The position numbers and the translations under genes were made by a program. Positions 1 through 64,000 of a DNA stretch of 64,000 bases are shown piece by piece. The notes under the pieces were generated by a model. The model was not told the DNA's origin. It searched no databases and saw only the letters and a program-made list of their open reading frames with translations. Origin of the DNA: Belliella pelovolcani. Lineage in GTDB: Bacteria; Bacteroidota; Bacteroidia; Cytophagales; Cyclobacteriaceae. Position 1 is the stretch's first letter, and each line of letters begins with the position of its first letter. The stretch is taken from assembly GCF_900156785.1 (NCBI RefSeq), contig NZ_FTOP01000008.1, forward strand, positions 1 to 64,000. The letters are read 5' to 3'.

Positions 1-82
1 TGAGCTGCTTGGAGCCATGGCCATCAAAATGGCCTCGTAAAATTTGTTTGATCTTGTTCATGGTAAGAGTGCGATTGGCCAT
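1..82 (-). CDS. istA: IS21-family transposase IstA, N-terminal fragment cut by window edge
   Basis: The 27 codons visible on the minus strand begin MANRTLTMNKIKQILR, which I recognise as the usual start of IstA transposases in Bacteroidota IS21 elements, where an N-terminal helix-turn-helix precedes the DDE core. The gene runs off the left edge, so integrity cannot be judged. The tandem terminal repeats of the element lie upstream at 155-250. This looks like the youngest insertion in the region, because it interrupts the IS66 remnant to its right. Family assignment rests on a short stretch. Confidence 0.7.
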   Translation of the reverse strand, partial: MANRTLTMNKIKQILRGHFDGHGSKQL

Positions 83-154
83 GGGAATGCTTAATTGTTT
101 GCACTCCTAACAGGACTTAAAAGCTTCCTATTCCATTCCAAAAAAATAACTTTT

Positions 155-250
155 GACGGGGGTCAGTTTACATCACCAGCTGGGGGTCAATTTGCATTAC
201 CAGCTGGGGGTTAATTTAAATCGTCAACTGGGGGTCAACTTCATCATTTT
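155..250. repeat. Tandem terminal repeats of the IS21 element
   Basis: Four imperfect copies of a 24-25 bp unit, each with CTGGGGGTCAATTT or a close variant, start near 155, 180, 204 and 228. IS21-family elements are known to carry several transposase-binding repeats inside each end, so this is read as the istA-proximal end of the element. The boundary is placed near 245-255, where the IS66 reading frame resumes; the exact tip and target duplication are not visible because the other end is outside the window. Confidence 0.7.
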
Positions 251-986
251 TTGCATTCAGTCTCGTCAGCTCCTATTACAGGACTTTTAGGGACTGCTGT
301 CTTTATCTTTGCATATATAGGTGCAGACTTGCGGACAAATCTACCAATAATGTTATCGATACTCCCCTCGCTGAGATCAATACCGAAGCAGTCCCTGAGA
401 AGTTCTTTCATCCTATTGTAGGAAACATACTGTCTGGCATGTAGATAACCGACAATGGTTTCAACACTGCTCCTGTACTGAATGGAGCTTTGATATTGTC
501 AGGGAATGCCCCACTGATCTTTTCTCCAAAGGACCAGTTTTTGGAAAAGCTTCTATGCTCGGTAAATACCACTTTAATCACAGGAAGATCCAGGACCTGT
601 CTTTTAGAGGATTTCTGCTGGAACCGCCGACAGATCACCACTACAGCAGGTACAGAATAAAGGGATGTGGTTTTCTATAATGTCCGGGAAGGATGTCATT
701 TCAAGGGTATGGCCTTTGTGTCCAGGCTGACCGCCGGTTTTGCGCCCTGTATCCTGACGGAGACTTTGGTTTTTTAGGGGCGGTTCTCGTCTTTTGAAGT
801 GGGAACTGAGCTGTTGCGACTGTTTTTGGGATTACGATAACGGGCAAGCTGATTTTCCAAATCGGATACCATAGATTTTAAAGACTTAACCTCCTCAATA
901 AGCTGGTGGATCATCTTGATCAGTTCTTGAATAAGCGTATCCCTGTGGTCCAATATCCCATAAAAATGCTTCCTGAATATTAGCAC
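250..986 (-). pseudogene. IS66-family transposase (TnpC) remnant
   Basis: Read leftward, pieces in three frames line up in the order expected for IS66 TnpC. A leucine-rich N-terminal helix is followed by the KNSRNSSVPTSKDENRP motif (774-986), then a frameshifted TGGQPGHKGHT segment and a CTCC zinc-finger remnant near 640-700. Next come RQVLDLP...TEHR near 560-600, and finally YLHARQYVSYNRMKELL to the first catalytic region, GADET, near 255. At least two frameshifts and stops break it. The DDE core ends at GADET, where the IS21 terminal repeats begin, so the IS21 element probably inserted here. Confidence 0.85.
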
Positions 987-1246
987 ATAATCCTATGAAT
1001 ACCAATAATACACACTGTTTTCCCCACAAAAAAATGTGGATAAACCAACTTTAAAGCTGATTTTCGTACATTCACATACAAATACGTACAATACACCACA
1101 AAGGAGCACAAGACTCCAAACACTTGAATATTGGTCAGTAAATAATGTACCTGAGTATATGCGATAATTTTTATTCACCTTTTAAATGGCCGAAATTTAA
1201 GGTCGCTTGCAAATCCATTAAATATTAAACAAGGAATATCAATGAT

Positions 1247-1903
1247 TTAATTTAAACCATAAAAACTCTTCAAAGACATAACTAAATCTTCCTCTTTATT
1301 GAAAGAGACTTTATTTTCTTTAAAAAAATTCTCTGCCCTTTCTTTCAATTCTTCGGGTAGTATCGATATAAAAGATCTCTTGTTTTTTTTGAAAGAAAAT
1401 AAAGATTCATCTCTATAAATATAAAATGATTCGTTTTTCACTATTCTTCTCTTATTATTAGTATTTGAATAACTATCTGTATTCTGATCTATTAAACCAA
1501 AATCAACTTTTTTAATTAAAGATAGAACTTCGTTTTCAAACAAAATTTGGTATAAATCTTTTGATTTCTTCCCGTCAATCATTAAAATTCTAAATAACAT
1601 CTTTTCTTCAACGAATAAGATGGATTTTAAATCACTAAAATCAATTTCATATAACTCCCCATTAAATTTATATTCATAAACTTTACTAAGAAAGTTTATT
1701 CTACCCAAGGTTTTATATTCTTTGGATGGATCAAGTGTTAAAATCACATCTTTAAAATCTTCATTCAAATAAGGTGAACCATCATAAATATTGTTTTTTT
1801 CTAAAATTATAGGTCTTCCATCAGCTGAATTAAGATTTAATAATTGTGCTTGCAAGCTAGCTATTGAAAGCATAAAAAAAGAAACAAGGAATAGACATTT
1901 CAT
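1247..1903 (-). CDS. Secreted protein of unknown function, AT-rich orphan
   Basis: Encodes about 218 residues with a clear N-terminal signal peptide (MKCLFLVSFFMLSIASLQAQ) and a charged, lysine-rich remainder without recognised motifs. The ATG at 1903 is preferred over an in-frame GTG 18 bases upstream, because it places the signal peptide at the very start. The gene is markedly more AT-rich than most neighbours and is enclosed by IS66 and IS4 remnants, which suggests cargo or an acquired gene. The mature part has alternating hydrophobic strands that could be a beta-rich periplasmic domain (inference). Function unknown. Confidence 0.6.
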   Translation of the reverse strand: MKCLFLVSFFMLSIASLQAQLLNLNSADGRPIILEKNNIYDGSPYLNEDFKDVILTLDPSKEYKTLGRINFLSKVYEYKFNGELYEIDFSDLKSILFVEEKMLFRILMIDGKKSKDLYQILFENEVLSLIKKVDFGLIDQNTDSYSNTNNKRRIVKNESFYIYRDESLFSFKKNKRSFISILPEELKERAENFFKENKVSFNKEEDLVMSLKSFYGLN

Positions 1904-1984
1904 AAACTTTTCAATTAACACACGAATATAATATATTTATGAATTAGTTCAAGTATAAGTTATTAATTTTTACTGTAATCCGAA

Positions 1985-2090
1985 AAAAACACTTTGTGTT
2001 TTTGATCATCTTGAAAAAATACAATAGCTAGGTTTTAGCACCCCGCTATAGTACACTATGTTTGATGGTACTACATCAAAAACATTGTGT
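1985..2090 (+). other. Two hairpins ahead of the IS4 remnant
   Basis: An 8-bp perfect hairpin AAAAACAC-TTT-GTGTTTTT spans 1985-2003. A longer imperfect one follows, pairing 2053-2067 with 2074-2090 around a GTACTA-type loop. They precede the broken IS4-type reading frame and may be part of that element's end or leader. No function is claimed. Confidence 0.3.
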
Positions 2091-2122
2091 GTAAAAAAAA
2101 CACGAACCTTGCGGGTCAACCA

Positions 2123-2410
2123 GTAATTTGTCAGCTACTTTCTTTTCTTCTCAGTCGAATCGTTAAATACTTTGTGTCTGAGCATCAAAGTGACGGATAT
2201 TATTAGACAATGACAACCTGGAAGCACTTTGTTTTTATGAATTTTGGTTATGTCACCAAATGTCAGCCGCTTAACAGTCTAAGTAAAAACCTTCTTTTTC
2301 TTGAAGATCGGCTCACCTACCAAGGGATTGAAAAACTTCTAGCGATAAGCACGCTCAGTGATGCCAATATTAACCGAAGCAGCCAACAGCAATATAAACG
2401 GACTTATTGA
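2123..2410 (+). pseudogene. IS4-family transposase N-terminal remnant
   Basis: Translation from 2123 reads VICQLLSFLLSRIVKYF, meets an in-frame TAG at about 2204, then continues TTWKHFVFMNFGYVTKCQPLNSL and LTYQGIEKLLAISTLSDAN. The order matches the N-terminal region of IS4-type transposases, which have a hydrophobic SFL segment, a TTW-HFV motif, an SLREI-like motif, then a GI...STLS-AN block. Catalytic DDE residues are absent because the frame ends at 2410 and the IS256 remnant follows. Assignment is by remembered family pattern. Confidence 0.6.
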
Positions 2411-2419
2411 CTACTTTGG

Positions 2420-2940
2420 AGTTCACTCTGACTTAGAAGGATATACCATCTATCCAAACGATCAGGTAAACAAGGTCAATCTGCATGTTTCTCCATGCAA
2501 CAATATCCTTAGCTACGGCACTGGTAACCCTTAAGATGGTGGAAGTGGATACATTTATATCATAAAGCTATCGGACCTGCTCTTCGATGTCTTGATTTGA
2601 CATTTCCTTGGCATACATAGATATGATCACGTTTTCAACGCCTTCTGCCATATTCTTGCGTTTAGTAGGCACAAAAATAGGTTTAAAGCTGTCGTCCCTG
2701 ACTCTTGCGACTTTGATTTCAGCTTCTCCAAAGGAGTCCTTTATGGCTTGGGTAGAATGGCCGTTACTTGAATTGGAATTATCGGTGTTCTGATGCTTTT
2801 CGTAACCAAGACGGGCATCTAACTCGCCTTCAAGCATTTTCTCGACAGCTCTTTTCTGAAGCTGTTGAAGAAAGGAATTGAGCTCCAATGCAGTCTTTAT
2901 CTGCTTGAGGAAATCATAATCATTTAAAAGATTTTCATTT
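2420..2940 (-). pseudogene. IS256-family (mutator-type) transposase remnant
   Basis: The frame includes FLQQLQKRAVEKMLEGELDARLGYEKH, an SSNGHSTQAIKDSFGEAEI segment, and FKPIFVPTKRKN followed by IISMYAKEMSNQDIEEQV, the hallmark N-terminal half of IS256 transposases. An in-frame TAG interrupts it near 2567. The frame then goes on with LYDINVSTSTILRVTSAVAKDI and a VYLIVWIDGI stretch that corresponds to the first catalytic Asp region, before ending near 2420. Upstream, the frame reads back to about 2940 without a start codon. The C-terminal two thirds are missing. Confidence 0.8.
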
Positions 2941-3123
2941 TTACAATCTGTGTGTTAAAGGTTAGAAATTGTCCACACGCAGATAGGGTATTCGCCTACC
3001 GCGGATTCTTCAAATTCTCTGTACGATTTCTTCTAAATCGCAGGGAGAATTTCGAGGTAAAAATTTAACTTCGAAATTGGTCAAACCAACTTTCACAGAT
3101 TTTGCCATTATCTCTTGTTTTAC

Positions 3124-3321
3124 TTGATTAATATTTCGTTTACTTCTAAGGGATTCTCCCTTGAGTACTATTCGGAGAGCAACATGCACAATTCTGTCCA
3201 AATTAGCATCTACAAAAGTTTGATCTTCGATTATTTCATACCATGCACTGACAGGTATTTGGAATGTTATGATGGTAGATTTTTTAACTTGGCGATCTAC
3301 AATTATCTCCATCAACAACAT
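3124..3321 (-). pseudogene. istB: IS21 helper ATPase IstB, C-terminal remnant
   Basis: About 66 codons encode STIITFQIPVSAWYEII, then DRIVHVALRIVLKGESLR, which matches the conserved C-terminus of IstB (SQLPVSKWY... DRLVH-AHRI-LKGESLRKKR). The segment is in frame with the C-terminus of the IS1634 remnant upstream, so one open frame (3010-3801) reads through both. The AAA+ core is missing. The roughly 35 codons after it (to 3010) are unassigned. Confidence 0.75.
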
Positions 3322-3393
3322 TTTGTTCTGTAAATACAATGGTTGTTTTATTCGAAAGCAAAAATTCTTCCTGACTTCGACACTGAGACACCT

Positions 3394-4790
3394 AAAATCA
3401 AAAACAGAATATTTTTGCCAGTTTTGCTGACTTTCATTCAAAAAAAGGGTCTTTCTTAGCTTTTTCCCTGAAGACTTGAGTTGCATTTCAACAGTGTAAA
3501 TCCCTTTTGCTATTTCTATTGTTTTTTGTGGTGACAGTTTCGATCCTTTTTCCGATAACTGCCTTTCCAATTCTTTGTATACTTTGTAAGCTACGAATGC
3601 TATACTGATATGTGCCTCAATCCTGCGTTGCTTGTAATGGAAAATTGGTCTTACCTTGATTTCGTTTTTAGTTATCCTGATGGCCTTTTCTATCTCCCAT
3701 AGATTGTTGTAATTCTCAATTATCTCGTCTTTACCCAAGTTAGTGTTTGTAATATAACCTTTCAGGCCATCCCATTTCCCATCCTTTTCAAACTTTTCCA
3801 TGTTGATACTAACCTTGACTTCTCCCTACATTTTAAGGTATTTGTTGTAGCCTCTGTTATTAATATGGGTTTATTGAGCTTTCCTGTTTTTAGCTGTTTT
3901 TCGAGCTTCCTGAGCCCTTTATTTCTGTTGATCCTATCTTTTTTTGCTCGCTTGTCCGAATAACTGACAACCATTTTGAGTCCTTCCTCCCAATCCAGTA
4001 ACTTACTCTCACCATTTTCAAGTTCGAGACCTAACAACCTCTGTTTACTTTTATCTGAAGATGCTTTAGGTCTTGCTCCAAGAATAAACTCGTATCCGTT
4101 ACTCCTTAATTCTTCTATGTTACTTTTTGAAAGCAGTCCATAGTCAGCAACAACAATTGGGGCAGGCAGCTTATACTTCTTTCTAAATGCCTCTATCACG
4201 GGGATCATGGTATGCCCCTCAAACTTGTTGCCCTCAAAGATCTCGTATGCTAAGGGATAGCCTTCTAGCCCAACCAACAGTCCCAAAACTATCTGGGGGC
4301 TCTGATGCTTCCCTTCCTTAGAGAAACCTGTTTTTCTTAAGTCATCTTCCAAATCCACCTCAAAATAAAGTGTGGTAACATCGTAAAATACGATATTGAT
4401 GCTGCCTCCCAATATCTTTCTAGTATGCTCAAAGCTGATCAACTGTAATGTTTCTTTATAATTGTTATAAAGCTTGTCAAAATATCTATAAAGACCCTGT
4501 ACATGGAATTCAAGACCGTGGTAGGTATTTAGATAGTCACAGGTTTTGAGCTTACTAGCTGGAAAACATATCTTCGAATAGACCAACCATCTAAAAATAT
4601 CATCATTAATGACATTGAATCCTATATCATTGAAAATCCTGTCAAGAAGAAGTTCTGTACCCGAAACCGTAATCCTTTCTACAGTCTCCAAAACTGACTC
4701 AGCAACTCGTTCTTCATCATTGAAAGGAATTTCTAGAGAACCTTTATAACTCTTGATCCAATCTTCTCCAAGAGCAATGAGTTTTTCGAC
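3394..4790 (-). pseudogene. IS1634-family transposase, frameshifted and truncated
   Basis: The first piece (to about 3830) carries GSINIVFYDVTTLYFE, SPQIVLGLLVGLEGYPLAYE and IVVADYGLLS motifs, the catalytic centre of IS1634 transposases. The sequence then shifts frame near 3850-3870. In the new frame, INNRGYNKYLKM is followed by a TAG, and then by FEKDGKWDGLKGYITNT and the C-terminal region to FDF at about 3394. The N-terminus extends above the first ATG at 4691 to about 4790, where it meets the susCD terminator, so the 5' end is lost. One frameshift plus one nonsense codon make it inactive. Confidence 0.85.
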
Positions 4791-4795
4791 TGAAA

Positions 4796-4824
4796 AAAGG
4801 CCGAAATCTAAGAAATCGGCCTTT
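4796..4824 (-). terminator. Rho-independent terminator of susCD operon 1
   Basis: Nine-base stem AAAGGCCGA / TCGGCCTTT with an 11-nt loop. Read on the minus strand it is followed by a run of six T. It lies 85 bases past the last gene of the first susCD operon, and the IS1634 remnant abuts it on the far side. Confidence 0.85.
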
Positions 4825-4908
4825 ATTATTAAAGTGCAGTTATCAAATTTTTATTATTTGAAACTGCAGATGTTAAACATTAGATACTCAAATACTAAAG
4901 TTCTAAAA

Positions 4909-5403
4909 TTATCTCCAAATTGTAATAGTAAATCTTTTATAATTTTCAGAACCTGGGATTTCATCAGTACCAACGAGGTTTAGAATCAATGTAACAGGGC
5001 TTCCTCCAACAGGAATACCTTCAAGTACATTATATCTAAGAAATGCACTAGATGTATTAGCTCCCAATACTACAGAGTTAGGCGACTGCAATGTGTAATG
5101 AACACCTTGAACAGCAGTTGAAGCAGGATCAACAGTGTAAGCTACATTTAAGTCAGTAGACTTTTGTCTCCCAATCAATTGGATTTCTACTTCGTCTTGT
5201 GTGACAACTCCTTGTCGAACTCTCTTTGCAGTCAAAGATTGTTGGTCAATTCCAGGAATTGTAGATGCTATTCTACCCAATGTTTGATTATTAAATTGAA
5301 ACTCTTCAGGACCTTGGAAAGTCCTATCTGGAGCTTCAAAACAAGCAAAACACAGAAGCGAAATAAATCCAAATAAAACGGTTTTTACAATATATTTTTT
5401 CAT
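4909..5403 (-). CDS. SusCD-associated lipoprotein with Calx-beta-like fold
   Basis: Encodes 164 residues with a lipoprotein signal (LISLLCFAC, Cys about 21). The body has a pattern seen in small lipoproteins that follow susD: DEVEIQLIG, then AYTVDPASTAVQGVHYTL, then a final FTITIWR strand, resembling a Calx-beta or DUF4843-type beta sandwich. It is the last gene of the susC-susD operon, 11 bases after susD. By analogy it sits on the cell surface and helps capture the ligand brought in by the SusCD pair; the ligand is unknown. Confidence 0.7.
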   Translation of the reverse strand: MKKYIVKTVLFGFISLLCFACFEAPDRTFQGPEEFQFNNQTLGRIASTIPGIDQQSLTAKRVRQGVVTQDEVEIQLIGRQKSTDLNVAYTVDPASTAVQGVHYTLQSPNSVVLGANTSSAFLRYNVLEGIPVGGSPVTLILNLVGTDEIPGSENYKRFTITIWR

Positions 5404-5414
5404 ATTCTATTGAG

Positions 5415-6848
5415 TTAATAGCCAGGATTTTGATTAAGAAGTGGATTCAAATCCACTTGGGCTTGTGGTAAAGGCGCAAGAACTCTTGTATCTGAAAACT
5501 GAACAGCACCAGTAGCACCTTTTCTAATATCTTGTCCAGTTCTTTTAAGATCAAAGAATCTATGCCCTTCAAAGAACAATTCTAATCTTCTTTCAGTAAA
5601 TATTGCATCAATTGCTTCCTGTTGATTTGTAGTAACAACTTGAAATGCAAAAGTACTGGGGAAACGTCTTGACCTTAGAAAATTTAAGTCAGCAAGACCT
5701 TCTACTAATTTAGCTCCACCTTGTCTAACTCTTGCCTCAGCGCGAATTAGATACAACTCACTCAAACGAATTAATGGAACATTATCTGTAAAAGGGCCGA
5801 CTGTTCCTGCATATTTTCTAGAAAATAAGGCTGTTTGACCTTGTTTTACATCAGAGATGAAATTTTCTATTCTAGAGTCTTCAGGCAAGAAAATTGACAA
5901 TAAATCTTGAGTAGGAATAACATCACCCCAACCTCCAGAGCCTGCAACTGGGCCTCCTTGTCTTAGAGTTAGTGAATTAAGCGATTCATTGAATCCCAGT
6001 GTTTCAGTTTGCGCATTATAAGCAAGTTCAAAAACAGATTCAGGATGCGGTGCAGACGCAAAAGACAATCTATAAGCTGCTGGATTTACAGAAGCATCAA
6101 CCATTGTTGCAGCAGTATTAGCTAAAGCACTAGTGGCCATTTCTTCAGCTTGTTGCCATTTAGATTGATAAAGATAAACTCTAGAAAGCAATGCTCTAGC
6201 CGCACCAGTAGTCACTCTAAATCTATTAGTACCTGTTAACAAAGGGATAGCTTCATTCAAGTCTCTTTCTATAATCGCATAGACTTCTTGATTGGAGGAA
6301 CGAGGTCTAAAATCAGCTTGACTCGAAGTAGAAGTTGGCTGTTCTCTAATTATAACTGATTCTTGAAAACCATTTACCTCTCTCCCTGGTTCATATCCAT
6401 ACACACGAGCCAAGTCAAAATACATTAGTGCTCTTAAAAACAAAGCTTCACCTCTTAATTGATTTGCTTCAGCGGTTGTTGTTATAGAATTTAAATCTGC
6501 ATTTATAATGAAATTCATTTCATTAATTCCAGCATAAGCATTAGCCCAGATACCGAAGTGAGTACCAAAATTGTTTATTGACCATGTCAAATATCTATTA
6601 GATTGAGCATTAGTAACCGTGGCATTATCTGCAAGAGTTTCGGCACCAAGTATCATTTGTTGCCCATAATAACCAGCACCTTGAAGCCTATCATACCCAG
6701 ATATTATTAGAGATCTAACTCCGGTAATATCAGTCAGAGCTACTTCAGCACTTACACTTTGCCTAGGTTCTGTAACCAAAGCGTCATCACATCCCACATT
6801 AAAAAGGACTAATGAGCCTAAGAGAATTATATTAAATATTTTCTTCAT
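5415..6848 (-). CDS. susD-like: SusD/RagB-family surface binding lipoprotein
   Basis: A 477-residue protein with lipoprotein signal (LVLFNVGC). The N-terminal half has the TPR-like helices of SusD, including LRGEALFLRALMYFDLARVYG, and the C-terminal RagB/SusD region contains LSELYLIRAEARVRQGG, then IFTERRLELFFEGHRFFDLKRTG, hallmark motifs of the family. It forms the lid over the SusC channel and binds the imported nutrient outside the outer membrane. It follows susC by 12 bases. No glycosidase or peptidase is nearby to reveal the substrate. Confidence 0.95.
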   Translation of the reverse strand: MKKIFNIILLGSLVLFNVGCDDALVTEPRQSVSAEVALTDITGVRSLIISGYDRLQGAGYYGQQMILGAETLADNATVTNAQSNRYLTWSINNFGTHFGIWANAYAGINEMNFIINADLNSITTTAEANQLRGEALFLRALMYFDLARVYGYEPGREVNGFQESVIIREQPTSTSSQADFRPRSSNQEVYAIIERDLNEAIPLLTGTNRFRVTTGAARALLSRVYLYQSKWQQAEEMATSALANTAATMVDASVNPAAYRLSFASAPHPESVFELAYNAQTETLGFNESLNSLTLRQGGPVAGSGGWGDVIPTQDLLSIFLPEDSRIENFISDVKQGQTALFSRKYAGTVGPFTDNVPLIRLSELYLIRAEARVRQGGAKLVEGLADLNFLRSRRFPSTFAFQVVTTNQQEAIDAIFTERRLELFFEGHRFFDLKRTGQDIRKGATGAVQFSDTRVLAPLPQAQVDLNPLLNQNPGY

Positions 6849-6860
6849 AATATCTATTAT

Positions 6861-9860
6861 TTAAAATGAAACTGTCAAACCACCAGTTAATTGTTTAGAC
6901 TGAGGATATCTACCGATATCAGTAGCCAATATCTCTGGGTCAAAACCTGTGTAAGCAGTGAAAGTAAGTAGGTTAATACCCTGAACAAAGAACCTAACAG
7001 CTCTCAAATTCATTCTTGAAACAAGAGATGCAGGAAGGTTATAACCTAAAGTTACCTGTTTCAAACGAATGTAAGAAGCATCTTCAATCTGTCTCGTGGA
7101 GAAAGTATTCGCCCTTGATCCTGTCACACCCGGCTCAACTCCCTCATATGCTTTAGGGATAGATGTAATATCACCTGGTTGTCTCCAACGACCTAACTGA
7201 GATACTGTTTGATTCCAACCTGCACCACCAGCAGCATCTGTGAAGAATGCAGTATTATTCAAGTTTTCATTACCCCATTGGCCTTGGAAGAAAACTTCCA
7301 AAGAAAGACCTTTGTAAGAAAAGGTGTTAGTAAGACCTCCAAAACCTCTAGGCAATGGTGAACCAACATATTTTAGGTCTCTTCCTTGTGGATTGTAAGT
7401 AATATTGTTTAAAGTGTCTCTATACATAGCACGACCATCAGCCGGGTTTACACCAGCATATTCTGCTTGCCAATAAATAGAAACTGGGAATCCAACTCTT
7501 AATGTATTACCAATATTTTCTCTTCCATCAAGCTCTAATATTTCATTTCTTTGAAATGAAATATTAAAAGCGGTAGACCATTTGAAGTTACCTCTATCAA
7601 TATTCACAGTATTCAATTCCAGTTCGATACCTTGGTTTTGAACTTTACCAATATTAGTTGTAATAGAGCCGAACCCAGAATCATTCGGTAAGGCAGCATT
7701 TAACAGAAGATCTTTGTTTTTTCTATCATAAACTTCAGCAGAACCATATACTCTATTACCAAATAAGGCAAAGTCTAGACCGAAATTCCAAGTTTCAGCT
7801 CTCTCCCAAGTTAAGTCGTCATTGCCTAATTGTGAAGGTCTGATACCTGGCAAATTAACATAATCTCCACCACTACCAAAAAGAGCCCTTGATGCAAAAT
7901 TTCCAATATTTGAGTTACCTGTTACACCATAACTTGCCCTGATTTTCAAGTCTTCCAACCAAGTTACATCCTTAAGAAAATCTTCGGAAGAAATCCTATA
8001 TGCTCCCGCTGCTGAATAAAACAAACCCCATCTATTGTTTGCACCAAACCTAGATGACCCATCATATCTCGCAGTAGCAGAAGCTAAGAATTTATCATTA
8101 TAATCATACTTAGCATTCATAAAAAACGAGCCCAGTCTCCATGTAGTGTAAAATCCATTCACAGCAGTAGGAGTTGCTGCATTTTGTAAACTCCTGAAAA
8201 GACCATTAGGAAAACCTTGACCAGAAGCACTAAATTCCTCATTTTCCTCAACCCTAAACTCTGTCCCACCAAGAACACTTAGTCTATGCACATCGTTGAA
8301 AACATCAGTGTAAGAAATTGTATGGTTAGTATTCCAGTTTAGTAGTGTTCTACCCGCAACAAAAGCTGAACCACCTGTCGGGGCAAATTGAGGAACCCTT
8401 GCATCTCTATAGTTATCATCTCTAGCAAATGCATAATCAATCCCGATGAAAGATCTCCATCTTAATTTATCGCTTATTTTATAATTAGCAGCCATACTAG
8501 AAACTGTCTGATTTCTAACAAGTCTCCTTGTTTCAAACTCAACTGACTGAACTAAATTGTAACCAAAAGTTCCAGGCAATGGAGCATTGTATTCTCCATC
8601 TTCTCTGAAAATCGGTTGATTTGGAAGTGTAAATAGAGCAGCAAAGAAGGGGGAGTTAATAAATGCTCCGTCAGCAATTGCACCATTTTGAGTTGTAGTA
8701 GCTAAACTCATATTGACATCAAAAGATAACCTTTCATTGGCTCTATGATCTAAATTAAGCCTTACAGTTCCTCTTTCAAAATCAGATTTAATAATTTGAC
8801 CTTCATTTAAATTGTAGGAAGTACTAAGAAAAAATTTAGTTTTATCATCCCCTCCATTTGCACTAAAATCTACTGTTCTACTTCTTCCAGTTCTATAAAC
8901 AGCATCCTGCCAATCAGTATTTTGAACAGTAGCTGGGTCACCATATACGTTAATAGCCCTTTGTCTAGCGTCTTCAAGAGAAGTCCCATTTGTAGCACTT
9001 GGACCAATACGATTAAATCTATTCTCGAAAGCTTCAATTTTTATAGTGGCTAACTGTTCAGCGGACATTACAGGAATTTTTCTAATTCTATTAACAGTTC
9101 CCTCTTGAACTGTTAAGTTAAATTGTGTTTTCCCTGCTTTACCCTTTTTTGTAGTAATAATAACAACTCCATTAGCCGCTTGGGCACCATAGATAGCAGC
9201 AGTAGCAGCATCTTTTAAAACCTCAATTGACTGAATATCATTTGGGTTGATAGAGTTCAAAAGATTGTTAGAAGCTTGTGATCCCAAACCACCCGAGGCA
9301 ACTTGAACTCCATCAATGATATATAAAGGCTCATTACCAGCGTTTATTGAACCTACACCTCTAACTCTTACATTGATACCTCCTCCTGGAGCACCTGAAG
9401 TTGCTGTTACTTGAACACCCGCAGCTCTACCTTGCAACGCCCTATCAAATGACTGTACAGGCATATTTTCAAACGCCTCTCCTTTAACAGAAGCTATTGC
9501 TCCAGTCAATTCCCTCTTTACTGTAGTTCCGTAACCAGTAATAACAACTTCATTAAGACTTGTTATATCTGATTCTAAGGTGACATTAATAACAGAACGA
9601 TTACCAATAGCCTGTTCCTGTGATCTCAGTCCAATAAAACTAAAGACCAATACATTATTTCCTTCAGGAACAGATAACGAATATCTACCATCTAAATCGG
9701 TTGCAACACCGATGGTTGAGCCTTTAACTGTTACTGAAGCACCTGGGACTGGTAATCTATCATCTGCTGATATCACCGTCCCAGTTACTACGCGACTTTG
9801 AGCAAATGCCGAAGCACCTACAAAAAGAAGCGCGAGTCCTAGAAGTAAAACTTTCCTCAT
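6861..9860 (-). CDS. susC-like: SusC/RagA-family TonB-dependent outer-membrane transporter
   Basis: A 999-residue outer-membrane barrel with, in order: signal peptide (to AFAQ about 21), carboxypeptidase-D-like domain (VVTGTVISADD... VPGASVTVKGS), a short SusC signature LNEVVITGYGTTVKRELTGA at about 104-123, the plug (RAAGVQVTATSGAPGGG, NPLYIIDGVQ-type motif, SIEVLKDAATAAIYG), and a long C-terminal barrel ending in VSF. It imports oligomers or peptides using TonB energy. First gene of a three-gene leftward operon. No sigma/anti-sigma pair or hybrid regulator lies beside it. An STN domain is absent, which argues against anti-sigma signalling. Confidence 0.95.
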   Translation of the reverse strand: MRKVLLLGLALLFVGASAFAQSRVVTGTVISADDRLPVPGASVTVKGSTIGVATDLDGRYSLSVPEGNNVLVFSFIGLRSQEQAIGNRSVINVTLESDITSLNEVVITGYGTTVKRELTGAIASVKGEAFENMPVQSFDRALQGRAAGVQVTATSGAPGGGINVRVRGVGSINAGNEPLYIIDGVQVASGGLGSQASNNLLNSINPNDIQSIEVLKDAATAAIYGAQAANGVVIITTKKGKAGKTQFNLTVQEGTVNRIRKIPVMSAEQLATIKIEAFENRFNRIGPSATNGTSLEDARQRAINVYGDPATVQNTDWQDAVYRTGRSRTVDFSANGGDDKTKFFLSTSYNLNEGQIIKSDFERGTVRLNLDHRANERLSFDVNMSLATTTQNGAIADGAFINSPFFAALFTLPNQPIFREDGEYNAPLPGTFGYNLVQSVEFETRRLVRNQTVSSMAANYKISDKLRWRSFIGIDYAFARDDNYRDARVPQFAPTGGSAFVAGRTLLNWNTNHTISYTDVFNDVHRLSVLGGTEFRVEENEEFSASGQGFPNGLFRSLQNAATPTAVNGFYTTWRLGSFFMNAKYDYNDKFLASATARYDGSSRFGANNRWGLFYSAAGAYRISSEDFLKDVTWLEDLKIRASYGVTGNSNIGNFASRALFGSGGDYVNLPGIRPSQLGNDDLTWERAETWNFGLDFALFGNRVYGSAEVYDRKNKDLLLNAALPNDSGFGSITTNIGKVQNQGIELELNTVNIDRGNFKWSTAFNISFQRNEILELDGRENIGNTLRVGFPVSIYWQAEYAGVNPADGRAMYRDTLNNITYNPQGRDLKYVGSPLPRGFGGLTNTFSYKGLSLEVFFQGQWGNENLNNTAFFTDAAGGAGWNQTVSQLGRWRQPGDITSIPKAYEGVEPGVTGSRANTFSTRQIEDASYIRLKQVTLGYNLPASLVSRMNLRAVRFFVQGINLLTFTAYTGFDPEILATDIGRYPQSKQLTGGLTVSF

Positions 9861-10404
9861 ATTTGTTTTTTTTGGTTTAACGATAGCTCAATTTTATTCA
9901 TTAACTCGGTATAATCCAACTATTATCAAAAAATTTAAAAGTGATCTCTGATGAAAATACAAATATTGAAATAGGTTTTTTAATCAATTAAAGAATATAA
10001 TTCTACTAGTAACGGCTAATAAAGAAATAAAACCAAAATAAGACCGATGTATTTAAGGTTAATCAAAATATAATTTTTTTTTAACCTTTATTAACGTCAC
10101 ATTTATACTAAAAATTAAATTGACAACTGAGCGTTTTATTTAGTTATTTACATAAAAATTTTAAAAAATAAACTTTAACCATCAAAAACATGTGCAATAT
10201 AATTATTACTATTTTTTTATAATTTTTATATATGATTTTTGAATAAGTAAAAACGAATCTTGTAATTAAAATAATATGATTGAACCCCAACAAAAGATTC
10301 ATTATGCGCAAAAAATTCCTCTACAATATTAAAATAGTTTAATTTATAAATAGACAACATTATGACACTACGAAATTCAATAACACCATATTATTTCCTA
10401 AAAA
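9861..10404. other. AT-rich leader region upstream of susCD operon 1
   Basis: This 544-base stretch contains no convincing reading frame. It is very AT-rich with many homopolymer tracts, and must hold the promoter and long 5' leader of the first susC gene and the 3' end of the OmpA-like gene's transcript. I looked for TAnnTTTG elements on the minus strand and found no good match. Confidence 0.5.
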
Positions 10405-12324
10405 TCACAATATACTCACCGTGATTCTTCTGTTTAAAGCTCGATTGATCGCTGTGTCATTAGACACTAATGGAACCTGAGAACCTTTCCCCGAAATCTG
10501 TAACCTTTCATCAGAAATTTCATTTTCAACTAGATATTTCTTGACACTGGCAGCTCTTCTCAAACTGAGCTCTTGATTATAGGGTTCGCTACCCACATTA
10601 TCCGTATGACCAACTATCATAATCTCAACATTCGGATTATCCTGTAAAAATGAAATCAACCGCTTCAATGAAGTAGTTGACTCAGGCTTCAGATCTGCCT
10701 TATCAAAATCAAAAAAGATATTCTCGAAAATGAATTCTTCCCCTGAGGCTACTGGGGTCAATTCCACATCTAAATTTTTCTGATTGGCTAAACTGTCACG
10801 ATCTACATTGTAAATTTTCGGCAGAAAGCCCTTCTTCTCCACATAAAGTCCCGAAGCTGGTCGATCGGGATAGAGCATGGTAAAATCTCCCGTCCGCCCA
10901 TCAGACCTAAATTCATACATCGTGCTATCTGAAACCAAATCAACGAGTGACAACTTTGCCTCCACAGGCTCACCTGTACTTTTATTAAATACGCGCCCTT
11001 CTGTGACCATCAGTTTTTCCCCAAGGTAAATCTCTTCCGGGAATTTGAACCTATAAATGAAGGAGCGCTCTTGCTTCCCTTCATGAAATACGGTCTCGGT
11101 ATAATAAGCATAATCTCGCTGTGCTGTAATGAATAAAGCCAACTGATCCTGATGATCATTGATTGGGTAACCTAGATTCTCTGGAGTAGAAAACACCCCT
11201 TTCTCCACACGAGACATGAATAAGTCCAAGCCACCAAAGCCGAGATGCCCTTCGGAAGCAAAGAATAGAATCTCATTATTGAAATAGATAAAAGGAGATA
11301 CTTCATCCTTGGCAGTATTGATATCAGCACCTAGATTCTTGGCTTCAGACCAAGACCCATCTGGCATTCTCAAAGTATACCAAATATCCTTCCCTCCAAA
11401 ACCTCCTCTTCTGTTGGAAGAGAAAAACAAAATACTTCCATCTGCAGAAAGAGAAGGCTGAGAGTCCCAAACTCTAGAATTGACATGCTTCCCCATGTTT
11501 ACAGGTTTTTGCCATACTTCATTGACCTTATAGGAAATATACAAATCACAATCTCCAAAAGAGTCCGGCATTTGGCAAGAAGTAAAAATCAGAATTTTCC
11601 CATCAGCGGAGATGGTACAGGTGCCTTCATTGTATGCCGTATTGATACTATTAGCAATACTTCTTGGATTAGACCACAACCCTTCTTCCTCATCATAATA
11701 AGCCACAAAGATATCTTCATGTTCATTGTTAGCTAATCCATCTCTTTTGGTAAAGAGTAACTTCTTACTATCGGCTGTGAGTACTGGGAAGTACTGCAAG
11801 ACAAATTGATTCAAAGGATCTGCTAGCTTTTCTTTTTCGATCACAAACGGATTGTCTAAGTGAGTTCGTATAAAACTGATCTGATCCTTCATTTCCCTAA
11901 ATGGCCTCTGAGATTGGAAAGCAGTGTTGAGCAAATGCTCACTTTGGTCGAAAGCAGCAATCGCTTGATTAAAATCTCCTAACTTCAAAAAACAATGGAC
12001 CTTCAACCAAGCAAACTCCCCTAGTAAATGATTGGGGGCTTTCACATTCCGCTTCAAACCCCTATCAGCTACCTCAATTGCTTGATCTGGGAAACCCTGA
12101 GTTAAGAGTATTCTTCCCCATTTGAGATAGGATTCCAAAAAATTAGCTTCCCTATTGATTGAGGCCTTAAATTTGGCAATGGCATCATCATATTGTCGCT
12201 TTTGAATCAATTCATCTCCTTCTTCATGAAGTCTAATCGCTCTGTTATCTATTATGGTATAGGTCTGACCACTGACTGTCAAAAATGTCAAAACCAGCAA
12301 AATAGATAAAAGGGCCTGCTTCAT
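10405..12324 (-). CDS. OmpA-family protein with TPR and PD40 repeats
   Basis: Encodes 639 residues. After a signal peptide come TPR-type helices (RLHEEGDELIQKRQYDDAIAKF), then WD40-like PD40 blades with the repeated pattern S-DGK-L-F-S (TISADGKILIFTS, SLSADGSILFFSSNR, GFGGKDIW, GFGGLDLF). A carboxypeptidase-regulatory-like domain follows, and last a C-terminal OmpA domain (IFFDFDKADL, IMIVGHTDNVGSEPYNQ, NRALNRRITVSI) that binds peptidoglycan. Such proteins link outer membrane and cell wall, and relatives occur near gliding or type IX secretion genes, though none is seen here. It lies 4 bases after queE, so the two are probably co-transcribed. Confidence 0.9.
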   Translation of the reverse strand: MKQALLSILLVLTFLTVSGQTYTIIDNRAIRLHEEGDELIQKRQYDDAIAKFKASINREANFLESYLKWGRILLTQGFPDQAIEVADRGLKRNVKAPNHLLGEFAWLKVHCFLKLGDFNQAIAAFDQSEHLLNTAFQSQRPFREMKDQISFIRTHLDNPFVIEKEKLADPLNQFVLQYFPVLTADSKKLLFTKRDGLANNEHEDIFVAYYDEEEGLWSNPRSIANSINTAYNEGTCTISADGKILIFTSCQMPDSFGDCDLYISYKVNEVWQKPVNMGKHVNSRVWDSQPSLSADGSILFFSSNRRGGFGGKDIWYTLRMPDGSWSEAKNLGADINTAKDEVSPFIYFNNEILFFASEGHLGFGGLDLFMSRVEKGVFSTPENLGYPINDHQDQLALFITAQRDYAYYTETVFHEGKQERSFIYRFKFPEEIYLGEKLMVTEGRVFNKSTGEPVEAKLSLVDLVSDSTMYEFRSDGRTGDFTMLYPDRPASGLYVEKKGFLPKIYNVDRDSLANQKNLDVELTPVASGEEFIFENIFFDFDKADLKPESTTSLKRLISFLQDNPNVEIMIVGHTDNVGSEPYNQELSLRRAASVKKYLVENEISDERLQISGKGSQVPLVSNDTAINRALNRRITVSIL

Positions 12325-12328
12325 AGAT

Positions 12329-12955
12329 CTAAGGGATATCCATAAATTTATGGGTTTGTAGGGATATTTTCCAATTTGGGTGAAATTTTACGTAATCTAT
12401 AATCTTTGAAGTGAAAGTAGCAGCCTTGCTCCATTCTGGCTGAAGTAGCAATTGACAGTCATTTTGAACCAAAGCAGCATGTTTTTCAGCAAAATCAAAA
12501 TCTGATTGATGATAGATGACCACTTTTAGCTCATTTGCATGCTCATAGATACTTGGATGTGGTGCTTTGAATTTCTTTGGGGAAAAACATACCCAATCAA
12601 AGTCACCTGAAAATGGATGTGCTCCTGAGGTTTCGATGTGGGTAGAGAACCCTTCCGACTTCAACAAAGTAGTTAATGGACCAAGATCATACATCAGAGG
12701 TTCTCCACCAGTGATGACCACTTTTCTACCTAAATACTGCTTAGCACCTGCCACAATCTCATCGATAGACAACACTGGCCATTTGGCAGCGTCCCAAGAA
12801 TCCTTTACATCACACCATACACAACCTACGTCGCATCCTCCCAATCTAATGAAATAAGCAGGATGACCAGAAAAAGTACCTTCTCCTTGTATCGTATAAA
12901 AAGCTTCCATGACAGGAAGCATCAATCCTGCTGCTACTGCGTCTCTTTTCTCCAT
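12329..12955 (-). CDS. queE: 7-carboxy-7-deazaguanine synthase QueE (radical SAM)
   Basis: A 208-residue protein with the QueE N-terminal signature EAFYTIQGEGTFSGHPAYFIRL, a radical-SAM cluster motif C-DVG-C-VW-C, VVITGGEPLMYDL (GGE SAM-binding motif) and a short C-terminal region typical of QueE. It converts carboxytetrahydropterin to 7-carboxy-7-deazaguanine for queuosine in tRNA. Other que genes are not in the window. A TACCTTTG element upstream at 13020-13027 probably drives it. The start at 12955 gives about 15 residues before the conserved motif. Confidence 0.95.
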   Translation of the reverse strand: MEKRDAVAAGLMLPVMEAFYTIQGEGTFSGHPAYFIRLGGCDVGCVWCDVKDSWDAAKWPVLSIDEIVAGAKQYLGRKVVITGGEPLMYDLGPLTTLLKSEGFSTHIETSGAHPFSGDFDWVCFSPKKFKAPHPSIYEHANELKVVIYHQSDFDFAEKHAALVQNDCQLLLQPEWSKAATFTSKIIDYVKFHPNWKISLQTHKFMDIP

Positions 12956-13019
12956 GATAATTTTTGATAAAGCGGGTGATCGAACCGCTAATTTTTACTT
13001 AATTCCGATTTTCGGATTG

Positions 13020-13027
13020 CAAAGGTA
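13020..13027 (-). promoter_or_regulatory. Probable promoter -7 element of queE
   Basis: On the minus strand this reads TACCTTTG, a perfect match to the Bacteroidota -7 consensus TAnnTTTG, 65 bases before the queE start. A clear TTTG -33 partner is not seen at the usual spacing. Between it and queE there is a small CCGA-AAA-TCGG hairpin. Confidence 0.55.
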
Positions 13028-13068
13028 GGATTAATTTGACGATAAGAAAAATGAACTTAGATACTGGC

Positions 13069-13512
13069 TCAAAGTACTTTCTCCATCACAACCCTATATT
13101 CCTCAACCCTACCTTTTTTAATCAAATCCACAATCATAAAACCCCTATTCAGTCCAAAATGGATCATTTTGGTTAGTTTATTTCTAGTTTTAAAGTAAAC
13201 TTTAAGGAATCCATGGTTCTTAGCCCATTGCTCCTGAGCGTCTGCCAACTTTGTTGCCACTCCTTTTCTCCTATGTGATGCGACCACTCCACCCATCCAA
13301 GAATAAAACACTTGAGGAGAATCTCTTTGATACCCTACTTTGAACCCTACAGGGTCACCATCAACTTCCGCTATCAAAATTAAAAATGGAATCGATTTCA
13401 ACCTTTCTTGATAGGTCTTTTCAGAGTAAGGTTGGTAAAATTCGCTTACCTGTTGACTCAAAGCCACCACTTCATCAATGGTACCTTGCCTAATTTTGAT
13501 CATGTCCTTCAT
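13069..13512 (-). CDS. GNAT-family N-acetyltransferase
   Basis: Encodes 147 residues. The GNAT acetyl-CoA motif is seen in WMGGVVASHRRKGVATKLADAQEQWAK (R-R-K-G-V-A, motif A) with strands before it (IAEVDGDPVGFKVGYQ) and a C-terminal LNRGFMIVDLIKKG. The acceptor cannot be told from sequence. The first ATG (13512) and a second ATG nine bases later are both plausible. It stands alone between queE and ogt on the same strand. Confidence 0.85.
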   Translation of the reverse strand: MKDMIKIRQGTIDEVVALSQQVSEFYQPYSEKTYQERLKSIPFLILIAEVDGDPVGFKVGYQRDSPQVFYSWMGGVVASHRRKGVATKLADAQEQWAKNHGFLKVYFKTRNKLTKMIHFGLNRGFMIVDLIKKGRVEEYRVVMEKVL

Positions 13513-13624
13513 AAATTAAATCCCATCTTTATTCACAACGAAAACATTTATTGTATGCAGGTATCATTTCAGAAAAGTCCAATGCTACATAAAAAGCAAG
13601 AGCTTGTGTGACATTGCTAAAGAG

Positions 13625-14116
13625 CTATTTTGAAAATCCTAAAACAGACTGTCTGCCCACTTTATCCTTGTTTTCCAATTCGAGAAGCTCAGATTTCCTC
13701 CAAATTCCTCCAGCATACCCAGTAAGTTGACCATGTTTGCCTACTATACGGTGGCAAGGAAGCATAATCAAAATGGGATTGGCTCCAATCGCAGTACCTA
13801 CTGCCCTGACCGCATTAGGCTTTCCAAGACCAATTGCAATTTGCTCATAGGTTTTCGTCTGACCAAAGGGCACCTTATTGACCTCTAACCAGACCTGCCT
13901 CTGAAAATCAGTCCCTCCAAGCGCTACAGGTACATCAAAGGTTTTTTGTTTCCCCTGAAAATAAAGCCCCAATTGAATTCTAATATCCATCAGTACACCA
14001 TCCAAAAAAGTATCGGTGACTGGCTCTTCAGTAAACTTCAATGAAATCAAATATCCATCAAAAGTCTCTGCTCTTACATTGCCCAAGGGCGTCTCCATTA
14101 CTGCAATCTCTCTCAT
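13625..14116 (-). CDS. ogt: Methylated-DNA--[protein]-cysteine S-methyltransferase
   Basis: A 163-residue suicide DNA repair enzyme that takes alkyl groups from O6-alkylguanine. The active-site motif PCHRIVG is intact with downstream LTGYAGGIWRKSELLELE, and the helix-turn-helix DNA-binding part TDFQRQVWLEVNKVPFGQTKTYEQIA precedes it. Length fits the Ogt type without the Ada N-terminal domain. Just 9 bases before its ATG lies a perfect palindrome (14125-14141) that recurs at dinB and dnaE, suggesting damage-inducible control by the neighbouring XRE-S24 repressor. Confidence 0.95.
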   Translation of the reverse strand: MREIAVMETPLGNVRAETFDGYLISLKFTEEPVTDTFLDGVLMDIRIQLGLYFQGKQKTFDVPVALGGTDFQRQVWLEVNKVPFGQTKTYEQIAIGLGKPNAVRAVGTAIGANPILIMLPCHRIVGKHGQLTGYAGGIWRKSELLELENKDKVGRQSVLGFSK

Positions 14117-14124
14117 CTCTTCTT

Positions 14125-14141
14125 TGTTTTAAGTTAAAACA
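14125..14141. promoter_or_regulatory. Palindromic operator upstream of ogt
   Basis: TGTTTTAAGTTAAAACA is a perfect 8+1+8 palindrome of the form TGTT-N9-AACA, 9 bases upstream of the ogt start codon. The same TGTT-N9-AACA arrangement occurs upstream of dinB (15082-15098) and dnaE (27980-27996). Proposed operator of the XRE-S24 repressor. Confidence 0.6.
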
Positions 14142-14248
14142 CTCCACGCTCAATGATCACTGTGTACGCGCACGCCAATAGGTTAGTAACGAAAGTTAGG
14201 GATAATTGTCTTAGAATAACGGTAATATTTTCGCTAAAGAAGATTTTT

Positions 14249-14944
14249 TTAATAAATCACCAATCTAAACCTCCACACTTCTCTCAAATCGGAGATAGCA
14301 ACATAAAAAGGTTTGTATAGAGGATTGCTAGAACAAAGCAAAAGTCGCTCTTTTTCCTTGACCTGATTGTAAGTGATCTTGAATGTCACACCATCCTGCT
14401 CAGTGACCATGACGTACTTCTCCCCATCCTTGATGCTAGTCCAGTCATCCACATACTCACAGACAATCCAAGCACCATCTGGCAAAGGCAACATGGAGTC
14501 CCCATCAATCTGAAAAACCCTATGTTTCTTATCGGAAGGCAAAAAGGGCAAAGAAAACCTCGGCAACTCTTCTATAAAGTCTGGATCTGAAAATCCCGCC
14601 AAATAGGAAGCCTTTGCTCGCTGTGACACCACCTCAATCAACTCTCTACCCTGTACATCCACAGTAGTAGTCAATATCCTGAGATTACGCCCCTTAAGGT
14701 ATTGGTCCGTCTCCAATGTCTGTCTGAGCTTATACTCCGACAGTGATGCCAGGTCTCTGCGCAACAACAAATCTACTGATACACCGAAATAATCAGAAAT
14801 CATCAAAATAGCTTCTAATGGCGGATTGATATTCAGCTCATAGCCCGCTAGCTTGGATCTACTGATCCCTACACTTTGTGCCATCGTCTCTTGCGTCAGC
14901 CCCTTTTGCTTACGGAGGAATTTGATATTAGAATGAATATACAT
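14249..14944 (-). CDS. XRE-S24 self-cleaving transcriptional repressor (LexA/CI-like)
   Basis: A 231-residue protein with an N-terminal XRE helix-turn-helix (about 7-61, LRKQKGLTQETMAQSVGISRS) and a C-terminal S24 peptidase domain. A likely Ala-Gly cleavage site is A116-G117 in SYLAGF, the nucleophile is S150 in DGDSM, and the general-base lysine is K189 in VTFKIT. The Ser-Lys distance of 39 is close to that of LexA. It is transcribed away from dinB across 162 bases. By family knowledge, damage-activated RecA would trigger self-cleavage and derepress targets, probably dinB, ogt and dnaE. No classical LexA is seen in the window. Confidence 0.9.
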   Translation of the reverse strand: MYIHSNIKFLRKQKGLTQETMAQSVGISRSKLAGYELNINPPLEAILMISDYFGVSVDLLLRRDLASLSEYKLRQTLETDQYLKGRNLRILTTTVDVQGRELIEVVSQRAKASYLAGFSDPDFIEELPRFSLPFLPSDKKHRVFQIDGDSMLPLPDGAWIVCEYVDDWTSIKDGEKYVMVTEQDGVTFKITYNQVKEKERLLLCSSNPLYKPFYVAISDLREVWRFRLVIY

Positions 14945-15003
14945 ATCAGATTATCAGATTTTTATAAATAAATCAAGCCCACTGTATCACTACTTGTCAG
15001 ATT
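14944..15003. promoter_or_regulatory. Repeated TATCAGATT boxes at the repressor promoter
   Basis: TATCAGATT occurs at 14944-14952 and 14952-14960, overlapping by one base, and TGTCAGATT at 14995-15003. All face the same way and lie right at the start of the XRE-S24 gene. They could be an autoregulatory site or a second regulator's site. Confidence 0.35.
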
Positions 15004-15069
15004 AAATACTGAAGTCCTGACATTTTTTATGGATTCGTATTTCAAATCTAATCAATATAGCCTAAATTA

Positions 15070-15098
15070 TAAACAATAAAATGTTAAAATAATAAACA
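15070..15098. promoter_or_regulatory. Compound operator upstream of dinB
   Basis: Contains AACA (15072-15075), N6, TGTT (15082-15085), N9, AACA (15095-15098), ending 8 bases before the dinB ATG. The identical arrangement with the same spacings and the same preceding 13-mer TAAATTATAAACA is found upstream of dnaE at 27968-27996. Likely operator and promoter region controlled by the divergent XRE-S24 repressor. Confidence 0.6.
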
Positions 15099-15106
15099 AA
15101 AAATTT

Positions 15107-16300
15107 ATGTCCTCTCAAAGCCGACATATCCTACACATGGACCTAGATTCCTTCTTTGTCTCGGTAGAGCGACTCTACGATGATAGACTCAAGAACAAGC
15201 CTATCCTCATCGGCGGATCAGGAGACCGAGGGGTAGTAGCATCCTGTAGCTATGAAGCAAGAAAATTTGGCGTACACGCTGCCATGCCCATGCGTACCGC
15301 CAGGCAACTTTGCCCTGAAGCAATTTTGGTTCGGGGAGATTTCGAAAAATACAGTCAAAAATCCCATGAAGTCACCGCTATCATTCAAGAAGATGCCCCT
15401 CTTTTTGAAAAATCCTCCATCGATGAATTTTACATCGACTACACAGGTATGGATCGGTTCTTTGGCTGCTTCAAGATGGCTCAAGAACTACGCAAAAAAA
15501 TCTCAAAAGAGACCGGGCTACCCATCTCTATGGGACTCTCCCAGAACAAAACCGTATCAAAAGTCGCCACAGGAGAAGCCAAGCCAGATAACGAAAAACA
15601 AATCCAAAAAGGGGAAGAGAAGCCTTTTTTGGCTCCCCTCTCTGTACGTAAAATTCCCATGATCGGAGAGAAAACCTCCCATACACTCTACAATATGGGG
15701 GTCAAGAAGGTACAAACTTTACAGAACATGCCCGCTGAACTCCTAGAAGCTACTTTTGGCAAAAATGGCAGGGTCATCTGGGAAAAAGCAAATGGCATAG
15801 ACCACTCCCTAGTCACTCCCTATTCTGAAGCCAAGTCCATCTCTTCTGAAAACACCTTCGAACAAGACACCATCGATGTCAAAATGCTCGAAGCACACCT
15901 AATCGCCATGACTGAGCAGCTTGCATCCAAGCTCCGACAGCACCAACAGCTCACTGCCTGCGTGAGTGTGAAGATTCGTTATTCGGACTTTGAAACACAT
16001 ACTACACAGCAGCGGATCCCTTACACCTCCACAGATCATACTTTGATCTCCGTAGTGAAGGCACTTTTCAAAAAGCTTTACAACCGGCGCATGCTCATCC
16101 GTCTGATCGGAGTGCGATTCAGCAGCTTGGTACATGGCAACTATCAGATCAACCTCTTCGAAGATTCCGAAGAACAAATCCGGCTCTATCAAGCCCTCGA
16201 CAGACTCAATGTCAAATACGGAGATAAAACCGTCTGCCGCGCTATCGGTATGCAAGTCGGCAGACGTAGATTCAATCCCTTCAGTGGCGTAGAGATCTAG
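15107..16300 (+). CDS. dinB: DNA polymerase IV, Y-family translesion polymerase
   Basis: A 397-residue DinB. The palm has HMDLDSFFVSVE with metal-binding D12, CSYEARKFGVHAAMP in the fingers, and SSIDEFYIDYTG with the second catalytic acidic pair. The helix-hairpin-helix region follows (KIPMIGEKTSHTLYNMGV), then the little-finger domain in the last 130 residues. Acts in error-prone bypass of DNA lesions. Divergent from the XRE-S24 repressor, a pairing common in Bacteroidota. It ends 2 bases from the convergent ATPase gene with no terminator in between. Confidence 0.96.
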   Translation: MSSQSRHILHMDLDSFFVSVERLYDDRLKNKPILIGGSGDRGVVASCSYEARKFGVHAAMPMRTARQLCPEAILVRGDFEKYSQKSHEVTAIIQEDAPLFEKSSIDEFYIDYTGMDRFFGCFKMAQELRKKISKETGLPISMGLSQNKTVSKVATGEAKPDNEKQIQKGEEKPFLAPLSVRKIPMIGEKTSHTLYNMGVKKVQTLQNMPAELLEATFGKNGRVIWEKANGIDHSLVTPYSEAKSISSENTFEQDTIDVKMLEAHLIAMTEQLASKLRQHQQLTACVSVKIRYSDFETHTTQQRIPYTSTDHTLISVVKALFKKLYNRRMLIRLIGVRFSSLVHGNYQINLFEDSEEQIRLYQALDRLNVKYGDKTVCRAIGMQVGRRRFNPFSGVEI

Positions 16301-16302
16301 GC

Positions 16303-17436
16303 CTATTTCTTTACTGTCAAAAAATCCATGTAATTATCAGGAGACACTTTCTCATAAACAGTATTAGGATAAGCCTCTTCAAACCCAGAAGGAAGTGAAG
16401 ATTTCCTTTTGGGATTCCATTTGGCTTCAAAAGCGTGGATTACTCCTCCCCTTTCCTCTAGCCAATCCAATTCCATTCCTGTTGTCGTCCTCCAGAAATA
16501 ACTATTAACCTTTATCCTGTTGTAATGTAAAAACTTCATTCGCTCACTGATGATGAAATTCTCCCAAAGTGCTCCTACATCATTCCGCAAAGACAGCGCA
16601 TTAAAATTGTTGATAATAGCATTTCGAACGCCATTATCCCAAAAATAGATTTTCTTCCCCTTCTTGATTTCCCTTCGCATATTGCGACTGAAAGAATTCA
16701 TCTTAAAGATCACATAGCTTTTCTCCAAAAGATCTATGTATTTTTCAGCAGTTTCCTTATCTATTCCTATCGTATTTCCCAGCTCATTGAAGGTCACTTC
16801 AGAACCTACTTGTAAAGCCAATGCGAGCAATAATTTCTGCAAAATGACAGGCTTCCTCACTTGGTCTAAAGTGAGAATATCCTTGAAGAGATAGCTACTC
16901 GTTAGTTCTTCAAGAATCTCCTCTGCTTCACTTGGTTTATTGACAACTTCAGGGTAAAAACCATAAATCAGCCTCGTATCAAGCATCCTTCTCTCCTCCC
17001 TCTGAGAGCTATGAGCTATCATTTCTCCTGTAGAAATCGGATAAAGACTCAATTCTCGCTTCCTTCCTGTGAGTGGCTCTTTGATTTCATTTGCCAACTC
17101 CAAAGCAGATGAGCCAGACGCAATCACTTGCACATCGGGCATGCCATCTGCGATCAACTTCAAGGTCAAACCAATGTTTTTGACCCGCTGAGCTTCATCG
17201 ATTACCACCAGTGCATGTGATCCGATGAGTGACTTTAGTCTAGTAATCGTCACATCCTCTAAATCAGCCCTATCATCAGGGTTGTCACAATTGAGCCACA
17301 ATACATCCAGCTTCTCACGCTCTACCAGCTGCCTCAATAAAGTAGTCTTACCTACCTGCCTAGGCCCCATCACCAACAATACCTTCCCTTGATTGAGTCG
17401 GTTCTTAAGCTCTCCTTCTACGATTCTCTTGATCAT
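16303..17436 (-). CDS. AAA_14/DUF4143 ATPase
   Basis: About 377 residues from the ATG at 17436; a second ATG 21 bases upstream is possible but overlaps an AT repeat. Walker A is GPRQVGKTTLL and Walker B is ALVVIDEAQ, followed by the sensor-like IASGSSALEL. The C-terminal DUF4143 region has YLFKDILTLDQVRKP, then GNTIGIDKETAEKYIDLLEKSYVIF and a nuclease-like end with ELDWLEERGG...FEAKW, resembling a PD-(D/E)XK fold (inference). The family is widespread and mobile with poorly defined function. Three tandem palindrome repeats lie immediately upstream (17462-17542), hinting at autoregulation. Confidence 0.85.
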   Translation of the reverse strand: MIKRIVEGELKNRLNQGKVLLVMGPRQVGKTTLLRQLVEREKLDVLWLNCDNPDDRADLEDVTITRLKSLIGSHALVVIDEAQRVKNIGLTLKLIADGMPDVQVIASGSSALELANEIKEPLTGRKRELSLYPISTGEMIAHSSQREERRMLDTRLIYGFYPEVVNKPSEAEEILEELTSSYLFKDILTLDQVRKPVILQKLLLALALQVGSEVTFNELGNTIGIDKETAEKYIDLLEKSYVIFKMNSFSRNMRREIKKGKKIYFWDNGVRNAIINNFNALSLRNDVGALWENFIISERMKFLHYNRIKVNSYFWRTTTGMELDWLEERGGVIHAFEAKWNPKRKSSLPSGFEEAYPNTVYEKVSPDNYMDFLTVKK

Positions 17437-17461
17437 TTCCAATCTAATTACATGCAAAAAT

Positions 17462-17542
17462 ATGTAATTCTTCGATTATAATCGAAAATAAACATGTAAT
17501 TTTTCGATTACGATCGAAAATAAACATGTAATTCTTCGGTTA
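17462..17542. repeat. Three tandem 32-bp repeats carrying palindromes, promoter of the AAA_14 ATPase
   Basis: Copies begin at 17462, 17494 and 17526 with an exact period of 32 bp; the third is partial (17 bp). Each starts ATGTAATT(C/T)TTCGATTA. Copy 1 contains the perfect 16-bp palindrome TTCGATTATAATCGAA (17471-17486), and copy 2 has arms TTTTCGAT / ATCGAAAA. An inverted TAATTACATG lies at 17447-17454 in the start region of the gene. The arrangement looks like an operator array. Confidence 0.75.
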
Positions 17543-17562
17543 GAGAAAGGAGTTGAAAAAAT

Positions 17563-17593
17563 AAAATCAAGGACTTAAGGGGTCCTTGATTTT
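17563..17593 (-). terminator. Rho-independent terminator of the ABC/GntR operon
   Basis: Perfect 12-bp stem AAAATCAAGGAC / GTCCTTGATTTT with a 7-nt loop, followed on the minus strand by a T-rich tract. It closes the leftward operon whose last gene ends at 17630. Confidence 0.9.
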
Positions 17594-17629
17594 AAAATAC
17601 ACTTTCTTGATAAAAGATAGACTTACAAA

Positions 17630-18352
17630 TCAGTTACTGAAAAACATAAGATCTGAACTATCATCTTTTTTGAGGTTGATTTCATTTGCTTTTCTTGGGA
17701 GTGTCAATTTAGATTCGATAATATTACCGGAAACTCTTCCTAAGAATTGTGACACATCAGCTTTACTCTGATTCAAATGAATCTCTAAATTGGGAATACT
17801 TTCTACAGACAAATGAGCTCCAGCATCTCCTCGCAAATCTAAAAACGATATACCATGTTCCCTTCTAAGCTTAAAAGAAGAATTGGAGGCTATTACTTTT
17901 AAGCTATCATAATTAAGCGCATTTTGGGTCCCAAACTCAGTGACATCATTTAAAATCAGAGTTTTAATATTCTGCCCAATATAAAGTGTGAACGATCCGT
18001 TTTCTTTCATTTTAGCCTCTCTTACAAACAAAGTATCTTCTTTAACCTCAATAAAATATGGGCTATTACCGTCAGAAGTATTTTCATCCCTTCCTTTATA
18101 GGAGAATTGTTTATACTCAATTCTGCTCATACCCTCCCTATTAAGCATCAAAATCCCTGAATTTTGAATTGACACTACCGAAAATTCACCTTCAATAGGC
18201 ATTGAATCAACTAAATCTTCCTCTAACAGAAAAGTCTCTCTTGACAGTAAATCTTCTTTTCCCGAATAATGAACAGATGCAAACATAGCCCCAACCACGG
18301 ACACCCACGCAAATCCCAAAAAAGAGAATAATAACTTATTACTTGTTTTCAT
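17630..18352 (-). CDS. Membrane-anchored protein of unknown function in the ABC/GntR operon
   Basis: About 240 residues starting at MKTSNKLLFSFLGFAW; this start overlaps the end of the GntR gene by 14 bases and puts one membrane anchor or signal segment at the N-terminus. The rest is beta-rich with repeated hydrophobic strands (SLKVIASNSSFKL, SFLDLRGDAGAHLSVESI, LEIHLNQSKADVSQF), reminiscent of the solenoid of GIN/auto-transporter adhesin head domains (inference). It is likely translationally coupled to the regulator. Function unknown; perhaps an envelope sensor or a transporter accessory. Confidence 0.65.
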   Translation of the reverse strand: MKTSNKLLFSFLGFAWVSVVGAMFASVHYSGKEDLLSRETFLLEEDLVDSMPIEGEFSVVSIQNSGILMLNREGMSRIEYKQFSYKGRDENTSDGNSPYFIEVKEDTLFVREAKMKENGSFTLYIGQNIKTLILNDVTEFGTQNALNYDSLKVIASNSSFKLRREHGISFLDLRGDAGAHLSVESIPNLEIHLNQSKADVSQFLGRVSGNIIESKLTLPRKANEINLKKDDSSDLMFFSN

Positions 18353-18716
18353 TTTGATTTTCATTAAGTTGATCAAATAGCTTTTTAAAATCAGCAGGAA
18401 CCATTTTCAAGACTTTTGCTTGATGCACCAGCTTGGGGAGTTCTTCTAGAAGAAAGAATTTTTTCTCATCCTGAATCAAACGCTCTCTCGCATGATCCGA
18501 GACAAAAAAGCCTATTCCCCGTTTGTTATCCACTATCCCTTCATTTTCCATCAAGGCATAGCTCCGCATAACCGTATTCCGATTCACTTCCAAGTCTACT
18601 GCCAGCTCTCTGACAGAAGGGATCTTGTCTCCTGGAAGTAATTTCCCTGTGAGAATCTGATCGACCAGCCGGTCTCTTATTTGGATAAATATGGTTTTAC
18701 CATCGCTAAATTCCAT
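18339..18716 (-). CDS. GntR-family transcriptional regulator, YtrA type
   Basis: A 125-residue regulator made of an N-terminal winged helix (IFIQIRDRLVDQILTGKLLPGDKIPSVRELAVDLEVNRNTVMRSYALMENEGI) and a short helical tail without an effector domain of the large FadR/HutC type. That is the build of YtrA-like regulators, which control ABC transporter operons they belong to. It follows the permease by one base. A TGTCATA-N6-TATGACA palindrome at the operon promoter (20409-20428) is the probable binding site. Confidence 0.9.
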   Translation of the reverse strand: MEFSDGKTIFIQIRDRLVDQILTGKLLPGDKIPSVRELAVDLEVNRNTVMRSYALMENEGIVDNKRGIGFFVSDHARERLIQDEKKFFLLEELPKLVHQAKVLKMVPADFKKLFDQLNENQNENK

Positions 18717-18717
18717 A

Positions 18718-19539
18718 TCAGACCTCCCTTTCTTTTAGCTTGTGATATGAAATAATATAACTTAGCACAGCACCCATGTAAAATAAAACTAGCAAGACAT
18801 AAATCATTAGTGGTGCTTCATTTCCAAAAACTTTGATATCCCATTTGCTATCAAGAAAATAACCAATATTCTTATATCCATCATTAAATAAATTAGATAT
18901 TATAAATGGAGACAAAGCCGTCACCACGCTGAATACAATCATAAAAAGAGGAAGCATCACAATATTCCACTTTCCATAATATTGACTCCCAGCAAATAGC
19001 GCTGAAGGGATAAATAATATTAAACTCAAAATAAAGATATAATATAGCCAGTCTGCACTTTGCTTAATTGGTATTAAAACATCAAAATCTATAATATCAA
19101 TATTAGTTATCCCCCCTGTAAATGGTATCAAAAACTCCAATGCTATCCATCTGGCAAGGATGGCACTTAAAGCAAAAATTATAGGCATAACCAAAAAAGC
19201 CAATGTAAATTTCACTATAAACTGAGAGAATAGCTTCTCCGACGGTAAAGCTGGTAAAAGGAGATATCGCTCAGCAGAAGCCTTGGATCTGAGATCAATA
19301 AAACTTTGCCCTACAACAAAAAGTAAAATTGCTATTACATAAAAAAAGTACGCTCTGTTATAAAAATTATTCTTCATCCCATACTGGACCATATCTATCT
19401 TAAAGTAGGATAAGCTATAAGTCAAATAGGAAGTAACTAACACAAAAGCTCCAATCAAAATCATCAGATAATACCTCCTATGCATCAAAAACTCAAACTT
19501 AATCAACTTCAAAATTCTGGAAATGGATAAACTATTCAT
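18718..19539 (-). CDS. ABC transporter permease
   Basis: A 273-residue integral membrane protein with about six hydrophobic segments (for example YYLMILIGAFVLVTSYLTYSL, FFYVIAILLFVVGQSFI, YVLLVLFYMGAVLSYIISY). It partners the ATPase whose gene overlaps it by four bases (ATGA type). Substrate unknown; YtrA-controlled transporters often export antimicrobial or cell-wall-active compounds (family knowledge, not shown here). Confidence 0.85.
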   Translation of the reverse strand: MNSLSISRILKLIKFEFLMHRRYYLMILIGAFVLVTSYLTYSLSYFKIDMVQYGMKNNFYNRAYFFYVIAILLFVVGQSFIDLRSKASAERYLLLPALPSEKLFSQFIVKFTLAFLVMPIIFALSAILARWIALEFLIPFTGGITNIDIIDFDVLIPIKQSADWLYYIFILSLILFIPSALFAGSQYYGKWNIVMLPLFMIVFSVVTALSPFIISNLFNDGYKNIGYFLDSKWDIKVFGNEAPLMIYVLLVLFYMGAVLSYIISYHKLKEREV

Positions 19540-20393
19540 GATGTTACTTGATTTTGAGTGGATAAAAATTCTCCTGTAAGTTTTCCTGCAATCACTGCAT
19601 TGAATAACAATTCCAAATCTGGACTTCCACCTAGATCTCCGACACTTTCAAATTGTCTAGCGATATATTGTGCACCGAGTAAGTGAGATTCTACATAAAT
19701 CGCTCCCTCTGGCGCTTTGGCTGCTTGGGAGAAAACGAATTCATTTTCTAGTTCCGCCAGATCTGCATGCAGCTTAATCATACCTTCATCCAAGACTATC
19801 ACCTGATCCACCAGATTTTCAATATCCTTCACTTGATGGGTAGAGATCACCATCGTCTGATCTTCTTGCAAACTCCCCGAAAGTACTTTCCTAAATGTAC
19901 TTTTGGATGGAATATCCAAGCCATTTGTGGGCTCGTCAAACAGCATCAACTTGGCTCCTGTACTTAGACCAATAGCGATCTGGAGCTTTTTCTGCTGACC
20001 AAATGAAAGATTTGATATCCTCTGATCACCGACAATCTTAAACTCCACTAGTAGATTTTCGAGTTTATCTAAATCAAACCCTTCATAAAAATCTTTATAA
20101 ACACCAACATACTCTTTTACGCTTAGGAATTCTGGGACAGAAACTTTTTCTGGCACAAAGATCATCTGGTTCAAAAATGGAACTGCTCTATCGAATGTAG
20201 GATAGATTCCAAAATTCACTTCACCAGAAACAGGCTTGAGCAAGCCAGCCATTAATCGCATTAAGGTAGACTTCCCAGCACCATTCATGCCTAGGAGGCC
20301 TATCACCTTACCCTCTTCCAATTGCAAATTCAAGCCTTCACAAAGACTCGGCTTTTTGGGATAAGAAAAATTGAGTTCTTTAATTGAAATCAT
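19536..20393 (-). CDS. ABC transporter ATP-binding protein
   Basis: About 285 residues from the ATG at 20393. Walker A is GLLGMNGAGKSTL, Q-loop is near FLNQMIFVPE, the signature is LSFGQQKKLQIA (LSGGQ variant), Walker B is KLMLFDEPTNGLD, and the H-loop is STHQVKD. The upstream ATG at 20414 would lie inside the regulator palindrome, so the internal start, which directly precedes the ISIKELNFSY strand, is chosen. First gene of a four-gene leftward operon: ATPase, permease, GntR regulator, membrane protein. Confidence 0.92.
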   Translation of the reverse strand: MISIKELNFSYPKKPSLCEGLNLQLEEGKVIGLLGMNGAGKSTLMRLMAGLLKPVSGEVNFGIYPTFDRAVPFLNQMIFVPEKVSVPEFLSVKEYVGVYKDFYEGFDLDKLENLLVEFKIVGDQRISNLSFGQQKKLQIAIGLSTGAKLMLFDEPTNGLDIPSKSTFRKVLSGSLQEDQTMVISTHQVKDIENLVDQVIVLDEGMIKLHADLAELENEFVFSQAAKAPEGAIYVESHLLGAQYIARQFESVGDLGGSPDLELLFNAVIAGKLTGEFLSTQNQVTS

Positions 20394-20408
20394 TTCGAAT
20401 TGTTTTAC

Positions 20409-20428
20409 TGTCATAGTATATTATGACA
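20409..20428. promoter_or_regulatory. Probable GntR operator of the ABC operon
   Basis: Inverted repeat TGTCATA-N6-TATGACA, 16 bases upstream of the chosen ATPase start. GntR winged helices bind such short palindromes, and the operon encodes a YtrA-type regulator, so autorepression is inferred. Confidence 0.65.
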
Positions 20429-20617
20429 CTAACATAGGCGATTAAATTTATAAGTCAAAATATTTTTACTTTTTATTTCTGCATAGCCTAAAAGATTTCT
20501 CAACCTCACATTGAACATTAAAGAAAAATATCAGGTTAGGAATTAGCTAATTATTATTTATTCAAAGGCAGACTTAAAATTTAGCAAGGGTTTTTAAGTC
20601 GAAAGCCGAACTCCAAC

Positions 20618-21388
20618 ATGTCAAAATTATCTTCTGAAGAAAAGTTTGTAGATGTCTCCGACTACGGAAGACCATTCGCTAGAGCTTTTGTCAATCAAAT
20701 ACAGCATACCCGTATCACGCCAGTTCAAGTAACCTACCTATTTGGAATCAGTGGTTTGATAGCAGTTTATTGCATATTGAGTGGTTATTATTATGCCGCG
20801 GGAATATTCTTAATCATCAAGTCAATATTAGATGCAGCAGATGGAGAATTGGCGAGAACAAAAAATCGCCCATCATACACTGGTCGCTATTTAGACTCTA
20901 TATTCGACATTTTTCTCAACTTTCTTTTTCTTGGGGCAGTTTGGCATGTCACCACGTCCTCCTTTTGGCTTATGCTATTAGCTTTTATTAGCATCCAAGT
21001 GCAAGGAACCTTATACAATTATTATTACGTCATCCTAAGACACAACACTGATGGAGGAGAACGTACTAGTAAAATCATTGAAAACGAGCGCCCAAAGGCT
21101 TTCCCTACAGAAAGTCAAAGCACGGTTGATTTCCTCTTTGACACTTACAGTATGCTTTACGGGGTATTTGACAAACTGATTTTCAAGCTTGACAAAAATG
21201 CTAACGATGCGCCAGTATTTCCAAAATGGTTTATGTCGATGATTTCAATTTATGGGCTTGGCTTCCAGCTACTTCTGATTTCGGTACTATTATCTACAGG
21301 ACTTGTAGAATATATCATCCCATTTTTTATTGGGTATAATGTGTTCTTGATAGTGTTTATCGGGATTAGGAAGGTATTCTTAAAATAA
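20618..21388 (+). CDS. CDP-alcohol phosphatidyltransferase family membrane enzyme
   Basis: A 256-residue membrane protein with the complete catalytic signature D-x2-D-G-x2-A-R-x8-G-x3-D-x3-D, visible as DAADGELARTKNRPSYTG then RYLDSIFD at about 87-112. Several transmembrane helices flank it. It joins a CDP-linked lipid or sugar-alcohol to an alcohol acceptor; the precise phospholipid headgroup cannot be assigned, and the family includes phosphatidylinositol-phosphate-type and phosphatidylglycerol-type synthases. Single gene with a strong terminator after it. Confidence 0.9.
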   Translation: MSKLSSEEKFVDVSDYGRPFARAFVNQIQHTRITPVQVTYLFGISGLIAVYCILSGYYYAAGIFLIIKSILDAADGELARTKNRPSYTGRYLDSIFDIFLNFLFLGAVWHVTTSSFWLMLLAFISIQVQGTLYNYYYVILRHNTDGGERTSKIIENERPKAFPTESQSTVDFLFDTYSMLYGVFDKLIFKLDKNANDAPVFPKWFMSMISIYGLGFQLLLISVLLSTGLVEYIIPFFIGYNVFLIVFIGIRKVFLK

Positions 21389-21421
21389 AAAAGGGCAACA
21401 AAATTTTTGTTGCCCTTTTTT
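21387..21421. terminator. Bidirectional rho-independent terminator
   Basis: Long perfect stem with core AAAAGGGCAACAAAA / TTTTGTTGCCCTTTT between the convergent phosphatidyltransferase gene and the second susCD operon, with T runs on both strands. Confidence 0.92.
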
Positions 21422-21443
21422 AATTTTCAATTTGCTTAATAGA

Positions 21444-21944
21444 TTACTCTATAACCCTTGTCCTCACTCGCATAGACACAATCTCCTGACCATTGTCAAG
21501 GGTCACTAAAAACAAGAAGGCTAATTCATCACCTGGAACAACAGAAGTAACTTCACCATCACTATTCGTCCTTACTTTTTCTTCAAATTCATTTATCGAT
21601 GTTGTAAAAACAGCGGTCGTAGCTCCAACTTGTATCGGAGCATCCAAATAACTTTCATTTGAATTCAACTGCCCCACATTGATATCGGATGCACCACCTA
21701 TAGCCTTCGTGATTTCCGCAATTGTTCGTCCAGAGGCTTCTGGAATTTGCATTTCATATCTAATCTCCCCACTTCCCGAAATTGACACTTCTATATATGG
21801 ATCAAATCCGAAAGTAGTCGCATTTGGGAAAGTTAATGGAACCTCAGCAACATTGTCACTATTCAGCTCACCGAAATCTTGCTCACAAGATGTTGCAAAC
21901 CATGCGAACACCATCAACACAATATAACTTTTTATCTTTTTCAT
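21444..21944 (-). CDS. SusCD-associated lipoprotein
   Basis: About 166 residues from the ATG at 21944 (MKKIKSYIVLMVFAWFATSC), which gives a clean lipoprotein signal with Cys at about 20; the longer upstream frame overlaps susD and lacks a signal. The mature part is beta-rich (YIEVSISGSGEIRYEMQI, TTAVFTTSINEFEEKV, LAFLFLVTLDNGQEIVSMRVRT) with no recognised family. It is the last gene of the susCD operon 2, so a surface accessory role is inferred. Confidence 0.7.
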   Translation of the reverse strand: MKKIKSYIVLMVFAWFATSCEQDFGELNSDNVAEVPLTFPNATTFGFDPYIEVSISGSGEIRYEMQIPEASGRTIAEITKAIGGASDINVGQLNSNESYLDAPIQVGATTAVFTTSINEFEEKVRTNSDGEVTSVVPGDELAFLFLVTLDNGQEIVSMRVRTRVIE

Positions 21945-21954
21945 AATCTTTAGC

Positions 21955-23409
21955 TTATTCATTCCACCAAACAGGTACGTTAGAGAAAATATTATTAGGG
22001 AAATTAGGATTTCTTGCCACCTCTTGAGATACATACTGTGCTCTCAAAGGACGCTGATTCGGATCTATACCTCCTGCGTTTTGATGTGGTGCAAGCGTAG
22101 GATAACCCGTTCTTCTCCAGTCTGTCCATTGCTCAATACCATTACCTGTCCATGCGATATATTTTTGAGTGAGAATTTTTTCCAAATCTGACTCAACATT
22201 ACCGGTTAGATTTACTTCATCCGAATTATCAGCAAAATATTGGTCGATTTGTGTCGCAGTCAATCCTGCCAAAGACATAGAGGCTCTAATTCCTTCTTGA
22301 TAAAATGCATTGGCATCTCCTGCGATTCCCAATCTCACTACTGCTTCTGCCATGATAAATGCTCTCTGAAAATTAGTGAGTAATCTGACTGGCCCCGCTC
22401 CATTACCTGTCACATAGGTATTGAATCTAGACCAGGAAGTCTGCGGAAGTGGTCTCTGACCTGCAAATCCATTATCTATAGTAACAAACTCTCCTGTAGG
22501 CGCTGTAACAAAAATCGGTAACCTTGGGTCATTTTTGCTTTGAAGCAAATTCACGAATCGCGTACTAATAATCAAGTCTGCTGCAAATGTGGATATATTG
22601 GTCCATTCGTGAACTGGTGCATAACTCCCTTGAGAAGTACCAAAATTGATGTTCAGGTCTTCGTCGTTACTTGAAATGTAGTCATTTTGCAAAACTTCAT
22701 TGATGATAGTCGTTGCCAAGGCTGGTTCTCTCACTGAAATGGTATTTGCCATTTTCAACATCAAAGTGTATCCAGCTTTTTTCCATCTGAGCAAATCGCC
22801 TCCATATGCCACATCATCTTGACTTGGAACAGCTGTAGATTCAGCATCAAGATCTGCAATGCCTTCTCTCACTAAATCAAAAAGACTCTGTATTTGATCT
22901 GTACCTTTATAGATATCTTCTTGGCTATCAAGCTCTGGCTGGGTATTTTCTAATCCTTGCAAAGCTTGAGAATAAGGAATATCACCCCAAGTATCTGTAG
23001 CCAATGCAAAAGCATATGCTTTCATGATTTTCCCTATACCTGAGTACGCACTTGCTCCAATTGCATCCGCAGATTTGATCATTTCTTGAAATGAAATCAA
23101 TGCCCCGCCATACAACTCAAACCTCCACTGATTTCCAAAATCATCACCATCGATATCATAGATATCATAGGCTGCTGGAGAACCACCTGCTCCTGCTGTC
23201 ACAGAAATCACTGTAGAACCGAATCTATTGAGCTCGTTGTTGTTAGCGAAAGCGGTACCAGTCAATCCAGTTGGTAAAAGCAAATCTGGAGTAACTGATT
23301 CAGGATTATTTGGATTTTCATTTACATCCAAAAAGTCCTGACATGAAGATGCAGTAAAAACCACTGCTACTGCTAATAATATTTTATTTAATGTTTTCAT
23401 CTTCGTCAT
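21955..23409 (-). CDS. susD-like: SusD/RagB-like lipoprotein (SusD-like_2 type)
   Basis: A 484-residue lipoprotein (VVFTASSC) beginning DFLDVNENPNNP, the hallmark of the SusD-like_2 branch. It also has FALATDTWGDIPYSQALQG, and WKKAGYTLMLKMANTISVREP in the helical region, and QKYIAWTGNGIEQWTDWRRTGYP near the end. It binds the ligand for the SusC barrel encoded just upstream. A second in-frame ATG nine bases in (23400) is equally possible. Confidence 0.95.
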   Translation of the reverse strand: MTKMKTLNKILLAVAVVFTASSCQDFLDVNENPNNPESVTPDLLLPTGLTGTAFANNNELNRFGSTVISVTAGAGGSPAAYDIYDIDGDDFGNQWRFELYGGALISFQEMIKSADAIGASAYSGIGKIMKAYAFALATDTWGDIPYSQALQGLENTQPELDSQEDIYKGTDQIQSLFDLVREGIADLDAESTAVPSQDDVAYGGDLLRWKKAGYTLMLKMANTISVREPALATTIINEVLQNDYISSNDEDLNINFGTSQGSYAPVHEWTNISTFAADLIISTRFVNLLQSKNDPRLPIFVTAPTGEFVTIDNGFAGQRPLPQTSWSRFNTYVTGNGAGPVRLLTNFQRAFIMAEAVVRLGIAGDANAFYQEGIRASMSLAGLTATQIDQYFADNSDEVNLTGNVESDLEKILTQKYIAWTGNGIEQWTDWRRTGYPTLAPHQNAGGIDPNQRPLRAQYVSQEVARNPNFPNNIFSNVPVWWNE

Positions 23410-23410
23410 A

Positions 23411-26400
23411 TTAAAGTGTGAATCTGATATTTACACCATAGTTCCTAGTATTGGGCACACCATTCAAGTCTAGACCTTGGATGTTACCCGCTCCTTGCGT
23501 ATTTAGCTCTGGATCACCAGGGAAGCCTGGAGCAAAGAACCATAGGTTTCGACCACTGAAACCGATACTAGCTTCTCCAAATGGAGTTCTTTCAAGGAAT
23601 CTTCTAGGAAGATTATAAGCCAAACTCACTTCCCTTAGCCTATAAACTGTGGCATCATATACACCACTTTCAGATATCAAGCCACCCAGTCCTGCCCAAT
23701 ACGTTTGAGCGGGCACTTGAATATTATTTGGCACATATTGCCCATCTCCAACTTCTATCACACCAGGTAGTACTCTTGGCAAATCTCTGTCTACTCCAGT
23801 CATTGCTAGTGTACCACCATTTCTCTGATCTACCATACCAAATGAATAGATATCACCTCCCTGACGTGTATCCACTAAGACACTCATCATCCAGTTTTTA
23901 TATCTAAATGTATTCATCAGGCCAGCTAACCAATCAGGCTGAGGATTAGCGATCACTTGTCCTGCTATTCCAGGTAGATAGCCACCAGTAAGTGGGTTAA
24001 TTAATAATTCACCCGCTGCATTTCTTTGCATGGCATTACCCACGATCACGCCATAAGGTTGCCCCACTACAATAGATGGCGTCAAACCAATGAATCCATT
24101 ACCTGGGATACCTGACTGATCGACTCCTGGTGCAATTTCTCTTACCTCATTCCTTATTCTGGTGAAGTTCAATCCCATATCCCAGGAAAAATTACCAGCT
24201 TCCAAAATTGTTGCATTCAATTCTAATTCTATACCCTGATTGACCATCTCACCAACGTTTGCAGTTTGTACATCAAATCCAGAAGCATTGGAAACAGCTA
24301 CATCGAAAATCTGATTGGTAGACCTCGTAAAAAAATATGCTGCATCAATAGAAAGCCTATTGTTGAATAAACCAATATTACCACCTACCTCGTAGCTGGT
24401 GACAAATTCAGGTGTCAACTGGTCAGAACCCAATATAGCACCTGGTGAGAAACCTGGAATATTTGCTCCACCAACACCAATTGGAAATTGAACAGAAGCC
24501 ACATTGTTACCAAAACCAGCAATACCAAAAAATGTATTCAATCGATACGGATCAGCATCTCTACCCACTGTCGCAGCACTAGCCCTTAGCTTTGCATAAG
24601 AAAGCACATCTGATTCAATATTGAATGCATCTGTCAACACAAAACTCGTGGCAATAGAAGGATAGAAATATGCATTGTTTCCAGCTGGCAAAGTCGAAGA
24701 CTGATCGACTCTTCCTGAAAGCTCTAGAAACAAGTAATTATTATAATCCAAAGAAAGCTGAGCATAATAACCAAGTAGCCTTCTTACATTAGAAAATTCG
24801 CCTGAACCTGTAAATACTGAGGCATTACTTACATTATCAAAAAAAGGCACATTCAAAGCAGAGCCTAACACACCAATGGTTTGAAGATTTCTTTGATTGA
24901 TGTTTTGGCCAAGAAGTAATGAAGCACTAAGCCCTTCAGTAAAGATATTAGACTTAGAGGCTGTAATTAATAAATCTCCATTCAATTCAGATCTATAGAT
25001 CATATCGTCAGCAATACTCCCAGCAGGTGTTCTAGCCGAACCAATTCTTGAAACTGCTTTACGCCTATCAGTGTAAGTATCCGCAGTAACTCTGTAAGTA
25101 ATATTCAACCAATCAGATATGTCATATCCCACTTTGAAATTACCAAAAACTCTATCAACGGTACTTTCAAGAAACTCGTTTTGCGTACTCCATAGCGGGT
25201 GATTTTGAGCTGGGTTGTAGAATAAACTATTACCTAACTCATCTTGGAATGGCTCTCCCACCAAATCAAAGGATCTTGGAATCCTGGTAATCTGACCAAA
25301 AGCAGACCCCCCATTACCTGTGATGGTATTTCTTGACTCAGATTTCACATAAGTCACATTACCACTTACCTTAACTCCATTATTGAGCTTTTTATTCCCT
25401 CCTACTTGAACATTATTTCTATTGAAAAAAGATTCTGGAATAATTCCATCCTGTAACGAGGAATTCACCGAAACAATAAAGTTGTCATCTCTATTTCCTG
25501 ATGCTATACTGACACCATTTTGAACGATTCTACCTCTTTGATAAAAATCTCTGACATTATTCGGAAATGCTTGATAGGGGACCGTAGTACCAAAACTTGT
25601 TTCTACAGTTTCAAATCCAGGTGTTCCGAAAGCAGGACCCCAAGAAGCAGTAGAGATATTGTTAAAATCATTTTGCGTCCCTTGTCCAAACTGGTTTTGA
25701 AAACTTGGTAAACCGTACACATTTTGAAAGTTGACTGAGGAATTTACTGTAATCTCTGTCTTATCGTTCATATTTGCTCCACTTTTAGTAGTGATGACGA
25801 TCGCACCTGCGGAAGCTCTAGAACCATACAGCACGGATGCAGCTGGTCCTTTTAGTACGTTGATCGACTCAATGGACTCAGGAGCAATATCATTCAGCCT
25901 ATTGGCTGGTTGCGAGCCAAAAAGTGTGTTTTGGGTATTGTCAGTATCATTATTAAAAATAATCCCATCTACCACAATCAATGGTTGATTAGACCCAGTG
26001 AAAGAAGTGATACCTCTAATATTGATATTGGTAGAAGCACCTGGGGCTCCAGATGCACCTACTATATTCACACCTGTCAACTTACCTTGCAAAGAGTTAA
26101 GTAAATTTGGCTCAGACTTTTGACTCACCAAATCTCCCTTGATAGACTGTACAGCATATCCAAGCGATCGCTCATCCCGCTCAATTCCCTGAGCTGTAAC
26201 AATAAACTCACTCAAATCTTCAAGATCGGAAGCCAAATTCACATTGATTTCTGATCTTGACCCCACGCGCTCTTCACGGGTTTTGTATCCAATAAAACTA
26301 AATACAAGAACTGCCTGATCTGAGGGCACTTCTATAGTATACCTTCCGTCCAGGTCTGTGGTAGTACCCGAACTACTTCCTTTAATTAGAATATTCACTC

Positions 26401-26518
26401 CTGGAATACCCTCCGGTTCCTCTGTAGAGGTAACCCTTCCCGTTACTGCTTTACTCTGCGCCCACATTTCATTGGTAGCAAATACAAGCAACAGAAGCGA
26501 CAATAAAACTCTCTTCAT
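23411..26518 (-). CDS. susC-like: SusC/RagA-family TonB-dependent transporter
   Basis: A 1035-residue protein with signal peptide (EMWAQ), carboxypeptidase-D-like domain (AVTGRVTSTEEPEGIPGVNILIKGS), a signature FIVTAQGIERDERSLGYAVQ, the plug (LNSLQGKLTGVNIVGASGAPG, PLIVVDGIIFNNDT, SINVLKGPAASVLYGSRA) and a long barrel ending in FTL. The FIVTAQGI...LGYA variant is frequent in SusC proteins paired with SusD-like_2, which agrees with the next gene. Operon of three genes; no local regulator or degradative enzyme. Confidence 0.95.
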   Translation of the reverse strand: MKRVLLSLLLLVFATNEMWAQSKAVTGRVTSTEEPEGIPGVNILIKGSSSGTTTDLDGRYTIEVPSDQAVLVFSFIGYKTREERVGSRSEINVNLASDLEDLSEFIVTAQGIERDERSLGYAVQSIKGDLVSQKSEPNLLNSLQGKLTGVNIVGASGAPGASTNINIRGITSFTGSNQPLIVVDGIIFNNDTDNTQNTLFGSQPANRLNDIAPESIESINVLKGPAASVLYGSRASAGAIVITTKSGANMNDKTEITVNSSVNFQNVYGLPSFQNQFGQGTQNDFNNISTASWGPAFGTPGFETVETSFGTTVPYQAFPNNVRDFYQRGRIVQNGVSIASGNRDDNFIVSVNSSLQDGIIPESFFNRNNVQVGGNKKLNNGVKVSGNVTYVKSESRNTITGNGGSAFGQITRIPRSFDLVGEPFQDELGNSLFYNPAQNHPLWSTQNEFLESTVDRVFGNFKVGYDISDWLNITYRVTADTYTDRRKAVSRIGSARTPAGSIADDMIYRSELNGDLLITASKSNIFTEGLSASLLLGQNINQRNLQTIGVLGSALNVPFFDNVSNASVFTGSGEFSNVRRLLGYYAQLSLDYNNYLFLELSGRVDQSSTLPAGNNAYFYPSIATSFVLTDAFNIESDVLSYAKLRASAATVGRDADPYRLNTFFGIAGFGNNVASVQFPIGVGGANIPGFSPGAILGSDQLTPEFVTSYEVGGNIGLFNNRLSIDAAYFFTRSTNQIFDVAVSNASGFDVQTANVGEMVNQGIELELNATILEAGNFSWDMGLNFTRIRNEVREIAPGVDQSGIPGNGFIGLTPSIVVGQPYGVIVGNAMQRNAAGELLINPLTGGYLPGIAGQVIANPQPDWLAGLMNTFRYKNWMMSVLVDTRQGGDIYSFGMVDQRNGGTLAMTGVDRDLPRVLPGVIEVGDGQYVPNNIQVPAQTYWAGLGGLISESGVYDATVYRLREVSLAYNLPRRFLERTPFGEASIGFSGRNLWFFAPGFPGDPELNTQGAGNIQGLDLNGVPNTRNYGVNIRFTL

Positions 26519-26953
26519 GTTATAATATTTGGTTTAATGATAAATATTAAATACTAATATTAATTGTTTTTGTTATATAATAAAAATTTAATGATTTTTT
26601 TAACCAATATTTAAAACAATTATTTATTCTAAAAAAATAAAATTTTATAGAAGATATACTAAATCATTAAATAATTATATTTTAATAAAAAACAGAATAT
26701 TTATTCACATTTGCTGCTTTTATTTAAAAAATAAAATGATGTTCAAGCTAAATCAAAATAAACAACCCTTCACCCTTCAAAATTAATCTACAGTATATTT
26801 CAAAAGAATCTATTTTATATGTATATACACGTAAAATTATCTAAAGGTTTAAAAAATTTTACCTTTTTTTATCCATAAACAGATTTTATGAAATAATTAC
26901 CATTAAAGATGTGATTTAAACCTGAAAATACCAGAAGAAAAAATATAAGATTT
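26519..26953. other. AT-rich region upstream of susCD operon 2
   Basis: This 435-base stretch is without a credible gene. It carries the promoter and long leader of susCD operon 2. On the minus strand TAATTTTG (26778-26785) matches the -7 consensus, with TTTG (26801-26804) 15 bases upstream, shorter than the usual 19-21. Confidence 0.4.
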
Positions 26954-27874
26954 TTACTGTCTCCTACCCTCAAGAATTATGGATGTGGTCGGATAGACAA
27001 TCCTAACACTACTTTCAGCCTTAAATTGATCAATAATACTTTCTGTGATCAAATGTTCAAAAAATCTCCTTTTCCTGGGATTACACAAATAGCGCAATGA
27101 AAGTTGTATTCCTCTTTCGTGAATCTTAGCATATACCGTGGGAGTATATTGGGTGAAAGAAATGAAATGCTCCTTCTGCGCTTTCTTAAGGGCTATTTGG
27201 ATACTTCGATATTCTTTCTTGAATATCTCTTCAAGCATTTCAGTTAAAATCGACTTGGCTCTCTTATAATCGGAATCCAAACTGATGTTAATATGCTGCT
27301 CATTCCATATATAATCAAAACCCTGACTGTAATTGGCCTGCGGTGCCGAAAAAACCATCCCATTTGGGACGTGAATAATCCTACCTGTACTCTGCTCAGC
27401 ATCCACCCAGTTACCCACTTCAAGGATACTAAACTGAAACACCCTCGTATCTACCACATCACCTTTAAACTCCCCTATCTGTACCCTGTCCCCTATATCA
27501 AAGGGCTTGCGCCAAAGAATAAATAGCCAACCAGCAATGTTGATAAAAATATCTTTTAAGGCAATCGCTATACCCGCTGATAATAATCCAAGGAAAGTCG
27601 TGATGGATTGGAAGTTACTGATCCAAATATTCCCGATTAGTAAAAATCCAATAAATACAATGATATACTGAACAGTCTTCCTCCAATGATAAAACTTTTT
27701 AAGCTCTGTCTCTTCTCTTTTTGCGCTGATAATCTTGAAAGCGAGCTTTTTAATCACCCACAAAACCACTATGATCATGATGGTCTTGTAGATGTCCCAT
27801 CTCAACTCATAGGCCACTACTGTATTCAAATAATCTATCCAATGTTCCATATTTTCAAAAGTATCAAGCTTCAC
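26954..27874 (-). CDS. MscS-family small-conductance mechanosensitive channel
   Basis: A 306-residue protein with N-terminal membrane helices and the MscS pore helix region FLGLLSAGIAIALKDIFINIAGWLFIL. The beta domain follows (RKPFDIGDRVQIGEFKGDVVDTRVFQFSILE, IIHVPNGMVFSAPQANYSQGF). It opens under membrane tension on hypo-osmotic shock. The first residues before the membrane segments are short. Transcribed alone, away from dnaE. Confidence 0.92.
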   Translation of the reverse strand: MKLDTFENMEHWIDYLNTVVAYELRWDIYKTIMIIVVLWVIKKLAFKIISAKREETELKKFYHWRKTVQYIIVFIGFLLIGNIWISNFQSITTFLGLLSAGIAIALKDIFINIAGWLFILWRKPFDIGDRVQIGEFKGDVVDTRVFQFSILEVGNWVDAEQSTGRIIHVPNGMVFSAPQANYSQGFDYIWNEQHINISLDSDYKRAKSILTEMLEEIFKKEYRSIQIALKKAQKEHFISFTQYTPTVYAKIHERGIQLSLRYLCNPRKRRFFEHLITESIIDQFKAESSVRIVYPTTSIILEGRRQ

Positions 27875-27967
27875 TTACAATTTCATCCTTTTTATCGACA
27901 GTCCAAAAGCTTTCCCTGACAATTCCCTTCATAAACTTGCAAACTGGATTTTTTATTGATTAAATTA

Positions 27968-27996
27968 TAAACATATAAATGTTAATAAAATTAACA
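27968..27996. promoter_or_regulatory. Compound operator upstream of dnaE
   Basis: AACA-N6-TGTT-N9-AACA, the same as at dinB, preceded by the shared 13-mer TAAATTATAAACA (27961-27973). The TGTTAAT...ATTAACA arms are part of a 13-bp inverted repeat (27974-28002). It lies 96 bases before the dnaE start. Confidence 0.6.
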
Positions 27997-28091
27997 TTTA
28001 TAAAAAACCAAGATATATCGCTTCGCTTATATCACGCAGTATCTATCCAATTATTTCCCCGACCAAGGGGGAGGCATATTTCACCAAGTAT

Positions 28092-31040
28092 ATGTTTATC
28101 AATTGCCACTCTTACTACAGCTTCAAATACGGCACGCTCTCGATCGAAGAACTGGTCTCCGAGGCCAAAAGCAAAAAACTGGATGCGCTGGCCTTGACAG
28201 ACATCAATTCAGTGGCCGGGGTGTTCCCGTTTATCCGGGAAGCACAGAAGAATGGCATACATCCTGTAATTGGGATTGACTTCCGCAATGGGGTAAAGCA
28301 GCAGTATATAGGACTGGCCAAAAATCAGGAAGGCTTCTACGAACTCAACCGCCACCTGTCCCATAGACGGACCAAAGGGCTGGAATTTGACACTCAAGCT
28401 CCTCCTTTTCAACATAGCTTTGTCGTATATCCATTTAGGGAAAAAGTATTCCCCCTACGGGAAAATGAATTTATCGGTATCCACCCCTATCAACTCAACC
28501 GTCTGGCCAAATCTCCTTGGTACCGGTACAAGGATAAACTGGTACTGCTACAACCTGTCAGCTTCTCTTCCAAGATTGGCTTCAATGCCCATCGCCTTCT
28601 ACGGGCAGTGGATAAAAACACCCTGCTCAGCAAGCTCGAACTTGAGGAGCAAGGTGACATCAGTGATCAGCTCTATTCCTATGCGGATATGGTAGCCCGC
28701 TGCGAAGGTCATAGCTACCTCTTGTACAATTCACAGCGCCTGCTGGAAGCTTGCCAGTTTTCCTTCTACTTCCAGGCAGTCAAAAACAAGCGGGACATCT
28801 TAGGCTCAGACTGGGAGGATTTTGACTACCTAAGACAGGAAACTTTCAAAGGTGCCATCAATCGCTATCCAGATCTCACGCAGAAAATCAGCACACGGCT
28901 GGAAAAGGAACTGGAGCTTATCCAACAGAAGGGCTTTGTATCCTACTTTCTGATCAATTATGATATTGTCAGCTTTGCCCGGCAACGTAACTACTACCAT
29001 GTAGGCCGTGGCAGTGGTGCCAATAGCATCGTGGCTTACTGCCTGGGTATCACAGACGTGGACCCCATTGAGCTGGATTTGTATTTTGAGCGCTTTATCA
29101 ACCTGTATCGGGAAAATCCGCCAGACTTCGATATCGACTTCAGCTGGACAGATCGGGATGAAGTAACGAAGTACATTTTTGAAAAATACAACAAGGAAGG
29201 GCAAGAGCATGTGGCCCTGCTAGGCTCTTACAGTACCTTCCAGGCCAATTCTATGTTGCGGGAACTGGGAAAAGTGTTTGGCTTGCCCAAAACTGAGATC
29301 GAATCGCTGATCTACCATGCCGACAAGCCCAACCATATTCCCGACCAATACGGAAAGCTGATTCTGAAGTACAGCCAGGTGCTGCACGGGATGCCCTCAC
29401 ACCTGACCATCCATGCCTGCGGGATATTGATTTCCCACAAACCCATTCATTACTACACTGCCACTGAAATGCCCCCGAAGGGATTTCCGCTGGCACATAT
29501 TGATATGCATACGGCGGAGGATATCGGGCTACATAAGTTTGATATTTTATCCCAACGTGGGCTTGGACACATCAAAAGCAGCTTGGAGATCATCTATCAG
29601 AATCGAGGTGTAAAAGTAGACATCCGACAGGTGGAGCAATTCAAGAGAGACCCCAAAATCAAGGAACTGCTCCGAACAGGACACACCATTGGGGCCTTTT
29701 ATGTAGAGTCTCCGGCCATGCGTATGCTACTGGCCAAGATGAAGGCTAGCGAGTATCTTGAGCTTGTTGCCGCCAGCTCTATCATCCGTCCTGGAGTAGC
29801 TCGCTCAGGAATGATGCGGGAATACATCCTGAGGCATGTGAATGAAGAGCGGCGCAAGCAAGCCCATCCCGTGATGATGGACATCATGCCCGAGACCTAT
29901 GGCATCATGGTCTATCAGGAGGACGTGATTAAGGTGGCGCATTACTTTGCCCAACTCAGCTTATCGGAAGCGGATATTCTGCGACGGGGCATGAGCGGGA
30001 AGTCCCGCTCCAAAGATGAATTCCAGCGGGTAAAAGATCAGTTTTTTCTGAATTGTGAAAAATTGGGAAGAGACCCGAAAATCACCAAAGAAGTCTGGCA
30101 TCAGATTGAGAGTTTTGCGGGCTATTCTTTTGCTAAGGGACATTCTGCATCCTTTGCAGTGGAGAGTTATCAGAGTCTGTACCTGAAAGCCTATTTTCCG
30201 CTGGAGTTTATGGTGGGGGTGATCAATAACTTCGGGGGGTTTTATCATACGGAATTCTACATCCACGAACTCCGCATGAACGGGGCAGATATCCAGGCTC
30301 CACATATCAATGAGAGCGATTATCTTACGAATATCAAAGGGAAAACTGTATACCTTGGTTTTGTTCATCTGAAATATCTGGAAAAAGCCAGCATTGAAAA
30401 AATACTCAGCGAGCGGAGAACCAATGGTTTGTTTGCGGGCTTGTCAGACTTTATTGCTAGGGTAGACATCAGCTTGGAGCAAGCCCTGATTCTGATCCGC
30501 ATTGGTTGTTTTCGCTTTACGGGCAAGAGCAAGCAGGAACTGCTTTGGCAGGCACACTTTATCCTGAACAAGCGTAAGACGGTGGCTACGGGCAACGAGC
30601 TCTTTCGGCAAACGGGATTCCGGGAATTGCAGGTTCCTGAGCTTGAGGAGGCTGACCTGAGGCAAGAGATCGTTGATCAGATCGATATCCTGGAGTTTCC
30701 TCTGGACTCTCCTTTTCACCTGGTCAAAGATCAGACGGTACTTAGTATCAAAGCTAGGGATTTGAAGCAGTACTTGGGCAAACAAGTACAGATTATCGGT
30801 TATCTCGTCACGATCAAATACACCCGTACAGTGAAGGGCGATGTGATGAACTTCGGCACCTTTGTCGACCGGGAGGGAGACTGGATAGACACCGTACATT
30901 TCCCTCCTGTGGTCAAAAAACACCCTTTTAAGGGCCGTGGTATCTACCTGATCCGAGGCAAGGTGACGCAGGAATTTGATTTTTATAGCATTGAGGTGGA
31001 GTGTTGCGAAAGGATGGCGTATTGGAATGCGGGTGATTGA
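28092..31040 (+). CDS. dnaE2-like: DnaE-type DNA polymerase III alpha subunit, short (DnaE2-like)
   Basis: A 982-residue C-family polymerase, shorter than the usual 1150-1200-residue replicative DnaE. It has an N-terminal PHP domain (about 1-200), the polymerase core with VGRGSGANSIVAYCLGITDVDP and catalytic PPDFDIDF near 342-349, helix-hairpin-helix FRFTGKSKQELLW, and a C-terminal OB fold (QVQIIGYLVTIKYTRTVKG). In the PHP start, FINCHSYYSF has Asn where DnaE normally has the first metal-binding His of HxH, so proofreading is probably absent. Coding is more GC-rich than neighbours. The operator shared with dinB suggests damage-inducible mutagenic synthesis. Confidence 0.9.
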   Translation: MFINCHSYYSFKYGTLSIEELVSEAKSKKLDALALTDINSVAGVFPFIREAQKNGIHPVIGIDFRNGVKQQYIGLAKNQEGFYELNRHLSHRRTKGLEFDTQAPPFQHSFVVYPFREKVFPLRENEFIGIHPYQLNRLAKSPWYRYKDKLVLLQPVSFSSKIGFNAHRLLRAVDKNTLLSKLELEEQGDISDQLYSYADMVARCEGHSYLLYNSQRLLEACQFSFYFQAVKNKRDILGSDWEDFDYLRQETFKGAINRYPDLTQKISTRLEKELELIQQKGFVSYFLINYDIVSFARQRNYYHVGRGSGANSIVAYCLGITDVDPIELDLYFERFINLYRENPPDFDIDFSWTDRDEVTKYIFEKYNKEGQEHVALLGSYSTFQANSMLRELGKVFGLPKTEIESLIYHADKPNHIPDQYGKLILKYSQVLHGMPSHLTIHACGILISHKPIHYYTATEMPPKGFPLAHIDMHTAEDIGLHKFDILSQRGLGHIKSSLEIIYQNRGVKVDIRQVEQFKRDPKIKELLRTGHTIGAFYVESPAMRMLLAKMKASEYLELVAASSIIRPGVARSGMMREYILRHVNEERRKQAHPVMMDIMPETYGIMVYQEDVIKVAHYFAQLSLSEADILRRGMSGKSRSKDEFQRVKDQFFLNCEKLGRDPKITKEVWHQIESFAGYSFAKGHSASFAVESYQSLYLKAYFPLEFMVGVINNFGGFYHTEFYIHELRMNGADIQAPHINESDYLTNIKGKTVYLGFVHLKYLEKASIEKILSERRTNGLFAGLSDFIARVDISLEQALILIRIGCFRFTGKSKQELLWQAHFILNKRKTVATGNELFRQTGFRELQVPELEEADLRQEIVDQIDILEFPLDSPFHLVKDQTVLSIKARDLKQYLGKQVQIIGYLVTIKYTRTVKGDVMNFGTFVDREGDWIDTVHFPPVVKKHPFKGRGIYLIRGKVTQEFDFYSIEVECCERMAYWNAGD

Positions 31041-31044
31041 GGAT

Positions 31045-31147
31045 GGTTCAAGTCTTATGACTTGGACCAGAAGCACCACAGTCTTCAGACCGTGAAAATG
31101 CAGTCTGAAGACTGCAAGAACCTAGGTCCAAGACTAAGTCTTGAACC
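31045..31147. repeat. Nested triple hairpin element
   Basis: Three hairpins in a row share the AAGTCTT/AGACTT theme: CAAGTC-TTAT-GACTTG (31049-31064), CAGTCTTCAGAC-N12-GTCTGAAGACTG (31079-31114) and CAAGAC-TAA-GTCTTG (31129-31143). In addition, the outer arms 31045-31068 and 31125-31147 pair with each other, starting GGTTCAAG and ending CTTGAACC. The whole 103-bp unit could fold as a cloverleaf. It lies right after dnaE and resembles an intergenic repeat or REP/MITE-like element. Confidence 0.8.
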
Positions 31148-31208
31148 AAAAGGGTAAATAATCAACCACTCTTGTAGCACTTATACTTTAACTTACGTAC
31201 AGTCAAAT

Positions 31209-31550
31209 ATGAAAGCTTATGCACCGTCTTTTCTGTTTTTCATTTTATTGCTTCTGGGAGCTTGTGTAGAAAACAATGATCCGGTCCAAGAAGGAGAAGC
31301 CGAGGTGGTCATTCAAACTGCCACCAGAGGTAGTCATCAGTTTTTAATTAGATTTGAAGGAGATCTTTTCTACCCGACCAATCTACCGGAATCATTTCAA
31401 GTGCTTGTTCAAGACCCCATTCCTGTATATATCATATTCAATAAGACAGGTGCGGAAGTAACAATTTTCAAACCCGCACCGAATGATGTACCAATTTTTG
31501 ACAGGTTAATCCCAGAAATAAGAATTGTTGACATTAGACGCAGAGACTGA
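31209..31550 (+). CDS. Small lipoprotein of unknown function
   Basis: Encodes 113 residues with a lipoprotein signal (FILLLLGAC, Cys about 19) and a mature part of about 95 residues with beta-strand character (AEVVIQTATRGSHQFLIRFEG). No recognised domain. It lies between the repeat element and the Uma2 gene, probably as a single gene. Confidence 0.65.
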   Translation: MKAYAPSFLFFILLLLGACVENNDPVQEGEAEVVIQTATRGSHQFLIRFEGDLFYPTNLPESFQVLVQDPIPVYIIFNKTGAEVTIFKPAPNDVPIFDRLIPEIRIVDIRRRD

Positions 31551-31596
31551 GAATTAGAGTCTTTCATTTCTGTTTCAAAACGAGTAAATTTATTTT

Positions 31597-32208
31597 ATGG
31601 AAAAGGATGATTTAAAAGACAGGGTAGAAGAGCCAGCCTCGGCGTATGGCCACTATACCTATGCGGATTACCTGACTTGGCAGATGGATGAAATGGTCGA
31701 GTTGATCAAAGGTAAGGTTTTCAAACAGGCAGCAGCTCCTAGAAGAATTCATCAAGATGTTTCTGGGAAAATTTTTAATATGCTTTACAACTTTCTGGAA
31801 AGGCAACCTTGTAAAATTTATGCTGCTCCTTTCGATGTAAGGCTCCCTGTCAAGTCAAAAAAACACGAGGACATTGATACGGTTGTTCAGCCAGATATCT
31901 GCGTGGTATGTGATCCTGATAAATTAGATGAACTAGGATGTATCGGCGCACCCGACCTAGTCGTAGAGATCCTATCCCCAGGAAACAATAAAAAAGAACT
32001 TCAAAATAAATATGAAGTGTACGAAGAATCAGGCGTGAAAGAATACTGGGTAATTCATCCCAATGAATGTACTTTGTTGATCTACACCTTGGTCAATGAA
32101 AAGTATATAGCTTCACGATTATTTACCATAGGCGACATAGTAAAGTCCAATGCTGTAGCTGGTTTTGAACTTGATCTGACCGAAGTATTCGAGAATTTAC
32201 AACATTAG
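31597..32208 (+). CDS. Uma2/DUF820-family putative restriction-like nuclease
   Basis: A 203-residue PD-(D/E)XK-fold protein. The family signature is seen in VVQPDICVVCDPDKL, then GAPDLVVEILSPGN and QNKYEVYEESGVKEYWVI, where the conserved Asp, Glu and Lys of the fold lie. DUF820 proteins are often present in many copies in cyanobacteria and some Bacteroidota, and their role is not settled. No cognate methylase is nearby. It ends 24 bases from the convergent amidohydrolase gene. Confidence 0.85.
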   Translation: MEKDDLKDRVEEPASAYGHYTYADYLTWQMDEMVELIKGKVFKQAAAPRRIHQDVSGKIFNMLYNFLERQPCKIYAAPFDVRLPVKSKKHEDIDTVVQPDICVVCDPDKLDELGCIGAPDLVVEILSPGNNKKELQNKYEVYEESGVKEYWVIHPNECTLLIYTLVNEKYIASRLFTIGDIVKSNAVAGFELDLTEVFENLQH

Positions 32209-32232
32209 CACTGAAGGAAATATACCAGCCGC

Positions 32233-33564
32233 TTACTCCACCAAATTTTTATAAATCTTCCCATCCTTCATAATTACCACAAACTTCTCGGCAGGATTGG
32301 CAATCAATGAAAGGTCAGCCAAAGGGTTACCATCCACTAAAATCAAATCTGCCAAGGCTCCTTCTTCCACCACGCCCAATCTGCCAGGATAGGGACTTCT
32401 CAGCCCAGAAAGCTGTAGCAACTCAGCATTGTCAGCTGTGACCATCTTGAGAATTTCGGCATTACTGAACCACTGCTGAAGGCGTAGGATATAGGAATTC
32501 TGCTGTTCGTTCAGCTCTGGTTCGAACAAAAAATCTGTTCCCCAAGCGATCTTCAACTTCATCTTTTTGGCCATAGGCCAAAGTTGCGCTTGGCCCTCAA
32601 TCACAGGCTTACGTTTTTCGACTCTTTGTGGATCCATATCAGGAGTGCTCTCCACAAGGTTTTGTGTACTCAACCACACCCCTTTTCTCTTCATCAATCT
32701 CAAAGTCTTCTGATCCAGCATCTGCCCATGTTCCACGCATTTGACACCTGCCTTGATAGCCCTCTGCACGGCTCTAGGAGTATAGGCATGCACCATTACA
32801 TAGGTACCCCAATCCTCCGCCGCTTCGACAGCAGCCCGCATTTCATCAAAAGTATATTGGGTCACATCCACAGGGTCATAAGCAGAGGAAGTGCCTCCTC
32901 CTGCCATCAACTTGATCTGACTGGCACCAAAGCGCAAGTTTTCTCTTGTGGCAGTCAAAACTTCATCTCGTCCATCTGCAATAAAAGTAGCATTGAAACG
33001 CTCTGCTCTTGAAGGCTCACCGAAGAACCTTCTAGACTTCTCGTCAGGCGTTCTGAAGTCTCCATGTCCGGCTGTCTGCGAAATCGTAGCTCCCGATGGC
33101 CAAATTCTTGGGCCTGTCAGTTTGCCTGCATCTATCCCCATTTTCAAAGGAAAAATAGGACCGCCCGCATCCCTTACAGAGGTAAAGCCTCGCATCAGCA
33201 TCCTTTCCGCATTACCACCTACCTTCTCCATGATCACTCCCTCAGAAAGCATGGGCGACATCATTTCCCGCATGGTCAGTGCTCCAAATGCCATGTGGAC
33301 ATGCACATCTATCAGGCCTGGCATAAGTGTTTTTCCAACTCCATCGATTCTCAGCACATCATCTGTTGCTACAGCTACCTGACTAATTGATTTGATTAAA
33401 CCATTTTCAACCATAACTGTCCTTGGCTCTGTCAATGTCAAGGTTTTCGAATCGAAGATTCTCACATTTTCAAAAATGACTGAATTGTAGGTATGCTCTT
33501 GAGCAAATGAAACAATTGGAATCAAACAAACCTGAACCCAAAGCAAATAGTAAAATTTCAGCAT
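32233..33564 (-). CDS. Secreted amidohydrolase (imidazolonepropionase-like / Xaa-Pro dipeptidase-like)
   Basis: A 443-residue protein with signal peptide (IVSFAQE). The amidohydrolase metal site is visible as GLIDVHVHMAFG (HxH), YVMVHAYTPRAVQRAIKAGVKCVEHGQ (further His) and IAWGTDFLFEP (Asp). The C-terminal ADLILVDGNPLADLSLIANPAEKFVVIMKDG closes the small beta domain. Family members hydrolyse peptides, imidazolones or related cyclic amides in the periplasm; the substrate here is unknown. Transcribed alone. Confidence 0.9.
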   Translation of the reverse strand: MLKFYYLLWVQVCLIPIVSFAQEHTYNSVIFENVRIFDSKTLTLTEPRTVMVENGLIKSISQVAVATDDVLRIDGVGKTLMPGLIDVHVHMAFGALTMREMMSPMLSEGVIMEKVGGNAERMLMRGFTSVRDAGGPIFPLKMGIDAGKLTGPRIWPSGATISQTAGHGDFRTPDEKSRRFFGEPSRAERFNATFIADGRDEVLTATRENLRFGASQIKLMAGGGTSSAYDPVDVTQYTFDEMRAAVEAAEDWGTYVMVHAYTPRAVQRAIKAGVKCVEHGQMLDQKTLRLMKRKGVWLSTQNLVESTPDMDPQRVEKRKPVIEGQAQLWPMAKKMKLKIAWGTDFLFEPELNEQQNSYILRLQQWFSNAEILKMVTADNAELLQLSGLRSPYPGRLGVVEEGALADLILVDGNPLADLSLIANPAEKFVVIMKDGKIYKNLVE

Positions 33565-33738
33565 ATTATTGTTTTTTACTTACACAGAATTAAATATAGG
33601 CTTTTTAAAGTATCGTAACCTTCAATCCTGAATAATTTTTACTAATCAAAATAAAGGTGATTTCAAATTTCACCCAAATGGGTGATCATTTCGGATACAA
33701 TTCTGAGCAATTTTATGCAGAACCAAAACCTCAACATT

Positions 33739-34335
33739 ATGAAAAATTTAAAATCAAAAATCAGACTTGCGACATTCTTAATTGGCATATCGGTATTACT
33801 GTTTGCCCAATGTACCATGGACGGTATTGAGCCTATTGACAACAAACTTGCTGTAATTGATGAAATCATCAATACTGAATCAAGTCAGGAAAATCTTAGA
33901 AGATCGGATCAAAATCAACTTTTAGCCGAAATGAGACGTCTTACTGCCAAGTACCAAAGACTTGAAATAGCAGAAGCCGATGGCTATATATTAGACAGAG
34001 AACATTGCGTAGCCCATCCTGAACTAGGGGGTATGGGACATCATGCTCCTAATTTCGGGATTGTAGATGGCGAGTATGATGTGTTCCAACCTGAAGTCTT
34101 GGTGTATGAACCGATGGAAAACGGGAAAATGAAATTGGTAGCAATAGAATATGTCATCATGGCTGACCTCTGGTCTCAAGAAACACCTCCAATGTTTGGT
34201 GAAGTAGAATTTGATTTTGTACCTGCTAATCCTATGGGATTGCCTTTTGATAATTACCAGCTGCATGTTTGGATTTGGAAACATAATCCAAGTGGGATGT
34301 ATGCTCCCTTCAACCCAACTGTCAGTTGCCTATAA
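33739..34335 (+). CDS. Lipoprotein of unknown function
   Basis: About 198 residues from the ATG at 33739 (MKNLKSKIRLATFLIGISVLLFAQC), giving a lipoprotein signal with Cys near 25. A conserved-looking middle region has EADGYILDREHCVAHPELGGMGHHAPNFG, then PEVLVYEPMENGKMKLVAIEYVI and a C-terminal YQLHVWIWKHNPSGMYAPFNPTVSC. The His-rich GGMGHH segment and the two extra cysteines suggest a metal- or disulfide-stabilised fold. I do not know a biochemical function. Transcribed alone, followed by a hairpin. Confidence 0.75.
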   Translation: MKNLKSKIRLATFLIGISVLLFAQCTMDGIEPIDNKLAVIDEIINTESSQENLRRSDQNQLLAEMRRLTAKYQRLEIAEADGYILDREHCVAHPELGGMGHHAPNFGIVDGEYDVFQPEVLVYEPMENGKMKLVAIEYVIMADLWSQETPPMFGEVEFDFVPANPMGLPFDNYQLHVWIWKHNPSGMYAPFNPTVSCL

Positions 34336-34682
34336 AACTATACAAGGAGGCTCGGCATGCTGCCGCGTCTCCTTATTCTTTGACCATTTAAATTTACTTT
34401 TATACCCCCCAAGAAAAGATAAACAATTTATTATCAACCCTATAAATACCAAAACCTAAATTAAAATTATCATTTTCATCTACCTAATAATCAATTTTGA
34501 ATATACATAAACGCTTCTCATTCTTTTTATTCATATTTTTCAGTATTTAATTTTGTTATTCATCTTTTAATTTATAATTTTCAACACTTTCGAGTAAGAT
34601 TTGCCAACAATAAGTAATAAAATAACGCTAAAATCTAACTCGAGATAAGGCAAACTATCACCCGCTGAAAACCCAGAAAGTT
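34336..34682. other. Intergenic region with terminator and AT-rich promoter zone
   Basis: This 347-base gap holds the GC-rich hairpin at 34344-34374 and then about 300 AT-rich bases without any credible gene, which must include the promoter of the reductase-like gene at 34683. Confidence 0.5.
34344..34374 (+). terminator. Probable terminator after the lipoprotein gene
   Basis: Imperfect GC-rich stem AAGGAGGCTCGGCA / TGCCGCGTCTCCTT with two mismatches, followed by ATTCTTT. It starts 9 bases after the stop codon. Confidence 0.7.
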
Positions 34683-35300
34683 ATGAATTTAGGAATTATA
34701 GGAGGAACAAAATTGGCATGTACTTTAGGCAATAAATACCTATCTACAGGAGCCAAGGTAGTCTTTGGAGTCCGACAAGGATTCGAAGCTAAAGATGTAG
34801 AATGGAAAATCCTAAACATGTACTTGGACAAAGTATTTGGATACAAAGAGGCTATTGATCAATCTGATATAGTTTTAATCTGTTGTGACAATGAGAATCT
34901 TGTAAGCGTATGTGAAGTATTGAAAAAAATCGACCTGACAGATAAGATTTTAATCGATTGTACAAACAGTGCGTTTAATAAGTATTTCTATTGTAACACT
35001 ACATTTATCCAAGAAAGTATTGGTGATGAAACACCCATATACAAAGCCTTCAACAACCTAGGTTTAGATTATCCAAAATCTGACCCTATGGGTATGATCA
35101 AAGAAACTTACTATTGCGGAGAGGATGGTTTAGTGAAATGCAAGGTCAAAAAATTGATAGAATTAATAGGTTTTAGGGCTATAGATGCCGGAAAAACAGA
35201 AAGTGCCCTGCTTTTGGAGGCCTTTTACCACCTTAGAAAAGAAATTGCCTGCAACAAAAGAGAACAAACCGACTATCACTTCAAACTCATATCTGTTTAA
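34683..35300 (+). CDS. NAD(P)-binding reductase-like protein (F420-dependent reductase fold)
   Basis: A 205-residue protein with an N-terminal Rossmann motif MNLGIIGGTKLACTLGNKYL and VVFGVRQG, followed by QSDIVLICCDNENLVSVCEVL and KILIDCTNSAFN, the pattern of the NADP-oxidoreductase coenzyme F420-dependent family. The C-terminal part has YKAFNNLGLDYPK. Bacteroidota generally lack F420, so the true cofactor is probably NADP with another substrate (inference). Single gene with a terminator after it. Confidence 0.75.
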   Translation: MNLGIIGGTKLACTLGNKYLSTGAKVVFGVRQGFEAKDVEWKILNMYLDKVFGYKEAIDQSDIVLICCDNENLVSVCEVLKKIDLTDKILIDCTNSAFNKYFYCNTTFIQESIGDETPIYKAFNNLGLDYPKSDPMGMIKETYYCGEDGLVKCKVKKLIELIGFRAIDAGKTESALLLEAFYHLRKEIACNKREQTDYHFKLISV

Positions 35301-35321
35301 TTTAGGATTTACTATTTGATC

Positions 35322-35354
35322 AAAAGGCCGAAGCTAGTTTGTTTCGGCCTTTTT
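35322..35354. terminator. Bidirectional rho-independent terminator
   Basis: Stem AAAAGGCCGAA / TTTCGGCCTTTT with a 9-nt loop and T run, between the reductase-like gene and the convergent haemoglobin gene, whose stop codon overlaps its edge. Confidence 0.9.
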
Positions 35355-35760
35355 ATTCTACAGTTTTTCTACTCTCCATGATTCGAAAAAACAGAATATG
35401 AGCCATGCGCTGTGCATGGACTTTGGCATACGCTGCTGCTTCACCCTCAAAATTTTGCTCCACTGTCTCAAACCAAAGTCCCAACCAACTCAGAAAATGT
35501 TGCTCTTCTAAGTGATGATTGACTCGTCTATCAACTTCTTTATGAACGGGAACAGGGCTGAATTTACCTGCACCAGGGCCAGTCTGAAGCAGGATCATCT
35601 CCCAAAAATCAGTCAATCGCTCTAAATGCTCCTCCCAATCTTCTACAATACCATTAAAAATAGGACCCAAATCTGCGTGCAACCTGACCTTCGTATAAAA
35701 GCTTCTAATTAATGTAGCAACTTGCTTTCTATTCTTTATCTCCTTCTTTTCACTTATCAT
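35353..35760 (-). CDS. Group III truncated haemoglobin
   Basis: About 135 residues from the ATG at 35760, which overlaps the end of the phosphodiesterase gene by 11 bases. Globin features are VATLIRSFYTKVRLHADLGPIF (helix A/B region), LTDFWEMILLQTGPGAGKF, and HHLEEQHFLSWLGLWFETVEQNF with the proximal His in EEQHF and the conserved Trp pair. Group III globins bind O2 or NO; the role in this organism is unknown. Translational coupling with the phosphodiesterase gene is likely. Confidence 0.88.
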   Translation of the reverse strand: MISEKKEIKNRKQVATLIRSFYTKVRLHADLGPIFNGIVEDWEEHLERLTDFWEMILLQTGPGAGKFSPVPVHKEVDRRVNHHLEEQHFLSWLGLWFETVEQNFEGEAAAYAKVHAQRMAHILFFRIMESRKTVE

Positions 35761-37003
35761 CTTTGAGAATTTTTTGTAGAACATGTAGACTCCCATCAAT
35801 CCCATCAGGAATAGGTAAACTCAAAATACTCGCAATCAAAGGGTAAACATGAATATTTTGAAAAGGCTCAATGACCAAACTTGATTTGATTCTTGGTCCA
35901 CGTGCATAGAAAATAGCTCCCATTTCTCTGTATTCAGGACTGAAACCATGCTCACCAAACACATCCGTCTTCAGAAGTCCCGACCTATTTTGATATTTGA
36001 TCATGTCAGGCGTCGTGGCTAGATAGAAACCCAAATCAGGCATTATCAAAATATCACCCAGTCGATCTGCATAGGTGTCAACATTTTTGTAATACTTTTT
36101 ATCCTGAACCATCACCATCTGAAAAGGTCCTTCCCTTTTAGATAATTTGATCATTACCTCTTCCTTTTCCAAGGGGTTTTCTAGATAAAGATGCGCCATA
36201 GCGCCATTGTTAACCACCCTTGCTGCAATGCCATCTGTGATCAAGTCCAAATTCAGTAGATTTTGTTTTGGTACATTGACCATACCATGATCTGATACAA
36301 TAAACACATTGATATCTAAATCGAAACTTTTTAAGCCTTCGAAAAGTGCTCCGAGCTCTCTGTCCAGTTTTTCTAATTTCTGAGCAAGTTGTTGATCATT
36401 ATCAGGCCCATATGCATGACCAATATCATCCATGTCTGAAAAATACAAGGTAATCATTCTTGGTCGCTCCTCTTCGGGTAATTCGAGCCATTCAAATACT
36501 TTTGTCACTCTAGTCAAATTTGTGATGGCTGCGTCATAATTATGATAATAGCTTGGTCTGACTCCTTGGACATCTGCTTCCGAGCCAACAAAAAAATAAC
36601 TGGCTGCTTTGATTCCATGCTGTTCTGCCAAAACCCATAATGGCGTGCCACCATACCAGTAACCATCCTCCACGATATCTCTATCCCTAATGCTGTATAT
36701 TTTATCCTTTTTTGAATCATAAAAGGCATTGTTGACCAAGCCGTGATTTTCTGGTTTCATCCCCGTAGCAATGCTGTAATGATTGGGGAAAGTTTTGGTG
36801 GGAAATGAAGGAATCATTGCTTCTGCCGCCGTCCCTTCCTTGATAAACTTCAAAAGATTCTCTGGCTGGAATCGCTCCGTATAATCATACCTATAACCAT
36901 CCAATGATATCAATATCACATACTGCTCTCGCTCTTGTCCATGGGAAATCGAGACGACAAAAATCCATAAAAACAGACACCAAAACCACCTTAATTTCAT
37001 CAT
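35750..37003 (-). CDS. Ectonucleotide pyrophosphatase/phosphodiesterase (alkaline phosphatase superfamily)
   Basis: About 417 residues from MMKLRWFWCLFLW at 37003, chosen because it starts the signal peptide (VVSISHGQ). Metal and nucleophile motifs are ISLDGYRYDY, FPTKTFPNHYSIATGMKPENHG (Thr nucleophile), YFSDMDDIGHAYGPD and VFIVSDHGM. It hydrolyses nucleotide or lipid phosphodiesters outside the cytoplasm. A 25-codon upstream extension lacks features. Followed directly by the truncated haemoglobin gene. Confidence 0.92.
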   Translation of the reverse strand: MMKLRWFWCLFLWIFVVSISHGQEREQYVILISLDGYRYDYTERFQPENLLKFIKEGTAAEAMIPSFPTKTFPNHYSIATGMKPENHGLVNNAFYDSKKDKIYSIRDRDIVEDGYWYGGTPLWVLAEQHGIKAASYFFVGSEADVQGVRPSYYHNYDAAITNLTRVTKVFEWLELPEEERPRMITLYFSDMDDIGHAYGPDNDQQLAQKLEKLDRELGALFEGLKSFDLDINVFIVSDHGMVNVPKQNLLNLDLITDGIAARVVNNGAMAHLYLENPLEKEEVMIKLSKREGPFQMVMVQDKKYYKNVDTYADRLGDILIMPDLGFYLATTPDMIKYQNRSGLLKTDVFGEHGFSPEYREMGAIFYARGPRIKSSLVIEPFQNIHVYPLIASILSLPIPDGIDGSLHVLQKILKDDK

Positions 37004-37099
37004 GATTGACTTTTTTCTTTGATTGATCAAAGGTACAGTTTGATATTGGGCTTGCCAATCCTTTTGTATAAAATCCAAATTTGACCTCTCAAAACATCC

Positions 37100-37132
37100 T
37101 TTGACTAGGTGTTTAAAATTCTTTTATCTTTG
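37100..37132 (+). promoter_or_regulatory. Bacteroidota-type promoter of the M3 peptidase gene
   Basis: TTTG (37100-37103), 21 bases, then TATCTTTG (37125-37132): both the -33 and -7 elements match the TTTG / TAnnTTTG consensus. It would start transcription near 37136, giving a leader of about 150 bases. Confidence 0.75.
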
Positions 37133-37286
37133 TAGACATAACCCAAATGTCAACTTATGTGAAATCAAGCAGATCTAAAGCATTCAGACATTATCTCCGG
37201 TCTTACGCTTCTAATTTCAATGCAAATTTCCATACCCTGTCCATACCTGGATACCTGGCGGGATGAATCAACAAATTTATAAACAG

Positions 37287-39422
37287 ATGAAAAAAACAAT
37301 CCTTGCACTTGCCGCTTCGGCCACCATGCTCTATTCATGTGGCTCTTCAGATGAAAATACAACAACTATGAATCCATTCTTTGAGGCTTACCAAACGCCT
37401 TTCGAAGTTCCTCCTTTTGACAAAATCAAAAATGAACACTTTGCACCCGCTTTGAGAGAAGGAATCAAACAGCACCAAGCTGAGATTGATGCCATCGTCA
37501 ACAATGCTGATAACCCAACTTTCGAAAACACCATCGAAGCCATGGAGTATGCTGGCGAACTGCTTGGCAAGGTTTCGAGAGTTTTCGGCAACCTAAATTC
37601 TGCCAATACAAACGATGAACTACAAGCAATCGCTAAGGAAATGGCTCCAGAACTTTCTGCGCACAGTGACAACATCTCTTTGAATGAAAAATTATTCGAA
37701 AGAGTAAAAGCTGTATGGGACAGTAAAGAGGAACTTGATCTCAATGCAGAACAACAAATGCTCTTAGAAAAAACCTACAAATCATTTGTGAGAAACGGGG
37801 CCAACCTCAATGAAGCTGACAAAGCTAAGCTTAGGGAAATCAACAGCAGGCTTTCCTCTCTCACACTGCAGTTTGGACAGAATCTATTAGCCGAAACCAA
37901 TGCATACAAGCTTGTAATTGACAATGAAGCTGACCTTGCAGGCTTGCCTCAGGGCTTGATCGATGGAGCGGCTGAGGATGCCAAAGCCGCAGGTCATGAA
38001 GGCAAATGGGTATTCACCTTGCAAAACCCCAGCATCATGCCCTTTCTTCAATATGCCGAAAACAGAGAGCTGAGAAAGCAAATATGGGAAGCTTACAAAA
38101 ACAGAGCAGACCAAGGCAATGAATATGACAATAAAGCAGGCTTGATAGAAACTGCGAACTTGAGAAGACAAAAAGCACAACTTCTTGGATACAATACACA
38201 TGCCGATTATGTTTTAGAAGAATCTATGGCTAAGAATGCTGAGAATGTATACAGCCTACTAAACCAACTTTGGACGCCAGCATTGGCAAAAGCTAAAGTT
38301 GAAAGAGACGAAATGCAGGCCTTGGTAAAAGCCGAAGGACATGACTTCAGCATCGAGCCATGGGATTGGAGATACTATGAAGAAAAACTCCGTAAACAAA
38401 AGTTCGATCTTGACGAGCAAGAAATCAAACCTTACTTCTCTTTACCTAAAGTGCAAGAGGGTGTATTTATGGTAGTGAAAAACCTTTGGGGACTTACGTT
38501 TGAAGAAATCAAAGATATCCCTGTATACCATCCTGACGCCAAAGCTTATGAAGTAAAAGAAGCTGATGGTAGTCACTTGGGCGTACTATATATGGATTTT
38601 CACCCGAGAGCTTCCAAAAGAGGTGGTGCTTGGATGACTTCCTACAGATCTCAAAAAACCGAAAACGGTGAGAGAAAGGCACCAGTCATCTCTATCGTAT
38701 GTAACTTCTCAAGACCAACTGCCAATGCCCCAGCTTTGCTTACTTTTGACGAGGTGACGACCTTCTTCCACGAGTTTGGTCATGCACTTCATGGCTTGCT
38801 ATCCAATGTACAATACCAAAGCTTAGCTGGAACTTCTGTTCCAAGAGACTTTGTAGAGCTTCCATCTCAAATCATGGAAAACTGGGCAACTGAACCAACA
38901 GTAATGAAGCAATACGCTTTCCATTACGAAACTGGAGAAGTCATCCCAGATGAATTGATCGCAAAATTGACCAACAGTGGTACTTTCGGCCAGGGTTTTG
39001 GAACTACTGAATACTTGGCTGCTTCCTTGATGGATTTGGATTACCATACGCAGGCTCAGGACATCAGTATAGATGCCACTGCATTCGAAAAGGTATCTAT
39101 GTCCAAAATCGGCTTAATCGACGAGATCATTCCAAGGTATAGAAGCCCATATTTCCAACATATCTTCGCTGGTGGATATTCTTCAGGCTATTACAGCTAT
39201 ATATGGTCCGGTGTATTAGATACAGATGCTTTCCAAGCTTTCAAAGAAACCGACCTTTTCAATCAAGAAAAAGCGCAGGCTTTCAGAAAGGAAATTCTCG
39301 AAAGAGGTGGAACCGATGAGCCGATGAATATGTACATCAACTTCCGAGGCGCTGAACCAAAGATCGATGCATTACTCAAGAAAAGAGGCTTAGATCAGGT
39401 ATCGGTCGAAAGAACGAAATAA
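37287..39422 (+). CDS. dcp-like: M3-family metallopeptidase (oligopeptidase / dipeptidyl carboxypeptidase)
   Basis: About 711 residues from the ATG at 37287 (MKKTILALAASATMLYSC), a lipoprotein signal with Cys at 18. The thimet-oligopeptidase zinc site is FFHEFGHALHGLLS, with the third ligand Glu in the following FVELPSQIMENW. Substrate-binding loops are GGYSSGYYSYIWSGVLDTDAF. It cleaves short peptides at the periplasmic side. An upstream ATG eight codons earlier would spoil the signal peptide. A well-formed promoter precedes the gene and a terminator follows. Confidence 0.95.
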   Translation: MKKTILALAASATMLYSCGSSDENTTTMNPFFEAYQTPFEVPPFDKIKNEHFAPALREGIKQHQAEIDAIVNNADNPTFENTIEAMEYAGELLGKVSRVFGNLNSANTNDELQAIAKEMAPELSAHSDNISLNEKLFERVKAVWDSKEELDLNAEQQMLLEKTYKSFVRNGANLNEADKAKLREINSRLSSLTLQFGQNLLAETNAYKLVIDNEADLAGLPQGLIDGAAEDAKAAGHEGKWVFTLQNPSIMPFLQYAENRELRKQIWEAYKNRADQGNEYDNKAGLIETANLRRQKAQLLGYNTHADYVLEESMAKNAENVYSLLNQLWTPALAKAKVERDEMQALVKAEGHDFSIEPWDWRYYEEKLRKQKFDLDEQEIKPYFSLPKVQEGVFMVVKNLWGLTFEEIKDIPVYHPDAKAYEVKEADGSHLGVLYMDFHPRASKRGGAWMTSYRSQKTENGERKAPVISIVCNFSRPTANAPALLTFDEVTTFFHEFGHALHGLLSNVQYQSLAGTSVPRDFVELPSQIMENWATEPTVMKQYAFHYETGEVIPDELIAKLTNSGTFGQGFGTTEYLAASLMDLDYHTQAQDISIDATAFEKVSMSKIGLIDEIIPRYRSPYFQHIFAGGYSSGYYSYIWSGVLDTDAFQAFKETDLFNQEKAQAFRKEILERGGTDEPMNMYINFRGAEPKIDALLKKRGLDQVSVERTK

Positions 39423-39441
39423 TATTTTAATAAATAAACAA

Positions 39442-39475
39442 AAGTCCGTAGAGCATAGCTTTACGGACTTTTTTT
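39442..39475 (+). terminator. Rho-independent terminator of the M3 peptidase gene
   Basis: Stem AAGTCCGTA / TACGGACTT with about 12-nt loop, followed by seven T. Confidence 0.92.
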
Positions 39476-39514
39476 ATGCTCAACTAATTCATGATCAAAT
39501 AATACGAGCTACCA

Positions 39515-39529
39515 CACTTCATTTACAAT
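39515..39529 (+). promoter_or_regulatory. 15-bp element shared with the LytTR regulator promoter
   Basis: CACTTCATTTACAAT occurs here, 69 bases before the stand-alone receiver gene, and again at 43662-43676, 62 bases before the LytTR gene, in the same orientation. Candidate binding site of the LytTR regulator. Confidence 0.5.
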
Positions 39530-39597
39530 CCACTACATTCTGAGGGAGAAGATTGAATTATATATTTCTTTTGTGTCACTAATTTAAAATTAATAGC

Positions 39598-39993
39598 ATG
39601 AGAGTCCTTATTGTTGAAGATGATGAAATCATCAGGTTCATATTGTCACATCACTTCAATTCAGCGGGATTTGAGGTTACACTTGCAGAAGATGGTCAGC
39701 GTGGACTTGACTCCCTGATTGAAAACAATTTTGATACGGATCTGATCATTACAGATTTGATGATGCCTAGGTTAGATGGCTATGGATTGGCTAGAAAAGT
39801 AAGGATTGGACATGGGAAGTTTGAATTACCTATCATTGCCATCACTGCGGGCATCATTTCAAACGAAGAGAAAAACCGTACACTTTTTAACTATACGCTC
39901 CAAAAACCATTGGACATCAAAGGCCTTGTATCCCTATCAAAGTGCCTGATTGCAGAAAGCGAAAAGTTGCAAGATCACCCAGTTGCAATGTAA
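39598..39993 (+). CDS. Single-domain response regulator
   Basis: A 131-residue receiver domain with no output domain. Acidic pocket VEDDE at the N-terminus, phospho-acceptor Asp in DLIITDLMMPRLDGYG, the Thr of AITAG and Lys of LQKPLD complete the active site. It probably passes phosphoryl groups or binds a partner protein, as in phosphorelays. It faces the hybrid kinase gene convergently (12 bases apart) and shares a promoter element with the LytTR regulator nearby. Confidence 0.9.
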   Translation: MRVLIVEDDEIIRFILSHHFNSAGFEVTLAEDGQRGLDSLIENNFDTDLIITDLMMPRLDGYGLARKVRIGHGKFELPIIAITAGIISNEEKNRTLFNYTLQKPLDIKGLVSLSKCLIAESEKLQDHPVAM

Positions 39994-40004
39994 TGCTACT
40001 GACC

Positions 40005-41048
40005 CTACTCCGTGAGTAGGGTCAGTTCTGCACAAAATACCATTTGTTGATCTACTGTGATACTTAGATTAGCTTGATTCTTTTTGGCATATTCAAAAGC
40101 TAAATACAAGCCAAGACCCAAACCTTGCTGCTCAAAATACCTTCTATTGATTTGAGAAAAAGCCTTTATCTCTACTTTTTGAGGGACTTCAAACAAGTTT
40201 TGCTGATTGCATACTTTGATCATTTGTTTTTTAAGCTCTATGACTACATAATCTCCTGAGTTGAATTTGAATGAATTGGTGATTAATTCTTCTGTAATAA
40301 ATTCAAATTGCTTATAATCAAACCAACACCCGAAATCCAATCCAGTTATCCTATACCTGCCTTTTGATGTTGAACTGTCAAGTATCCTTATCAAAAATTC
40401 CTTTACAGAAGGCAACCAAATTCGCTCAGTCCTTACGTTTTCAATGGTCTGAAACCGTGCTAGATTTAAAAGACTGATATTTAATCTATCGCCCGCTGCA
40501 ATGGCTTTATTCAAAAGTTCCATCAAATGCTCTTCACTCAACACACCCAATGAATCCTTGATAATCTGAAGCAGAGAGTTCAAACCAAATAAGGGCGTAC
40601 GCAATTCATGGTACTTGACTTTCCTCTCTTCTGCCAGCACTTCCTCTACCTTGTGTTGTAGCCACATATCTCTGTTCCACTTCTTATTCAATGAAGTGTT
40701 GACTGCGTTTATCAAATCCTTTGCCTGAATAGGCTTTGTGAGGTAATCTTCCGCTCCTGTCTCCATACCTTTCCGCACATCATCTTTTTCGACTTTCGCA
40801 GTAAGAAAGAGAAAGGGCAAATTGATGTATTGATCATTTTTTCGAACTGCATTTAAAAACTCAAAGCCATCCATCACAGGCATCATTACATCTGAGATCA
40901 CAATGTCTGGATTGTGATTTTCGAGAAGTTGCAAACCTACCTTTCCATTATCCGCTTCTACTACTTCAAAGTCATGAATTTCAAGGATATCTTTGATATT
41001 CTCTCTTAACTCTAGCTCATCTTCGACAAGCAATATTTTAATTTTCAT
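40005..41048 (-). CDS. Response regulator-histidine kinase hybrid (REC-HisKA-HATPase)
   Basis: A 347-residue protein with an N-terminal receiver (LLVEDELELRENI, Asp in PDIVISDVMMPVMDGFE, TAK and LTKPI) followed by a compact kinase module. The H-box is KYHELRTPLFGLNSLL and a reduced HATPase region has FITEELITNSFKFNSGDYV (N-box) and QGLGLGLYLAFEYAKK (G2-like). No sensor domain is present, so input is by phosphotransfer to the receiver. It overlaps the large kinase gene by 11 bases and is co-transcribed with it. Confidence 0.88.
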   Translation of the reverse strand: MKIKILLVEDELELRENIKDILEIHDFEVVEADNGKVGLQLLENHNPDIVISDVMMPVMDGFEFLNAVRKNDQYINLPFLFLTAKVEKDDVRKGMETGAEDYLTKPIQAKDLINAVNTSLNKKWNRDMWLQHKVEEVLAEERKVKYHELRTPLFGLNSLLQIIKDSLGVLSEEHLMELLNKAIAAGDRLNISLLNLARFQTIENVRTERIWLPSVKEFLIRILDSSTSKGRYRITGLDFGCWFDYKQFEFITEELITNSFKFNSGDYVVIELKKQMIKVCNQQNLFEVPQKVEIKAFSQINRRYFEQQGLGLGLYLAFEYAKKNQANLSITVDQQMVFCAELTLLTE

Positions 41049-43611
41049 AGGGTAAACTCAATGTAAATATGGATCCTTTTTCTTCTTGACTGACGAAGCT
41101 AACTTCTCCACCTAATTTGTTGATAAATTCTTTGACTATATTCAGTCCTAAACCAGTCCCTTTGATATTAGAGACATTCTTTGCTCTAAAAAATGACCCA
41201 AAGATATATTTATGATCTGCTTTTGGAATACCAATTCCAAAATCTTGAACCTTGATCAACACGTTTCCATTCAGTTTAGAAACACTTACTTTTGGATAAT
41301 CAGAAGCATTGATCGAATATTTCACAGCATTATCGATCAGGTTATTGAGGATGTGAGAAAGCCAAGTAGGATCTGTATTGATGATAATCTCCTCTTCTGA
41401 CAATTCAAGTTCAATCTTACTGCCCATATCTTGAAGATGATTATCCACGACAGATTTGACAAATTGATTGATTCCTACTTCTTGGTGCGTAATGACCACC
41501 TTATCTTGTGCGTTACGCTCCAAGATCAATAAATCAGAAATGACTGATGTCAATCTCTTAATTTGTGCATTAATCCTTCCTATATGTGTTTTGGACTTTT
41601 CCTTGAGCATACCATCGTCCACCCTTTCCAAAATCATCCCAAGTAATTCTGTACTACTCATGATGGTAGCCAAAGGCGTGCGAAATTCATGGGAGGTCAT
41701 CGATATAAATCTAGACTTGAGTTGATTCAACTCTTTTTCACGCATCAAGGATTCCTTGAGCTCTTCTAGCATTTTTTCACGTTCTGTTACATCCCTTGAA
41801 GTCGCCAAAAGAGAATGTACAACACCATGCTCGTCTCTCAATGGCTTCATCAAAATCTCCAAATAAACTGTAGATTTATTGTACTTATGCTGATGAGGGA
41901 CTACCAACTTAATCTGATCATCCAAATCACTCGCAACAAGATCTCCTGGAACACCAAAAGCTTGCTCAGGCGTCCTTCCAATAAGTTCCTCAGGACTATA
42001 ACCAAGGACTTTCTCGATGGAAGGAGAAATGTATTTGAAAGTCAAATCAACATCATGCAGGGCAATAATATCACCTGTATTCTGAGATACTAGTTTATAA
42101 TTTTCATCTGCTTTTTGTCTTAAAAGATCTGACTCTTTCTTCAACCGATTAATTCTAATTGCTTTGATCAAATTTGCATAACCTGAAATCAAAGGCTGCA
42201 GAAACTCTACATCCTCCATGGTGTAGTCTGTATCCTTATTGGCAAAGCCCATCAAGCCAAGAAACTCTTCACCTTTGTACACGGGAATTCCCAAATATCT
42301 GTACAACGGAGGGTGACCATTAGGCGTCCCTCCTGCCCTTGGATCCTTAGAAACAGCATTAGAAATCACTAATTCTCCTGACTTCAAACTCTCACCAAAT
42401 AGGGTGTCGAGATTTCTGAATTCTATTCCTACTCGGAAATTTTGCTCATAAAATTTATTTGTCTCTTTTGACCAAGCAATGTTAGATATTGTATGGCTTT
42501 TCAAGTACGGAGCTCCATCTGGATCATATAGAACCTCGCCAATAAAACCAAATTTACTTCCAGTAATATTGAGTATTTTGATCAAAAGTGTATCCAAGGG
42601 ACTCTGAAAATCTTCTTCTAGGTAAAAGCTGAGTTGAGTATCATTGACTGCCTGAAGCAATTCATTTAACCTCTGAAGATCAACCTCTTTCTCTTGAAGT
42701 GCTGCTTGGATGGATTTTTCTTGGTTAATGTTGACCAAAGTTCCAGACAAGGATGTTGGAGTACCAATCTGGTCAAGAATGATGCGAGCTTGTGCCTTGA
42801 TCCAAACCAATGCACCAGATTTAGTAACTAACTGAAATTCGGTCTTTGCTTCTTCCAATGCGCCATTAACCAACTCCTGAAACAAGACATACATCTGTTC
42901 ATGAAAAGATGGCTCTAAGTAACTAAACGCATTTTTACCAATACTTTCTTCTATGGTGTATCCTGAAATAGACTCCCAAGCTTGATTCAAAAATGTCCAA
43001 TTACCTTCAATATCAACCTTGAAAATCACATCCTTGACCCCGTGAACCAAGTTGAGATAGCTTTTCCTACTTTTAACCAAGTTCTTTTTTTGCTTCTTGG
43101 ACAGGATGGTAGTACCCAAAGTTGAGGCCAATGCATGAAGTGCCAACTCCTGCTGGGTTGTAAATAATTTTTCTTCCTTACAATTATCAAAACCTATATA
43201 ACCCCAAAAATCACCGCCAGAAAAAATCGGAACAAAGAGATAGGATAAAATACCTTGTTCGACCATGGCATCATAGAAATCTCCATTTTGAGTGTTTTTA
43301 ACCAATTCATTGATAACCTTATTTTGTCGAAGCACTGATTCTATTTCCGGGAAAATAGACCAAGGGAGCTCCTGGAGGTATTCAAAATCAATCTGCGGAC
43401 TTACGCCAGGAGCATTCCACTCGAAGCTATAAGTCATACAAAACTCATCCGCCTCGTTAAAATGATTCTTGAATACATATACTCGATCCACGCCTGTAGC
43501 CTCACCTAGATGCTGCAAAATGAGAGGAATCGATTTTTTTAAACTAGGGTAACTTTGTAATGTAAAGTATGATTTACCGATCGCCTCTAAGATAATTGAA
43601 CTTCTTTCCAT
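41038..43611 (-). CDS. GAF-PAS-GAF-PAS sensor histidine kinase
   Basis: An 857-residue cytoplasmic kinase with no membrane segment. In order: GAF (about 15-170, LFVPIFSGGDFWGYIGFDNC), PAS with PAC (about 185-300, VDIEGNWTFLNQAWESISGYT), a second GAF (about 325-480, GIPVYKGEEFLGLMGFAN), a second PAS (about 500-610, DVDLTFKYISPSIEKVLGYSPEEL), HisKA with H in SMTSHEFRTPLATIMSS, and HATPase (LIDNAVKYS, DFGIGIPKAD, KGTGLGLNIVKEF). Divergent from the LytTR regulator, which may be its partner. Confidence 0.93.
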   Translation of the reverse strand: MERSSIILEAIGKSYFTLQSYPSLKKSIPLILQHLGEATGVDRVYVFKNHFNEADEFCMTYSFEWNAPGVSPQIDFEYLQELPWSIFPEIESVLRQNKVINELVKNTQNGDFYDAMVEQGILSYLFVPIFSGGDFWGYIGFDNCKEEKLFTTQQELALHALASTLGTTILSKKQKKNLVKSRKSYLNLVHGVKDVIFKVDIEGNWTFLNQAWESISGYTIEESIGKNAFSYLEPSFHEQMYVLFQELVNGALEEAKTEFQLVTKSGALVWIKAQARIILDQIGTPTSLSGTLVNINQEKSIQAALQEKEVDLQRLNELLQAVNDTQLSFYLEEDFQSPLDTLLIKILNITGSKFGFIGEVLYDPDGAPYLKSHTISNIAWSKETNKFYEQNFRVGIEFRNLDTLFGESLKSGELVISNAVSKDPRAGGTPNGHPPLYRYLGIPVYKGEEFLGLMGFANKDTDYTMEDVEFLQPLISGYANLIKAIRINRLKKESDLLRQKADENYKLVSQNTGDIIALHDVDLTFKYISPSIEKVLGYSPEELIGRTPEQAFGVPGDLVASDLDDQIKLVVPHQHKYNKSTVYLEILMKPLRDEHGVVHSLLATSRDVTEREKMLEELKESLMREKELNQLKSRFISMTSHEFRTPLATIMSSTELLGMILERVDDGMLKEKSKTHIGRINAQIKRLTSVISDLLILERNAQDKVVITHQEVGINQFVKSVVDNHLQDMGSKIELELSEEEIIINTDPTWLSHILNNLIDNAVKYSINASDYPKVSVSKLNGNVLIKVQDFGIGIPKADHKYIFGSFFRAKNVSNIKGTGLGLNIVKEFINKLGGEVSFVSQEEKGSIFTLSLPYEN

Positions 43612-43626
43612 GCCTTATTTTTCAAT

Positions 43627-43676
43627 TTGTAAAGTAAGTGCATAAAAAATTGTCAAGTCTTCACTTCATTTACAAT
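43627..43676. promoter_or_regulatory. Inverted repeat in the kinase/LytTR divergent promoter
   Basis: TTGTAAAGTAAGTG (43627-43640) and CACTTCATTTACAA (43662-43675) are inverted copies with 12 of 14 bases matching, spaced 21 bases. The right arm is the 15-mer that recurs at 39515-39529. LytTR proteins bind paired short sites, so autoregulation is plausible. Confidence 0.55.
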
Positions 43677-43737
43677 AAAATACCGATTATATTAAAATTA
43701 CATTTTTGGAACTTTCTTGCGGTAAAATTGAAACAAA

Positions 43738-44448
43738 ATGCATAAAATACTCATAGTAGAAGACGAATACGAACTAGCTTTGAACATCCAAGAAATCTTG
43801 ATCAATCTAGACTATGATGTTGTCGGCATCTTTAATAACGCCATAGATGTCTTGGACTTTTTTATTGACGGCACAGCTGATCTTATTCTTATGGATATTT
43901 TGATTCAAGGTGACCTTGATGGTATTGACCTCTGTTACAAACTTAAAGATAAACTCAACATTCCAATTGTATTTCTGACGGCATACTCTGATCAAGGAAT
44001 CTTAGATCGCATCTCAAAAGTCGTATATGATGGTTATTTGCTGAAACCTTTCACTGTTGAGAGCCTCAAGTCTTCTATCTATCTCGCTTTAGAAAAACCA
44101 CATCGAAGCGCAAACTCAAAGCCCCTCCCCCCTACTAAAAACACACTCAAAATCAGAGACAAAGGATTCCTTGTGCCAGTTCCTATCTATGACATCCTAT
44201 TTCTCAAAGCAGACGGGTTGTATACCAAAGTGTACACAAAAACCAAAACCTACGTCATCAGAGATATTTTAAAAGATGTCCTTGGGGATTTACCATCTAG
44301 CTCATTCGTAAGAGTTCACAAATCTTATTTGGTCAATATCAAGCATATTAATTCTTTTAACTCAAAAGAACTGATCATAGAAGATCACACCATTCCAATT
44401 AGAAGAGGATTTTACAAGGAGCTCCATCAATTGACTGAAATCAAATAA
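43738..44448 (+). CDS. LytTR-family response regulator
   Basis: A 236-residue regulator with an N-terminal receiver (IVEDEYELALNI, Asp in DLILMDILIQGDLDGIDL, TAYSD, LLKPF) and a C-terminal LytTR DNA-binding domain (DILFLKADGLYTKVYTKTKTY, SFVRVHKSYLVNIKHI, IPIRRGFYKEL). Divergent from the large kinase across 126 bases. It ends two bases from the convergent thioredoxin gene of the sulfur module with no terminator between. Confidence 0.94.
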   Translation: MHKILIVEDEYELALNIQEILINLDYDVVGIFNNAIDVLDFFIDGTADLILMDILIQGDLDGIDLCYKLKDKLNIPIVFLTAYSDQGILDRISKVVYDGYLLKPFTVESLKSSIYLALEKPHRSANSKPLPPTKNTLKIRDKGFLVPVPIYDILFLKADGLYTKVYTKTKTYVIRDILKDVLGDLPSSSFVRVHKSYLVNIKHINSFNSKELIIEDHTIPIRRGFYKELHQLTEIK

Positions 44449-44450
44449 TT

Positions 44451-44786
44451 CTACTTGAAAAACATCTGATATAGCCTTTCCAACTTACTCTGAAGCTCTC
44501 CCATAGTAACTAGGCCATTGGATCTAAAAAACTCTTTCCCTTCAAAATAAACCATGATTCCTGGCACAGAGAGCATTCTAAGTTGGGCCGCAAGTGCTCT
44601 GTTTTGCTCAGCCTCAAGAACAATCATGTCCATTTTGGGAAATTCTCGGTCAAGTAATTCCTTGACCTTTGGGAAAAGGATTTTGCAAACACCACATTTG
44701 TCTTGATAAAAGTAAACCAGCGTGGCGGGATGATTTTCAAGCAATGCTTCAAAATCCTCGGTTGTTATCTTTTTTGTTATTTCCAT
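44451..44786 (-). CDS. Thioredoxin-family protein with CGVC active site
   Basis: A 111-residue thioredoxin fold: TLVYFYQDKCGVCKILFPKV contains CxxC as CGVC rather than CGPC, and the cis-Pro is in LRMLSVPGIMVYFEG. The weaker Val in the active site fits a specialised electron carrier, perhaps for sulfur compounds handled by the tsdA operon. It is the last gene of tsdA-porin-trx, overlapping the porin gene by 10 bases. No export signal is seen, so it is cytoplasmic. Confidence 0.88.
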   Translation of the reverse strand: MEITKKITTEDFEALLENHPATLVYFYQDKCGVCKILFPKVKELLDREFPKMDMIVLEAEQNRALAAQLRMLSVPGIMVYFEGKEFFRSNGLVTMGELQSKLERLYQMFFK

Positions 44787-46147
44787 TGCAAAGTATAGTT
44801 AGCGATCAAGTTGATATGGATCAAATCTACCTTATTATAAATCCATGTGGGTTGAAGACTATCTCTATTTAAAGCAGATTTTGTCAATATAATTCCATGA
44901 AAATCTAATCCTCTACCCCACTGTGAGGGTGAATATTTTACTCCCAGGTTGACTTGGCTGTAAGAAGGAAATGCATATTTATTGATTACGAATGTATCCG
45001 GTTTAGGGAGGAAGTGAATCCCAGCAAAAGCATAGACTTGTAGCCCTTTTTCCACAAACCTTCTCTCAAAATAGCCAGTCAATGCAGTCACTTCACTGAA
45101 CCCTTCATTCCTTTCTCGCGGAATAAAAGTGAAAAATGGATCCCTACCCCATTCTCTTGGACTAAGGTATCTCCCTTGTCCACCTATATAGGTGAAGTTG
45201 AGGTGCCATGTAGTCAACGCATCTTTCGCTCCAATTCTTGCGCTGACAATCCAGTTTTGATCATAAGGATCCTTGTAGCGTAAGCTAGGGTCATCATTCC
45301 CGCCATTTTTGATGCCATGCTGAAACATGATCTGAAGTCCAGTAAGCAACTTTTTTGCGGGATTCAATTTCCAATCTCTTTCGAATTGTGTCAGAAAAGT
45401 GCTGGATACATTTTGGACGTAAGTATGGTTAAATTCAAATGAAAAGTACTCTTCCTCCACAATATGCTTCCAATCAAAAACTGTCACGAAATCACTATCT
45501 ACATTCCCTTTATAAGCAGAGGGGTTGCCTTGTAAATCCAATCCAATCGGGTACAATCCAAATGTATCGCCAATTCCAAACCAAGCAGCAGTAGATCTTG
45601 GAGAAATCCTACTTATATAATTTAATGTAGCAATATTGGCCCTATCTGGTGTGAAATTGAAAAACAATCCTTCTACAAAAGTCGGAGAAAGTCTTCCATC
45701 TTGGGGGTTGATAAGAGCAGTATTGATAGGCATCTTTCCTGCTGCAAAGGAAAAGAGCGCTGCTTCATATTTGATTTGAAACTCCTCCAACCTGCCGAAA
45801 TATTGGTTATCTAGGTCTGTCACATCTAGTAAGCCTACCTCATATCTATTTCTTCCTCCAGTGATCGGATCTCTCGCTGCTAAATCTGAACTGACAATAT
45901 TTCCAAAAACCGCATACCTACTAGCAAAGGAAAACCCTTTGAATTTTGGCGTTTGCACTTTTGCATATGCTGATTGAGCCCATGCAAAGTCATCTTTGAA
46001 ATCATCATAATAGGAAGTGGACATGAAAAAGCTCCTTGTTCCTATTGTCCATTTGGCTTTTTCATTGGTATAAACACTATCAGAGTGGCTTCTTGCCCAT
46101 AGAGACTGAGACCAAATAATCCCTATGACTAGGAGCAAATTCCTCAT
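44777..46147 (-). CDS. Putative outer-membrane porin, paralogue of the one at 50048-51430
   Basis: A 456-residue protein with signal peptide and beta-barrel pattern ending in an aromatic-rich strand (NYTLQWK). Segments FGRLEEFQIKYEAALFSF, FGLYPIGLDLQGNPSAYKG, LSPREWGRDPFFTF and NKYAFPSYSQVNL match equivalents in the second porin of this cluster in the same order, so the two are paralogues with an OprD-like look. Overlapping tsdA by one base and trx by 10, it likely admits thiosulfate or tetrathionate (inference). Confidence 0.75.
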   Translation of the reverse strand: MRNLLLVIGIIWSQSLWARSHSDSVYTNEKAKWTIGTRSFFMSTSYYDDFKDDFAWAQSAYAKVQTPKFKGFSFASRYAVFGNIVSSDLAARDPITGGRNRYEVGLLDVTDLDNQYFGRLEEFQIKYEAALFSFAAGKMPINTALINPQDGRLSPTFVEGLFFNFTPDRANIATLNYISRISPRSTAAWFGIGDTFGLYPIGLDLQGNPSAYKGNVDSDFVTVFDWKHIVEEEYFSFEFNHTYVQNVSSTFLTQFERDWKLNPAKKLLTGLQIMFQHGIKNGGNDDPSLRYKDPYDQNWIVSARIGAKDALTTWHLNFTYIGGQGRYLSPREWGRDPFFTFIPRERNEGFSEVTALTGYFERRFVEKGLQVYAFAGIHFLPKPDTFVINKYAFPSYSQVNLGVKYSPSQWGRGLDFHGIILTKSALNRDSLQPTWIYNKVDLIHINLIANYTLQWK

Positions 46148-47211
46148 TAGTTTTTAGCCATTGCCTTAAACTCTTGGATAGGCTTAAATGGTCCATATTT
46201 ATGTTGTTCTTCGGTGAATTGATCAGTAAAAGGACCAAAAGGATGATCTACTGGTTTCTTACTGATATCTGGCCAGTCATTAGAAATATCTTTTGCAGGT
46301 CTAGCCATAGAATTGACATAGGCTGCTACATCCCAAGCCTGTTCATCTGTCAGCATGGGTCTTTCATAAGTTGCTCCTAGTGGCATATTGGCCTTGACAT
46401 AGCCCGCAAATCTGGACATTCTATAAAGCCCTGCTCCATCGTTATAACTATGATCGCCCCATAATGGTGGATAGGTATATCCCAACCCATCGAATCGCAG
46501 TACGCCTTGACCATCTTCCATATGACAAGAAGCACATTGATTATCATATACACGCTTCCCAGCTACTGGATTGGCGGGTCTTTCTAAAAAAGCAACTGCA
46601 TAAATCCCAGCTCCCTTAGGAGTTTCTCCCTTGGGCACGTCTTTACCAAGCCATTCCATGTAAGCAACCATGGCCTGCATTTCTTTACTTTCTACAGGCA
46701 ATCCTTCTCCATTCAAACTACGCTCAAAGCAATCATTGATTCTTTTCGGGATATCTTCAGATTGACCAGACCTAGCCCTTACCTTGGGGTAAGTAGCGGA
46801 TACAGCTGCATAATTATTACCTAAGGGAGCTGTCCCTGCATTGAGGTGGCAGTTTTGGCAATTCATCCCATTGGAAATCTTCATGACTTTCCCATTTGGC
46901 CCTAAATATTCAGATGTGTTGGCAATCAATTCTCTACCGTATTTGATCAAATCTGCATTTGCTTCTTGCTCTACCAATGACCAATCTGGGGACGTCCACA
47001 TTCCTTCACTACTCGCCAATGCCATGAAATCAGGTTCTTCGGAAACCGGAAGAGGAGATGTTTTTTCCACAAAACTAATTCTTGGTAGTTTTCCTCCTTC
47101 ACTGATATACAGCACAGTTCCTATGACTAGCGCCGTAAATGTAGCCACTATCAGTAGCAAAGAAACCATCAAGGAAATCAGCTTAACAAAGGGTTCAAAT
47201 GATTCTTTCAT
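46147..47211 (-). CDS. tsdA: Dihaem cytochrome c, TsdA-type thiosulfate dehydrogenase / tetrathionate reductase
   Basis: A 354-residue protein with an N-terminal membrane anchor (about 10-37) and two haem c sites, C118-QN-C121-H122 and C226-AS-C229-H230. Family-typical stretches are RINDCFERSLNGEGLP and YPPLWGDHSYNDGAGLYRMS then VKANMPLG. Cys161, 39 residues after the first haem His, is the candidate Cys axial ligand characteristic of TsdA. It couples two thiosulfates to tetrathionate, or the reverse. The anchor is unusual compared with soluble TsdA and suggests electrons pass to the membrane chain. First gene of a three-gene operon with a CRP/FNR-type box. Confidence 0.88.
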   Translation of the reverse strand: MKESFEPFVKLISLMVSLLLIVATFTALVIGTVLYISEGGKLPRISFVEKTSPLPVSEEPDFMALASSEGMWTSPDWSLVEQEANADLIKYGRELIANTSEYLGPNGKVMKISNGMNCQNCHLNAGTAPLGNNYAAVSATYPKVRARSGQSEDIPKRINDCFERSLNGEGLPVESKEMQAMVAYMEWLGKDVPKGETPKGAGIYAVAFLERPANPVAGKRVYDNQCASCHMEDGQGVLRFDGLGYTYPPLWGDHSYNDGAGLYRMSRFAGYVKANMPLGATYERPMLTDEQAWDVAAYVNSMARPAKDISNDWPDISKKPVDHPFGPFTDQFTEEQHKYGPFKPIQEFKAMAKN

Positions 47212-47234
47212 TTTTTTGGGGATTATTGCAAAAA

Positions 47235-47280
47235 CAAAATTGCATTTTTCAATCCTCTCATTTTGTGATATTTCTCACAA
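47235..47280 (-). promoter_or_regulatory. CRP/FNR-type box and -7 element of the tsdA operon
   Basis: TTGTGATATTTCTCACAA (47263-47280) is a perfect TTGTGA-N6-TCACAA palindrome. CAATTTTG on the minus strand (47235-47242), one base off TAnnTTTG, lies with its centre 33 bp downstream. This puts the box centre about 41 bases before the start of transcription, and the tsdA ATG about 20 bases after it. Confidence 0.75.
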
Positions 47281-47359
47281 TAAGTTTATCGGTTTTTAAA
47301 TTTTATCTTCAATGTAAGATAAATTTGAAAAAAGACCTTAAGAAAATAAGCTCCTTGTA

Positions 47360-48511
47360 TCAAACCTTATTTTCGTAGAAAACCTCAAGCCTGACACTTG
47401 TCAAAAGTACAATACCCAAACCAGCCATTGCTATCAAAACAAAAGATGCTTTCAAACTCAATAACTCTGCGATAAAACCGATCAGTGGAGGACCGATCAA
47501 AAAACCAAAAAACGAAATCGTAGACACCATAGCCAATGCCACTCCTGGCGAATACAGCTTTGAGCGACCAGCTACAGAATAAGAAACTGGTATCACTGAT
47601 GCTACACCAAACCCTACTAGAAGAAATCCTAAAACTGCAACGACAGCAGTAGGAAAAATCACTGATAGTATCAACCCTAAAAAAATCAGGAAGCCACTGC
47701 CTCTGAGAATTTTCAATCTACCAAAACGGTTATTCAATCTATCTGAGACAAACCTCCCTGTAGCCATTGCTCCCATAAAAGATACATAGCCTAGAGCTAC
47801 AAAACTGGCATCTATAGCAACAACCTTCTTGAAATAAACCCCACTCCAATCAAACATACAGCCCTCAGCCAACATCCCCAAAAAGGCAATCCCCCCAATC
47901 CTTAATAGCAAATCATCAGGCCTCCTGAGTACTAACCCGCCTCCACCTCTTGCATTTTCTTCTTTCACCAATAAACCTTGCGCGACCATGATGATCAAAA
48001 GCACGATCAACGAAACCAAGAGGTAATGAAACTTTGGCAAAATATCATAGTAAATCATCCCTGCACCTATACCAGCTCCCGTAAAACCTGCCAAACTCCA
48101 CAACCCATGAAATGATGCCAAGATACTTCTTCCATACATATCCTCAAGGGCAAGTGCTTGGGTGTTGAGGGAGATATTCATCAGGTTTCCAATCATGCCA
48201 AAAACGACAATCACTGGAACCAAAGTCCATATAGTCGGACTAAAACCAATCAATGGCAAGAAAATCATGTAACCAAACCCACTAATCAAAATCACCAACT
48301 TACTTCCAAATCGATGAACTAACCAACCTGCAAGAGGTAAAGCTAATAATGACCCTATAGGCAAGCCGAGTAAAAGCGTACCTAGCTGAGATTCAGATAG
48401 CTCAAACTTGCTTTGTACATCTGGTATACGAGAAGCCCAAGAAGCGAAGCATAAGCCTGCCAAAAAAAATAAACTGCCTAAGGCGGCTCTTCTCTTTTGC
48501 AATAAGGTCAT
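47360..48511 (-). CDS. Major facilitator superfamily transporter (YbjJ-like)
   Basis: About 383 residues from the ATG at 48511 with about 12 membrane helices. It has the A-like motif LPIGSLLALPLAGWLVHRFGSK between helices 2 and 3, and FFLAGLCFASWASRIPDVQSKF at the start, which recalls the YbjJ/ProP-like group of unknown substrate. It sits between the two sulfur operons on the same strand but has its own upstream region, so a link to sulfur is only positional. Confidence 0.85.
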   Translation of the reverse strand: MTLLQKRRAALGSLFFLAGLCFASWASRIPDVQSKFELSESQLGTLLLGLPIGSLLALPLAGWLVHRFGSKLVILISGFGYMIFLPLIGFSPTIWTLVPVIVVFGMIGNLMNISLNTQALALEDMYGRSILASFHGLWSLAGFTGAGIGAGMIYYDILPKFHYLLVSLIVLLIIMVAQGLLVKEENARGGGGLVLRRPDDLLLRIGGIAFLGMLAEGCMFDWSGVYFKKVVAIDASFVALGYVSFMGAMATGRFVSDRLNNRFGRLKILRGSGFLIFLGLILSVIFPTAVVAVLGFLLVGFGVASVIPVSYSVAGRSKLYSPGVALAMVSTISFFGFLIGPPLIGFIAELLSLKASFVLIAMAGLGIVLLTSVRLEVFYENKV

Positions 48512-48706
48512 AGGTTTGGGGAAAATAATTAAGCGCAAGATACGGCCAAAAAATCAGCTTTATACTTTTCATTGACGATTATCAACGGTCGGTAATTCAA
48601 ACGATTGAAATTTTTACCTTTCTATTATCAAAGGCTAAAAACCATGGTTACAATAATTTATTGGTTCTTAGCCATAACATTTCATGAATCAAGAAGTTAG
48701 ATAACT

Positions 48707-48787
48707 ATGGAATTTGTAATCGCCGGAAGTGTTGTATTGGCCGCTATTTTGTTGATCAGAGTGGTAATCAAAAAGGTCTTTAATTAA
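48707..48787 (+). CDS. 26-residue hydrophobic small protein
   Basis: ATG at 48707 opens a 26-codon frame MEFVIAGSVVLAAILLIRVV then IKKVFN, which is one ideal transmembrane helix followed by a positively charged tail. A hairpin terminator at 48844-48874 follows on the same strand. The size, amphipathy and the terminator resemble small membrane proteins that regulate transporters or toxins of type I systems. Function unknown; a chance frame is possible. Confidence 0.5.
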   Translation: MEFVIAGSVVLAAILLIRVVIKKVFN

Positions 48788-48843
48788 AACTGAGATATAC
48801 ATTAGAGTCTTAATAAAAATCCTAATGTATAATCAGAATTAAA

Positions 48844-48874
48844 AAAAGCCACTCCGAATATCAGAGTGGCTTTT
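48844..48874. terminator. Bidirectional terminator
   Basis: Stem AAAAGCCACTC / GAGTGGCTTTT with a 9-nt loop; A run before and T run after it serve both the small gene on the plus strand and the YeeE operon on the minus strand. Confidence 0.88.
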
Positions 48875-48894
48875 GCCATACAGTCAAAATACAA

Positions 48895-49377
48895 TTAGTT
48901 TGGAAGCTTGTCCGAAAATCTTCCGTATACCCAAGTGCCTGCTATAGCACTTACCAAAGTAACAAGGATGACAGTGAATCCACTACCAATCTGGGCAAAC
49001 AATGGACCTGGACAAGCACCAGTCAATGCCCAACCCAATCCAAAGATGAATCCACCTATGATCTGACCTTTTCTAAATTCCTTTTTTGGGATATTTACGG
49101 TTTCACCCTTCATCGTTTTGATGTTGAATTTTTTGATCAAAAAGATGGATAAGGCTCCAACTGCAATCGCAGATCCAATCACGCCATACATAAAGAACGA
49201 TTGCAATCTGAACATCTCTTGAATTCTAAACCAAGATATGATTTCAGCTTTGACGAATACAGTTCCGAATAGTATACCAATAATCAGGTATTTCAACAAT
49301 CCATCTTTACTCTCCTGCATATTTGGTGCTTCGCACTCTACAGGTTGCATATTTTTTACTTTTTCTTCTACTTTCAT
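48895..49377 (-). CDS. YeeE/YedE-family transporter, C-terminal half protein (DUF6691 type)
   Basis: A 160-residue membrane protein with four hydrophobic segments and the key motif GWALTGACPGPLFAQIGSG containing a conserved cysteine. It corresponds to the second half of single-chain TsuA/YeeE thiosulfate permeases, the first half being the gene just upstream (13-base gap). Together they probably form a two-subunit channel for thiosulfate or a persulfide-bound sulfur atom. A hydrophilic N-terminal tail of 24 residues with one cysteine precedes the first helix. Confidence 0.88.
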   Translation of the reverse strand: MKVEEKVKNMQPVECEAPNMQESKDGLLKYLIIGILFGTVFVKAEIISWFRIQEMFRLQSFFMYGVIGSAIAVGALSIFLIKKFNIKTMKGETVNIPKKEFRKGQIIGGFIFGLGWALTGACPGPLFAQIGSGFTVILVTLVSAIAGTWVYGRFSDKLPN

Positions 49378-49390
49378 CTTCTTTCAACTA

Positions 49391-49972
49391 TTAAAATCCA
49401 ACCATTTTCATCAAAGGTTCCAACAACACATGAGTCATCAAGAAACCACCAATCATGAAGAAAATCGTAGCCACTACCGATGGCCATTGCAAGGAAGAAA
49501 TCCCCATGATGGCATGACCTGATGTACATCCTCCTGCATATCTGGTTCCGAAACCTACCAAAAACCCACCAATCACAAAGAACAGCAGTCCTTTACCTGT
49601 GAATAGGTTTTCCCAATTGAAAATTTCAGCTGGTAGCAACTTGCTGTAGTCCGTAATACCCAAAGCAGCCAAATCCTGTTGTGTAGATTCTGCGACTACG
49701 ATGGTATCTGGATTAGAAATGAAAGTTGTCGCGAAGAAACCACCCAAGAGTACTCCGACCACAAATACAATATTCCACATTTCCTTTTTCCAATTGTAAG
49801 TAAAGAAAGGGATATTTGCAGGCACACACATCGCACACACGTGTCTCAGAGAAGACGAAATCCCAAATGATTTATTCCCTACTAGCAATAGGATTGGCAC
49901 TGTCAGCCCTATCAGTGGACCTGCCACATACCAAGGCCAAGGCTGGGTAATCCATTCAATAAATTGTTCCAT
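49391..49972 (-). CDS. YeeE/YedE-family transporter, N-terminal half protein
   Basis: A 193-residue membrane protein. It contains RHVCAMCVPANIPF with a CxxC pair in a loop and the hallmark GFGTRYAGGCTSGHAIMGIS, where the cysteine and histidine line the thiosulfate pathway in TsuA. It precedes its partner by 13 bases and follows the porin gene by 75 bases. The split arrangement is common in Bacteroidota and Proteobacteria. Confidence 0.9.
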   Translation of the reverse strand: MEQFIEWITQPWPWYVAGPLIGLTVPILLLVGNKSFGISSSLRHVCAMCVPANIPFFTYNWKKEMWNIVFVVGVLLGGFFATTFISNPDTIVVAESTQQDLAALGITDYSKLLPAEIFNWENLFTGKGLLFFVIGGFLVGFGTRYAGGCTSGHAIMGISSLQWPSVVATIFFMIGGFLMTHVLLEPLMKMVGF

Positions 49973-50047
49973 TTTACTTTATTAATTTTAGTTGTTTGTT
50001 TTTCATTTTTTATAACTGGATTCAGTTGTCATCCTTCATCCTTCATA

Positions 50048-51430
50048 TCAAAACTTATAATCCACGATGAAGTTTAAGTTCCACATATCTACGCGATTAA
50101 TTCGCAAGTTGTCTGTCAATCCATTTCTATCTTGAGCAGTTTTATTCACAGCTAGAAATTGAATATTCAATCCCTCGAAATAATCCCTAAACCTATATTC
50201 CAGCATACCTGTGAAATGGTAATAAGAAGGAATTCCGTACTTATTTGTAGTGAAGGAGGTCATACTACTATGATTGACCACACCCGCTCCAAATTGGGCA
50301 AATAGCCCATCAACCGAAGTTACCAAATCATACTTCAAGACATAAGCACTCATATCGCCTGCTCCCTCATACCTTTCTCTTGGCATGCTCGCAAAGAGTT
50401 GTTCTCGTCCCCACTCTCTAGGAAACAGAAATCTACCCTTGTCATTGATCCCAAGGTAATTAAATGAAAGGTTGTGATTTCCCTTGAACATACCAATCTT
50501 AGCACCAATTCCAGAAGCCTTTTCCCCTGGAAGAATATACGTCAACTGGTTATTTGGATTGCCTCCGTCATTGATAGCGAATTGATGAAAGCCTTGCAAA
50601 CCAAAATACAACCTTGTGCTTTTGGGTAAGTTGATGGTATACTCTGCCTGTCCAAAGCTCATGTTAAACACATTCTCAGCAGTATAATTCCAAAACTGAG
50701 TCGTCAAACCCTTATCGTGGTATTGTAATCCGAGCAATCCAATTCCCTTTGAACGGATATTTCCTTTATAGTTAGACGGTTCTCCAAATGGATTTCTCCC
50801 GAAGCTATAAACGCCAAAGGAATCATCTATCCTATACCAATCTACCGTGCCCCTGATTGTGACTTGATTGATCCACATCGCTGTGGTTTTCAGCTTCAAG
50901 CCTGAATAAGTTACGGATAGCCCCTGAAATACATTTGGACGCATTCTGTTATCCTGATCATTGAGCAGTGGTGTGATGATTTTTTGTCTCCCCAATACAA
51001 ACTTGACCCTATCTTTTCTATAAGCTAGGTAAAGTTCTTCCAACCTATCCAGCTTGTTGGTATTGGCGACATCATTCATATCATAGAGCAAGATCTCGTA
51101 TCTGTTACCTCCACCAGTGACTCGATCTGCAATTCGGATATTGTTTTCGAATACCTGATAAGTAAAGAAACCATTGAATCGAACCTGCAAGCCATTCCAC
51201 TCTGGACTGGTATAACCAATTCCCGCACCTGCTGCCAAGGTGGCGTAATCAATGACATCTCCAGCATTCACTGTAGACATCATATAAGACCTGAAATGGA
51301 AATCAAATTTGCCACTTTTCAAATCTTCCTTTAGCGAAGGCTTTCTTACTTTCAAAGTATCTTGGTCATCATTACCAAAAGCAAATGACGAAAGTGAAAT
51401 CAGAAAAGAAGCCAACAAAACTCGGATCAT
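50048..51430 (-). CDS. Putative outer-membrane porin, second paralogue
   Basis: About 460 residues from the ATG at 51430 (MIRVLLASFLISLSSFAFG, signal peptide); an upstream TTG has been dismissed because the ATG begins the signal peptide. It shares ordered motifs with the tsdA-linked porin: LDRLEELYLAYRKDRVKF, FGVYSFGRNPFGEPSNYKG, LFPREWGREQLFASMPRER and NKYGIPSYYHFTGMLEY. It leads the porin-YeeE-YeeE operon, suggesting uptake of thiosulfate through the outer membrane. The -7 element ends three bases before the ATG, so its mRNA could be leaderless. Confidence 0.78.
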   Translation of the reverse strand: MIRVLLASFLISLSSFAFGNDDQDTLKVRKPSLKEDLKSGKFDFHFRSYMMSTVNAGDVIDYATLAAGAGIGYTSPEWNGLQVRFNGFFTYQVFENNIRIADRVTGGGNRYEILLYDMNDVANTNKLDRLEELYLAYRKDRVKFVLGRQKIITPLLNDQDNRMRPNVFQGLSVTYSGLKLKTTAMWINQVTIRGTVDWYRIDDSFGVYSFGRNPFGEPSNYKGNIRSKGIGLLGLQYHDKGLTTQFWNYTAENVFNMSFGQAEYTINLPKSTRLYFGLQGFHQFAINDGGNPNNQLTYILPGEKASGIGAKIGMFKGNHNLSFNYLGINDKGRFLFPREWGREQLFASMPRERYEGAGDMSAYVLKYDLVTSVDGLFAQFGAGVVNHSSMTSFTTNKYGIPSYYHFTGMLEYRFRDYFEGLNIQFLAVNKTAQDRNGLTDNLRINRVDMWNLNFIVDYKF

Positions 51431-51433
51431 ATT

Positions 51434-51479
51434 CAAAATTGCCTAATTCAAGCATGAGAAAAAGTGACAAAAATCACTT
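51434..51479 (-). promoter_or_regulatory. CRP/FNR-type box and -7 element of the porin-YeeE operon
   Basis: AAGTGACAAAAATCACTT (51462-51479) is a 6-bp inverted repeat with N6 spacer. CAATTTTG on the minus strand (51434-51441) lies with its centre exactly 33 bp downstream, the same element and distance as at tsdA. Confidence 0.7.
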
Positions 51480-51500
51480 AATCCCTTTTATAAATTGAAA

Positions 51501-51524
51501 ATGGCAAAGCTGAAGCTTTGCCAT
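51501..51524 (-). terminator. Terminator of the persulfide dioxygenase gene
   Basis: Stem ATGGCAAAGCT / AGCTTTGCCAT with a two-base centre, followed on the minus strand by TTTTC. It lies 30 bases past the dioxygenase stop codon. Confidence 0.8.
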
Positions 51525-51554
51525 CCTATTGAAATCAAGGTACAATTCGATGAA

Positions 51555-52976
51555 TTACAACAAGGTAGAAGGACAAACGTACTCACTTACCTTGAACTTC
51601 TCTGATTCTTTGATAGCCTTAAAACCACCTTTGATATCAATCAAATTTTCAAAGCCTCTAGCTTTTAGGATAGAGATAAAGACCATAGACCTATAGCCAC
51701 CTGCACAGTGTACGTAATAAGTTTTATCCTTATTTACCTGAAGCATACTCTCGTTGATATAATCCAAAGGTGCATTTTCAGCATCTACAACATGCTCGCT
51801 CATATACTCACTGTTTTTTCTGACATCAAGAATATTGACATGCCCTTCTTTGGCATTGATGGCAGCTACTTCCTCTGGAGTCAAGGATGTGATGGTATCT
51901 ACTTCTCTTCCGTCTTTTTTCCAAGACTCAAAACCTCCTTCAAGGAATCCAATCGCATAATCATAACCCACTCTGGCCAATCTAGTGATGACCTCTTCTT
52001 CTTTGCCTTCGTCCGCAATCACCAATATCTCTTGCTTTAAATCTGGAATCATCGCACCTACCCAAACTGCAAAACTTCCTTCTATGCCAATATTGATGGA
52101 ATTAGGAATAAAACCTTTGGCGAATGTCTGGGCATCTCTTGTATCTAAAAGTACTGCACCAGTTTCATTGGCTGCTGCTTCAAAGGCTGCTGGTGAAAGT
52201 GGTCTCACCCCTCTTTCCAGTACTTCATCTATGCTATCATATCCCTCGATATTCATCATCACATTTTGAGGGAAATATGCTGGTGGAGGTGTCAATCCCG
52301 TGGTTACTTCTTTGATAAACTCTTCTTTGGTCATCTCCTGAAGCGCATAATTGGTTTTCTTTTGATTACCTAAGGTATCGGAAGTCTCTTTGCTCATGTT
52401 TTTACCACACGCAGAGCCAGCACCATGAGCAGGATAGACGATCAATTCGTCAGACAAAGGCATGATTTTATTTCTTAATGACTCGTACAAATGCCCTGCA
52501 AGCTTGTCTTGTGTCAAGTCTGCAATCACTTTCTGAGCCAAATCTGGTCTCCCAACATCTCCAATGAATAAAGTATCACCAGTGAAAATTGCCTCTTCCT
52601 TTCCTTGTTCATTGAAAAGCAAGTAACAAGAACTCTCCATCGTATGGCCTGGGGTGTGGATCAATTTGATTTTCAATTTTCCAACTTGAAATTCTTGCCC
52701 ATCTTCAGCAATGATAGCATCAAATCCTAACTTCATCCCAGTAGGACCATATACGATATCTGCTCCAGTCTTAGCTGCTAAATCCTTGTGGCCAGACACA
52801 AAGTCTGCATGGAAGTGTGTTTCAAAAACATACTTGATTTTAGCATTATTCTTTGCTGCCTGATCGATATATGGCTGAACCTCTCTCAATGGATCAATGA
52901 TCGCTGCTTCACCATCAGATTCAATGTAATATGCTCCTTGAGCAAGACATCCAGTATAGATTTGTTCGATTTTCAT
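51555..52976 (-). CDS. CstB-like persulfide dioxygenase-rhodanese fusion
   Basis: A 473-residue protein. The N-terminal metallo-beta-lactamase fold (1-240) has FETHFHADFVSGH, HTPGHTMESSCYLL and FTGDTLFIGDVGRPDL, the mononuclear-iron pattern of persulfide dioxygenases. A central rhodanese-like domain (about 265-365) lacks the catalytic Cys (IADEGKEEE in its place). The C-terminal rhodanese has an intact loop VHCAGGYRSMV. The domain order equals that of CstB, which turns persulfides into sulfite and thiosulfate. Fits the sulfur module; preceded by its own CRP/FNR-type box. Confidence 0.9.
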   Translation of the reverse strand: MKIEQIYTGCLAQGAYYIESDGEAAIIDPLREVQPYIDQAAKNNAKIKYVFETHFHADFVSGHKDLAAKTGADIVYGPTGMKLGFDAIIAEDGQEFQVGKLKIKLIHTPGHTMESSCYLLFNEQGKEEAIFTGDTLFIGDVGRPDLAQKVIADLTQDKLAGHLYESLRNKIMPLSDELIVYPAHGAGSACGKNMSKETSDTLGNQKKTNYALQEMTKEEFIKEVTTGLTPPPAYFPQNVMMNIEGYDSIDEVLERGVRPLSPAAFEAAANETGAVLLDTRDAQTFAKGFIPNSINIGIEGSFAVWVGAMIPDLKQEILVIADEGKEEEVITRLARVGYDYAIGFLEGGFESWKKDGREVDTITSLTPEEVAAINAKEGHVNILDVRKNSEYMSEHVVDAENAPLDYINESMLQVNKDKTYYVHCAGGYRSMVFISILKARGFENLIDIKGGFKAIKESEKFKVSEYVCPSTLL

Positions 52977-53014
52977 ATTTGTCTTATTTATAATTCTGAG
53001 TTTAAATGATATTG

Positions 53015-53060
53015 CAAATGTAATTTTCTTATCAAAATCGATTGATGACTTTTGTCACAA
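53015..53060 (-). promoter_or_regulatory. CRP/FNR-type box and -7 element of the persulfide dioxygenase gene
   Basis: On the minus strand TTGTGA-N6-TCATCA (53043-53060) matches one half fully and the other at 4 of 6. TACATTTG (53015-53022), a full TAnnTTTG match, is centred 33 bp downstream. The box abuts the stop codon of the upstream thioredoxin gene. Confidence 0.65.
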
Positions 53061-53381
53061 TTAGACAGTTTGTGGTAGATTTTGATTGATGACATTTACC
53101 AGTTGATGCACTGGAACGACACCTGATTGTCTCCATAGAATTTTTCCTTTTTGAAATAAGATCAAAGTCGGAACTCCTCTTACCTGAAAATTACTCGCAG
53201 CCAAAGGATTTTTGTCCACGTCGACTTTGATGATTTTCACTTTATCTCCCACTTGCTTGGCTGTATCTTGTAAGATAGGCTGCATCATCTGGCATGGACC
53301 ACACCAGGTGGCAAAGAAATCTACCAATACTGGCTGATCTCCAGAGATCAATTCATTGAAGGTCATTGGTTGTGTGCTCAT
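53061..53381 (-). CDS. trxA-like: Thioredoxin
   Basis: A 106-residue classic thioredoxin with VDFFATWCGPCQMMQPIL (CGPC active site), VDVDKNPLAASNFQVRGVPTLILF with cis-Pro, and a typical C-terminal GVVPVHQLVNVI. Cytoplasmic disulfide reductase; here it may supply electrons to, or accept sulfur from, the persulfide dioxygenase encoded 84 bases downstream. Paralogue of the CGVC protein in the tsdA operon. Confidence 0.95.
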   Translation of the reverse strand: MSTQPMTFNELISGDQPVLVDFFATWCGPCQMMQPILQDTAKQVGDKVKIIKVDVDKNPLAASNFQVRGVPTLILFQKGKILWRQSGVVPVHQLVNVINQNLPQTV

Positions 53382-53685
53382 GTTATTTCGTTTTTGATTA
53401 TTCGCTCTTTACCAGTGGTTTCAATTTATTGGTCGAATCGGCTACTATTGGTCAATATCAATTAGTATCTAGTATCAATTAATATCAAAGTTAAGTTAAG
53501 CCGATATTTTCTATCGTTACTGGCAAAATTCTGTGTCTACTTATTTCATTTTAATGATAGATCAAAATTATATTCAAAATCAGTTACCGACAGTAATTTT
53601 TATCACAAAGCCTTAAAACGTGTTAAAATGCCAGACTTTACTAATTTATTCATTATTTTCGCCCGATACATCATTTTCAATAACC
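53382..53685. other. Divergent regulatory region between thioredoxin and DUF2723 genes
   Basis: These 304 bases hold TATCAATTA direct repeats at 53456-53464 and 53473-53481 with a partial third, a minus-strand TAACTTTG element (53486-53493), and further out a TAATTTTG / CRP-like pair (53563-53608). I saw no credible gene; an in-frame extension of the DUF2723 gene to 53620 lacks support because the ATG at 53686 begins the conserved N-terminus. Confidence 0.5.
53563..53608 (-). promoter_or_regulatory. Degenerate CRP/FNR-type box with -7 element, leading toward thioredoxin
   Basis: TTGTGA (53603-53608 on the minus strand) with a weak partner TTACTG after N6, and TAATTTTG (53563-53570), a full TAnnTTTG match, again centred 33 bp downstream. 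If used, the thioredoxin leader would be about 180 bases. Weaker than the other three boxes. Confidence 0.4.
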
Positions 53686-56667
53686 ATGCTTGATTATAAA
53701 AAGGTCAATAACCTGACAGGATGGCTTGTAGCAGCTGTTGCTACTTTGGTCTATGTCTTAACAGTAGAGCAAACAGCCAGTTTTTGGGATCCGGGAGAGT
53801 TTATCGCCGTTTCATACAAACTTCAAGTTCCTCACCCTCCAGGAGCTCCGTTTTTCCTATTAATATACAGAATGTTTGGATTCTTAGCCATGGGCGACGG
53901 ACTTCAAGTAGCCTATTGGATGAATGTAGGAAGTGCGGTCTTTTCTGGCTTGACTATCCTCTTTCTATTCTGGTCTATTACATTGCTAGGAAGGAAATTA
54001 TTCAAAATCAAAGCAGGTGAAGAAAGCGCTGGGCAAACCATTACACTTATGGGTGCTGGGATTGTAGGAGCGTTGGTTTATACTTTTTCTGACAGCTTTT
54101 GGTTCTCAGCTGTGGAGGCTGAAGTTTATGCCATGTCTTCTTTCTTTACGGCTATCGTAATTTGGGCATTTTTGAAATGGGATGTCATAGAAGACCCTAT
54201 TTTGGAAAACAAATGGATGATCTTTATCGCCTATCTAGTCGGCTTGTCAATTGGTGTCCATTTGCTCAACTTGGTGACTCTACCAGCATTGGCACTGATC
54301 TATTACTTCAAGAAATACCCTAACCCAAACATCAAAGGAGGAATCATTGCCCTACTCTGCGGTGGATTGGCCTTGATTATTATTAATAACTTGATTATTC
54401 CCGGATTGCCAAGTATGGCTGGTTCAATTGAGATATTTTTTGTGAATAGCATCGGATTGCCTATTGGTTCAGGAATCGTATTCTTTACCGCAGTTTTCTT
54501 AGGATCCTTGATCTATGCTATCCTTTACAGCATCAAAAAAGAAAAGGTCATTCTCAATACGGTATTACTATCATTGACATTTGTTTTGATCGGATACAGC
54601 TCCTATGCACTGATCGTCATCAGAGCCAATCAGGATCCAATCATCAATGAAAACAATCCAAAAGACATCATCAGCTATGTCTCTTATCTGAAAAGGGAGC
54701 AGTATGGCTACAGGCCTTTGTTACATGGGCAGTATTTTACTGCTAAGGTCGTCTCACAAGAAGATGGCGCGCCCATCTATGTCAAAGGAAAAGACAAGTA
54801 TGAAATCGTAGATTACAATACTGTCACTAAGTATGACCCAAGTAGAACGACTATTCTACCGAGGATCTACTCTACACAAGAAAGACATAAACAAATCTAC
54901 AGAAACAAATTAGGTCTCAGCCCAGGACAGGAGCCTTCATTTGGTGACAACCTTTACTTTATGTTTACCCACCAATTAGGTCATATGTATTGGAGATATT
55001 TCATGTGGAATTTCTCTGGTAGAGAAAGTGACTACTCTGATGCTCCGTGGCTGGGTATTACAGACGCATTTAGTGACAAATTCCCTGATTATATCAAGGA
55101 AAATAAAGCGCACAACAACTATCTAATGTTGCCACTCCTACTAGGCTTGATTGGATTTTTCTTCCAAGCCAAAAAAGATCCTAATTCATTTTATGTGACT
55201 TTGGGATTATTCTTGATGATGGGGGTAGTATTGGTACTCTACCTGAATTCCCCTCCGGTAGAGCCTAGAGAGCGAGATTATATTTATGTGGGTTCCTTCT
55301 ATGCTTTTGCTATTTGGGCAGGTTTCGGGGTATTGGCACTAGCGCATTGGATAGGCAAAATGAATAAAAATCTAGCCATCGCAGGTGTCATGGCTACTTT
55401 GATCACCTTCCCCGTACCTGTCATCATGGCCTTCCAAAACTGGGATGACCATAATAGACAAGGCAGGTATTTCTCCGTAGATTCTGCAAGAAACTTCCTC
55501 GCATCTTGTGAACCCAACGCGATTCTCTTTACAGGGGGTGACAATGACACCTTCCCACTGTGGTATGTACAAGCAGTAGAAAACTTCAGGACAGATGTAA
55601 GGGTCGTGGTTTTGAGTTATTTTGACACGGATTGGTATGTAGATCAGATGACTCGTAAGGCATACGAGTCAGATCCATTACCATTTTCTTTGACCATTGA
55701 AAACTATAGAAAAGGTACAAATGATGTTCTGTACCTCTATGAAAGAGAGGGCTTGGATGCGATTTCTGCAAAAGAATACTTAAGGTTACTCAGAAATAAA
55801 TCCGATCTATTGAAGCTCTCGGCAGGATCTAGCAAAATGACTATCAACATGGTGCCTGCTAGAAATCTCATCTTGGATGTAGATATAGAAAAAGTCTATA
55901 ATGATGGATTGATTCCAGAAGGAATGGAAGCTTTGATGGTGGATCAAATGAACCTCCGTGTGAAAGGCGAATACGTCACCAAAGGAAACATGATGCTCCT
56001 CGACCTGATTACGACTAATAATTGGGAAAGACCTATTTATTTTAACAATACATCCATGGCTACCATTGGGCTGGATTTGGAAGACTATGTTGTGATGGAG
56101 GGGATGACTTATAGATTGCTACCAGTCAGAAAGCCACAGAACTTCAGAGCTGAGCTAGTGAATACAGAAAAATCCTACAAGCACGTGATGGAAGATTTTG
56201 CATTCAGAGGAATGGATAATCCTGACAACTATTTCGATGATGAGTTCAGAAGGTTTACTTCTAATCACAGAAGTACGATCAATAGCATTGCGATAGCACT
56301 CCTTGACGAGGATGAGATGGAAAAAGCCGCAGATGTATTGAAGCTAGGATTGGCTAGAATGCCACATGAAGCTATTCCTTATGATCTGGCTAGTGGTCAG
56401 TCTGCTCCGCTACTTTTTGAAGTTGGAGAAGAGGAGCTAGCCTTAGATATCGTAGAGAAAATGTCTGTGAAGTCCATCCAGTTATTGGACTTCTATGCAA
56501 GAACAAACAGAGAATATGACAGAGAGGCGATGATCTCTTTGGAAATGTTAAAGTACTTCGTACCACTTCTAGAAGAGCGGGGTTACAATGACTTAGCCGC
56601 TGAGCTGAGGAAAGACCTAGAAAGATTTGTCGGAAGTAGTGGCGGAAGAGGCCTTGACAGAAGATAG
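53686..56667 (+). CDS. DUF2723-family membrane protein (GT117, TMEM260-like glycosyltransferase)
   Basis: About 993 residues from the ATG at 53686 (MLDYKKVNNLTGWLVAAVATLVYVL). The family signature is the first loop TVEQTASFWDPGEFIAVSYKLQVPHPPGAPF with catalytic-type Asp-Pro-Gly-Glu, followed by about ten membrane helices. A periplasmic region with GGDNDTFPLWYVQAVENFRTDV and a TPR-like tail comes after. Such proteins use polyprenyl-linked sugars and have been tied to protein O-mannosylation and envelope assembly in Bacteroidota. Monocistronic with a terminator. Confidence 0.93.
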   Translation: MLDYKKVNNLTGWLVAAVATLVYVLTVEQTASFWDPGEFIAVSYKLQVPHPPGAPFFLLIYRMFGFLAMGDGLQVAYWMNVGSAVFSGLTILFLFWSITLLGRKLFKIKAGEESAGQTITLMGAGIVGALVYTFSDSFWFSAVEAEVYAMSSFFTAIVIWAFLKWDVIEDPILENKWMIFIAYLVGLSIGVHLLNLVTLPALALIYYFKKYPNPNIKGGIIALLCGGLALIIINNLIIPGLPSMAGSIEIFFVNSIGLPIGSGIVFFTAVFLGSLIYAILYSIKKEKVILNTVLLSLTFVLIGYSSYALIVIRANQDPIINENNPKDIISYVSYLKREQYGYRPLLHGQYFTAKVVSQEDGAPIYVKGKDKYEIVDYNTVTKYDPSRTTILPRIYSTQERHKQIYRNKLGLSPGQEPSFGDNLYFMFTHQLGHMYWRYFMWNFSGRESDYSDAPWLGITDAFSDKFPDYIKENKAHNNYLMLPLLLGLIGFFFQAKKDPNSFYVTLGLFLMMGVVLVLYLNSPPVEPRERDYIYVGSFYAFAIWAGFGVLALAHWIGKMNKNLAIAGVMATLITFPVPVIMAFQNWDDHNRQGRYFSVDSARNFLASCEPNAILFTGGDNDTFPLWYVQAVENFRTDVRVVVLSYFDTDWYVDQMTRKAYESDPLPFSLTIENYRKGTNDVLYLYEREGLDAISAKEYLRLLRNKSDLLKLSAGSSKMTINMVPARNLILDVDIEKVYNDGLIPEGMEALMVDQMNLRVKGEYVTKGNMMLLDLITTNNWERPIYFNNTSMATIGLDLEDYVVMEGMTYRLLPVRKPQNFRAELVNTEKSYKHVMEDFAFRGMDNPDNYFDDEFRRFTSNHRSTINSIAIALLDEDEMEKAADVLKLGLARMPHEAIPYDLASGQSAPLLFEVGEEELALDIVEKMSVKSIQLLDFYARTNREYDREAMISLEMLKYFVPLLEERGYNDLAAELRKDLERFVGSSGGRGLDRR

Positions 56668-56671
56668 CTAC

Positions 56672-56701
56672 AAAAAATCCCCTCACTTGAGGGGATTTTT
56701 T
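56672..56701. terminator. Rho-independent terminator after the DUF2723 gene
   Basis: Perfect stem AAAAAATCCCCTC / GAGGGGATTTTTT with a 4-nt loop, 5 bases after the stop codon; usable on both strands. Confidence 0.93.
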
Positions 56702-56732
56702 GTTATAAGCATGGTTCAAAAAAACTTGGTAT

Positions 56733-57515
56733 TTATTTCGACTTTTTCTCCAACACATAAAAAAGGTCTAAGCCTTGATCGGGATGATCCACCAATAAGT
56801 AATCTGCATGGGTAATAGCCGTCACATGCTTCCCTTGTTGCTTGTGAAGTTTATTTCTATTCACTCTATTGAGCACTTCATAAGGCCATCTGAGTACTGT
56901 AGCCGGAAGTTTATATTGCAAATCAAAAACATCAAAACGCATGATTTTATTGACTGATTTGCGGTTAGCTTCATGATAGTCCCAGACTTTCTGATTGCCC
57001 CCTATCCCCATCGCTTTTACTTGATCAAAGATTCCTTCACAGAGAGCCTTGAGTTGATTTGAAGTATATTCTCTGATATGCCAAGGATTCCGAGATAAAG
57101 TATGTCGAATATTAGGTGTTGATATGATAGCTTTCCCCCCAGGCTTGAGTACACGATAGATTTCCTCCAAAAAAAGCCGATCGTTTTCTATGTGTTCTAT
57201 CACTTGAAAACTCACTACTGTATCAAAACTATCCGATGGGATATTTGCAAATGGAGGTATGACAGCCTGTCTGAAAGATACATGAGGGTATTTGGCCTGA
57301 AGTTTGTCAATCACTTCTTGGATTTTATCCAAACCTAGATAGGAATCTACAGCGTCTAAAAGCTCAGCGACACCCCTACCTTCTCCACAGCCAACTTCCA
57401 GTAAGTCACCCTTGACCATTGGTTTGGCAGCAATATAGGCCTTTAGAAGTCTTTGATGGATAGGATTGTCACTCACCAACTTGTCCGATGCAATTTCCGT
57501 TGTATAGGTAGCCAT
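56733..57515 (-). CDS. Class I SAM-dependent methyltransferase
   Basis: A 260-residue enzyme with SAM motif I GDLLEVGCGEGRGVAELL, motif II acid LGLDKIQEVID, and FDTVVSFQVIEHIENDRLFLEEIYRVLKPGGKAIIST for motifs III-IV. The C-terminal helices carry HIREYTSNQLKALCEGIF, common in methyltransferases acting on lipids, quinones or glycan carriers. Substrate unknown. It is divergent from the GWxTD gene. Confidence 0.88.
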   Translation of the reverse strand: MATYTTEIASDKLVSDNPIHQRLLKAYIAAKPMVKGDLLEVGCGEGRGVAELLDAVDSYLGLDKIQEVIDKLQAKYPHVSFRQAVIPPFANIPSDSFDTVVSFQVIEHIENDRLFLEEIYRVLKPGGKAIISTPNIRHTLSRNPWHIREYTSNQLKALCEGIFDQVKAMGIGGNQKVWDYHEANRKSVNKIMRFDVFDLQYKLPATVLRWPYEVLNRVNRNKLHKQQGKHVTAITHADYLLVDHPDQGLDLFYVLEKKSK

Positions 57516-57563
57516 TTAAAATTTTATTAATTTGAGCAAAATTAAGGTTAATTTTTGAACCAT

Positions 57564-58814
57564 ATGACAACAAATAAGATCTCTTCAAAATTCCACCTAT
57601 TCTTCACCTCTTTGCTGACATTCTTGCTGGCTTCTGGTTCTGGCTTTTCGCAACAGACCTTAGAAACTACCAATCAGACACTTAGATACTCAAGGTATTC
57701 GCGACTATCACCAAAAATCATCCCCGTGAAAATATCCGAGAGGACATTTTTACTACAAATGCCTGTTGAGAAATTAGAGGACAATCCTGTTTTTGATGAT
57801 TATGAATTCTATTTCACAATCCTATCTTCCTACAATCAAGCATTTCAAAACGAGAATCTAACCAGACTTCAGGAAAATGATTTGAAAAAAAATACTGCTA
57901 ACCATTTTTATTTCGAACAAAGAATTCAAATACCAGAAGAACAAGAAGAAGCCATCGCCTTGATCAAAATCGTGGATACTCGACAAGGGGATGAATACTA
58001 TTATCACATGGATCTAGTGGGACCATTTATACTTGGCCACCCTAATTTTGGCGCCTACTACGGCAATGATGTTCCATTTGACCAAAGTTTTTTGATTCAA
58101 GAAGAAGCATTGCTATTCAAAAGTAATTCAGCGGTAAGTCTAAATAGATTCTTTTATCCTACGGAATTTGCATCACCTTTTCCTCCTATGGAAACCAAGC
58201 CTGCTCCAGCGCCACGAGAAGTAGAAGTAGTCAATCAAGGTGATTTTTTAGTCAATACCCCAAGGACTTTTGACGAGAAGGGTTATTACTTCATTCAATC
58301 AGACACAAACTCTACTGAGGGCCTTTTGATCAAAACAGTGTCTCAAGCCTTCCCGAGAGTAGAAACTTGGGAAGATATGGTAGACATGGTGGTTTATATT
58401 TCCACTAGAAGGGAACATGAAGCGCTCATGGAGGCATCAGACAAGAAAAAAGCACTTGATCAATACTGGATAGGTTTGACCAAAGACGAAGAGGCTGCCA
58501 AGACACTAATTCGAGAATATTTCCGACAGATTGAATTTGCCAATATACTATTCACGGATTTCAAAGAGGGCTGGAAAACAGATCGAGGAATGGTCTACAC
58601 CGTGATGGGACCACCAACAGGCGTCACCTTCAGACAGAACGCGGAGATATGGACTTATGGAGACCTTAACTCAAATTCCAAAATAAACTTTACCTTTGCA
58701 CGCGTCAAAAATATTTTGACTCCAAATTATTATATACTCAACCGCTCCAGAGCACTTCAGCCTGAGTGGTTCAAAAGCATCACATTATGGAGAAGCGGAA
58801 GGATGGATTTCTGA
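57564..58814 (+). CDS. GWxTD-domain secreted protein
   Basis: About 416 residues from the ATG at 57564 with a signal peptide (SGSGFSQQ). The C-terminal GWxTD domain shows DQYWIGLTKDEEAAKTLI, FTDFKEGWKTDRGMVYTVMGPPTG and IWTYGDL, a hallmark found in Bacteroidota and Acidobacteriota envelope proteins whose role is not settled. N-terminal region is beta-rich. The 3' end overlaps rlmB by 28 bases, so translation is probably coupled. Confidence 0.9.
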   Translation: MTTNKISSKFHLFFTSLLTFLLASGSGFSQQTLETTNQTLRYSRYSRLSPKIIPVKISERTFLLQMPVEKLEDNPVFDDYEFYFTILSSYNQAFQNENLTRLQENDLKKNTANHFYFEQRIQIPEEQEEAIALIKIVDTRQGDEYYYHMDLVGPFILGHPNFGAYYGNDVPFDQSFLIQEEALLFKSNSAVSLNRFFYPTEFASPFPPMETKPAPAPREVEVVNQGDFLVNTPRTFDEKGYYFIQSDTNSTEGLLIKTVSQAFPRVETWEDMVDMVVYISTRREHEALMEASDKKKALDQYWIGLTKDEEAAKTLIREYFRQIEFANILFTDFKEGWKTDRGMVYTVMGPPTGVTFRQNAEIWTYGDLNSNSKINFTFARVKNILTPNYYILNRSRALQPEWFKSITLWRSGRMDF

Positions 58815-59560
58815 TCAACAAAGGAGAACAAGACAAGGATTTTTTATTTGGTACCAGAGCAGTGATGGAAGCCATCAATGCCAACAAGGACATCGATAAG
58901 GTGCTTGTCAACAAAGAACTAAATAACGATCTGATCAAGGAACTACTCAAACTTGCCAAAGAGGAAAGAATCCCTGTGGTAAGAGTTCCAGAAGCCAAGT
59001 TGAATAGGATCACCCGAAAAAACCACCAAGGGGTGATCGCTCATATCTCAGCGATTCAATATGCCTCGCTTGACAATGTCATAGATGAATGTTTTTCCAA
59101 AGGAATAGCTCCAATGGTGTTGGTTTTGGATAGAGTGACTGATGTAAGAAATTTCGGTGCTATCGCGCGTACGGCTGATTGTGCTGGAATACATGCGATC
59201 GTAATCCCGGAAAAAGGTAGTGCTCAGATCAACTCAGATGCGGTCAAAACTTCAGCAGGTGCTTTGAATTTTTTGCCAGTGTGTAGAGTAAAAAACCTCT
59301 ACTATACTGTCAAAGACCTCAAAAAAATGGGGCTCAACGTAGTGAGTGTGACTGAGAAAACCGAAAGAGAAATGTACGAAGCCGACTTCAAGGCACCTAC
59401 TGCATTGATCATGGGGTCAGAGGAAGATGGGATTTCTCCAGAACTGATGGGTTTAAGTGATGAATTTGTCAAAATTCCATTGTCGGGAAATATAGAAAGC
59501 TTAAATGTATCAGTAGCAGCAGGCGTAGTCATCTACGAAGCGATCAGGCAGAGGAAATAA
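58787..59560 (+). CDS. rlmB: 23S rRNA 2'-O-ribose methyltransferase RlmB (TrmH/SpoU family)
   Basis: About 257 residues from MEKRKDGFLINKG at 58787. N-terminal substrate-binding domain FLFGTRAVMEAINANKDIDKVLV, then the SPOUT knot: DRVTDVRNFGAIARTADCAG (motif 1, Asn-Arg), ALIMGSEEDGISPELM (motif 2) and IPLSGNIESLNVSVAAGVVIYE (motif 3). It probably methylates G2251 in the peptidyl-transferase P loop. An upstream ATG at 58766 would lengthen the overlap with the GWxTD gene and is less likely. Confidence 0.92.
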   Translation: MEKRKDGFLINKGEQDKDFLFGTRAVMEAINANKDIDKVLVNKELNNDLIKELLKLAKEERIPVVRVPEAKLNRITRKNHQGVIAHISAIQYASLDNVIDECFSKGIAPMVLVLDRVTDVRNFGAIARTADCAGIHAIVIPEKGSAQINSDAVKTSAGALNFLPVCRVKNLYYTVKDLKKMGLNVVSVTEKTEREMYEADFKAPTALIMGSEEDGISPELMGLSDEFVKIPLSGNIESLNVSVAAGVVIYEAIRQRK

Positions 59561-59592
59561 AAAATGTGGAGCTTTCGAGCTCCACATTTTTT
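59559..59592. terminator. Bidirectional rho-independent terminator
   Basis: Perfect 15-bp stem AAAAAATGTGGAGCT / AGCTCCACATTTTTT with a TTCG-type loop between rlmB and the convergent channel gene; its T run touches the end of that gene. Confidence 0.95.
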
Positions 59593-62095
59593 ATTGACTT
59601 TTTTCATCTCCCTTATCTTCTTCCTCTTTGAGCTTTTTCAGCTTTTCTATTTCATTCAACTCTTCCACAGACTTTACTTTTTCATCCAAGACGGCTGGGA
59701 AGTTTTTGAAATTGAGATCGCGCTGAGGGAATGGAATTTCTACTCCATGCTCCTTGAATGATTTGAAAGTCCCTCTCATGACTGCATTGCGAATCAACAC
59801 CCAAGTATCAAAATTCTCAACCCAAAAGAGCACTCTAAATTCAATCGCACTATCTGCAAAATTCTGCAAATAAACCCTCGGCTCTGGATTTTTTAGAATT
59901 TCATCCAATGCTAACTGTCTTGAAATAAGATCAGTAACCAAATCTATATCTGATCCATAACTCACTCCAATCAACAACTCCACTCTACGCTTCTTGTCTG
60001 ATAATGTCCAGTTGATCAAATGCTGTGACAATAAATCTCCATTGGGAATAATTATCTCTGAACCATCATACCCCTGAATCTTACTTGCCCGGATTCCTAC
60101 ATCTTTTACCGTCCCCATTCTTCCTCCCACCTCAATATTATCACCTACCTGAATGGGTTTTTCAAATGCCAATATCACTCCCGAGACAAGGTTATTGACA
60201 ATAGTCTGCAATCCAAAACTGATCCCTAGTGTCAATGCCCCCAAGACGATGGCGATCTTCTCAAAACCAATACCTGAAGCCCCTATTGCCAATAAAAACC
60301 CTAAAGAAAGTACACCGAGTCTGATTAATAGTATGGAGGATCCAAGTCTCTTTTCTCGCAAGTTTGCTTGTTGCTGATCTTTGATAGTAGCAAAGTAGGC
60401 AATATTATTAGCTAACAAGCTGGCGACATACACAATGACAACAAATACGACGATATTCCCATAGGTGAATTTAGTATTGAAAAGTGAACGCTCAGTAGTC
60501 AGGAGGATACCTGCCTGATCTATAAAGAGATCTAACAGCGACAAGTTGTCTAAAAAATAGTAGACCCAGATCAATGAAGCTACTCCATACAAAGTACGTT
60601 TGACTCTTGTCTGAATGCCATGAAAGTCAATATAAGAAGTAAAGTCATTTTCACTCTTCCTTCTTACTTCGATCTGAAGATAAATAACTTCCATTACAAT
60701 CTGCACGAATAGATAAAGACCAATCGCCTGGGCAAAGCTTAAGGTAGCTGCTACTCCTAAAAGTTTACTAAGGCTAAAACGTCCAAAAATATTGGCCAAA
60801 ATGGAAAACACTTGCAATCCAATATAGAGCTTGACTAATTTGTCAATTAAATTGGGTAAAAGTTCAGGATTGTTTTCCTTAAACCTAACGATCTTTACAG
60901 CAAGATATATCCCTATCATACTCAAAAAAAGCAAATACCATCGCTCTGAAAAATTGGTGTCTCTGTATAAATTGCTAACAGTATAAATAAAGAAAATAAA
61001 CACGAACATCAACCACAGCCTAAAAAGTCCTGATGGAAAACTAGACCTTAGCATCACAGTAACCACCAAAACTGCTATCCAAAGCAAAACCGTGAGAAAT
61101 GAAATCGTAGGGTTAGTATAGAAAAAAGGAATAAATGGAAGCAAGATGATTACCCCGCTGAGGATTGGGAATTTGGGAACGTAATGCGCCCTTTCTAGAA
61201 TAATCTTTGCAAACTCTTTTTCTCCTCTGATTTTTGAAATCAAATTCTTTATCCAAATAGAAAATCCCACAAAAACGAGCATCAGAAATATCGTCATGCC
61301 GATGTGGTTTTTGATGTAGCGTTTCAAGATTACTTCGTTGAGTCTGATCGACTCCCAAAATACAGTCGAAAGATTTAAATTAGGTTCATAACTTTTTTTC
61401 TCCCAGATGAAATTAATATCCTTTCTCAATAGAGCCGCTTCTGCACTTCTCCTTTCCACATCAAGTGCAATGGATAGCTCAGATATCTTGATCATCATTC
61501 TTGATATTCTTGTTTGAAAAGCGGCAGTTAAAATCCTCTGACCATTCAGCAAACTATCTGTTTGTGCAATACGGTCTCTGAATTGAGACAGCGCAGCTTG
61601 ATACTCGGGAAGTATTGAGGAATCTCTAAGATCTAATTTCATCAGATCAGACTGTTTCATATCCTCAAGCTGACTTTTTGCTCCAATCAATTCCTCAGTA
61701 CGAGCAGTCACCTTTCGCTCAGCATCACCCACTTGCACCCTGATATTTCTGAGCAGGTTGTCAAGTTCATTGAGGTACCTGATATTGATTTTGCTATCTT
61801 GATCTTCAAGCCTACTTTGGATCACATTGACCAGTCTTTCTATATCTGGCATATCTTCCATAAGTGACAAGGTATCTAGCTCTCGATTGAGATTAAAATT
61901 CATTCGATTCAATTGAATCGTGAAGTCTTGTGCTTTCCGAATACTACCTTCTAATGAAGGTCTTTCAGGCTTTTCTTCTTCTTGAAGCTTTTCATTGACT
62001 TTGAGAAGTGTATCGAGTACTTCTATATCAGTCTGAAAAGCAAACCCTTGAAAAGATAAGAGTAGGAGAAAACAGAAAAGGAATATAATTCTCAT
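59591..62095 (-). CDS. Large MscS-type mechanosensitive channel with coiled-coil periplasmic domain
   Basis: An 834-residue protein. Signal peptide, then about 230 residues of predicted helical coiled coil in the periplasm (LDTLLKVNEKLQEEEKPERPSL onward). About eleven membrane helices follow, with the pore helix EKIAIVLGALTLGISFGLQTIVNNLVSG and the MscS beta domain EKPIQVGDNIEVGGRMGTVKDVGIRASKI, then IIPNGDLLSQHLINWTLSD. This is the MscK/MscM-like architecture, in contrast with the short channel at 26954-27874. A hydrophilic Glu/Lys tail ends the protein. Confidence 0.93.
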   Translation of the reverse strand: MRIIFLFCFLLLLSFQGFAFQTDIEVLDTLLKVNEKLQEEEKPERPSLEGSIRKAQDFTIQLNRMNFNLNRELDTLSLMEDMPDIERLVNVIQSRLEDQDSKINIRYLNELDNLLRNIRVQVGDAERKVTARTEELIGAKSQLEDMKQSDLMKLDLRDSSILPEYQAALSQFRDRIAQTDSLLNGQRILTAAFQTRISRMMIKISELSIALDVERRSAEAALLRKDINFIWEKKSYEPNLNLSTVFWESIRLNEVILKRYIKNHIGMTIFLMLVFVGFSIWIKNLISKIRGEKEFAKIILERAHYVPKFPILSGVIILLPFIPFFYTNPTISFLTVLLWIAVLVVTVMLRSSFPSGLFRLWLMFVFIFFIYTVSNLYRDTNFSERWYLLFLSMIGIYLAVKIVRFKENNPELLPNLIDKLVKLYIGLQVFSILANIFGRFSLSKLLGVAATLSFAQAIGLYLFVQIVMEVIYLQIEVRRKSENDFTSYIDFHGIQTRVKRTLYGVASLIWVYYFLDNLSLLDLFIDQAGILLTTERSLFNTKFTYGNIVVFVVIVYVASLLANNIAYFATIKDQQQANLREKRLGSSILLIRLGVLSLGFLLAIGASGIGFEKIAIVLGALTLGISFGLQTIVNNLVSGVILAFEKPIQVGDNIEVGGRMGTVKDVGIRASKIQGYDGSEIIIPNGDLLSQHLINWTLSDKKRRVELLIGVSYGSDIDLVTDLISRQLALDEILKNPEPRVYLQNFADSAIEFRVLFWVENFDTWVLIRNAVMRGTFKSFKEHGVEIPFPQRDLNFKNFPAVLDEKVKSVEELNEIEKLKKLKEEEDKGDEKSQ

Positions 62096-62346
62096 AAGTT
62101 ATAGGTTGAGGCTCTATGAATTAAAGATATATGATTATCTGATTTAATACCAACATTGCAATCCATTAGATCAAAAAATCATATTCCATGAACTGTAGCC
62201 CAGATTATGGGTTATATAAATAGAAAATTCCAGTTTGCTGTTAAACCATGTTAAATAAAACTGCCATTGGTATCAAAATGCTTGATTTTTGATAACTGAT
62301 GTGTGTAAATTTCGTGTATCATCTATAGAACTTAAACATAAAAGAA

Positions 62347-63843
62347 ATGAACAAAAAGCAATTTTTCTTAGGCATCGTATTGGCCTCTCTGATAGGGGGG
62401 ATTGTTGCTTTGGCGGGGGCTAGCTTCTTGGCTAAGCAAGACACCGCCACCAATTTCTCCGAAAAGCAAGATGCTAGTCTTGTCAATTGGCTTAGTGATG
62501 ACAAGTTCACTATCCCTGATGGGATCAATTTCGTGGCAGCGGCACAACAAGTCACCCCTGCTGTAGTCCATGTCAAAAGTACAGTTTCTGTCACGCAAAG
62601 ACAGCGTGGCGCTGATCCACTAGAAGAACTATTCGGATTTAGATCTCCCAATAGAGGACAAATGCCCCAAGAAGCCCGAAGCTCTGGATCTGGGGTAATA
62701 ATTTCTGAAGATGGCTACATAGTCACCAATAACCATGTAATCGAAAATGCAAGTAAGGTTGAAGTTTCCTTGGAAAACAACACCAGATATACGGCTAGAG
62801 TCATAGGAACAGACCCTTCTACCGATCTTGCTTTGCTCAAAATCGAGGAAAAAAATCTCCCTTATGTGAGATTTGGTGATTCTGACAAAACAAAGGTAGG
62901 CGAATGGGTCCTTGCAGTAGGGAATCCATTTGATCTCACTTCTACAGTAACTGCAGGTATCATCAGTGCTAAGGCTAGAAATATAGGAATTCTAAGAACT
63001 GCTGAAAGTAACCTCTCCATAGAATCCTTCTTACAGACAGATGCAGTTGTAAATCCTGGAAATTCAGGTGGTGCATTGGTGAACCTAGCTGGAGAGTTGA
63101 TTGGAATCAATACAGCAATTGCCTCAAGAACCGGTACTTTCAATGGATATGCATTTGCTGTTCCTACATCTATTGTCAAGAAAGTCATGGATGACCTCCT
63201 TGAATTTGGGACAGTACAAAGAGGATTATTAGGAGTAACCATACAAGATGTATCTCCTGAGTTGGAAGAGAGCCTCGATAAATCCTTTGGTGTAAGTCAG
63301 GGTGTTTACATCGCTGGAGTCAATGATGGCAGCGGTGGAAAAGAAGCTGGCCTAAAAGAAGGAGATATCATCATCGGTGTGGACGGCGTCACTACCAATA
63401 GCGTAGCAAAGCTACAGGAGATGGTGGCTAGAAAAAGACCAGGTGACAAAGTGGAAGTGAAATACCTCAGAGCAGGCAAAGAGTATACTACAACAGCCAC
63501 CCTCAAGAATCTCTCAGGTGACACCAAAATTGTCAAAAAAGAAGTACCTGTAGTGGCTAGCTTCAATGGTTTAACTTTCGAAGATATTAAGCAAAATATC
63601 AAGGATAGACTCAAAATCCAAGGAGGTGCAACGATCATTTCGGTAGAGAATGACGCGTGGAAGAAAGCTGGAGCTAAACCGGGCTTTATTATCACTTCGG
63701 TAATAGGTCCTGATGGTAGATACAGAATCACAGGATCCAATGACCTGATCGCTCTTCTGGAAGAAAGTAGAGGTGAAGAAATAGTAGTCCTAGGATTATA
63801 CCCTAATGGACAAGAGTACTACTTCGAGGTTGAAGTAGAATAA
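62347..63843 (+). CDS. degP-like: HtrA/DegP-family periplasmic serine protease (Do-like)
   Basis: A 498-residue protease. N-terminal membrane anchor or signal (MNKKQFFLGIVLASLIGGIVALAGA), trypsin fold with catalytic His in GYIVTNNHVI, Asp in DPSTDLALLKI and Ser in VVNPGNSGGALVNL, one clear PDZ domain (QRGLLGVTIQDVSPELEE... IIGVDGVTTNSV) and a second, weaker C-terminal PDZ (WKKAGAKPGFIITSV). Envelope stress protease and chaperone. Divergent from the channel gene across 251 bases; terminator follows. Confidence 0.95.
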   Translation: MNKKQFFLGIVLASLIGGIVALAGASFLAKQDTATNFSEKQDASLVNWLSDDKFTIPDGINFVAAAQQVTPAVVHVKSTVSVTQRQRGADPLEELFGFRSPNRGQMPQEARSSGSGVIISEDGYIVTNNHVIENASKVEVSLENNTRYTARVIGTDPSTDLALLKIEEKNLPYVRFGDSDKTKVGEWVLAVGNPFDLTSTVTAGIISAKARNIGILRTAESNLSIESFLQTDAVVNPGNSGGALVNLAGELIGINTAIASRTGTFNGYAFAVPTSIVKKVMDDLLEFGTVQRGLLGVTIQDVSPELEESLDKSFGVSQGVYIAGVNDGSGGKEAGLKEGDIIIGVDGVTTNSVAKLQEMVARKRPGDKVEVKYLRAGKEYTTTATLKNLSGDTKIVKKEVPVVASFNGLTFEDIKQNIKDRLKIQGGATIISVENDAWKKAGAKPGFIITSVIGPDGRYRITGSNDLIALLEESRGEEIVVLGLYPNGQEYYFEVEVE

Positions 63844-63873
63844 ATACAGTTTAGTGTTTGAGTTGTTTGGAGT

Positions 63874-63904
63874 AAAAAGACTGGTCATTAGATCAGTCTT
63901 TTTT
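63874..63904. terminator. Bidirectional terminator after the HtrA gene
   Basis: Stem AAAAAGACTG / CAGTCTTTTT with a 10-nt loop, followed by more T; it also closes the partial gene entering from the right edge. Confidence 0.9.
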
Positions 63905-64000
63905 ATTTATCATCCATAAACAGCTCCAAGCTGTCAAGTAAAATATCTACAAAAATTTCTCCTCCCTCTTTGTCTAAATGATCCATATCTCTAAATAAAG
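63903..64000 (-). CDS. C-terminal fragment of an unidentified protein, cut by window edge
   Basis: The last 32 codons of a minus-strand gene are open from the edge to a TAA at 63903: LFRDMDHLDKEGG then EIFVDILLDSLELFMDDK. The acidic helical end has no recognised motif. The stop codon sits in the shared terminator, a normal position for a convergent gene, which supports it being real. Confidence 0.6.
   Translation of the reverse strand, partial: LFRDMDHLDKEGGEIFVDILLDSLELFMDDK

Follow-up and report, generated by a model that had tools for sequence, protein, structure and literature searches.

The question raised by this locus is whether a word of 15 bases, CACTTCATTTACAAT, that occurs in identical form upstream of two response-regulator genes of Belliella pelovolcani is an operator through which one of the proteins encoded in the gene cluster controls the cluster itself. 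The DNA analysed, referred to hereafter as the window, is a stretch of 64 kb (64,000 nucleotides, contig NZ_FTOP01000008.1). Based on the letters of the window, an initial annotation had linked a LytTR regulator to a stand-alone receiver by means of this word. The cluster was re-examined here at the level of its proteins, of the word and its inverted partner, and of the corresponding upstream regions in related genomes.

Proteins encoded in the cluster

The stand-alone receiver (REC; 39598–39993, plus strand) is a polypeptide of 131 amino acids that was assigned by Pfam (Response_reg, E 2.9e-16) and has the usual acceptor residues D9, D53, T83 and K103 in an alignment of 12 sequences. On the minus strand, a gene at 40005–41048 encodes a protein with a receiver domain, a HisKA domain and an ATPase-like C-terminal part, as judged by Pfam, alignment and predicted structure, and a gene at 41038–43611, also on the minus strand, encodes a histidine kinase of 857 amino acids with the Pfam domain order GAF-PAS-GAF-PAS-HisKA-HATPase. 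The two genes probably form one operon, since the end of the kinase gene overlaps the start of the other. Divergently from the kinase gene, the plus strand at 43738–44448 encodes a response regulator of 236 amino acids in which a receiver (Response_reg, E 4.6e-17) and a LytTR domain (E 2.8e-19) are joined in one protein, the arrangement that defines LytTR-type response regulators; we presume this protein to be the binder of the sites described below. Its gene is flanked by the kinase gene and by a thioredoxin-like gene, and the closest titled records to the protein were from B. buryatensis (92% identical) and B. aquatica (81%). In LytS/LytTR two-component pairs the kinase is a LytS-type membrane kinase, whereas the divergent kinase here, with matches to GAF, PAS, HisKA and HATPase_c, is not of the LytS type. 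Phospho-acceptor residues, between which a multi-step phosphorelay would pass the phosphoryl group in the order His-Asp-His-Asp, could be discerned in all four proteins.

According to the initial annotation two kinases lie between the two response-regulator genes, a description that suits only one of the proteins concerned. The product of 41038–43611 is an intact kinase, in which HisKA and HATPase_c are present and D-x-G-x-G is readable. The product of 40005–41048, judged by its sequence, is best named a hybrid response regulator of the LvrB/PakF-like type: a receiver is followed by the DHp and ATPase parts of a histidine kinase with no DNA-binding domain, albeit weakly in Pfam, where HisKA scored 23 bits, under the curated cut-off of 26.9, and HATPase_c did not appear at E 0.001. 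Among 13 aligned sequences, 12 have the presumed phospho-acceptor H147 and all have G-x-G-x-G. Where kinases carry D-x-G in the ATP site, however, all 13 read N-x-Q in an alignment compared by eye, and autokinase activity of this protein, with its altered ATP motif, is therefore doubtful. An AlphaFold model of the hybrid regulator (mean pLDDT 82.5, pTM 0.55) gave as best Foldseek matches LvrB of Leptospira (8vc9, E 1e-18) and kinases of the HK853 type; agreement with the fold of LvrB over the whole length was poor (TM about 0.3), the likeness being one of domain to domain. In a sequence search against solved structures, the best matches listed covered mainly the receiver part.

The repeated word and its inverted partner

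Both copies of CACTTCATTTACAAT were found on the plus strand, at 39515–39529 and at 43662–43676. The distances given in the initial annotation from the end of the word to the start codon, 69 bases for REC and 62 for the LytTR gene in the same orientation, agree with the differences in coordinates. The copy 5' of the receiver gene is a candidate single half-site, whose core, TTTACAA, starts at −76 from the start codon. The other copy does form half of an inverted repeat, as had been noticed: it is the arm on the LytTR side, and the arm on the kinase side (43626–43640, reading CACTTACTTTACAAA on the minus strand) matches it in 12 of 15 positions at a distance of 21 bases. The LytTR and kinase genes are oriented away from each other, and this inverted repeat lies in the promoter region that separates them.

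Random recurrence of the word in coding DNA would have spoken against a shared function, and a scan of the genome (4,105,790 bases in 44 contigs) showed no such scatter; there were 2 exact matches, both 5' of response-regulator genes, and the reversed control gave 0 in the same sequence. A repeated 15-mer is in itself unremarkable, since simulations of 64 kb also give several: 12 repeated 15-mers were counted in the window, at 5 places, compared with a mean of 5.4 (range 1–10) in 20 sequences simulated with a first-order Markov model. Matches to the word with up to three mismatches numbered 10 in the window, against 4.86 expected, a count reached by 5 of 100 shuffles. Genome-wide, the loose half-site CAYTTNNTTTAC was not enriched (43 places vs 49 for the reversed control). 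With repeat count and loose half-site at the level of chance, the case has to rest on the placement of the sites and on their conservation in relatives.

A large regulon was also considered and rejected. The sequence CAYTTNATTTAC occurs in 16 places of the window's genome, 9 of them intergenic and 7 inside reading frames, and some of these are shared with other species in front of the same gene. An extension to TTTACAAT was seen in just 3 of the 16, however, and the loose half-site shows no genome-wide enrichment; no regulon is therefore claimed.

Conservation of the dyad upstream of LytTR genes

A search for homologues of the LytTR regulator in 390 genomes of the family Cyclobacteriaceae gave 90 matches with E values of at most 1e-42, spread over 63 of the genomes. 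The upstream set consisted of the best 51 of these 90 matches (E up to 3.6e-52) from 48 loci, namely 40 fetched regions, 7 earlier loci and the window. Within this set of the best 51 of 90, the dyad GTAAA-N35-TTTAC was found in exact form upstream of five genes, those of the window, B. buryatensis (L051), B. aquatica (L052) and two further loci (L204 and L214), and with at most one mismatch upstream of 11, the additional loci being L185, L224, L201, L208, L209 and L211. In 500 single-base shuffles the mean was 0.014 (maximum 1) for the exact dyad and 0.396 (maximum 3) for the dyad with at most one mismatch. The dyad keeps a fixed spacing and position, GTAAA lying between −106 and −114 and the TTTAC arm between −66 and −74 in all 11, and its occurrences are spread over five genera (g1, g22, g74, g85 and g99), of which g1 and g85 hold four each. 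Of the 51 upstream regions, 40 are without it at this position, which applies to every region from genera g103 (16) and g68 (7); one more dyad with one mismatch, at L200, lies at −55 and thus outside the range counted.

In the window's genome, the full dyad was found in one place when up to three mismatches were allowed, and there, at the junction of the LytTR and kinase genes, it has 0 mismatches. The other dyads with 0 mismatches across eight genomes of the genus were only those at the orthologous places in B. aquatica and B. buryatensis. At up to three mismatches the eight genomes held 19 places compared with 22 for the reversed control, and since this count does not exceed the control, the weaker matches carry no weight.

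The arm next to the LytTR gene is more widespread than the dyad. Within −110 to −55, a range set after the sequences had been viewed, TTTAC was found in 30 of the 51 upstream regions of this clade (the best 51 of 90) and in 36 of 224 control upstreams (p 2e-9, a value which, like the others given here, is too small and overstates the case, because the sequences are related and not independent). More distant LytTR genes had TTTAC in 6 of 28 upstream regions (p 0.0013 against the 30/51 of the clade). For TTTACA, the corresponding numbers were 17/51 in the clade, again the best 51 of 90, and 1/28 in the more distant genes, and a dyad with at most one mismatch, with GTAAA sought at −110 to −76, was found in none of the 28. 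Strands were respected in this distant control; for 3 of the 28, which had no ATG near the expected start, the expected place was substituted.

The core upstream of receiver genes

The same core recurs 5' of the receiver genes of relatives. Within the −110 to −55 range, TTTACAA was present in 9 of 15 REC upstreams and in 3 of 224 controls (Fisher p 1.7e-10), in 8 of 14 when the window was excluded (p 2e-9), and the 9/15 compared with 2/112 for AT-rich controls (p 1.4e-8). Six of the 15 RECs as found were without TTTACAA in this range and four without TTTAC, and at two loci (L202 and L212) the core was not seen in 190 bases upstream of the REC gene. Among 13 RECs from the modules, a set picked by hand to which L209 was added after looking and from which L202, L212 and L218 were omitted for their differing layout, TTTAC was present at most 180 bases upstream in 13/13, at −60 to −94 in 11, and at −68 to −76 in nine of those. 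The distance of the core from the REC gene is thus about that of the LytTR-side arm from its own gene.

Identity over all 15 bases is not preserved at this position. B. buryatensis, the nearest relative (L051), has CAGGATATTTACAAT 5' of its REC gene, and B. aquatica has CCTTTAATTTACAAA. With a matrix trained on the LytTR-side arms, the window's own arm among them, the score of the window's REC was reached by 1 of 224 controls, and that of the REC site of B. buryatensis was equalled or beaten by 20 of 224. Apart from the window, the scores of 11 RECs were reached by 6 to 32 controls and those of the RECs at L222, L212 and L202 by 55 to 180. That the matrix discriminates less well than the core is due to the CAYTT half, which is unconserved at the RECs. 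The control set is not clean, since control upstreams may overlap a neighbouring frame, for up to 45 of their 90 bases, and some of them adjoin modules of this kind.

Several of the top-scoring controls are among those that adjoin such modules, and they may be targets.

We take the two sites of the window to be instances of one element with a kept core of about 7–9 bases, the identity over the full 15 bases being probably in part luck.

Proposed regulation and alternative explanations

On this evidence, the shared word is probably the operator of the LytTR regulator encoded at 43738–44448, which would control its own gene, the kinase operon and the stand-alone REC. That the cluster is controlled by one of its own proteins is probable because relatives have the core at a similar distance. 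The claim of the initial annotation that the LytTR protein also controls the receiver gene is partly supported, in that modules of orthologous as well as paralogous genes have the core 5' of both types of gene and at distances that match; which protein binds there we infer, as we do the sign of regulation and the routes of phosphotransfer. The regulator would bind the two inverted half-sites of the divergent region and so control itself and the kinase operon, and the spacing of the arms, 21 bases or about one helical turn more than is usual, could still let the two proteins bind on the same side of the helix. Through the single half-site, the stand-alone REC would be co-regulated within the LytTR circuit. 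Activation looks likelier than repression, because sites about 70 bases before the start codons would fit a position just upstream of a promoter; inspection by eye led to no promoter box being assigned. The GAF/PAS kinase, for its part, may phosphorylate the LytTR regulator, the stand-alone REC and the receiver domain of the hybrid regulator. The stand-alone REC could then act as a competing acceptor or a shuttle, and its LytTR-driven expression would provide feedback; possible roles are those of a phosphate sink, of a shuttle to the hybrid regulator or of an allosteric partner. The block might in this way amount to a closed phosphorelay, as initially annotated, although this we only infer.

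An alternative that merits serious attention, though we think it unlikely, is that the word belongs to another transcription factor as its conserved operator, or serves as a promoter element. Similar words do stand 5' of unrelated genes conserved in Belliella, for example one of at least 485 amino acids in three species and one of 262 amino acids in two. TTTACAA is nevertheless rare in control upstreams (the 3/224 given above), which argues against a general promoter element. The intact dyad is also confined, in the window's genome, to the LytTR/kinase junction, and the core is commoner 5' of this LytTR clade than of more distant LytTR genes.

It is very improbable that the two copies are a chance repeat. 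Repeated 15-mers are expected in 64 kb of this composition, as the simulated mean indicates, and the exact word is not conserved at the RECs of relatives; the core, on the other hand, lies at matching positions in several genera, 5' of LytTR and REC genes alike. We give hardly any credence to the idea that the inverted repeat works as a stem-loop in the leader RNA of the kinase or LytTR gene. A stem of 12 pairs is possible on the plus strand (−7.3 kcal/mol, z −1.93, with 9 of 200 shuffles as good), but the strand of the kinase transcript gave z −0.10, the single site at REC is in no predicted stem (z +0.96 for the REC leader), and it is the letters GTAAA and TTTAC themselves that are kept across genera. 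The notion that the repeat is a remnant of recent copying of a promoter between genes, for which the 15 identical bases 5' of two genes both encoding receiver domains might be cited, can be set aside almost entirely, given that the flanks beyond the 15 bases are dissimilar by eye and that other species have the half-site 5' of both gene types with different letters around the core.

Comparison with known systems

The reading of the word as an operator of the LytTR regulator has parallels in characterised systems. According to PMC4847170, almost all LytTR operators consist of two direct or inverse repeats of 9–11 nt with 11–13 nt between them, and YpdB of E. coli, a protein with a receiver and a LytTR domain, has two half-sites 5' of its target, much like the cluster described here. 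The arms in Belliella, in contrast to the repeats reported there, are inverted, of 12–15 nt and 21 nt apart, about one helical turn more, and so fall outside these dimensions, a deviation that bears on the operator and not on the protein family.

The LytTR Regulatory Systems (LRS; PMC6193735) are positively autoregulated by a LytTR protein that acts on repeats before its own gene, in which they resemble what is proposed here. Their regulators come, by the same account, with a membrane inhibitor protein and direct repeats; the present cluster has a REC-LytTR protein, kinase genes and an inverted repeat. Operons of a related kind in Bacteroides have direct repeats of 11 bp that are 11 bp apart (PMC6193735). 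A literature search for LytTR binding sites with direct repeats in Bacteroidetes found no paper, and among the matches listed no paper dealt with this module.

The nearest described arrangement of kinase and hybrid regulator that we found is LvrA/LvrB, for which PMC5863495 reports a kinase gene beside that of a REC-HisKA-ATPase protein with no DNA-binding domain, as here, and proposes that the pair feeds a branched pathway to DNA-binding regulators. Compared with LvrA/LvrB, the present cluster itself includes a LytTR regulator and a lone receiver, and its hybrid regulator is without D-x-G.

History of the module

Related loci give some indication of how the cluster may have been assembled. At L204 (genus g74), the order of genes is M3 peptidase, kinase, LytTR, thioredoxin-like gene and a gene of 458 amino acids, and the exact dyad is present with neither REC nor hybrid regulator. 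Two loci of genus g85 (L201 and L209) have a REC gene with TTTACAA upstream, and no hybrid regulator was found in them; at the other two loci of that genus, L208 and L211, no REC was found by the name pattern used. Because L204 has the dyad without the accessory genes, and L201 and L209 have REC only, the order suggested is one in which the kinase-LytTR pair was present with its operator before REC and the hybrid regulator were added. L204, L201 and L209 look like intermediate states in the acquisition of the branch; loss of REC or of the hybrid regulator in those genera would explain the distribution as well. At L036, L185 and L224 there are paralogous modules of four genes in which REC faces a second LytTR gene, and B. 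buryatensis probably also has such a module, divided between the contigs of L037 and L041.

Returning to the order in which the kinase-LytTR pair is the older part, we offer tentatively, as a possibility that is more doubtful than the operator itself, that this pair, with its longer inverted operator, gained a branch of REC and a hybrid regulator with an altered ATP site by way of a half-site. The output regulator would thereby dose its own phosphate sink or shuttle, and the phosphorelay might be self-tuning.

Autoregulation by LytTR proteins as such is already known, for example from the LRS operons (PMC6193735). We regard the cluster as a new and plausible instance of a type of circuit already familiar, and not as a radically new one, and the general picture of signalling would stay unchanged. 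If the proposed reading is true, however, it would supply a testable operator for a LytTR clade of the Bacteroidota, the inverted arms of which are separated by one helical turn more than has been reported for most of the family, and it would show how a lone receiver gene can be drawn into a two-component circuit by one half-site. The conserved dyad would then also serve as a handle for finding the other targets of the circuit.

Repeats and a hairpin within the window

Inspection by eye revealed a terminator-like hairpin with a T run (window 39440-39476), flanked by the M3 peptidase gene on one side and by the half-site upstream of the lone receiver (REC) gene on the other; the counterpart of this hairpin looks longer in B. 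buryatensis. Elsewhere in the window, at 17471-17533, a 21-base direct repeat, ATCGAAAATAAACATGTAATT, with the starts of its copies 32 bases apart, is adjoined by a palindrome around TCGATTATAATCGA.

Similar sites upstream of other genes

Upstream of the LytTR genes of genus g103 (loci L190, L192-L195 and L197-L199), a TTTAC site of different look, RTTTAC, was recognised by eye, mostly near -88 relative to the start codon and in several cases with TGCA or GCA about 10 bases further on. The REC upstream region of B. buryatensis (TTTACAATTCGACGCATATC) is similar to this form. In genus g68, a gene of 574-595 amino acids near the LytTR gene is preceded, between -82 and -110, by sites like CTTTTTATTTACGAT or GCTTTAATTTACCTT (L189, L191, L203, L206, L207 and L213), and the LytTR genes of these loci were without the GTAAA-N35-TTTAC dyad in the test of LytTR upstream regions.

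Two genes near related modules, both included among the controls, also carried sites: CACTTCATTTACATT at -94 of a 786-amino-acid gene (L223, 11211-13568), which looks CheB-like from its sequence, and CATTTAATTTACCTA at -87 of a second lone-receiver-like gene (L210, 7775-8191).

Within Belliella, CATTTAATTTACACTCTGCATATC is kept in three species (L135, on C14 of the window's own genome, G000; L246; and L267) at -57 of a gene encoding at least 485 amino acids, a lower bound as the locus end interrupts the gene. Similar intergenic sites lie upstream of genes of 162, at least 487 and 262 amino acids, in two species each (L160/L251, L154/L263 and L287/L279). The genes behind CATTTAATTTACACTCTGCATATC and the similar intergenic sites are possible additional targets of this LytTR protein or of a different one.
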